Notes under the pieces: generated by a model | The model's input: only the letters and a program-made list of their open reading frames with translations | Told to the model about the DNA's origin: nothing | Databases searched by the model: none | From: an uncultured Bacteroidales bacterium | GTDB taxonomy: Bacteria > Bacteroidota > Bacteroidia > Bacteroidales > Bacteroidaceae | Assembly: GCA_902773055.1 (NCBI GenBank) | Contig: CACYCZ010000073.1 | Location: 1-34,200, forward strand | Reading direction: 5' to 3' | DNA length: 34,200 nt | In this document: one piece after another, positions 1 through 34,200 of the stretch | Layout: each line of letters begins with the position of its first letter | Numbering within the stretch: the stretch's first letter is position 1 | Program-made: the position numbers and the translations under genes

Positions 1-40
1 ATTGTAATATGAAATTTTTAATTATTTATTTCTCGTTTTG

Positions 41-48
41 CAAAGATA
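41..48 (-). promoter_or_regulatory. TAnnTTTG-type promoter box facing left
   Basis: The minus strand reads TATCTTTG here, an exact match to the Bacteroidota -7 consensus TAnnTTTG. It would drive a gene beyond the left edge. No convincing -33 element was identified. A six-fixed-base motif also occurs by chance, so this is tentative. Confidence 0.4.
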
Positions 49-172
49 TAAAATTATTTTCTTAATCATCAATCTTTTTATTTTTTTGAGGCAAACAGCA
101 GGAGGCAGACGTGTTCCATCCATGGGGAGAAAGGATTGGAACGATGCCGACGAAAAAGGAGGTTATCCTCCG

Positions 173-275
173 AGGAGTTTATGTTCAGCGTCGGTGAACG
201 TATGTTTTGCACTGGTGAACATATGTTTCGCATCGGTGAACGTACGTTCAGCAACGGGGAATATAAAATGCAACG
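173..275 (+). repeat. Copy 1 of a five-unit 21-bp palindromic repeat element
   Basis: Five tandem units of about 21 bp (173-193, 194-214, 215-235, 236-256, 257-275). The three central units begin GTGAAC and follow GTGAACRTAYGTTY, which approaches the perfect palindrome GTGAACGTACGTTCAC, and then a 5-bp joint such as CAACG. The first unit lacks the GTGAAC start and the last is degenerate (19 bp, ending GCAACG). The same architecture recurs at 19801-19905 and 32965-33069 in the same orientation. Similarity to copy 3 continues past the array through CTCCC to TTTTTCTC at 308-315. Units are contiguous without spacers, so this is not a CRISPR. It lies upstream of mdh and its promoter. Function is unknown. 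Confidence 0.85.
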
Positions 276-400
276 GGGCGAAAACACATACTCCTCCCAT
301 ACCTTTATTTTTCTCATAGCCGGTATATAGGACGCATACCATAATCAGAAAAAAAACAGAAAACATTCCCCGCAGTTAACACTATAACAAAATATTGTGC

Positions 401-408
401 TAAATTTG
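401..408 (+). promoter_or_regulatory. Probable mdh promoter (-7 box)
   Basis: TAAATTTG matches TAnnTTTG and lies 48 nt before the mdh start codon. It is placed as expected for a Bacteroidota promoter with a leader of about 40 nt. The -33 region is not clear. Confidence 0.5.
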
Positions 409-456
409 CATTATAGAATAGTCTACTATCACAAAAACACATAAAACAATATCATT

Positions 457-1443
457 ATGAATTTTTTAACAAATGACAAGCTTGTTATTGTAGGTGCCGG
501 TGGCATGATCGGCTCCAACATGGTTCAGACAGCAATGATGCTGGGTCTGACCCCCAATATCTGTCTCTATGACATTTTCGAGCCAGGTGTACACGGTGTA
601 GCTGAAGAAATGTATCACTGCGCATTTCCAGGTGCCAATATTACATGGACCGTAAACCCCGAAGAGGCATTTACCGGTGCCAAATACATCGTTTCCTCCG
701 GTGGTGCTCCCCGCAAGGAAGGCATGACCCGCGAAGACTTGCTCAAAGGTAACTGCAAGATTGCTGCTGAATTTGGTGACAATATCAAGAAATATTGTCC
801 TGATGTAGAGCATGTCGTAGTCATCTTCAACCCTGCCGATGTTACAGCACTTACTGCACTCATCCACTCAGGTCTGAAACCCAATCAGCTGACCTCACTT
901 GCTGCTCTTGACTCCACACGTCTGCAAGAAGCACTTGCACAGGAATTTGGTGTACAGCAGGACAAGGTAACGGGTGCCCATACCTACGGTGGCCACGGCG
1001 AGCAGATGGCTGTATTTGCATCACAGGTCAAGATTGACGGCAAACCTTTGGCTGACATGAATCTGTCGGCTGAGAAATGGGCAGAAATCAAGCACAACAC
1101 CATTCAGGGTGGTTCCAACATCATCAAACTGCGTGGCCGCAGCTCTTTCCAGAGCCCGGCATACAATGCCATCAAGATGATAGAGGCTGCCATGGGCGGT
1201 GAAAAATTCACCTTGCCTGCCGGATGCTTCGTCAAGACCGACAAATACCAGCATGTCATGATGGCTATGCCTACAACTATCGACGCAACAGGTGTACACT
1301 ACACTGCCCCCACAGGCACAGCTGAGGAAATGGCTGCCCTGGAGGCTTCCTACCAACACCTCTGCAAGATGCGCGATGAGCTGGTAACTTTGGAGATCAT
1401 TCCACCCGTTGCAGAATGGGGCAAGATGAATCCGAACCTATAA
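457..1443 (+). CDS. mdh: Malate dehydrogenase (NAD-dependent)
   Basis: This enzyme interconverts malate and oxaloacetate with NAD(H) in the cytoplasm. In Bacteroidales it runs mainly towards malate in the fumarate/succinate branch. The 328-residue product has the N-terminal Rossmann glycine motif GAGGMIG (residues 13-19) and substrate-binding arginines in APRKEGMTR (Arg86, Arg92). It also has Asn125 in FNPAD, the LDSTR motif (Asp152, Arg155) and the catalytic His180 in GGHGEQM. Length and motifs are normal for the lactate/malate dehydrogenase family. The gene is transcribed alone: a promoter box lies 48 nt upstream and a strong hairpin follows the stop. It shares C4 metabolism with pckA at the other end of the window. 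The enzyme family is secure; substrate preference for malate is inferred from overall resemblance to Bacteroides malate dehydrogenases. Confidence 0.93.
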   Translation: MNFLTNDKLVIVGAGGMIGSNMVQTAMMLGLTPNICLYDIFEPGVHGVAEEMYHCAFPGANITWTVNPEEAFTGAKYIVSSGGAPRKEGMTREDLLKGNCKIAAEFGDNIKKYCPDVEHVVVIFNPADVTALTALIHSGLKPNQLTSLAALDSTRLQEALAQEFGVQQDKVTGAHTYGGHGEQMAVFASQVKIDGKPLADMNLSAEKWAEIKHNTIQGGSNIIKLRGRSSFQSPAYNAIKMIEAAMGGEKFTLPAGCFVKTDKYQHVMMAMPTTIDATGVHYTAPTGTAEEMAALEASYQHLCKMRDELVTLEIIPPVAEWGKMNPNL

Positions 1444-1465
1444 GGCATACATCTATTTTCCTTAT

Positions 1466-1515
1466 ATACACGAAGAAGGGGTGGAAACTTTGATTTCCAC
1501 CCCTTCTTCGTGTAT
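1466..1515. terminator. Bidirectional terminator between mdh and sbcC
   Basis: A perfect 22-bp inverted repeat (arms 1466-1487 and 1494-1515) around a 6-nt loop sits between the convergent mdh and sbcC stop codons. The stem is GC-rich in the middle and A/T at its base, so it can end transcription from both sides. On the + strand it is followed by a T-rich stretch. Confidence 0.88.
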
Positions 1516-1551
1516 TATTTCAGATAAATACCACCTATCCCTACAGCCGTC

Positions 1552-4500
1552 TCAGTATGCTGTGACTTGAGGATAAATTCTGGCTGCCAACGATGACGAA
1601 GACCCCATGATGCCTATTCTGCAACGCGAAACTCTCTGAAATGCTGACACTGCATCCTGCAGCATTCTGGCTTCACGGGCATCTATATTGTCGGCACAGG
1701 CATCGACAAACAGAGAATCCCCGGGAGAAAATTCCTTCAACATTGCCGACAAGCCTAATGCCAAACTCAGACAGACCACATAGAGTTGACCTGCAGAGAG
1801 CGAACTGACCTTAAAACGCTGGTCAAGCCTGTCGCGGCAGATAATCTCCATATCCAGTTCATCGGGCACTACACTGAGGAAGAAAGAGGATTTCATCCGG
1901 CGCAATTGGGCATTGGCCGATTGCAACAGGACCGTAAACACCACTCTCTGAGCTGCCTGACGGAACTTGCCCCCGTCAGCACTGCCCATCAATTCGCACA
2001 ACCTGTCCCACAAGGCGAGTTCAGCCTCCAGCCTGTGTTTCTCCTCTTCACAGGATGCCAACTTGTCAATACTGTCCTGATGCTTATCCAACAGGAACTG
2101 TATCCGGGCAATATTTTTTTCAATATCTTTCATGTCAGCCGACAGGAGTTTCTGCTGCTCCCTGTACTGCAACGCATTACCGATAAACTCCTCCAAAGGT
2201 CTGTCTTCAGACTGAATAAGTTGAAGTATCTGTCCGTCGGCTTTTTCCATCTCGGCATTGATATTGTCAAGCGCAGCCTTTTTACCGTCAATTTCCTTAC
2301 GCAAAAGATTCCAGTCACACTTGGCAGAGAATATTTTCTCAAGCTCAAAATACTGGAGTGGCGCATTCTCACTGTTGAAACGGGCAATCTGAAAATCCAG
2401 GTCGGAACTCAGCCCGTGGAGTTCCTGCTCTGCCTGAGCAAGCATGTCCTGCAGCATGGTCATATTGGCCGACATTCCGTCATAATGTCTGCAGACTTCC
2501 ATGTATTTGTCTAACGCCTTACTCTCCTCCGTCTGGACAGCAATCATGTGGTCTACATGGGATCTTTCTACATTCTCCACCATGGCATTGCTGAACATCT
2601 TGGCCATTTCTGAACGGTGTACTTTGATTTTCTCTCCCAAGCTTTTTTCTATTCCCCGGTCATCAGACATCTGGCCGCGGCAAAAATCCAACTCTCCCTG
2701 CAAGGAAGATATATCAGTACGGAGCCTGTACACAACGGCATCCAGTGCAGAAACCTGTCCTTGCAAATCTGTCCATTTGGACACAATGGCAGACATCTCA
2801 GCTACGAAGCCTTCATAATTGCTCTTGTACTTTTCCTTCCATAGCGGCATAGTCATCATGAGTTCCAACTGAGAGTACATTTCAGCACTCCTGTTGTCAT
2901 TGTGCTTGATACGTCGCTCCAAATTGCTTACCAGAGACTCATGGACACTGTTGACGGCATTGGATTCAGTGAGTTTTTTGTTAACGTCCGCCATAGCTGT
3001 CATCAGTTTCTGTATCTTACCGTTAATCTCATTTATCACAACCTGATGGTGATTATATTCGGCATTACGGAGTTTCTCACTCTGCAGCTCGCGCGTAGCA
3101 TTGTCGAGCAGATGTGTCAGCAGCATTGTACGGTTGGCACGATTGACCGACGTGGACGTATCACCAAAGGATGCATCCAAGCCTTTGTAATCTTCCCACT
3201 GAGCAAGCATACGGGACGTACGCGCCTTGAGTTCTTCCAGCATTCTGCCTCTCTCCTCCAATAACAATTGTTTCTTCTGCCTTTGGGAAAGAGTATCCAG
3301 GTAGTTTTTCCGGCTATTTTCATAATCAGCCTTCGCCTCTTCAAAATCCTGAGTCAGATGGTTGATAAGATCACTCGTAGCCTGTGCATGATAGGGATGA
3401 TGGGCTGCACCGCAAACAGGACAAGGTTTACCCTCTTTCAACTGTTTACGCATATCCAGCAAATTCTTATGCTGACCCAAAATAAGCACTCTTTGGGCAG
3501 TCTCAAACATCTTTTTCTTTTCAAACAGAACAAGCGAGACATGAGGCACCTCTGTGTCCAGTTTCTTCAAGTCAGCATTAATACCTCTGATTTCGTTTGC
3601 CAATTCATCCTGACGCTCATAGCTGTCAGCAATGCTTATCCACAACTCCCGAGCATTGCGGGAATCTCTCTGCAAGTCAGAGAAATAAATAATCCTCTGC
3701 TGGAGTTCGGCGGAATTCAATCCTTGATTGGCCTGAATATGAATATTTAATTCAGCCCGCAGGGAAGAGAGCTGGGACTGCAAGTCATTATATTGGTTTT
3801 CAAGGCTTGATTTCAACACCTTATCAGCTTGGATCTCTTTCTGTATCTCATTAAGCTTGGACCTACAGTCCTGAGTATCCACATATATGTCATGGAGTTT
3901 TGCCATATTGCCCTTAACCTCACCGATTTTCTCTATCATCGGACGGTGCATAGCAACGGCCTGCAAGTCATTTTTCAGTTGCTGGCGCAGCTTCAGCCTA
4001 TCCTCCATCTCCGCGGTCTTGTCTTTTATCTCCGACTGCAAGGATGTAACCCGTTCCTCCAACCGGGATATCTCTAAACATACACGGTTTATATTCTCTT
4101 CCCATGCCCTGATTTCACCTTCGGCAGAATAGGCTTTCCCAATCAGAGGCAATGCGTCTACATATTCCCTCTGACGCAATGCCATGCTCTCCCTTATTCT
4201 CTGAAGACTGTCTGCTGATGCCTCCTTCTCAGACTTAGTGCTGCGCATATCCTGCTGGATCAAGGCAATTGAGTGACGGTAGACATCTATTTCCTTCTTC
4301 TTGGCAACAATGGCATCATATAATGACTGAAAAGGCTGCACCTGATCAAACCTGTCTAACTGGGCTTTCTGCTCGTACAATTTATTGACTGCAGCCTGTG
4401 CATCTGTCTGAACCAGTTTGAGTTCCTCCTGATGTGCCATAGCCTCAGAATAACGGTCAAACCAACTGAGGTATTTCTCCACTTCAAGGAGTGCAACCCT

Positions 4501-5214
4501 GTCTTTTTCCAGTTTCCCCTTCTCCATAATCATCGTCTCCTGAAGTTTGGAAAATTCTTCTTCAGAGAAACGATTCCTGCTGATTCCTTCTAATAGGCTT
4601 ATCATCTTTTCATAGTCTTTACGCACCTCCATACGGCGAAGATATACCAGCCTAGACATTCGGCCATATATCTCCGTTCCCGTGAGATGTTCCAACATAC
4701 GACTTCTCTCCTCAGATGTCACCGAGAAGAAATGGATAAACTGACCTGGAGAAAGAATCACTGCTGACCTGAACTGGGAAAAAGTCAATCCCAAAAGTGC
4801 ATGAATACTTTGGCGGACCTTCTCCGCGCCCTGCCACTGCTGACTGCCAGGAGACAACTGTTTCAATATATGGTTTACTTCAACCGGAGCAGAAGGCTTA
4901 TTGCATCGGGCAGACCATTCTGCCTCATACTTCTGGCCGCCCTCAAGGGAAAACTGCAACCGTACTCCCCCCATGACCGCACCAGGCGATAGAAAATCAC
5001 TATACGGAATCTCAGACATTCCGTCCACAGAGGATTCGTGTTTTCTCCCATACAAGGCGATACATACAGCATCCAAAAAAACCTTCAATTCAATACCAGT
5101 CCGGCCAGTGACAGCAAACAAACCTGCCCTTTCCAAAGGCTTACGCATAAAATCGACAGTATGCTTCCCTTGGAAAGAGAGTATATTATTTATTTCTATT
5201 ATTTCGATTCTCAT
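1552..5214 (-). CDS. sbcC: SbcC/Rad50-like SMC-family protein with degenerate ATPase site
   Basis: SbcC is the ATPase and coiled-coil subunit of the SbcCD (Rad50-Mre11) DNA-end-processing complex. The 1220-residue product has the family layout: N-terminal ABC half, long coiled coils, zinc hook CPVC (Cys598, Cys601) and C-terminal ABC half. Recognisable landmarks are DAVCIALYG after Walker A and LTGTEIYG near residue 180. The nucleotide site is not canonical. Walker A GxTGxGKST is replaced by GRTGIELKV (37-45), the Q-loop Gln by Pro156 (LSPGQF) and the signature SGGE by SAGQ (1139-1143 region). The Walker B glutamate is Ala1172 (LFVDAC) and the H-loop His is Ser1205. The frame is open throughout, so it is not an obvious pseudogene. 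It starts 14 nt after the sbcD stop, last in the rpoN-led run. The homology is secure. Loss of ATP hydrolysis, and perhaps of binding, is inferred. Confidence 0.85.
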   Translation of the reverse strand: MRIEIIEINNILSFQGKHTVDFMRKPLERAGLFAVTGRTGIELKVFLDAVCIALYGRKHESSVDGMSEIPYSDFLSPGAVMGGVRLQFSLEGGQKYEAEWSARCNKPSAPVEVNHILKQLSPGSQQWQGAEKVRQSIHALLGLTFSQFRSAVILSPGQFIHFFSVTSEERSRMLEHLTGTEIYGRMSRLVYLRRMEVRKDYEKMISLLEGISRNRFSEEEFSKLQETMIMEKGKLEKDRVALLEVEKYLSWFDRYSEAMAHQEELKLVQTDAQAAVNKLYEQKAQLDRFDQVQPFQSLYDAIVAKKKEIDVYRHSIALIQQDMRSTKSEKEASADSLQRIRESMALRQREYVDALPLIGKAYSAEGEIRAWEENINRVCLEISRLEERVTSLQSEIKDKTAEMEDRLKLRQQLKNDLQAVAMHRPMIEKIGEVKGNMAKLHDIYVDTQDCRSKLNEIQKEIQADKVLKSSLENQYNDLQSQLSSLRAELNIHIQANQGLNSAELQQRIIYFSDLQRDSRNARELWISIADSYERQDELANEIRGINADLKKLDTEVPHVSLVLFEKKKMFETAQRVLILGQHKNLLDMRKQLKEGKPCPVCGAAHHPYHAQATSDLINHLTQDFEEAKADYENSRKNYLDTLSQRQKKQLLLEERGRMLEELKARTSRMLAQWEDYKGLDASFGDTSTSVNRANRTMLLTHLLDNATRELQSEKLRNAEYNHHQVVINEINGKIQKLMTAMADVNKKLTESNAVNSVHESLVSNLERRIKHNDNRSAEMYSQLELMMTMPLWKEKYKSNYEGFVAEMSAIVSKWTDLQGQVSALDAVVYRLRTDISSLQGELDFCRGQMSDDRGIEKSLGEKIKVHRSEMAKMFSNAMVENVERSHVDHMIAVQTEESKALDKYMEVCRHYDGMSANMTMLQDMLAQAEQELHGLSSDLDFQIARFNSENAPLQYFELEKIFSAKCDWNLLRKEIDGKKAALDNINAEMEKADGQILQLIQSEDRPLEEFIGNALQYREQQKLLSADMKDIEKNIARIQFLLDKHQDSIDKLASCEEEKHRLEAELALWDRLCELMGSADGGKFRQAAQRVVFTVLLQSANAQLRRMKSSFFLSVVPDELDMEIICRDRLDQRFKVSSLSAGQLYVVCLSLALGLSAMLKEFSPGDSLFVDACADNIDAREARMLQDAVSAFQRVSRCRIGIMGSSSSLAARIYPQVTAY

Positions 5215-5228
5215 AACAACATCAGGAC

Positions 5229-6446
5229 TTAGGATAAGTCGGCATTCTCACCCGTTCTTTTTACATCGGCAACTAAGCGTGCCATTTCATCCATCATGTC
5301 TTCACTGTAGCGCTGATGGTACATTTCACGGATCATCCGCCCTGGAACCAATTGCTGCAGGTCGTCTGCAGACAAATCTGGATAGGTTTCTTCCATTGCC
5401 TTCTCAGACATTACCCTCTCTATCCGGCATAATTTCACACAGCGCTCTGAAGCCATCGCCTGTAAGGTTTCAAGCATCTCAGGAGTAGGGTTATCCTCAC
5501 GTATTTTCAACTCCACATAGGGGTAGGAAACGCTATCGTCATTCCGGGAAATTTTATCAAAAGAAGCCAGATATTTTTCTGCTTCCTTATAAGAACAACC
5601 CGAATCGGAAGGTATTGTCAGCAATTTTCGAAGAGGCTTGTATTCCAAATGCTTAATCTTGACAGAATCTTTGGATTCAATATCAACCATATTGATACCC
5701 AAACTGTAATCCCGCTCTTCAAAAGAAAGAGACAGGGGACTTCCGGCATACCATATATTATCGTAGCCAGCTATCGCCTGCGCCTGATGGATATGGCCCA
5801 AAGCAATATAAGCAACTTTTGACGCCAATGGCGTAAAATCCATGACATCTACGCCGTATCCAATAGCATAATCTTTTCCATTTGTCTGAAGAGTACGAGC
5901 CCCCTTGGCATATCCGTGAGCCATAACAACTATCGGCATATCTGAGAAACGCTTCGATACCATTTTGACCAACTGTTCATAGATGCCGTTATCTGCCATT
6001 CCTTCCCTGTCTACAGGAACGGCTAGGATAACTATCTGCTCGTCAGGGTGCTCAATGGCATTAACAGGAATACATAATTCTTCGTAGTCAATTTCCCCAC
6101 GTCCATTTCTTGGTATCTGGGAACGAACCTGAACCCCTACACGATGAAAAACAGACAGCGAGGAATTCACATATGAGACATCATCACTATCCCCCGTGGT
6201 CAAAATGACGCGCATCTGGGGATTATCCCGTGTCAATTGCATCAAGAAATCCCAAAATATACGTTCATCTTCACCCGACAACAATGTACCGTCAAAGATA
6301 TCTCCAACGGCCAGAAAGACATCCGGTTTATATGACCGTACCTGCGACAACAACCATTTCAGGAAATGCTCGTGCTCCTCAACCCTATTATTTCCATATA
6401 AAAGATGCCCTATATGCCAATCGGCAGTATGGAAAATTCTCATCAT
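5229..6446 (-). CDS. sbcD: SbcD/Mre11-like phosphoesterase with altered GNHD motif
   Basis: SbcD is the Mn-dependent nuclease subunit that pairs with SbcC. The 405-residue product has phosphoesterase motifs DWH (Asp9, His11), GDIFD (Asp49), AHGYA (His177) and GHIH (His218, His220). The third motif, normally GNHD, reads GDSD (85-88): the metal-bridging Asn is Asp86 and the catalytic His is Ser87. In Pyrococcus Mre11 the corresponding His85 is needed for nuclease activity, so this protein is probably impaired or inactive as a nuclease. The start overlaps the cysS stop in an ATGATG context, suggesting translational coupling; either Met could be used. It is directly followed by sbcC, whose ATPase site is also degenerate. 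Family assignment is secure; loss of activity is inference. Confidence 0.87.
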
Positions 6447-7927
6447 TTATTCAACTTCCAAGTCACGCCATCGCGTGTATCTTTTACTTCAAAGCCTAAC
6501 GCTGCCAATTCTTCCCGAATGCGGTCACTCGTTGACCAATCCTTATTTACTTTAGCTTTCTGCCGTATATCCAACAGAAGGTCAATGGCCTTGGCATAGG
6601 ATTCCTCCCGCTCGCCACTGCCACTCTCCTCCATCCTGAGGCCTAAGATATCAAAAGAGAATGTATACAATACTTTCTTCAACTCCGTCAGTGCGTCAGG
6701 AGTTATTGTATTCTGCTTATCTGCCAACTGATTTATCACACGGCAAGCTTCAAAAAGATGGCTGATTACTATCGGGGTATTCAGGTCGTCATCCATAGCA
6801 TCATAGCACTTCGTGGCAAGCTGGTCAATATAGGCTCTGTCTATCTGTCCATCCACAACAGGAGTAATGCGATCTAACTGCTTGACAGCATCAAACAAAC
6901 GCTCCAACCCCTTGCTACTGGCTTTCAAGGCTTCGTTGCTGAAATCTACCGTACTACGATAGTGAGCCTGCAGGATAAAGAAACGTATCGTCATCGGAGA
7001 ATAAGCTTCGTCCAATTTGTCATGATTACCGGTAAAGAACTGCTCCAAAGTAATAAAATTGCCCAGACTCTTGCCCATTTTCTGTCCGTTAATCGTTATC
7101 ATGTTGTTATGCATCCAGTAATGTACCATGTCATCGCCTTGGCTCGCCACGGCTTGGGCTATCTCACATTCATGATGAGGGAATACCAAATCCATGCCTC
7201 CGCCGTGTATGTCAAAATGACTGCCCAGATACTTTCTTCCCATTGCCGTACACTCTGTATGCCATCCTGGGAAACCTATGCTCCAAGGACTCGGCCAACG
7301 CATAATATGCTGTGGCTGTGCTTTTTTCCACAAGGCAAAATCTACTTGGTTATGTTTTTCATTGACACCGTCCAAAGTGCGGGAATTATTAATTACATCC
7401 TGAAGGTTACGATTGGATAACTTTCCATAATGATATTTCTGATTGTACTTCTCCACATCAAAATAAACGCTTCCCTCACTCACATAGGCATAGCCATTAT
7501 CAAGGATTTCCTTCACCAATTCTATCTGTTCGATGATATGTCCTGTAGCATGAGGCTCTATACTCGGCGGCAATACCCCCAGAGCATCCATGGCTTGGTG
7601 ATAGCGCAGAGTATAGTATTCAGCTACCTCCATCGGCTCAAGCTGTTCCAGACGCGCTTTCTTGCTTATTTTGTCCTCTCCTTCATCAGCATCATGTTCC
7701 AAATGGCCGACATCAGTTATATTCCTGACATAACGAACCTTGTAACCTATATGTTTCAGGTAGCGGAACAGGATATCAAACGTTATTGAAGGTCTGGCAT
7801 GACCCAAATGAGGGTCGCCATATACTGTAGGTCCGCATACATACATCCCGACATGGGGAGCATTCAGGGGCTTGAATAGTTCCTTGGTACGCGTCAGGGT
7901 ATTGTAAATAAATAATTTATGTTCCAT
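6443..7927 (-). CDS. cysS: Cysteinyl-tRNA synthetase
   Basis: This class I aminoacyl-tRNA synthetase charges tRNA-Cys with cysteine. The 494-residue protein has the opening [15 protein letters not shown] with the HIGH-type signature HLGH, and the KMSKS-type loop KMGKSLGN. It also has conserved zinc-site residues, including Cys31 in MYVCGP, GWHTEC, and the HH of FPHHECE. The C-terminal anticodon-binding part ends in [15 protein letters not shown], as in other bacterial CysS. The gene begins 8 nt after the ispG stop, and its stop overlaps the sbcD start by 4 nt. Length and motifs are ordinary. Confidence 0.96.
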
Positions 7928-7935
7928 CTTATTTG

Positions 7936-9801
7936 TTATTTTATTTGTCCGTCATTTCGGAGAAGCTGTAGCAGATGTTCCACGGCATCTTCTTCCGGTA
8001 TATTTTTTTCTACACATTCCTTGCCTCTGTATAGGCTTATCTTACCTCTGCCGGCACCGACATAGCCATAATCCGCCCCTGCCATTTCGCCAGGACCATT
8101 GACGATGCAACCCATTACAGCCACTTTCAGATTGGCCATTCCCTGAGTAGCTGACTTTATTCGGGCTATTGTTGCCTGCAAATCATATAATGTACGTCCA
8201 CAACCGGGACATGAAATATACTCTGTACGAGTACGCCGTAAGCCTGCTCCCTGAAGAATCGAAAATGCCGTATGGCTCAGCAATCTGTTCATCGCTTCAT
8301 TGCGCGTATCTGGAGCAGAAAGATACAGCCCGTTACACAACCCGTCAAACAACACTGCGCCACAATCCAAAGAAGCTTCTATCTGTATATCCTCTTCCTG
8401 CTTGAGACCATAGCTATAAGAGAAGAATAGCACGACTGGATTACAGAGCTTATGATTTGTCATACGATGAATCAATGAGCGGAATTCTCCTACATGATTT
8501 ACGTGAGTACTCTGGGCTATCACAACAACTTCGGAATGGCGGCGCAGACATTCTTCGACTGCATTGTCTATCAGATGACAGGGCAGAAAGAGGAATTTCA
8601 TGTCAGCCTCATACACGTCAATCTGAGACAACATCTGAAATGTAAAGGCAGGATATGTGTCTGGGGTATTCCGCCACACACCAGCGTCAACAATATATGC
8701 TCCCTTGAAGTCTTTCTCCTCATGGGGAAGTTTGTCACCGCAATACAGGAAATCGGGCTGCACCTTATCAATCTGGCTGAAACGGTCTGCTATTACAATT
8801 GGAGCATTAGCACCGCCTACATTCCCTACAGCACGCGTCTCACGCGGCTGAGGATCTACGAAGTTAAAGCTTTCGGCAACACGGCCTCCTATACGGCGCT
8901 TGTCGGCTCGCTGACTGACATAATCTACAATTTTTCGCGCCACGGGTATCTCGTGTTCCGGGCTTTCACTCAAGGATACCCTGATGGTATCGCCTATTCC
9001 GTCAGACAACAAGGCTCCGATGCCCAATGCGCTCTTAATTCTTCCGTCTTCTCCTTCACCGGCCTCCGTCACTCCCAAGTGCAACGGGTAGCGCATTGAC
9101 TCTGCCTCCATCACACTAGCTAACAGGCGTACCGAACGAACCATCACTGCCACGTCGCTGGCCTTTATGGATATGACGACATCACGGAAATTTTCCTTTT
9201 TACATATACGCAAGAACTCCATACAGCTTTCCACTATACCTCTTGGCGTATCGCCGTATCGGCTCATGATGCGATCGGAGAGTGAGCCATGGTTCACTCC
9301 TATACGCACTGCCGTATGATGTGCTTTACATATTTTCAGAAAAGGTACTAAGCGGTTTTCTATTTTTTTAAGTTCTTCCTGATATTCTTCGTCGGTGTAC
9401 TCCAAATGCCTGAAAGTGCGTGCGGCATCAACGTAGTTGCCGGGATTAATGCGTACTCCCTCCACGATTTCGGCTGCGACATCGGCCACCGCCGGATTGA
9501 AATGTACATCTGCTATCAGCGGCGAAAACAGACCCTTACGATGCAGTTCCCGACGGATATTCCTGAGGTTCTCTGCCTCTTTGGTTCCCTGTGTTGTCAG
9601 ACGGACATAATCTGCTCCTGCACCTATGATAGCCTCACACTGTTCAACGCAACCTTCGGTATCTGTTGTCGGCCGGGTCGTCATACTCTGCAGCCTGATG
9701 GGGTACACGCCCCCCATAGGTATCTTGCCCACGTTGACTATCGTACTCTGCCGACGCCGGTAGTTAAAATATGAAATATCTTTTCGTTGATTTTCAGCCA
9801 T
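7936..9801 (-). CDS. ispG: 4-hydroxy-3-methylbut-2-enyl diphosphate synthase (IspG/GcpE), long form
   Basis: IspG converts 2-C-methyl-D-erythritol 2,4-cyclodiphosphate to HMBPP, the penultimate step of the MEP isoprenoid pathway, using a [4Fe-4S] cluster. The 621-residue product is the long, three-domain form known from Bacteroidota, Chlamydiae and plants. It has an N-terminal TIM barrel ([27 protein letters not shown]), a central inserted domain, and a C-terminal iron-sulfur domain. Cluster cysteines are visible at CPGC (Cys531, Cys534) and in [11 protein letters not shown] (Cys565). It lies 6 nt after purE and 8 nt before cysS in the same run. It supplies the isoprenoid precursors for the menaquinone side chain, whose ring genes menB and menE are nearby. 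Confidence 0.95.
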
Positions 9802-9807
9802 ACAGAT

Positions 9808-10314
9808 TCAGTTAGTCTTATTCTTGTATGTCAGGCTATGCAACTCGTCATTGGCTTTCACTATCTTGTCTTTCAATCCCGACTTGTACTCCTCCATTTT
9901 CAAAGCCAAACCGGAATCATTCAAAGCCAACATTTCCACGGCTAAAATTGCAGCATTCAATGCTGCATTCACTCCGACTGTCGCCACTGGTATACCGGGA
10001 GGCATCTGTATGATGGACAACATCGCATCCAAGCCGTCCAGCATGCCCTTGATTGGGACTCCTATAACGGGAACCGTCGTGTTGGCTGCTATCACTCCGG
10101 GCAAGGCTGCCGCCATGCCTGCTCCGGCAATGATGACCTTGATTCCGCGTTCCCGGGCCTCACGGGCATAGCGTTCCACTTCTACAGGGGTGCGGTGGGC
10201 TGAAAATGCATTCATCTCAAAGGGAATATCCATACTGTCCAAAAAGGCAGCTGCCTTCTCCATTACCGGGAGGTCGCTGGTGCTTCCCATGATTATACTA
10301 ACTATTGCTTTCAT
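9808..10314 (-). CDS. purE: N5-carboxyaminoimidazole ribonucleotide mutase / AIR carboxylase family
   Basis: PurE makes carboxyaminoimidazole ribonucleotide in purine synthesis. The 168-residue protein has GSTSDLPVM (phosphate and ribose binding), SAHRTP with the catalytic His, and MPPGIPVATVG. These are usual for the small, single-domain enzyme. One departure from the E. coli pattern is visible: the AAHLPG motif reads AAALPG (after AGAGM), so a His common in class I enzymes is Ala. This may be a lineage variant and needs comparison with other Bacteroidales. It begins 19 nt after the PAP2-like gene and ends 6 nt before ispG. No purK is present here, so whether it works on N5-CAIR or directly on AIR plus CO2 cannot be settled from this window. 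Confidence 0.92.
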   Translation of the reverse strand: MKAIVSIIMGSTSDLPVMEKAAAFLDSMDIPFEMNAFSAHRTPVEVERYAREARERGIKVIIAGAGMAAALPGVIAANTTVPVIGVPIKGMLDGLDAMLSIIQMPPGIPVATVGVNAALNAAILAVEMLALNDSGLALKMEEYKSGLKDKIVKANDELHSLTYKNKTN

Positions 10315-10333
10315 TATGCTTTTATGTATTGTT

Positions 10334-10951
10334 TTATATTGTCAAAATAGTAATTACGCCACAGCAGAATCCTACTAATATGCCCCAATTGACTTCTGCC
10401 AGGGAATGCTGGCGCAGAATGATTCTGCTGCTTCCTACCATACCCGTGATGAGCAGAGTGAGACACAGCCACCACACGGGGTTGAAGTTGAATATCATGG
10501 AAAATGCCAGCAAGGCTCCGTTCATTGCCCCTGCCGCTGCTGCGTGGGTGCTGATCCTGACCCAATTGTTGATAACTGCGCAGACAACCTCCACAGCCAG
10601 GGCACAGACAAGAATGCTTATCATGAAATGGGGTATGTGGAGACTTTCCATCAATACCAGACAGCAGGCATAGCATACAATGCTTATCACATAGGGCACA
10701 ACCCTCAGTTCCCGCCGGGTCATCTGGTGACGGCGCAAACCGCTCAGCTTCCTGTACATTGCTATTCCGAGCAACGGCAAAGCTATCGTAAATCCATAGA
10801 CTACTCCCAGTATCAGCAGTTTGTAATCCAGCGGCAACATCTTCATATAACTGAATACAAACATGATCAGAAACGCCAGTATACTGAAGTAGAACGGAGC
10901 AAACAGAATGGATAAAACCTTTGCGGCATATATGATATATTTCCCTGTCAT
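10334..10951 (-). CDS. PAP2-superfamily-like integral membrane protein
   Basis: The 205-residue protein is very hydrophobic, with about six predicted membrane segments. Its second half resembles the PAP2 lipid phosphatase core: RISTHAAAAG matches the SGH-type motif (here STH), and RIILRQHSLAEVNWG matches the R-x5-H motif. The first PAP2 motif (K-x6-RP) is weak; a basic stretch RRHQMTRRELRVVP sits at the expected place. Such proteins dephosphorylate membrane lipids such as undecaprenyl diphosphate or phosphatidic acid, but the substrate is not predictable here. The start overlaps the rpoN stop (ATGA), implying coupled translation, and purE follows after 19 nt. Family call is moderate; function is inferred. 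Confidence 0.75.
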   Translation of the reverse strand: MTGKYIIYAAKVLSILFAPFYFSILAFLIMFVFSYMKMLPLDYKLLILGVVYGFTIALPLLGIAMYRKLSGLRRHQMTRRELRVVPYVISIVCYACCLVLMESLHIPHFMISILVCALAVEVVCAVINNWVRISTHAAAAGAMNGALLAFSMIFNFNPVWWLCLTLLITGMVGSSRIILRQHSLAEVNWGILVGFCCGVITILTI

Positions 10952-12459
10952 TGGCGTCTCAGTCTTGCTACAGGAATATTCATCTTTACCCTATACTTGG
11001 CAATAGTCCTACGGGCAACAGGAAATCCTGCTTTGTTCAACAATTCGGCTATCTCGTCATCGGAATAAGGATTGTGCTTATCCTCTCCATCGATAATCTC
11101 CATCAATTTATTTTTTATCTGCATCTTGGACAGATTCTCACCATTGGATGCCACAAACTTTTCATTAAAAAAGAATTTCAGGGGGAACACACCATAATCA
11201 GTCTGCACATACTTGTTTTTCGTCACCCTTGATATTGTACTTTTATCCAACCCTGTGGCTTGTGCCACGTCTTCCAGTATCATCGGCTTCAACAATGTAT
11301 CATCGCCTTCTTCAAAAAAAGTTTTCTGCAGGCCAACAATGGCCGTCATTGTCTGCATCAGGGTTTCCCGGCGCTGCATAATAGCACTGATAAAACTCTG
11401 TGCCGCATCTACTTTCTGTCTCAGGTACAGGGCTGTTTCCTTTTGTTGTCTGGACAGATTCTTCCTGTTCCGCTCATACTCTGCCAGCGACTCTCTGTAT
11501 GAATGGCTGATGTGCAGCACTGGAACCTCACCTTGATTCAGCGAGATTTCAAAATGCCCGTCTTCCTCCTGCCTGACAGTAAAGTCGGGAACAACTACCT
11601 GGGAACTATCTCCTATCGTATCACTCAACCCGCTTCCAGGGCGAGGATTGAGATGCTGCAAGACACGGAGCACCCCATTAAAGCGTTCTACATCCATACG
11701 ATACAACTGACGGAGTTTGTCATATCGCTTATTGATAAAATCATCAAAATGCTTTTCTACGATGTTGAGTGCTGTCTGCACATCGGCCGAAGGCTTGCTG
11801 ACATGCCTCAACTGTATCAACAGGCATTCCTGGAGAGATGTTGCCGCTATACCTACAGGGTCGAAACTCTGAAGGATTGCCAATACATCTCCCAACTCCT
11901 CAGGAGTCACATCTATATTTTCATTTATCGCCAAGTCGTAACATATTGAGTCGAGGCTGCGTCTCAGCAAGCCATCACTGTCCAACGACCCTATAAGATA
12001 TTCCAGCAATTCACGCTGACGGTCGGTTACGTCATGTTCGCCTATCTGCAGCCGAAGGCTTTCATAAAAGGATTCCTGCTCGCCGAAGGATACATATACG
12101 GGTTCTTCCTTTCCGTACGATGACTGCAACAGGTAATCGGGAGTGTCATCATCTGAAGCATAGTCATTACGGCGCTCGTCATACTCACTACTGCCGGAGT
12201 CTGTCTCCTCCATGCCATCATCATCCCCACCGGCATAATCCTCAGAATAAGCATCTTCCTCAGGGGAACTGTCGTCCATCTGCTCTGGAGCGCCTTCTTC
12301 CAAAGCCGAATTCTCAAGCATCTCTTTTTCCACACGCATCTCAAGTTCATTGACAGGCATTTCTGTCAATTTTACCAACAGCAGCTGCTGGGGAGTCAAG
12401 GTCTGAACCTGCACCTGCTTCTGAACCTGAATCTGATCCTGTGAAAAATGTTGCTCCAT
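10948..12459 (-). CDS. rpoN: RNA polymerase sigma-54 factor
   Basis: Sigma-54 directs RNA polymerase to -24/-12 promoters and needs AAA+ activators. The 503-residue product has a Gln-rich region I (QTLTPQQLLLVKLTEMP) and an acidic region II (residues about 55-105, rich in Asp and Glu). The core-binding domain follows, then the helix-turn-helix LEDVAQATGLDKSTISRVTKNKYV. The C-terminal RpoN box is ARRTIAKYR near residue 485, which contacts the -24 element. All diagnostic parts are intact. It is the first gene of the seven-gene minus-strand run, with a TAnnTTTG box about 18 nt before its start. The downstream genes are housekeeping functions with no obvious sigma-54 link. Confidence 0.95.
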   Translation of the reverse strand: MEQHFSQDQIQVQKQVQVQTLTPQQLLLVKLTEMPVNELEMRVEKEMLENSALEEGAPEQMDDSSPEEDAYSEDYAGGDDDGMEETDSGSSEYDERRNDYASDDDTPDYLLQSSYGKEEPVYVSFGEQESFYESLRLQIGEHDVTDRQRELLEYLIGSLDSDGLLRRSLDSICYDLAINENIDVTPEELGDVLAILQSFDPVGIAATSLQECLLIQLRHVSKPSADVQTALNIVEKHFDDFINKRYDKLRQLYRMDVERFNGVLRVLQHLNPRPGSGLSDTIGDSSQVVVPDFTVRQEEDGHFEISLNQGEVPVLHISHSYRESLAEYERNRKNLSRQQKETALYLRQKVDAAQSFISAIMQRRETLMQTMTAIVGLQKTFFEEGDDTLLKPMILEDVAQATGLDKSTISRVTKNKYVQTDYGVFPLKFFFNEKFVASNGENLSKMQIKNKLMEIIDGEDKHNPYSDDEIAELLNKAGFPVARRTIAKYRVKMNIPVARLRRQ

Positions 12460-12476
12460 TATACTAAAGTATAATG

Positions 12477-12484
12477 CAAAATTA
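12477..12484 (-). promoter_or_regulatory. Probable promoter of the rpoN-led operon (-7 box)
   Basis: The minus strand reads TAATTTTG, matching TAnnTTTG, 17 nt upstream of the rpoN start codon. If used, the 5' leader would be only about 10 nt. It is the only such box seen ahead of the seven-gene run. The -33 element is unclear. Confidence 0.5.
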
Positions 12485-12742
12485 CAAAAATCGGGCCAAT
12501 CACATCATCAGACAGGACAATAAAATACATTATTCCTCTTTATCATTTTTCCCTGATGTAACCATCCCCTTTGCCTTTCGGCTCCCTATGGCCTGTCCCT
12601 ACGGCCTTCCGTTATTCCGCCATACACATGTCTTGTTTCTGAATTTTTGTTAAATACTGCTAATAAATGTTTTTGTTTTAGCCCTGAAACGACGCTTTAG
12701 AGAGTGACACCAAGAGTACTTTCATTTTCCTGCCCTGAGCGT

Positions 12743-12790
12743 TTTCACTGGCAGGCCTGCGCATTGAAACCGGAAGGCCTGCCAGTGAAA
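12743..12790. repeat. Perfect 16-bp inverted repeat with adjacent palindrome
   Basis: Arms TTTCACTGGCAGGCCT (12743-12758) and its exact reverse complement (12775-12790) flank a 16-nt loop. Four bases further on is the 10-bp palindrome GTAGGCCTAC (12795-12804), which shares the core AGGCCT. There is no T-run suited to an intrinsic terminator, and the neighbouring genes diverge from it. It resembles a repetitive extragenic palindrome, but no second copy was noticed in this window. Confidence 0.75.
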
Positions 12791-13112
12791 TCTCGTAGGC
12801 CTACAAAATTTATCCCCTCTACAGCACCTTCTGGAAGGGGAGTGGAGAGAGAAGGAAACATCATGTTAACAAATGTAAAAAATACAGGGCGCCAAAAATT
12901 ATCTCTCCCGTCTGGAATTCCTCTGCCAAGAACCACCCTGCCCTTACCGTCAATCCTCATGCAACTGACACCCGTCTTGGAGAAAACTGACCTGCCCCGG
13001 TAACGAACGACATAACAAAGAAAACTGACGGGCGCAACAGGAAAACACCTCCAAAAATTTGTCCATGTAGCAAAAAATGCTTTATTTTGCATTTCAGTAA
13101 TACCAATAGACT

Positions 13113-14549
13113 ATGGCTCAGTTTTCCCATTTAACCGAAATCATCACTACTGTTCCGGCTATCCTGTTTTGGATTTTCTATGCTCTGTCATCCGGCCTGC
13201 TACTTATCCTGGCAATTACAGACAGCACCTACTATATAATCCATAAAGAACGATGGCTTCAACAATTTAACTATTGGTACCATTGGCTGACACTTTTTTT
13301 AAAGCTTACATTGGCAAACGGTATTGTGCTTGCAGCCGTACTCGCCTTCAACTGGGCCGGATTCTGGGGAAAAGCACCGTTCATCACCTCACCCGTCTCC
13401 GTCGGCAGCGAAATTTTTATCATGGCCGTTGCATCCATATTGCTGTACTTTTTGAGCAAAAAAAGAAACAGCTTTACCCCTAAGCACTACCTCGCCGTTG
13501 TCTGGACATCAGGAATTTTCTTTAATCTTGCCCTGTGGTGGCCTGTTGCCGTCTCAGCATGGGCCGAATGCCCTCTGGGAACTTATGTCATTGCCTCCGA
13601 CATGACACTCGCCATTTCCCACCCCTCATGGGTTATAGCTTCACCGTTGGCCGCGCTCAAGTTTTTCCACATGGTCACTTCGTGCTGGGTAATCGGGGCC
13701 ACTTTTGTCATATCCACATGCTGCCTGCACATCCTGCGTCAGAAACAAGGTCTGGAGCAATATCAAACGAGCATTTTCATCGGTTTAACCGCAGCTTTTC
13801 TCGGTTTGATACTTACTATGTGCATCGGCGACAGCACTGGATACACCGTAGCCAAGCAACAACCAATGAAGATGGCAGCAATCCAAGACATTGAAAAAGG
13901 CGGCAAGGAAATGCCTTTTACAGTGATAGCCCCCGTCAAATTCTCAAATTTGCTGTCCCGTCTGTCCACTCACAGCAATTTCGGCTTCGTCCCAGGCAAG
14001 GAAGACGTCATTTCAGGAGGATATGCCCTGCCTGAAGGCGGAATCGCAAAATCATTTCAGCAAAAACACGACCTGGCCATACAGTCATTACAGACACGCA
14101 AGAATATCAGCAATAACAGGCAGGAACAACAGTTTCGCTACGAAAGCCAGTATTCCGGCTATGCCCATTTAGACAACGCCGCCCAAGTCAGACCAACGTC
14201 AAAAATCCACTTCTGGGCTTTCAGAATCATGATTGGCGCAGGGTTTCTCCTTATGCTGTTGATCGGGGCATTAATCTACTTGTTTATCAACAAAAACTCC
14301 ACATGGAACAAGCGGATTCTCATGCTCAATATCTTTGCATGCCCATTGGCAATAATTTGTACCGTCTGTGGATGGATCATCGCTGAATTCGGCAAATTTC
14401 CATGGGCCATAACAGAGTTTCTGCCTGTCAGCGAGGCCATATCCCAATATTCACCCACTACATTGTACATAGAACTTGCCGTCATCGTTATCCTGCATAC
14501 AATATCTATTTCGATTATTGTCCGCAACAACAAAATCACACAACTATGA
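13113..14549 (+). CDS. Divergent cytochrome bd ubiquinol oxidase subunit I homologue (CydA-like)
   Basis: The 478-residue protein has about nine membrane segments and aligns along its length with E. coli CydA. In that alignment the heme b558 ligands are kept (His186 in KFFHMV, Met373 in FRIMIGAG, with Arg371). So are GDSTGY (Asp240), Lys253 of the quinol region (KMAAIQ; Glu257 is Gln) and Glu425 in AEFGKFPW, which replaces GRQPW. The oxygen-site positions are not kept: His19 is Phe19, Glu107 is Ala107, and Glu99 is Ser99 with a Glu one residue later. It therefore probably binds only heme b558 and may be a quinol-linked electron carrier, not an oxidase. No cydB follows. Its stop overlaps the start of a secreted hydrolase (ATGA). 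Homology is clear from motifs; function is inferred. Confidence 0.8.
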   Translation: MAQFSHLTEIITTVPAILFWIFYALSSGLLLILAITDSTYYIIHKERWLQQFNYWYHWLTLFLKLTLANGIVLAAVLAFNWAGFWGKAPFITSPVSVGSEIFIMAVASILLYFLSKKRNSFTPKHYLAVVWTSGIFFNLALWWPVAVSAWAECPLGTYVIASDMTLAISHPSWVIASPLAALKFFHMVTSCWVIGATFVISTCCLHILRQKQGLEQYQTSIFIGLTAAFLGLILTMCIGDSTGYTVAKQQPMKMAAIQDIEKGGKEMPFTVIAPVKFSNLLSRLSTHSNFGFVPGKEDVISGGYALPEGGIAKSFQQKHDLAIQSLQTRKNISNNRQEQQFRYESQYSGYAHLDNAAQVRPTSKIHFWAFRIMIGAGFLLMLLIGALIYLFINKNSTWNKRILMLNIFACPLAIICTVCGWIIAEFGKFPWAITEFLPVSEAISQYSPTTLYIELAVIVILHTISISIIVRNNKITQL

Positions 14550-15325
14550 AAATCCACATACTTATTCTTTACACCAGCCTGCTATGCCTGATACCACGGC
14601 TGCTCCATGCACAGGAATTGAAATCTTTCTCAGGCAAAGTAAAAAACGGATATAATTTTTGGCTCTACACCCCCGAAGGCTATACAGCCGACAAACAGAC
14701 CCCTGTCATCATTTTCCTACACGGCAAGAGCCTGTGCGGAAACAATCTGAAAAGAGTACGCACCTATGGGACTATTCATGCCATCGACAAAGGAAGAAAG
14801 ATTCCGGCCATCGTTCTTGCACCGCAAAATCCCGGCGGGTCATGGAACCCACACAAAATAATGAATTGTCTCAAATGGGTTGAAGACAACTATACCGTTG
14901 ACACCAACAGAGTATACACTATAGGTATCAGTTTAGGAGGGTACGGAACACTCGATTTCATCGGAACATATCCCGATAAAATCGCCGCCGCAGTAGAACT
15001 CTGCGGGGGTACGACGTTAAAAGACTTTTCAGGGTTGAGCCAAGTCCCATTATGGATTTTCCATGGCACAGCCGACAGGGCCGTGCCAATCAGTGCCTCA
15101 CAAAGAGTCTGCGATGGAATCAGCTCGCTGGGCCAGCCCCAAAGGCTTATATTCACAAAACTGTCAGGGTATAACCATGGCGCACCGGCCCGGATTTTAT
15201 ATCTCAAGGAAACCTACGACTGGCTGCTTGAGCACTCACTCACCGAAGAAGGCCGACCCGTCAACAGGAATTATGACATTTCACCAAACGTCATAAGAAA
15301 CGCATACAAGGATTTACACCGATAA
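14546..15325 (+). CDS. Secreted alpha/beta hydrolase (esterase/dienelactone-hydrolase-like)
   Basis: The 259-residue protein starts with a cleavable signal peptide (MKIHILILYTSLLCLIPRLL, likely cut after HAQ). The hydrolase core carries FLHGKS (oxyanion region), the nucleophile elbow GISLGGYG, the acid in HGTADRAVP and the catalytic His in GYNHGAP. This is the pattern of esterases and phospholipase/carboxylesterase-type enzymes. The substrate is unknown. An upstream in-frame start at 14402 would lie inside the preceding gene and lacks a signal peptide. The start at 14546 overlaps the CydA-like stop by 4 nt and places the signal sequence at the N-terminus, so I prefer it. Export to the periplasm or outside is inferred from the signal peptide. 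Confidence 0.85.
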   Translation: MKIHILILYTSLLCLIPRLLHAQELKSFSGKVKNGYNFWLYTPEGYTADKQTPVIIFLHGKSLCGNNLKRVRTYGTIHAIDKGRKIPAIVLAPQNPGGSWNPHKIMNCLKWVEDNYTVDTNRVYTIGISLGGYGTLDFIGTYPDKIAAAVELCGGTTLKDFSGLSQVPLWIFHGTADRAVPISASQRVCDGISSLGQPQRLIFTKLSGYNHGAPARILYLKETYDWLLEHSLTEEGRPVNRNYDISPNVIRNAYKDLHR

Positions 15326-15449
15326 AACCGACATTTTCACGATATTCTCCTCACAAAAAGACATGCAGGAACATCCATACATCAGCATGACCTTAATGAA
15401 GAAATCCATCAAACAATAGGCAAGAACGCCGCATCTTTCAATTTTATCG

Positions 15450-15457
15450 TACCTTTG
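15450..15457 (+). promoter_or_regulatory. Probable promoter of the ATPase-HAD-ribF operon (-7 box)
   Basis: TACCTTTG matches TAnnTTTG and lies 20 nt before the ATPase start codon. The 152-nt gap from the preceding hydrolase gene supports a separate transcription start. The -33 element is not clear. Confidence 0.55.
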
Positions 15458-15477
15458 CAGTACAATATACAACAACC

Positions 15478-18090
15478 ATGGCATCTGATTTTGACCTAAA
15501 GAGTTTAGGACTCACTGATGAAGAGGTCCTGAAAAGCAGGAAACAACATGGAGAGAACATCCTCACACCTGCCGAACGTCCCTCCTGGATAAAGCTTTAC
15601 CTTGAGAAATTTGAAGACCCCATTATCCGTATTCTACTCATTGCTGCCACCTTGTCACTGATCATCGGCTTCTTCGAAAATGAGTACATTGAAACTATCG
15701 GTATCATCATAGCCATCCTGCTTGCCACTGGTGTAGGATTTTTCTTTGAATTGGATGCCTCTCGGAAATTTGACATCCTTAATGCATTGGAACAAGAGGA
15801 ACCATGCACAACCATACGCAACAATCAAATCGTAAAAATTTCACGAAGCAAGATTGTTGTCGGCGATATCATCATCCTGCAACAAGGCGAAGAAATTCCT
15901 GCCGATGGTGAATTATTGGACAGCATTCAGCTTGTTGTTGACGAAAGCAGTCTGACCGGAGAACCCAGCACACGCAAATTCACAGCAAGCAACATCCCCG
16001 AGGACATCAAAGAGACGACATACCCCCCTTACATGGTTTATCGGTCATCTAAGATACTGGAAGGACATGCCGTCATTAAAATAACAGCCGTCGGAGACAA
16101 GACAGAAATAGGACATGTTGCAAAAGAGTCTGCAAAAACCATTGACGTACCCACTCCGCTACGCCTGCAATTAGACAGACTCGCCGAACTTATCTCAAAA
16201 GTCTCCATAGCCGTTTCCACACTCATCTTCATCATTTGCACTACCCACGGCATATACCACTATCTGTCACTGCTACCACCGGAAATGCCCATTGACTGGA
16301 TACGAATAGGCAGCATCTGTCTTAATTATTTCATGATTGCAGTAACACTTATTGTCATGGCTGTTCCAGAAGGACTCCCTATGGCTGTAACGCTAAGCCT
16401 CACCCTCAACATGAGGCGCATGCTTGCCACCAACAACCTGGTACGCAAGATGCACGCCTGCGAAACAATGGGAGCCGTAACCGTTATCTGCACAGACAAG
16501 ACCGGAACCCTGACACAGAACATGATGAAAGTTGATGACATCTACGGAAATGAACAGAGAGAAGACTTATTGTTCCAAAACATGGCTGTCAATTCTACGG
16601 CATTGCTCAATCATGACGGTACATTTTCAGGCAACCCGACAGAATCGGCACTGCTCAGGCATCTGAAGGAACATAACACTGACTACCTGCAGATGCGTCA
16701 GCAAGCGCACATTATATCCCAACTGCCTTTTTCAACTGAAAGAAAAATGATGGGAACACTCATCAGTAATGGTGATAGCAACATTCTCTTTCTAAAGGGA
16801 GCACCTGAATATATCATAGAACTTTGCGGGCTTGCCCCCTCACAGATGTCGGACATACAGGCAAAGCTCAAACAGTATCAGGAATCTGCCATGCGGACAT
16901 TAGCATTCGCATATCTTTTTACAACAGGAACTGATATTCAGCAATGCCTCAAACAGAAAGGATTTATATTCCAAGGTATTGCCGCCATTATGGACCCCAT
17001 CAGAGAAGACATCCCCTATGCCGTAAAAGCATGTACCGACGCACATATTAAAATAAAGATTATCACTGGAGACAACGAAAAAACAGCGGTAGAAATAGCC
17101 CGGCGTATCGGACTATGGACACCCGAAGACTCTTATGACAAGAACACCATTACTGGACAAGCTTTTGAAAAACTTTCTGAAGAAGAAGCCTTGTCTATCC
17201 TCAGTGATATCAAACTTATCAGCCGGGCACGCCCCATGGATAAGCAGCGTTTAGTCTCACTGCTCCAAAAGCAAGGAGAAATTGTTGCCGTCACTGGTGA
17301 TGGAACAAACGATGCGCCTGCCCTCAACCAAGCTCACATCGGATTAGCCATGGGCTCAGGATCGGCTGTTGCCAAAGAGGCCGGAGATATCACCCTTCTG
17401 GATGATTCCTTCTACTCCATCAGCACTGCCGTAATGTGGGGAAGATCCTTATATAAAAATATACAACGGTTTATCACCTTCCAATTAACCATCTGTCTCT
17501 CCGCACTGCTTATCTCCATTGTCGGTGCATTCATGGGGACAGAAATGCCCCTGACCGTTACACAAATTTTATGGATCAACCTTATTATGGACACATTGGC
17601 ATCGATAGCCATTTCCACGCTACCACCTTCTCCCAGTGTCATGAAAGAACAGCCCAGAAAAACCACCGATTTCATCATAACAAAAAGGATGACATGGTTT
17701 ATTTGTTTCTGCGCTATAGCGTTCTTTAATATCCTACTGCAACTAATGTTTTACTACAACCTCTGGGGAGAAGGTTCCATAAGAGAACTTACCATCTGCT
17801 TTACAATTTTCGTTTTGCTCCAATTCTGGAATTTACTAAATGTCCGCGCTCTCGGCACCGGGCATTCCGCCTTATACAAACTCTCAGAATGCAAAGCTCT
17901 CCTCGGAGTCATGGCTATTGTGCTATTCGGACAGATTCTTATTGTTCAACTGGGTGGGAAAGTATTCAGAACAGAGCCGCTGGACTTTACAACATGGCTC
18001 ATTCTTATTGGAGTTTCTTCTCTCGTTCTGTGGATAGGTGAAATCGTAAGGTTGACAGAAAAATTCTTTAACCATTCTGTACATGATTAA
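15478..18090 (+). CDS. Calcium-translocating P-type ATPase (PMCA/SERCA-like, P2 type)
   Basis: This membrane cation pump is predicted to export Ca2+ with ATP. The 870-residue protein has an N-terminal cation-ATPase domain (LGLTDEEVLKSRKQHGEN) and the actuator motif LTGEPS. The transmembrane calcium-site motif PEGLP begins at residue 297 and the phosphorylation site is DKTGTLT (Asp340). KGAPE lies in the nucleotide domain and the hinge motif GDGTNDAPAL begins at 607. NLIMDTLAS (Asn701, Asp705) carries two typical Ca2+-binding residues. About ten membrane segments are visible, including four at the C-terminal end. The protein lacks the long C-terminal calmodulin-binding tail of eukaryotic PMCA, as expected for bacteria. 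Its 3' end overlaps the HAD gene by 8 nt. P-type ATPase identity is certain; Ca2+ specificity rests on the PEGLP and NxxxD motifs. Confidence 0.93.
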   Translation: MASDFDLKSLGLTDEEVLKSRKQHGENILTPAERPSWIKLYLEKFEDPIIRILLIAATLSLIIGFFENEYIETIGIIIAILLATGVGFFFELDASRKFDILNALEQEEPCTTIRNNQIVKISRSKIVVGDIIILQQGEEIPADGELLDSIQLVVDESSLTGEPSTRKFTASNIPEDIKETTYPPYMVYRSSKILEGHAVIKITAVGDKTEIGHVAKESAKTIDVPTPLRLQLDRLAELISKVSIAVSTLIFIICTTHGIYHYLSLLPPEMPIDWIRIGSICLNYFMIAVTLIVMAVPEGLPMAVTLSLTLNMRRMLATNNLVRKMHACETMGAVTVICTDKTGTLTQNMMKVDDIYGNEQREDLLFQNMAVNSTALLNHDGTFSGNPTESALLRHLKEHNTDYLQMRQQAHIISQLPFSTERKMMGTLISNGDSNILFLKGAPEYIIELCGLAPSQMSDIQAKLKQYQESAMRTLAFAYLFTTGTDIQQCLKQKGFIFQGIAAIMDPIREDIPYAVKACTDAHIKIKIITGDNEKTAVEIARRIGLWTPEDSYDKNTITGQAFEKLSEEEALSILSDIKLISRARPMDKQRLVSLLQKQGEIVAVTGDGTNDAPALNQAHIGLAMGSGSAVAKEAGDITLLDDSFYSISTAVMWGRSLYKNIQRFITFQLTICLSALLISIVGAFMGTEMPLTVTQILWINLIMDTLASIAISTLPPSPSVMKEQPRKTTDFIITKRMTWFICFCAIAFFNILLQLMFYYNLWGEGSIRELTICFTIFVLLQFWNLLNVRALGTGHSALYKLSECKALLGVMAIVLFGQILIVQLGGKVFRTEPLDFTTWLILIGVSSLVLWIGEIVRLTEKFFNHSVHD

Positions 18091-18703
18091 AAACATCGTT
18101 TTCGACTTTGGCGGAGTTCTTTGCGACTTGGACTTCGAACATTGCATCGCTGCCTTTGCAGACTTAGGTTACCCGATAGAATTGCTGAACCATGAAGTCA
18201 TTTCGTCTGGGATTTTCCAAAAATACAATATCGGAACCATCTCTGAAAAGGTTTTTTTTGACCATCTGCGACAGCAGGGCAACCTGCACTATGCAACAGA
18301 CAAACTGCTCATAGACACTTGGAACAAGATTATCCTCAGCGTACCGGCACAACGGTTTGAAGCCTTGAAGGAATTGGAGAAACACTACACCATTTATCTT
18401 TTAAGCAATACAAACTATACACACTGGCAGTATTCTTTAGACCACGTCTGGAACTACCAAGGAGAGTCTTTCACAAAACATTTCAAACAAATCTTTCTCT
18501 CCTATGAAATGCACAAGGAGAAACCCAATAAAGATATCTTTGAAGAAGTGGTACACTCTGCTGATATTCTTCCTCAGGAATCACTGTTCATCGATGACAC
18601 AAAAGAGAATGTTGATACGGCTAAAAGTTTAGGATTCCATGTTTTACAGGCCATAGGAGATGAATGGATTGAGCCTGTCGTCGGAAAACCTATGCACTGC
18701 TGA
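18083..18703 (+). CDS. HAD-superfamily hydrolase, subfamily IA (YihX-like)
   Basis: The 206-residue cytosolic protein has the HAD motifs in order: DFGGVLCDLDF with nucleophile Asp8, LLSNTN (motif II), EKPNKDIF with the motif III Lys, and FIDDTKENV (motif IV acids). The second motif I Asp is Gly10, as in E. coli YihX (DLGNV), so this is normal for the subgroup. Such enzymes dephosphorylate small sugar or nucleotide phosphates. The gene overlaps the ATPase by 8 nt and ends 8 nt before ribF. A link to riboflavin or FMN metabolism, for instance the pathway's phosphatase step, is possible from position only and is not shown by sequence. Confidence 0.85.
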   Translation: MIKNIVFDFGGVLCDLDFEHCIAAFADLGYPIELLNHEVISSGIFQKYNIGTISEKVFFDHLRQQGNLHYATDKLLIDTWNKIILSVPAQRFEALKELEKHYTIYLLSNTNYTHWQYSLDHVWNYQGESFTKHFKQIFLSYEMHKEKPNKDIFEEVVHSADILPQESLFIDDTKENVDTAKSLGFHVLQAIGDEWIEPVVGKPMHC

Positions 18704-18711
18704 CGACAATT

Positions 18712-19662
18712 ATGGAAATCATTAACGATACATTATGTCCCTCTCTCCCTGCCGCTACGGCAGCAACCATCGGTTTCTTTGACGGAGTTCACCTTGGGCA
18801 TCAGTTTTTACTGCAGCAAGTCAAGGAAACAGCAAGAGCCAATAAACTGAAAACTCTTGTTATTACGTTTAGGGAACCGCCCCGAAAAGTGCTGGACAAA
18901 CAATTTTCATCCAATCTCATCACTACTTTTGACGAAAGAATCCACCTGATTGCACAACTCGGCATTGACTACTGCTATATTCTGGATTTCAATAAAGATA
19001 TGGCCAAACTCACTTCCGAGGATTTTATTAGGCAGTATCTCCATGACAGACTTCATGTCAAGATTCTCCTTGTCGGATACGACCATCACTTCGGAAGCGA
19101 CCATTCCAAACATTTTGAAGACTATCAGGCAAGTGGCCGACTGTTCAACATTGATGTGCGCCAGGCTTCCGAGTATTCCTCAAAGGATTTCAGAGGCATC
19201 AGTTCCTCTGCCATACGAGACTTAATCCGGCAAGGAGAGCTTGAAAAAGCCAACAAACTGACCTGCAGCGCCTATACTCTCTCTGGCCGTGTCATCCATG
19301 GAAAGGAAATAGGGCGGACAATAGGATTCCCCACTGCCAACATTGAGCTTTCAACCAATGAAAAAATCCTTCCTCCTGAAGGTGTCTATGCTGTCACTGC
19401 AAAAATCGACGGCTCCGAGTTTCCAGGCGTTGCGAACTGGGGGAAACGGCCTACAGTAAATGCCGCAGAGGTGCCTGTCCTGGAAATTCATCTGCTCAAT
19501 TACACAGGAAACTTATACGACTCCCACATCCATGTTCTCTTCAGGAAACGCCTTCGCCCCGAAAAGCGTTTCAACTCATTGGGAGAACTTCAGCACGCCA
19601 TCTTGCAAGATATCAAAGACGTAAAAAACTTTTTTGCATCTCAACCTGAACAGAGAATATAG
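18712..19662 (+). CDS. ribF: Bifunctional riboflavin kinase / FAD synthetase
   Basis: RibF phosphorylates riboflavin to FMN and then adenylylates it to FAD. The 316-residue protein has the N-terminal FAD synthetase (nucleotidyltransferase) domain with GFFDGVHLGH (21-30), GYDHHFG and the ISSSAIRDLI motif. The C-terminal flavokinase domain has GRTIGFPTANIEL, PEGVYAV and GVANWGKRPTV. EIHLLNY and the final FRKRLRPEKRF follow. Domain order and length are standard. It is the last gene of the + strand trio, 8 nt after the HAD gene. No clear terminator follows; the next 400 nt contain a copy of the repeat element. Confidence 0.95.
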   Translation: MEIINDTLCPSLPAATAATIGFFDGVHLGHQFLLQQVKETARANKLKTLVITFREPPRKVLDKQFSSNLITTFDERIHLIAQLGIDYCYILDFNKDMAKLTSEDFIRQYLHDRLHVKILLVGYDHHFGSDHSKHFEDYQASGRLFNIDVRQASEYSSKDFRGISSSAIRDLIRQGELEKANKLTCSAYTLSGRVIHGKEIGRTIGFPTANIELSTNEKILPPEGVYAVTAKIDGSEFPGVANWGKRPTVNAAEVPVLEIHLLNYTGNLYDSHIHVLFRKRLRPEKRFNSLGELQHAILQDIKDVKNFFASQPEQRI

Positions 19663-20071
19663 TACTCCTGTTTACACTATGCTCTCTGAGGTAACCAACA
19701 TTCCATATCGGCTTCCTTTCAATGTCGGCCGCGTACTATATTTGCGCCTGTCGCCAGACATAAATATAATACCTATTATACAATTATCATCTTACCCCGA
19801 GATTTTTTACATTCATCGTCGTAAAACGTATATTCCGCACTGGTAAATATATATTCAACAATGCTGAACGTATATTCACCATCGGTGAACATAAAACTTC
19901 TCGGGCAGTAATAATTTTTTTCTTACGAGGCAGCATAAAGAGCATGGCGCAAGAAAAAAGAACGGATTGTATAAGCAAACGTACCTATCTCCGCACTATA
20001 TTTTATCACAAATCATCTGAAGACCTTTCCTCCTCAGCCTGCCTTGCAGATACAGGCAGGATATCTGTTCT
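19663..20071. other. Intergenic stretch between convergent ribF and menE
   Basis: About 400 nt with no supported gene. It contains a TAnnTTTG match on the + strand (TATATTTG, 19737-19744) that faces the repeat element and no gene, plus the repeat element itself at 19801-19905, followed by a T-run (19915-19921). A weak 6-bp inverted repeat (CCTGCC/GGCAGG, 20038-20060) sits just past the menE stop and has no T-run. Confidence 0.6.
19801..19905 (+). repeat. Copy 2 of the five-unit 21-bp palindromic repeat element
   Basis: Five contiguous 21-bp units (19801-19821, 19822-19842, 19843-19863, 19864-19884, 19885-19905). The first ends TTCATCGTCG and matches copy 1's leading unit at 13 of its last 16 bases. 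Inner units vary around GTGAACGTATATTC, and the last starts GTGAACATAAAAC. Its tail is shorter than in copies 1 and 3 and ends in seven Ts. This copy is the most diverged but keeps period, unit number and orientation. It lies between convergent genes, so it is unlikely to act as a promoter element for either. Confidence 0.8.
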
Positions 20072-21079
20072 CTACTTACCTTTCATCATTTCCCTCAAAG
20101 CCAAGTCTGCGGCATCCTTTCGGGCTATTTTTCCCGTCGGGGTAAGAGGTATAGCGGAAACTTGAAAATAGTATTTGGGAATCCAGTAGCGAGGCAACAA
20201 TCTTTCGCACCATGTTTTTGCCTCATCCAGATTGGAAGATATAGTCAACATCACCACACACTCGCCCAGCACAGGATGCGGACATTTGGTAATGGCAAAA
20301 TCTCCTTGCACTACGGGTGACAACCTTTTCTCCACTTCCTCAATCTGAATTTTTATCGCACCGGAACATATTACATTGTCTTTTCTCCCCAATATCCGGA
20401 ATCTCCTGCCATCTGAATCCAATTCGGCGATGTCATTGGTAACAATCGGACTATCTGCTACATCCGGAGCCTCAATTCTGAGACAATGTTCTGAAGTCAG
20501 AGCTATATTCACATTATCTAAAGGTTTATACCAAGAAGATGCTTTCTCTCCGCTGATACGCCGCATAGCAATATGAGAAAGAGTTTCAGTCATCCCGTAG
20601 GTACTCCATACAGCACCAGGAAAATTTCTGAGCTGCGATTCCAACGCAGTATCTACGCCACTGCCTCCTATTATAAGATGACGTATTTTTTTGAGCAATT
20701 CTTTCTGCGCAGGGTCCTGCAATGAGGCATAGACTTGCATCGGGACCATGGCCGTAAAGTCTATAGCCACATTTTCTCCCGATTTCACCGCTAATTTCTC
20801 CAATGGCCGACTACTTGGGGGCACACTGATTAACTGCAAATGACAAACCATAGCCCTGACAACCATCATTTTTCCGGCAATATAATCCAACGGCAAACAC
20901 AGCAAAGCTCTGTCCCGGGGCTTTAATCCCAAAAATTGGCATGTTCGCAGTGCACTTGCACGCATCTTTGCCTTCTCTACCCATATATCCTTCGGTGTTC
21001 CCGTAGAACCGCTTGTATGAACGAGTAGCCTCTCGGACGAATCATACCACTGACGCAGGAATCGGTTCAGATTCTTCAC
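20072..21079 (-). CDS. menE: o-Succinylbenzoate-CoA ligase, short form
   Basis: MenE activates o-succinylbenzoate to its CoA thioester in menaquinone synthesis. The 335-residue protein is an AMP-forming adenylating enzyme: the P-loop TSGSTGTPK comes only about 20 residues from the N-terminus. YGMTET, the hinge region [21 protein letters not shown] and the catalytic-Lys motif [11 protein letters not shown] follow. It lacks the first roughly 100 residues of typical acyl-CoA ligases, a shortened form I associate with Bacteroidota MenE. It overlaps the menB stop by 4 nt (ATGA), and that pairing supports the substrate assignment. On sequence alone it could be another short acyl-adenylating enzyme. 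Confidence 0.9.
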
Positions 21080-21891
21080 GGCAACTTCGGATATTTCTTA
21101 AAATTCGGTTTACGCTTCTCCAGGAATGCTTTTCCACCCTCCTGCGCCTCATCCAAAAAATAATACAACATTGTTGCATCACCGGCCAGTTCCTGAATAC
21201 CGGCCTGTCCATCCAACTCAGCATTAAGCCCAGCCTTTATCATTCTCAAGGCCAGCGGACTGTGTTCCATCATCCTCTCAGCCCATTCTACACAAGTATC
21301 TTCCAGCCTGTTGAGAGGGACTACAGCATTCACTAAGCCCATTTCAAGGGCCTCTTGCGCCGAATACTGCCTGCAGAGGAACCATATTTCACGAGCCTTT
21401 TTCTGTCCGACGATGCGAGCCAGATAAGAAGCTCCGAAACCAGCATCGAACGAACCCACTTTGGGCCCCGTCTGACCGAAAACAGCATTCTCGCTTGCAA
21501 CAGTCAAGTCACACATTACATGCAAGACATGGCCACCCCCTATGGCATATCCGTTCACCATGGCAATTACAGGCTTCGGCAAGGAGCGTATCTGCTTCTG
21601 GACATCCAGAACATTCAATCTGGGGATGCCATCTTCTCCCTTATATCCTCCACGCGTCTTCACATGCATGTCACCGCCACTACAGAAGGCCTTATCGCCT
21701 GCACCTGTCAAAATCACGACACTGATATCCTGGGCCTCCCGACAATAGGCAAAAGCCTGTGATATCTCCCAGGTGGTCTTGGGAGTAAACGCATTTCTAT
21801 AACGCGGGCGGTTTATCGTAATCTTAGCAATGCCCCCATACTGCTCAAACAAAATTTCCTCAAAGACCTTGATTGTTATCCAATTTCTCAT
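21076..21891 (-). CDS. menB: 1,4-Dihydroxy-2-naphthoyl-CoA synthase
   Basis: MenB closes the second ring of the naphthoquinone, converting o-succinylbenzoyl-CoA to DHNA-CoA. The product has the crotonase fold motifs typical of Men[41 protein letters not shown] and [15 protein letters not shown]. It ends [17 protein letters not shown] place the start at 21891 ([16 protein letters not shown]), giving 271 residues. A longer frame reaches 21987, but its first 32 residues do not resemble MenB. A promoter box at 21913-21920 also lies inside that extension, so transcription would begin downstream of it. It is followed by menE with a 4-nt overlap. menC, often found with these genes, is not here. Confidence 0.95.
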
Positions 21892-21912
21892 ATATAATTT
21901 CTTTTTACCATG

Positions 21913-21920
21913 CAAAATTA
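21913..21920 (-). promoter_or_regulatory. Probable menB-menE promoter (-7 box)
   Basis: The minus strand reads TAATTTTG, an exact TAnnTTTG match, 21 nt before the preferred menB start at 21891. Its place supports the shorter menB start. Confidence 0.55.
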
Positions 21921-21988
21921 CATCTTTTGACTCCAGATTCACTGTAAATATTAACGGAACTTCACCCACACAAGTGAAAAGTTTCAAT

Positions 21989-21996
21989 TAACTTTG
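21989..21996 (+). promoter_or_regulatory. Probable promoter of the GH3-lipoprotein-DUF3108 operon (-7 box)
   Basis: TAACTTTG matches TAnnTTTG, 28 nt before the GH3 start codon. It lies back to back with the menB promoter; the two boxes are 68 nt apart. Confidence 0.55.
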
Positions 21997-22024
21997 TAAA
22001 TCAATACGAACACAGGAATTTGCC

Positions 22025-23536
22025 ATGGGTTTCACATCATTAGCAAAGGCAGTATACTACAACCATCATTACAGCAAAGTCCAGCATGCCCTCGAACATG
22101 CTGACGAACAGCAGCTCAAGCTCCTCTTGCATCTTGTCAAAGAAGCATCAGACACAGAATGGGGACATCACCATCACTACGATAACATTAAAACGTATGA
22201 TACCTTTACCAAGAACGTTCCCGTAAGTACCTATGAAGACATCAAGGCCTACATTGACCGCATGAGACATGGTCAGCAGGACGTCCTATGGAAAGGAACA
22301 ATCAAATGGTTTGCCAAGAGTTCCGGAACAACAAACGACAAAAGCAAATTTATCCCCGTCAGCAAAAACTACCTTCACGACACTCACTATGGTGGAGGAA
22401 TGGCCACCGTTGCTTACTATCTTCACAACCATCCCAAAAGCCGTTTGCTTGACGGGCGTGCATTGCTTCTCGGAGGCAGCCACCAACCCAATTATGATGT
22501 ACCCCAAAGTTTAGTCGGAGACCTCAGTGCCATCATGATGGAAAATGTCCCTGCATGGGTCAACAAGATCAGAGAACCCAACAAGCAAATCGCCCTGATG
22601 AGCGACTTTGAGCAAAAACGAGACCTTATAGCCCAGACAACCATCAACAAAAACATCACTAACCTCAGCGGGGTACCCTCCTGGATGCTCTCCGTACTCA
22701 ACAGAGTATTGGAAGTCAGCGGAAAAAAATATATTTCAGACGTATGGCCCAATCTGGAAGTATTCTTCCATGGAGGAGTAGCTTTTGCTCCCTATCACGA
22801 TGCATACAACGATATCATACCGTCAGACAGTATGCATTACATGGAGACTTACAATGCCAGCGAAGGCTTTTTCGGCCTACAGACTTCACCTGAAGACAAT
22901 GCCATGGAACTCATGACACACTTAGGTGTATTCTACGAATTCATCCCCATGGAAGACCTTAATCCGCAACAGGCAGAACCGATACCGCTATGGGAAATTG
23001 AAACAGGAAAGAATTATGCCATCGTCATAAGCAACTCCACCGGCCTGTGGCGCTATGAGATAGGAGATACCATCCGATTCGTATCCACGAAACCCTATAA
23101 ATTTGTCATCACCGGCAGGACAAAAAGTTTCATCAATGCCTTCGGAGAAGAACTGATTGTTGACAATGCAGAGCAAGGACTCAAGAAAGCATGTCAGGAA
23201 ACAGGAGCAGAAATATCTGAATACACCGCCGCTCCCATCTTTATGGACAAAAATGCCAAATGCCGGCACCAGTGGCTCATTGAGTTCATTCAGATGCCCG
23301 ATGATATCGGACATTTTGCCCAAGTACTTGATGACAGTCTACAAAAGATAAATTCTGACTACGAGGCAAAACGAGCCAAAAACATTACCCTACAGCCTTT
23401 GGAAGTAATTGTTGCAAAGCCCGGGTTATTCAATTCCTGGCTGAAAGCAGAAGGAAAACTCGGAGGACAGCACAAAGTGCCACGACTCAGCAACGACAGG
23501 AAAATCATAGAAAAAGTTCTGGCCTTAAACAACTAA
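22025..23536 (+). CDS. GH3-family acyl-adenylating enzyme
   Basis: The 503-residue protein belongs to the GH3 family, best known from plant enzymes that adenylate jasmonate or auxin and couple them to amino acids. Three ATP-binding motifs are visible: SSGTTNDKSKFIP (from residue 99), YNASEGFFG (from 276) and the WRYEIGDTIRF loop. FVITGRTKSFINAFGEEL and a C-terminal lid with LKAEGKLGGQHKVPRL follow. Bacterial members are common in Bacteroidota but I know of no settled substrate. The gene ends 8 nt before a lipoprotein gene that overlaps a DUF3108 gene, which suggests an envelope-related job, though the enzyme itself has no signal peptide. Family membership is firm; function is open. Confidence 0.9.
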   Translation: MGFTSLAKAVYYNHHYSKVQHALEHADEQQLKLLLHLVKEASDTEWGHHHHYDNIKTYDTFTKNVPVSTYEDIKAYIDRMRHGQQDVLWKGTIKWFAKSSGTTNDKSKFIPVSKNYLHDTHYGGGMATVAYYLHNHPKSRLLDGRALLLGGSHQPNYDVPQSLVGDLSAIMMENVPAWVNKIREPNKQIALMSDFEQKRDLIAQTTINKNITNLSGVPSWMLSVLNRVLEVSGKKYISDVWPNLEVFFHGGVAFAPYHDAYNDIIPSDSMHYMETYNASEGFFGLQTSPEDNAMELMTHLGVFYEFIPMEDLNPQQAEPIPLWEIETGKNYAIVISNSTGLWRYEIGDTIRFVSTKPYKFVITGRTKSFINAFGEELIVDNAEQGLKKACQETGAEISEYTAAPIFMDKNAKCRHQWLIEFIQMPDDIGHFAQVLDDSLQKINSDYEAKRAKNITLQPLEVIVAKPGLFNSWLKAEGKLGGQHKVPRLSNDRKIIEKVLALNN

Positions 23537-23544
23537 GAAACTCC

Positions 23545-25464
23545 ATGCGACTCAATTTCCGATATCTTCTACTTGCTGTACTATCCTTACTCGTCGGAGC
23601 ATGCGCCAATCCAGGCTCACCCGACGGTGGTCCTTACGATGAAGAGCCACCGCGCGTAATCGGCAGTACGCCAATATTCGGCCAAGTAGGAAGCAAGAAC
23701 TCGAAAATACGGATCTTTTTCAATGAAAATGTTTCCTTGGACAACGCAACAGATAAAGTTGTCATTTCTCCTCCCCAACTTGAGATGCCCGAAATCGCCT
23801 CAAAAGGGAAATATATAGAAGTCAAACTGTCAGACACCCTCAAGGCCAATACGACCTATTCAATAGATTTTGCCGATGCCATTGTTGACAACAACGAAGG
23901 TAACCCACTGGGAAACTACGCTTTCATTTTTTCCACAGGCGAGAACATCGACACTATGGAAATTTCCGGTACCGTACTTAATGCCGAGAATCTGGAGCCA
24001 ATCAAAGGCATTCTCGTAGGTCTGCATTCGGACACCACAGACACCGCCTTTACCCAGAAACCCCTCATTCGCGTCGCACGCACCAATGGTTCTGGACGAT
24101 TCATTATCAGAGGTGTAGCCCGCGGCAACTACAAGATTTATGCTCTTAACGATGCAGACGGAGATTTTCGATATTCTCAGAAAAGCGAGATGCTGGCTTT
24201 CAATTCCCAGACAATTACCCCAAGTTGCTTTACCGATGTTAGAATGGACACCATCTGGCATGACAGCATATACTACGATTCCATCGTTCCGGTCCACTAC
24301 ACCCATTTCATGCCCGACAATATTATCCTCACGGCATTCAAGGCCAGCCATGCTGACAGGCATTTACTGAAGACTGAGCGTCTGGTTTCAGAACATTTTG
24401 AAATATATTTCACAGCCCCATCAACAGAACTGCCCCGCCTCAAGGGACTCAACTATGATGCCGACAATGCCTTTATTATAGAATCCAACGCAACTAAAGA
24501 CACTATATCCTATTGGCTCAAAGACACGACACTCATCTATCAAGATACTTTGGAAACCTTAGTTACATATTTTGAAAATGACAGTATCGGAGCTTTGGTA
24601 GAAAGAACAGATACCATTGAATTTGTCTCCAAATTTTCACATGAAAAACAAGTCAAGTGGGCAGCGGAAGCACATAAAAAATGGTTAAAAGAACAGAATA
24701 AGAAAAAGAAAAAAGGCGCGCCCTATGAGAAGACACCACCGGTAGCCGAACTGGGCATGGAAAACAGAATCGGAAACATCGCGCCAAACGAGAATCTCAC
24801 CTTCGCCTTTAAGGAGCCATTGGCTGTGATTGACACATCAAAGATTCACCTGTATATTCAAAAAGACTCTATTTACGAAAAAGCACCATATATATTTCGC
24901 CAAGACAGCGTTTCCTGCATGAAATTTAAGTTATATGGAGAATGGCGTCCCCTACAGCGTTACCGGCTTGTCGTGGACTCTGCTGCCTTTGTGGGGATTT
25001 ATCAGCATGCATCACAGAAAATTGACCAAAAATTTGAGATACCCTCTCTTGATACCTACGGCTCACTGTTCGTCAACATTAGTGGAGTTGACGAATCCAA
25101 GGCCATTGTCCAGTTACTTTCATCTTCAGACAAGCCAATAAGCAATGCCCGAATAAAAAACGGAACAGCAGAATTCTACTTTGTCCGTTCTGGCACATAC
25201 TACCTGCGCACATTTATTGACAGAAATGGCAATAACAAGTGGGACGAAGGAGATTACTCCACAGGATTGCAACCTGAGGAAACATACTATTTCCCACATA
25301 AAGTCATCGTTAAAGCACGTTGGGACATCAATCAAGACTGGAACATTAACGACTATCCGCTGAACAAGCAGAAACCATTGGAAATTACCAAACAGAAACC
25401 TGATCAAAACAGAACTATCAAGAACCGAAATGCAGAACGTGAACAAGGAAAAAAGAAAAAATAG
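23545..25464 (+). CDS. Ig-like (Big_5-type) domain lipoprotein
   Basis: The 639-residue protein begins with a lipoprotein signal (MRLNFRYLLLAVLSLLVGAC, lipobox VGAC, Cys20), so it is predicted to be membrane-anchored and outside the cytoplasm. Residues about 35-130 (PPRVIGSTPIFGQ to FIFSTGE) look like a bacterial Ig-like Big_5 domain. A beta-rich segment resembling a carboxypeptidase-regulatory domain follows (ISGTVLNAENLEPIKGILV). The C-terminal part has an acidic loop DRNGNNKWDEGDY like a Ca2+-binding loop and ends in a Lys/Arg-rich tail. No catalytic motif was seen. The stop lies inside the DUF3108 gene (35-nt overlap). Precise role is unknown; surface or periplasmic structural role is inferred. 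Confidence 0.82.
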   Translation: MRLNFRYLLLAVLSLLVGACANPGSPDGGPYDEEPPRVIGSTPIFGQVGSKNSKIRIFFNENVSLDNATDKVVISPPQLEMPEIASKGKYIEVKLSDTLKANTTYSIDFADAIVDNNEGNPLGNYAFIFSTGENIDTMEISGTVLNAENLEPIKGILVGLHSDTTDTAFTQKPLIRVARTNGSGRFIIRGVARGNYKIYALNDADGDFRYSQKSEMLAFNSQTITPSCFTDVRMDTIWHDSIYYDSIVPVHYTHFMPDNIILTAFKASHADRHLLKTERLVSEHFEIYFTAPSTELPRLKGLNYDADNAFIIESNATKDTISYWLKDTTLIYQDTLETLVTYFENDSIGALVERTDTIEFVSKFSHEKQVKWAAEAHKKWLKEQNKKKKKGAPYEKTPPVAELGMENRIGNIAPNENLTFAFKEPLAVIDTSKIHLYIQKDSIYEKAPYIFRQDSVSCMKFKLYGEWRPLQRYRLVVDSAAFVGIYQHASQKIDQKFEIPSLDTYGSLFVNISGVDESKAIVQLLSSSDKPISNARIKNGTAEFYFVRSGTYYLRTFIDRNGNNKWDEGDYSTGLQPEETYYFPHKVIVKARWDINQDWNINDYPLNKQKPLEITKQKPDQNRTIKNRNAEREQGKKKK

Positions 25465-26302
25465 TTTAATTCTTTTTTTCATCAGTTTAAGCATGGCATG
25501 CTTTTCCATCCCAGAATCTCCATGCTCCGCAAAACAAATTGTCATCACTGACGGCACTACCAATACTGCTTTCAGAAATGGCGAAACAGCTCAATATGAT
25601 CTCTACTACAACTGGAAATTCATGTGGGTCAAGGCCGGTACTGGTACCATGAGCGCAACGACATCCTATTACCATGGCACTCCCGCCTATCGAATCAGAA
25701 TTCTGTCACGAGGTTCCAGCCAAGCCGATCGGTTCTTCATTCTCAGAGATACGTTGACAAGTTATATGACCTATGACCTGCAACCACTCTTTTACACAAA
25801 AACCGATTTGGAACAAGACAGATACCGTGTCAGAAAAGTATGGTTCAAATATGACAGCAACAAAGTTACCCTTAAGCAACAATATATTCACTCCTCCGGC
25901 ACTTCAACATGGAAAACCGAAGAAAGTAACCAGTCTGTCTATGATATGGCAAGTCTATTGATGCGCGCACGCGCACTTGACGCATCACAACTGCAACCTG
26001 GACACACCATTACTTTCCATATGACCGACGGAGACGGAATGGTGACTCACTCTCTCGTTTACCGCGGGAAAGAAAAAATAAAAACAAAAAATGGCTTTGG
26101 CACATTCAGATGCCTTAAAGTATCTTTCATGCAATATGATTCGGAAAACAAACAAGAAAAGGAAGTGGGCACATTCTACGTATCAGATGACGACAACCAT
26201 CTTCCCATTGCTTGTTTTCTCTACTTGAAATTCGGTACTGCACGAATATACCTCTCTGGATACAAAAACCTCAAGAATCCATTAACCTCAAGACTCAAAT
26301 AG
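25430..26302 (+). CDS. Exported DUF3108-family protein
   Basis: The 290-residue protein has a basic N-terminus, a hydrophobic stretch (SLILFFISLSMACFSI) and a probable signal-peptidase site near SPCSA. A beta-rich domain follows, with NGETAQYDLYYNWKFMWVKAGTG, typical of DUF3108 proteins, which often have periplasmic beta-barrel-like folds. The end of the domain (ESNQSVYDMASLLMRARALD, FYVSDDDNHLPI) also fits. The Cys in SMAC does not form a normal lipobox. The start overlaps the preceding lipoprotein by 35 nt, implying coupled expression; no better later start was seen. It ends 11 nt before the convergent mutS stop. Function is unknown. Confidence 0.83.
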   Translation: MQNVNKEKRKNSLILFFISLSMACFSIPESPCSAKQIVITDGTTNTAFRNGETAQYDLYYNWKFMWVKAGTGTMSATTSYYHGTPAYRIRILSRGSSQADRFFILRDTLTSYMTYDLQPLFYTKTDLEQDRYRVRKVWFKYDSNKVTLKQQYIHSSGTSTWKTEESNQSVYDMASLLMRARALDASQLQPGHTITFHMTDGDGMVTHSLVYRGKEKIKTKNGFGTFRCLKVSFMQYDSENKQEKEVGTFYVSDDDNHLPIACFLYLKFGTARIYLSGYKNLKNPLTSRLK

Positions 26303-26313
26303 CAGAATAACTA

Positions 26314-28923
26314 TTATTCTCCCTTCACTATCTTTTTAATATCACTCAAGGTATTTAAGGCTTCCAACGGAGTCAGATGATTGATATCCAAATTTAATAT
26401 CTTGTCTCTTATCTGGCACAAGACGGGGTCATCCAACTGAAAAAAATTCAGTTGCATTCCTTCTTCCTGAGGAGTTTGGGGCAATGCCTTGCTTACATCG
26501 CGCCCCTGGCCTGACTCTTCCAATTCTTTCAGAATTTGAGTAGCCCGTTTTACTATTGAAACCGGCATTCCCGCCATCTGTGCCACATGTATACCGAAAG
26601 AATGTTCACTGCCACCTGCAATCAACTTTCGCAAGAAAACAACATGATTATTTACTTCCTTGACTGAGACATTATAATTATGTATGCGGGAATATTTCTT
26701 CTCCATTTCATTCATCTCATGATAGTGGGTCGCAAAGAGCGTGCGAGGATGTCCGTTAGGATTTTCATGCAAAAACTCAACGATAGCCCAAGCAATGGAT
26801 ATTCCATCATATGTAGATGTCCCACGCCCAAGTTCGTCAAACAAGACTAGGCTACGAGGCGATATGTTATTAATTATACTGGCAGCCTCACTCATTTCTA
26901 CCATAAAAGTAGATTCTCCGGCTGAAATATTATCACTTGCACCGACTCGGGTAAATATCTTGTCAACCATACCTATATGTGCACTCGCTGCGGGAACGAA
27001 GCAACCTACCTGCGCCAGCAGTACTATCAAGGCAGTCTGACGCAACAAAGCAGATTTTCCCGCCATATTAGGTCCCGTGATAATTATGATTTGCTGCTTT
27101 TCCGTATCAAGGAAAACATCGTTCGGAATATAGCTTTGCCCTATTGGCAGTTCGGTTTCAATAACTGGATGACGGCCTTCCTTGATATCCAATTCCATTG
27201 ATTCATCAACAACAGGACGGACATATTTACGTTCCTGCGCCAAAATAGCGAAACCCAACAGGCAATCAAGCCTCGAGAGCTGGGTCGCAGTTGTCTGCAT
27301 TGCAGATATAAACGATGTCGCCGACGCCATAAGTTCAGAATAAATCTGGGCTTCCAGCACAAGTATCTTATCCTCGGCGCCGAGTATCTTGTCTTCGTAT
27401 TCCTTCAGTTCTTGAGTAATATAACGTTCTGCCTGAGCCAGTGTCTGCTTCCTGACCCATTCGGATGGCACTTGATCTTTAAAAGTATTCCTAACCTCCA
27501 AATAATATCCGAAAACATTATTGAATCCTATTTTCAGGCTAGTAATACCCGTACGTTCCACCTCACGCTGCTGAATCTTCAATAAATAGTCTTTACTGGA
27601 AGAAGACAATTCTCTCAACTCATCTAATTCTTCATTTACCCCTTTTGCTATATAGCCACCCTTATTTGTCATGGACGGCGGTTCCGGCAGCAAGGTCTTC
27701 CTGATATTTTCACGCAGTTCTTCACATAGGTTTATTCGGCTTCCTATATCTCTGATTGAAGCTAATGACGCCGCATCACATGCCTGCTTGACAGGTATTA
27801 TGGCATCCAAGTCCATACGCAGTTGCTGCATTTCACGGGGAGAAATCCTTCCTGTGGATAGTTTGGCGACGAGACGTTCCATATCGCCTATCATCTGCAA
27901 CTGGGTCGTCAATATATCCCTGAATTCAGGCTCCCGGAAAAAATACTCCACGCCATTCTGCCTCTGTTCGATGTCTTTTATACTACACAACGGAAATGCC
28001 AGCCAGCGTCGAAGCAAACGTGCGCCCATTGGGGTTGAAGTCCTGTCAACAACAGCCAGCAGACTCCGTCCATCCTGAGCAAGGGGAGAAAGTATCTCCA
28101 AATTGCGTAGTGTAAAGTTATCCATCTTAACATAGCCGTCTTCATCTATTTTCTTCAAGGTCGTGATATGCCCCAGTTGCGTATGTTGCGTATCATCAAG
28201 ATAAAACAGGATAGCTCCTGCCGACGTAAGCGCAGCTGTCATATGCGCAACACCAAATCCTTTCATGTTGCGGACTTTGAAATGCTTGCACAATCGTTCA
28301 ACGGCAGACTTTTCATTAAAAGCCCAATCTTCCATTTCAAAGATGTAGTACCGATTGCCGAAAACAGACAGGAATTTATTTTTTGTCCCTCTGGCTATCA
28401 GCACTTCCTTTGGTGAAAAGTTGGTACATAATTTAGCAATATAGTCAATCGTGCCCTCTGCTACGGCAAATTCCCCTGTGGATATATCCATCAGGGACAA
28501 TCCACACGCACCACGACTTATCGTAATAGCTGCCAGAAAATTGTTTTCCTTGCTGCTTAGCACATTCTCTGTCAGCGCTACGCCCGGAGTCACAACCTCT
28601 GTGATGCCTCTCTTTACTAATTTTTTTGCCAATTTTGGATCCTCCAACTGGTCACATATGGCAACACGGTACCCTGCCCGTATCATACGTGGCAGATATG
28701 TATCCAGCGCATGATGGGGGAAACCCGCCATTTCGGTAGCTTGCCCTTTCCCTTTATTATTCCTGTGGGTCAAGGTTATACCCAGCACTTTCGCTGCAAC
28801 GACTGCGTCCTCGCAATAGGTCTCATAAAAATCTCCACAGCGAAACAGCAGAATGGCATCGGGATGCTTTGTTTTCAGCTGGCGGAATTGAGCCATCATC
28901 GGAGTTAATGTTTCTTCTGACAT
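26314..28923 (-). CDS. mutS: DNA mismatch repair protein MutS
   Basis: MutS recognises mismatches and small loops and starts mismatch repair with MutL. The 869-residue protein has the N-terminal mismatch-contact motif GDFYETY (Phe-x-Glu) and connector, lever and clamp domains. The ABC ATPase has Walker A GPNMAGKS (from residue 617), [26 protein letters not shown] (signature and Walker B) and the ATHYHE His loop. Length is normal for MutS1. The ATPase residues are intact, unlike those of SbcC in this window. It is transcribed alone, convergent with the GH3 operon, from a promoter box 17 nt upstream. Confidence 0.97.
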
Positions 28924-28940
28924 CTTGCTATTTTATTAGA

Positions 28941-28948
28941 CAAAGTTA
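28941..28948 (-). promoter_or_regulatory. Probable mutS promoter (-7 box)
   Basis: The minus strand reads TAACTTTG, matching TAnnTTTG, 17 nt before the mutS start codon. Confidence 0.5.
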
Positions 28949-29030
28949 CTAAAAACCACCTTGATTGTCTCAGCTTAATGGTCTCAAACTTTATTTTCAG
29001 ATATATCAAAGTACATTTACCTTCAGCCTG

Positions 29031-30734
29031 CTACAGTAGTTCGTCAGGCATCGGCACCGGCTTGCCTGTAGAGCGGACAATCGGCATTGAAGCCCTGTTA
29101 GCACGCAACCTGTCTGACAGGATTTTTGCCAGTTCTTTCACTTTTTCGGGATTTGCTGCAGCCACATTCTTTGCCTCCCCGATATCCTCCTTGACATTAT
29201 ATAGTTCCAATGCCCCCTGTCTAATTCCAGGAACAGGTGACATCATATATGACTCCAAAGGTATCATGCCATTGCTCGGATCTACATGCTGGCCTTCAAC
29301 TGCATTCATCATGACATATACCAGTTTCCAGTCCCCGACGATAATGGTACTCAGGAAATCAACCTCCGGTTTATAAGTAATTTTCCATTGATGGGGGTAA
29401 TGGAACAATATTTCGCGTTGAGGATTAATCCCAGAAATCGTTTGGGGAACCATGCCGTTTTTAGTCTTGGCAACAAACTTTGACCCTTCCACTATCAGGT
29501 GGCATAAGTCCTGGCCATCTATTTCCTGCACAGTATTATAGTTTTTTACGCCTGCCATATTCAATATAGTAGGAAACATATCCTCGGGCAAGACGGGCGT
29601 GTCAATCTGAGTTCCAGAGGCTGTCTTGCCTGGCCAATATACCGACATCGGGACACGTATGCCTCCATCATAGCAGGAACCCTTTCCTTCGCGCAAGGGG
29701 CCATTCTGCTTATGCAGGATGCCGCCTTTGGCCTTCACGTCGGCGTTGCCTCCATTATCTGCCATGAAAATGATAATGGTATTGTCGGCTATCTTCTTAT
29801 CCTGAAGATACTGCATTATGTCTCCCAGACTTTTATCCACCCCTTCTACCATAGATGCATATTTTGATTGGCCCTCATCCTGCCCCATGTCTGCATAATA
29901 GTCAAAGAAACGCTTGTCTTTTTGAATCGGCGTATGGGTAGCAAAATGGGACATATACAAATAGAACGGTTTTTTCTGGCTGACAGGATAGTCAAGCATT
30001 TTCAAAGCCTCCTGTGTGATGGCTTCTGTCAGGAAAATATCCTGTCCATAATATTGTGTAAGGTCCTGCACGGCAGACATATTCCACAATTCGGGTGTAT
30101 TGCCGAAATTCTCTTTCCCACGATAGCTCTTGGGGAGGCCGGCATTATTGCCGCAAACACTGACAATAAAACCCATATTATATGGTGTTGCCCCCGGCGT
30201 ACCAGCAGAGGCCCAATGAGCCTTGCCTACATGAATCGTATAATAGCCTGCATCGCGAAGAAGACGCACCATCGGCGTGGCATATTGGGTATTGGCTATC
30301 CCCTCAACCGGCGACAAACCATTGATATTCCATTCCGGACGACGGAACACATCTTCTTCTTTTTCCTGATAGACGGTGGCTCCATTGGCACCGCCGACAG
30401 CATCGCTTGGCTCATCCTTTGCCATAGATGTCCAGTTGGTGATATGAGAGCGGACCGAGTTCATGCCACTGAGCATACTTGTACGCGTCGGAGTTGACAC
30501 TGGACAAGCATACGCATGAGAAAAACGCACGCCCATATCAGCCAACTTCTGCATGTTCGGAGTATGGAAACGCTTATTATTGGGATATTGCACTCCATCA
30601 TAAGCTACCTGGCTGTCAGCCCAACCATAGTCATCAACCAGAAAGAAAATGATATTCGGTTTCTTTGCAGTAGACTGCATAACGACAGGGGTCAGCAATG
30701 CCAGGCTCCCTAAAAATTTTATCGTACTCTTCAT
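29031..30734 (-). CDS. Exported sulfatase (arylsulfatase family, serine type)
   Basis: The product (567 residues from the preferred start) is a periplasmic or surface sulfatase that would cleave sulfate esters, probably from host or algal glycans. A signal peptide MKSTIKFLGSLALLTPVVMQ precedes the metal-site motif IIFFLVDDYGWAD. The formylglycine motif is STPTRTSMLSG, that is Ser-x-Pro-x-Arg, so it would need an anaerobic sulfatase-maturating enzyme. GKAHW, HFATHTP and FMADNGGN supply further active-site residues. A longer frame starts at 30797 but adds residues before the signal peptide. A promoter box at 30756-30763 also lies within that extension, so 30734 is preferred. It stands alone, with no SusC/SusD pair or maturase nearby. 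The substrate cannot be read from the sequence. Confidence 0.92.
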   Translation of the reverse strand: MKSTIKFLGSLALLTPVVMQSTAKKPNIIFFLVDDYGWADSQVAYDGVQYPNNKRFHTPNMQKLADMGVRFSHAYACPVSTPTRTSMLSGMNSVRSHITNWTSMAKDEPSDAVGGANGATVYQEKEEDVFRRPEWNINGLSPVEGIANTQYATPMVRLLRDAGYYTIHVGKAHWASAGTPGATPYNMGFIVSVCGNNAGLPKSYRGKENFGNTPELWNMSAVQDLTQYYGQDIFLTEAITQEALKMLDYPVSQKKPFYLYMSHFATHTPIQKDKRFFDYYADMGQDEGQSKYASMVEGVDKSLGDIMQYLQDKKIADNTIIIFMADNGGNADVKAKGGILHKQNGPLREGKGSCYDGGIRVPMSVYWPGKTASGTQIDTPVLPEDMFPTILNMAGVKNYNTVQEIDGQDLCHLIVEGSKFVAKTKNGMVPQTISGINPQREILFHYPHQWKITYKPEVDFLSTIIVGDWKLVYVMMNAVEGQHVDPSNGMIPLESYMMSPVPGIRQGALELYNVKEDIGEAKNVAAANPEKVKELAKILSDRLRANRASMPIVRSTGKPVPMPDELL

Positions 30735-30755
30735 TTTTCCAAGATTTATCTGCCT

Positions 30756-30763
30756 CAAATATA
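30756..30763 (-). promoter_or_regulatory. Probable sulfatase promoter (-7 box)
   Basis: The minus strand reads TATATTTG, an exact TAnnTTTG match, 21 nt before the preferred sulfatase start at 30734. Confidence 0.55.
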
Positions 30764-30943
30764 CGCAAAAAAAACGATGTGCGCAACTATTCGCCATGCA
30801 AAGTCACTCATCTATCTTCAAAACACGCATTGTCCTTTGTCTGTCTGCATTATCTTCATGCTATCCTCCCTGACTGTCAAAGATGTTCCTGACCATACCC
30901 TGCCCCCTTTTCACCCCATAGGAGCACACTCCGCACTATTGAA

Positions 30944-30976
30944 AAAAGGTCTGTCCCGTTTAAGGACAGACCTTTT
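30944..30976 (-). terminator. Intrinsic terminator of pckA
   Basis: A perfect 13-bp inverted repeat (arms 30944-30956 and 30964-30976, loop 7 nt) lies about 35 nt past the pckA stop. On the minus strand the stem is followed by a T-run, as expected for a rho-independent terminator. Confidence 0.88.
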
Positions 30977-31009
30977 AATATGAATTACCGGGAATCGTTT
31001 CCCTGATTT

Positions 31010-32611
31010 TTAGAGTTTCGGACCAGCAGCGACTAAAGCCTTGCCTGCTTCGTTGGTTGTATACTTACCAAAATTCTTAACGAAACGGCTTGCGAGATCC
31101 TTTGCCTTCTCCTCCCACTGAGCAGCTTCTGCATAAGTATCACGAGGATCCAGAATTGCGGGATCTACACCAGGAAGAGCTGTAGGAACTTCAAGGTCAA
31201 ACATAGGTATCTTCTTGGTCGGAGCCTCGTTGATAGCGCCCGACAGAATAGCATCAATGATACCACGAGTATCCTTGATAGAGATACGCTTTCCTGTACC
31301 ATTCCAACCGGTATTTACGAGGTAAGCTTTTGCACCGCTCTTCTTCATTTTCTTAACAAGTTCCTCTGCATACTTGGTAGGATGCAGTTCCAGGAATGCC
31401 TGGCCGAAACATGCAGAGAAGGTCGGAGTAGGTTCTGTAATACCGCGCTCTGTACCTGCCAACTTGGCTGTAAATCCTGAAAGGAAATAATACTGAGTCT
31501 GTTCCGGAGTCAGGATTGATACTGGAGGCAGCACGCCAAAAGCGTCAGCTGACAAGAAAATAACCTGCTTTGCTGCCGGTGCAGAAGAACCTGGCTGAAT
31601 ATTCTTGATATGATTGATTGGATAAGAAACGCGGGTATTTTCCGTTACACTCTTATCTGCGAAATCAATCTTTCCTGCGGCATCAACCGTTACATTTTCC
31701 AAAAGGGCATCGCGCTTGATAGCGTTATAGATATCGGGCTCAGACTCCTTATCCAGATTAATAACCTTTGCATAGCAGCCACCTTCAAGATTGAAGATAC
31801 CCTCGTCGTCCCATCCGTGCTCATCGTCACCAATCAGCTTACGCTTTGGATCTGTAGACAGAGTTGTCTTGCCGGTTCCTGACAATCCGAAGAAAATAGC
31901 TGTATTCTCACCGTTCATGTCACAGTTTGCAGAGCAGTGCATAGAGGCGATACCCTTCAGGGGGAGATAGTAGTTCTGCATTGAGAACATACCCTTCTTC
32001 ATTTCACCACCATACCATGTATTAATAATTACCTGCTCGCGGCTCTTGGTGTTAAATGCAACACATGTCTCAGAGTTCAAGCCCAGCTCCTTGTAATTTT
32101 CAACCTTAGCCTTAGAAGCATTGTAGATTACAAAGTTAGGTTCAAAATTTGCCAGTTCTTCTTCAGTCGGAAGGATGAACATGTTCTCAACGAAGTGAGC
32201 CTGCCATGCAACCTCAACGATGAAACGAACAGCAAGACGAGTAGCCTTGTTGGCGCCGCAGAATGCATCTACCACATAGAGTTTCTTGCCTGAAAGTTCT
32301 TTCTTGGCAATTTCCTTAACCTGCTCCCATACTGCCTCAGACATGGGATGATTGTCATTCTTATATCCTTCGGTAGTCCACCATACATTGTCGTGACTTT
32401 CGTCATTATCAACAATATATTTATCCTTAGGAGAACGGCCGGTAAATTCACCTGTCATTACATTTACCGCACCCAGTTCAGTTACCTGACCTTTCTCATA
32501 ACCTGTGAGAGTAGGGTCTATTTCTGCTTTGTAAAGCTCTTCATAAGAAGGATTATGAGCTATCACGGTTGAACCGATGATACCATACTTTGTCAAATCT
32601 ATCTTTGCCAT
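31010..32611 (-). CDS. pckA: Phosphoenolpyruvate carboxykinase (ATP)
   Basis: PckA interconverts oxaloacetate and PEP with ATP/ADP. In succinate-forming Bacteroidales it is known to run in the CO2-fixing direction, making oxaloacetate and ATP. The 533-residue protein has [14 protein letters not shown] (substrate-site Arg), the Walker A-like kinase loop [11 protein letters not shown] (from residue 242), and [24 protein letters not shown] (metal-site Asp). [10 protein letters not shown] near the C-terminus also fits. Motifs and length are normal for the ATP-dependent family. Gene is monocistronic, with a promoter box 72 nt upstream and a strong terminator. Together with mdh it covers the PEP to malate steps. 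Confidence 0.97.
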
Positions 32612-32683
32612 AAAAAATTATTAATAAAGGTTTTTAATTTTCTCATTATAAGCCCATTTGGCGGACTGCTACTTTTACAACTG

Positions 32684-32691
32684 CAAAATTA
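32684..32691 (-). promoter_or_regulatory. Probable pckA promoter (-7 box)
   Basis: The minus strand reads TAATTTTG, matching TAnnTTTG, 72 nt before the pckA start codon, leaving a leader of roughly 65 nt. Confidence 0.5.
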
Positions 32692-32964
32692 CGAATTTTG
32701 TCTCCATCGTACAAGAAATTGCACATTTAATTTTCATAAAAGGCTCTGTTTTATCTTTTTTTTACCATCGTCGCGCTACTTTTGTCACTTAAAGATTTCA
32801 AATTTCCACTTACATCAGAACGCCGCAGGAAACGATGATCATGGATATCTGTTTTTTTCAGCAACCACACCATTCCTCTTCCGTATCAAGCAACTGGAAT
32901 TTATATCTGAGCATTGGGAGAAACATCTATATTCCCTTGGCTCAGAGATTCCCTCACATTCCCT

Positions 32965-33069
32965 TTCATTTTATGTTTCACGATGGTGAATGTACGTTCA
33001 GCAATGCGAAACATACGTTCACCGACGGAAAACATACATTCACCGTCGGTGAACATAGACTGCAACGAG
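32965..33069 (+). repeat. Copy 3 of the five-unit 21-bp palindromic repeat element
   Basis: Five contiguous 21-bp units (32965-32985, 32986-33006, 33007-33027, 33028-33048, 33049-33069). The leading unit contains TTTATGTTTCACG, inner units follow GTGAAYRTACRTTCASC, and the last begins GTGAACATAGACTGCAACG. The tail resembles that of copy 1: CTCCC lies at the same distance after GCAACG (33086-33090), and TTTTTCTC (33102-33109) is offset by only 2 nt. Orientation is the same as the other copies. It lies between the beta-lactamase-family stop and the pckA promoter. Confidence 0.85.
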
Positions 33070-33254
33070 GAGAAAAAAACTTACACTCCCAGTACTGTTG
33101 GTTTTTCTCCCTTAAATTGAATTCATTGAAAAGACAAAAGCGTCCAACGCATGGTTATGCTGGGAGCAACTCCCTACTCCAATATAATCCATGCATCGCA
33201 ATGGCGCCGCAACAGCAATATCTTGACAAGAAGGAAAACAGCCTCGGCAAGACA

Positions 33255-34200
33255 TTACATCCCGGCTTTCAGCACAAAATTCTTATACATCCTCTGAAGG
33301 ACTCCTTCTATGATACCGGTTTTGCCATCAGCCGCACGCGGGCGTGAACCATTGCTCAGCATGACAAAACCATACTTCTTCTCAGGATTAAAATACATGG
33401 CACTCCTCATCCCATAGGCACCGCCTGTATGTCCCACCAACTCAACACCAGGAGAATATTGGCTTGTCCTGTTCAGAGTCAAGCCATAATTTTCGTCTAA
33501 GGAACGTGGAGTCTGCATATTTTTTGACAAACGGTCGGAAATAATCTTCACCCCGTCAGGAGTCGTACCATAATTCATGTGCATAATCATATATTTGGCC
33601 AAGTCTACTGCTGAAAGTTTCATTCCGCCTGTAGGAGAAAACAATATGGCATCTCGTCCCATCACATAAGAGGCTATTTCCTTGCTACGGGGATTGTAAG
33701 CAGACTCATCCGTACAAGAAAATTCCCCCTTGCCATACTCATACAGACTGGCAAATCGGTCTGTTGCCAGCGAATCCACACAATAGCCGCCATACATGCC
33801 CAATGGCCGCAATATATGCCTTACGACATATTGGTCAAACCGTTCTCCCGACAACTTCTCCAAGAAAGAGCCGCTAAGGTTTAGATTCAGGTTACAATAT
33901 TCGTATCCACAGCCTGGCTCATAACTGTTATAACATTTGGCATAATTGGGATTCTTCTCTGGATTGATGACGTCCAAGGTCACATAATACCCCTGACTGT
34001 CATTGATACTCGAAGTATGCGACAACAACATTTCCAATGTTATGACCTTGTCAGGATAATGAGGATTTCTGACAGTAAAGCCAGCCAGCTCACTCACATC
34101 AATATCCAAGGACACTTTGCCTTGCTCAACCAACTGCAGCAGTCCGGTCGTTGTAAAAGATTTTGATATTGACGCTATTCTGAACATTGTATTCTCACGC
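33255..34200 (-). CDS. Serine beta-lactamase-family hydrolase (partial, 5' end beyond window)
   Basis: The visible 3' part belongs to the class C beta-lactamase / penicillin-binding-protein-like serine hydrolases. The SxxK nucleophile motif is in FRIASISKSF, the YxN motif is YCN within GYEYCNLN, and HTGG is the KTG equivalent. MLLSHTSS and ILRPLGM are other family hallmarks. The frame stays open to the right edge (reading RENT just before MFRIAS), and family members have more sequence before SISK, so the true start lies off the window and the internal Met at 34187 is not it. These proteins include esterases, peptidases and peptidoglycan-active enzymes as well as lactamases; the substrate is unclear. 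Confidence 0.9.
   Translation of the reverse strand, partial: RENTMFRIASISKSFTTTGLLQLVEQGKVSLDIDVSELAGFTVRNPHYPDKVITLEMLLSHTSSINDSQGYYVTLDVINPEKNPNYAKCYNSYEPGCGYEYCNLNLNLSGSFLEKLSGERFDQYVVRHILRPLGMYGGYCVDSLATDRFASLYEYGKGEFSCTDESAYNPRSKEIASYVMGRDAILFSPTGGMKLSAVDLAKYMIMHMNYGTTPDGVKIISDRLSKNMQTPRSLDENYGLTLNRTSQYSPGVELVGHTGGAYGMRSAMYFNPEKKYGFVMLSNGSRPRAADGKTGIIEGVLQRMYKNFVLKAGM

Follow-up and report, generated by a model that had tools for sequence, protein, structure and literature searches.

The window that we analyzed, a stretch of 34,200 nucleotides from an uncultured Bacteroidales bacterium, carries an sbcC-derived gene encoding 1220 amino acids (positions 1552 to 5214); SbcC is a DNA repair protein. 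Next to it lie sbcD, which encodes the partner nuclease (405 amino acids; 5229 to 6446), and the conserved upstream neighbors cysS (6443 to 7927) and ispG (7936 to 9801), all on the minus strand; a convergent malate dehydrogenase gene on the plus strand (457 to 1443) provides context only. Locus comparison showed the order ispG-cysS-sbcD-sbcC to be common to the window and a canonical relative, G010. With homology over both the N- and C-terminal head halves and the coil, an adjacent sbcD, and this orthologous location, the window protein is SbcC/Rad50 by descent. It is matched by NF007600 (E, 7e-51) and TIGR00618 (E, 6e-26), in both cases below the curated cutoff, as is also true of the canonical SbcC L004. 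Likewise, the genus profile A1 matches the Escherichia coli chain 6s6v_C (E, 1.8e-112), the alignment covering the head halves plus portions of the coil.

The first-pass annotation had described an open frame of 1220 codons with all five ATPase motifs degraded and an intact CPVC hook. The frame is real and runs on the minus strand, and alignment with canonical relatives, by which the motif positions were set, agrees on the lesions. In place of the Walker A consensus GxxGxGKS/T, residues 37 to 45 (5080 to 5106) read GRTGIELKV versus canonical GNTGAGKST, with columns G42, K43, and S44 altered. The Q-loop Gln is Pro156 (4747 to 4749), the signature at residues 1139 to 1143 (1786 to 1800) is LSAGQ versus canonical LSGGE, the Walker B Asp-Glu pair is D1171-A1172 (1699 to 1704), in which the Asp is retained and the Glu is replaced by Ala, and the H-loop His is Ser1205 (1600 to 1602). 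The D-loop residue Asp1178 is retained. Pfam detected no family in the window SbcC at E <= 0.001, and canonical L004 exceeds the cutoffs of AAA_23, SMC_N, AAA_29, and SbcC_Walker_B. A sequencing error or a pseudogene was rejected as the source of these lesions, given relatives that are motif-dead in open frames and the neutral simulation. The SbcCs of G014 (53% identical) and G001 (42% identical) are independent instances of dead motifs in open frames, which makes the sequence error considered in that annotation unlikely, and random substitution at 5% of the sites of the window gene introduced a mean of 7.3 stops and left 0 of 300 frames open.

The coil and the zinc hook have been preserved. 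The coiled-coil arms span residues 205 to 1075 (1990 to 4602; bounds chosen by us), and the zinc hook CPVCGAAHHP occupies residues 598 to 607 (3394 to 3423), such that CPVC at 598 to 601 supplies the CXXC motif that marks the coil apex in SbcC/Rad50. C598, C601, G602, H605, H606, and P607 are invariant across 61/61 sequences, whether canonical, motif-dead, or hooked headless (the last are described below). Between positions 225 and 1055 of the window protein, a span of 831 to 836 residues is shared by 23/27 canonical sequences, 5/6 motif-dead ones, and 27/28 hooked headless ones; the modal length, 834 residues, is found in 13/27 canonical and 12/28 headless sequences.

The partner nuclease is also affected. 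Window SbcD is a clear family member, matching the metallophosphoesterase family PF00149 (37.2 bits; cutoff, 21.5) and TIGR00619 (121.3; cutoff, 77.65), and its C-terminal segment is similar to that of canonical SbcDs. Motif III, however, reads GDSD (residues 85 to 88; 6183 to 6194, minus strand) versus canonical GNHD, so that the catalytic His is missing. GNHD is found in 15 of the 16 other aligned SbcDs, L016 having GSHD. Ser87 of window SbcD pairs with E. coli residue 84 in the alignment, which means that the equivalent of H84 is lost; the H84Q change renders E. coli SbcD nuclease deficient according to PMC6265447. The deposited E. coli chain 6s85_A carries Ser at residue 84, which we take to be engineered. 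The natural Ser of the window thus occupies the motif III position of the nuclease-deficient E. coli H84 variants, but unlike in those variants the lesion arose in nature, alongside ATPase motif loss in SbcC. SbcD motifs are lesioned in four of six motif-dead SbcC lineages and intact in two: G001 and L017 combine a motif-dead SbcC with five of five intact SbcD motifs, indicating that the complex is not wholly inert in every lineage. All five are likewise intact in L005, whose SbcC is a partial case.

Loss of the ATPase is recurrent. In the genus, we read 17 full-length SbcCs, of which 11 are canonical, 5 motif-dead, and 1 partial. The rpoB tree requires six changes of ATPase state, i.e., about six losses provided that motifs are never regained, and in the coil tree the losses are nested among canonical genes. 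Two canonical proteins, L006 and L007, are 72/70% identical in their heads and 41% in the coil; for motif-dead L016 versus canonical L007 the values are 42/31% and 42%, indicating that in L016 the constraint on the head is released and that on the coil unchanged. RecN served as a control: its GETGAGKS is retained in 9/9 affected genomes, together with an FDE form of Walker B and an ITH-context His, and the 0/9 matches in the signature scan were obtained with the pattern of SbcC, which is not RecN's own. Among the literature matches listed, titles and abstract openings gave no account of headless or motif-dead SbcC.

Synonymous change in the window gene is saturated, hence no dN/dS ratio is given for the gene itself. 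Relative to L002, its second codon positions differ by 0.27 and its third positions by 0.57. This excess of third-position change, the open frame, and the conserved coil length and hook bear out the annotation's proposal that the architecture is under selection while the ATPase was lost. The window clade evolves fast, and part of the change in SbcC is relaxation, as over an rpoB path of about 0.04 to G014 identity is 53% for SbcC versus 74% for RecN.

The SbcD lesion, the recurrence of ATPase loss, and the headless end state all go beyond what was recognized in the first-pass annotation. Two lineages of these gut and rumen bacteria have lost the ATPase head altogether; headless forms are common to two genera, the genomes named Paraprevotella and a related rumen genus. 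These rods are mostly 860 to 1000 amino acids long and have no neighboring sbcD. As the gene caller overlooked sbcD beside full-length L219 and L223, though it was detected in those genomes otherwise, this absence was judged from other searches. Of the 30 headless loci that we fetched, 28 retain the C..CG..HH hook. These loci were gathered by whole-length profiles rather than by hook pattern; hook retention in 80 named loci was left out of the evidence because that scan had searched for the hook. The hook apex is lost in two closely related headless genomes, G045 and G103 (dN/dS for the pair, 0.083), so that the hook is not always required. For headless genes, dN/dS was 0.040, 0.097, 0.142, 0.081, and 0.156 in five of six pairs, the sixth being saturated. 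A predicted headless structure is all helical, the hook (residues 453 to 472) forming a loop, and Foldseek returned matches resembling SMC arms for this model with query TM scores of <0.2, uninformative beyond the coiled coil. In genus g17, a gene of the Amidase_3 type (Pfam checked in L053, assigned by BLAST clustering in the remaining loci) comes immediately after the headless one in 9/11 loci; it was next to none of the headless genes in the g9 loci read, and with the link limited to g17 we dropped neighbors as a guide to function.

It could be argued that SbcCD became dispensable in this clade, that catalysis was lost first, and that what is left is a jobless remnant in slow decay. The A1 profile found no match in 137 of 298 family genomes (an A4 profile recovers two of those 137), meaning that many of them can do without the gene, and the relaxed head, the fast evolution of the window clade, and the weakly constrained coil of L017 (p2/p3, 0.67) point the same way. 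We nevertheless consider such decay unlikely. The window-clade genes in G000, G014, and G001 are all uninterrupted, whereas neutral change at 5% of sites produced stops in 300/300 simulations, and headless forms persist in two genera with low dN/dS (0.04 to 0.16 in the five measurable pairs), a near-constant coil length, and hooks in nearly all loci. Less likely again is that the rod acts as a regulatory subunit, pairing via hook or coil with another ATPase of the SMC type, for example RecN or SMC. RecN scores above the TIGR00634 cutoff in 16/16 genomes tested and hook chemistry permits dimerization, but the seven Pfam-identified neighbors at the headless locus L053 include a RecQ helicase and no SMC-type ATPase.

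Similarly, we see little prospect that the protein is a partial enzyme that binds ATP unusually, or in which the head acts without ATP, with SbcD still cutting. The complete SbcD motif sets of L005 (the partial case), G001, and L017 would fit this, as would the predicted fold of L003, in which the head persists and for which Foldseek matches include heads of E. coli SbcC, among them 7yzp_C and 6s6v, although this model was built with canonical rows and the head may be inherited from those. Window SbcC, however, lacks the Walker A Lys, Walker B Glu, and H-loop His, window SbcD lacks the His discussed above, and related lineages have shed the whole head. The suggestion that the window gene is a paralogue partnered by an active SbcC encoded at another site is hardly credible. 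Nine of the 28 hooked headless genomes do match SbcD and show additional SbcC matches elsewhere, but the other 19 have no SbcD match, and the window genome has a single SbcC match, the window gene at its canonical locus. The second canonical sbcC that the annotation proposed to seek was not found in the assembly, of which about 5% is missing: besides the window gene, TIGR00618 gave just one 15.5-bit match, and since canonical SbcCs reach 141 bits (G030) and 133 bits (G010), a normal second copy should be visible.

The window protein is therefore best read as having a structural role. Probably, it is a genuine SbcC ortholog turned noncatalytic rod, an ATP-independent scaffold or spacer of fixed length. 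Two hairpin arms joined by one Zn between two CXXC hooks would form a constitutive rod, a zinc-dimerized structure for which we infer an ATP-independent role. PMC6969161 puts forward the Rad50 hook as an interface for rather stable dimerization and states that its features apply to the bacterial complex too. In the window species, an inert SbcD is perhaps still docked near the coil base. The rod would keep two partners apart or together, with DNA ends, the chromosome, or the envelope all possible. On this reading, that was a second job of SbcC in the clade, next to which the ATPase job later became dispensable; decay would have struck the SbcC ATPase motifs first and the SbcD motifs later in some lineages, with loss of the head and the sbcD neighbor as the last stage in two lineages. 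On balance, though with slightly less assurance, we favor the broader view that the selected function of SbcC in this clade is that of a motor-free zinc-dimerized rod. The ATPase would then be a removable accessory, dropped about six times among the genomes sampled, yielding motor-dead SbcC with or without dead SbcD as well as a new standalone family of headless hook rods (mostly 860 to 1000 amino acids, in genomes named Paraprevotella and the related rumen genus) that goes unrecognized by the family databases searched.

The usual account of Rad50/SbcC treats its coiled coils and hooks as components of a machine driven by ATP. E. coli SbcCD (PDB 6s6v and 7yzo) shares the CXXC hook and the adjacent sbcD with the window, but window SbcC has no usable ATPase motifs and its headless relatives lack the head entirely. 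DMS3 and SMCHD1 are SMC-hinge proteins without an SMC ATPase and, like the putative window rod, reuse a dimerization apex of the SMC world without the motor; they differ in being eukaryotic, in having an SMC hinge rather than a zinc hook, and in not deriving from SbcC. The archaeal ASRPs (ClsN and Sph) resemble window SbcC in their coiled coil with zinc hook and in weak NCBIfam coil matches. They differ in descent and, according to PMC9389158, carry Walker A and B, 13 of 111 candidates having been discarded as too diverged or motif-less. Membership of window SbcC in this group was rejected, as its Walker motifs are lesioned and the match is confined to the coil (51.5 bits; cutoff, 300).

That the motor has been removed in nature several times, while rod length stayed near constant and the hook almost invariant, amounts to an evolutionary separation-of-function experiment. 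It suggests that the rod can merit keeping by itself and offers natural material for finding what the rod holds. For the four headless proteins searched, Pfam gave no domain above cutoff and two meaningless matches below it, and NCBIfam gave just coiled-coil-type models (SMC, Rad50, SbcC, ASRP, and a helix-rich protein), far below cutoff. Given that neither these nor the window protein shows a Pfam ATPase domain above cutoff, misannotation is likely: such genes will probably be called hypothetical or, via sbcD, be mistaken for active SbcCD.

The sbcC-derived frame of the window (1552-5214, minus strand; 1220 aa) aligns with canonical relatives, that is, SbcCs with intact ATPase motifs, in a manner that bears out every ATPase lesion named in the first-pass annotation. 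Walker A reads GRTGIELKV, the Q-loop position is Pro156, the signature is LSAGQ, Walker B is D1171-A1172 with its Asp kept, and the H-loop position is Ser1205. The zinc hook CPVC (residues 598 to 601) was likewise correctly assigned, and the D-loop Asp1178 is retained. Pfam returned no family for this protein at E<=0.001; canonical L004 of the same genus scores above the cut-offs for AAA_23, SMC_N, AAA_29, and SbcC_Walker_B. Judged from its sequence, the window protein is SbcC by descent and would fail the ATPase definition as a machine. Full-text literature searching (titles and abstract openings, among the matches listed) found no report of a motif-dead SbcC or of a headless one, i.e., coil and hook without the ATPase head halves.

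The earlier suggestion of a paralogue working beside an active SbcC did not hold up. The window SbcC has one match in its own genome (2.6 Mb, 95% complete), and searches with it and with TIGR00618 found no second, canonical sbcC there; besides the window protein, TIGR00618 gave only a 15.5-bit match, compared with 141 and 133 bits for canonical G030 and G010. Moreover, the canonical gene order ispG-cysS-sbcD-sbcC is common to the window and G010, and G001, from the window clade, shares it as far as a contig break inside sbcD. RecN also belongs to the SMC-type ATPases, and in 9 of 9 affected genomes it has kept its Walker A and Walker B motifs and a His like that of the H-loop; the decay therefore does not extend to the protein class as a whole.

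ATPase loss recurs. An SbcC match was present in 18 of 19 genomes of the genus, and the 17 full-length genes read comprise 11 canonical, 5 motif-dead (L001, L002, L003, L016, and L017), and 1 partial (L005). The 18th genome, G011, was left out of this count; its SbcC, of another type (L018/L019) with the hook CPVCGRVIE, has intact motifs and gave its match in two pieces, and the assembly is reported to be 5% contaminated. Genus g13 of the same family has 16 canonical genes and 1 dead gene (L040, from a single-contig 2.92-Mb assembly) among 17 full-length loci read (L024-L040), plus one headless genome, G172. On an rpoB tree of 27 of 30 chosen genomes (rpoB was missing from G004, G007, and G008), six canonical/lost changes are required, equal to six losses if motifs were never regained: in the window clade (G000, G014, G001), G006, G017, G077, G172, and the ancestor of genera g9 and g17. 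Canonical G010 falls between the window clade and G006 (supports, 95/86 and 91/75), with its rpoB filling only 31% of columns. A quick coil-only tree (SH-aLRT support only; L017 on a long branch) agrees, grouping L004 with L001-L003 (97), L016 with L007 (99), L040 with L036/L038 (100), L062 with L034/L035/L037 (100), and the g9/g17 headless genes together (100).

The partner nuclease gene, sbcD (5229-6446, minus strand), adjoins sbcC, and its product has GDSD in place of GNHD, a change absent from the first-pass annotation. In an alignment with the E. coli chain, Ser87 of this motif falls at residue 84, where the H84Q change is described as nuclease deficient (PMC6265447). SbcD motifs are altered alongside four of six motif-dead SbcCs: L001 (motif III), L002 (motif II, GDVFN), L016 (I, III, and V), and L040 (I, II, III, and V). 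They are intact alongside L017 and in G001, where sbcD is divided between two contigs, and alongside partial L005; hence, ATPase loss seems to precede SbcD motif loss. The SbcD C-terminal segment, which would dock on the coil base, is recognizable in all six. L005 (genome G013) is intermediate, with Walker A, Q-loop, and H-loop intact, signature LSSAE, Walker B DS, and an intact SbcD.

When 298 genomes of the family were searched with a profile, ORFs emerged that match it only at positions ~218 to 1070, the coil and hook with neither head half, and a headless profile recovered the same ORFs and two shortened ones. Among 30 such loci fetched, 28 contain C..CG..HH, with stop-to-stop frames of 859 to 1006 aa in 27 (L052 extends upstream to 1471). 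The related genomes G045 (L205) and G103 (L206) carry at this locus a 615-aa form also devoid of coil apex and hook. No SbcD match was found in 19 of the 28 hooked-headless genomes; the other 9 have SbcD and additional SbcC matches, with SbcD on another contig or, in G175, ~100 kb off, and none lay within flanks of up to 4 kb of the loci examined. Paraprevotella is among the record titles of genomes carrying headless genes. Across 295 genomes drawn evenly from the order, matches to the headless profile at E<=1e-15 were confined to the window genome and two long ORFs (1265 and 1141 aa), so this sample contains no headless form outside the family. The predicted L048 model (mean pLDDT, 79.7; pTM, 0.29) shows helices throughout, with a loop at the hook. 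A short tail of hydrophobic and basic residues, for example MKFFRKS, MNFFKKK, or MSLFGKR, forms the N terminus of many headless proteins (L048-L067, L207-L214) but is not universal. At 9 of 11 g17 loci (e.g., L053:10605-11243), a gene for an Amidase_3-type N-acetylmuramoyl-L-alanine amidase whose N terminus resembles that of a lipoprotein lies directly 3', its start overlapping the headless gene or within 9 bases of it (8 loci measured).

The first-pass view that rod and hook were kept while the ATPase motifs were lost is upheld by the constraint on these parts. Headless pairs gave dN/dS values of 0.040, 0.097, 0.142, 0.081, and 0.156 (a sixth was saturated), the apex-less pair G045/G103 gave 0.083, so that constraint persists, and four of six canonical pairs gave 0.055 to 0.164 (two saturated). 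The window and L002 differ with pN 0.29 and pS 0.77 (saturated), and at 0.27 of second and 0.57 of third codon positions. Canonical L006 and L007 are 72% and 70% identical in the heads and 41% in the coil, whereas motif-dead L016 and canonical L007 share 42% and 31% in the heads and 42% in the coil; the coil has gone on changing at its usual rate, and it is the head that has been released from its extra constraint. With L005 and the more distant L041-L043 left out, 831 to 836 residues separate window positions 225 and 1055 in 23 of 27 canonical, 5 of 6 motif-dead, and 27 of 28 hooked headless proteins, and all 61 have C598, C601, G602, H605, H606, and P607 in common.

In PMC6969161, a rather stable dimerization interface is the role proposed for the Rad50 hook, whose features the bacterial complex is said to share. 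The rod would dimerize through zinc and act as an ATP-independent spacer or tether for a putative partner. Against this stand the fast evolution of the window clade (SbcC 53% identical where RecN is 74%), the weak constraint on L017 (p2/p3, 0.67), the intact SbcD in two motif-dead lineages, and the lack of a profile match to the gene in 137 of the 298 genomes searched in the family, 2 of which carry the apex-less form. Together, these leave room for slow decay of the gene or for retained partial activity.

A candidate partner site is a second conserved stretch, from D940 to R972 of the window SbcC, which canonical, motif-dead, and headless proteins all retain and which, with D940, Q954, L958, W968, and R972, is largely preserved even in the apex-less forms.
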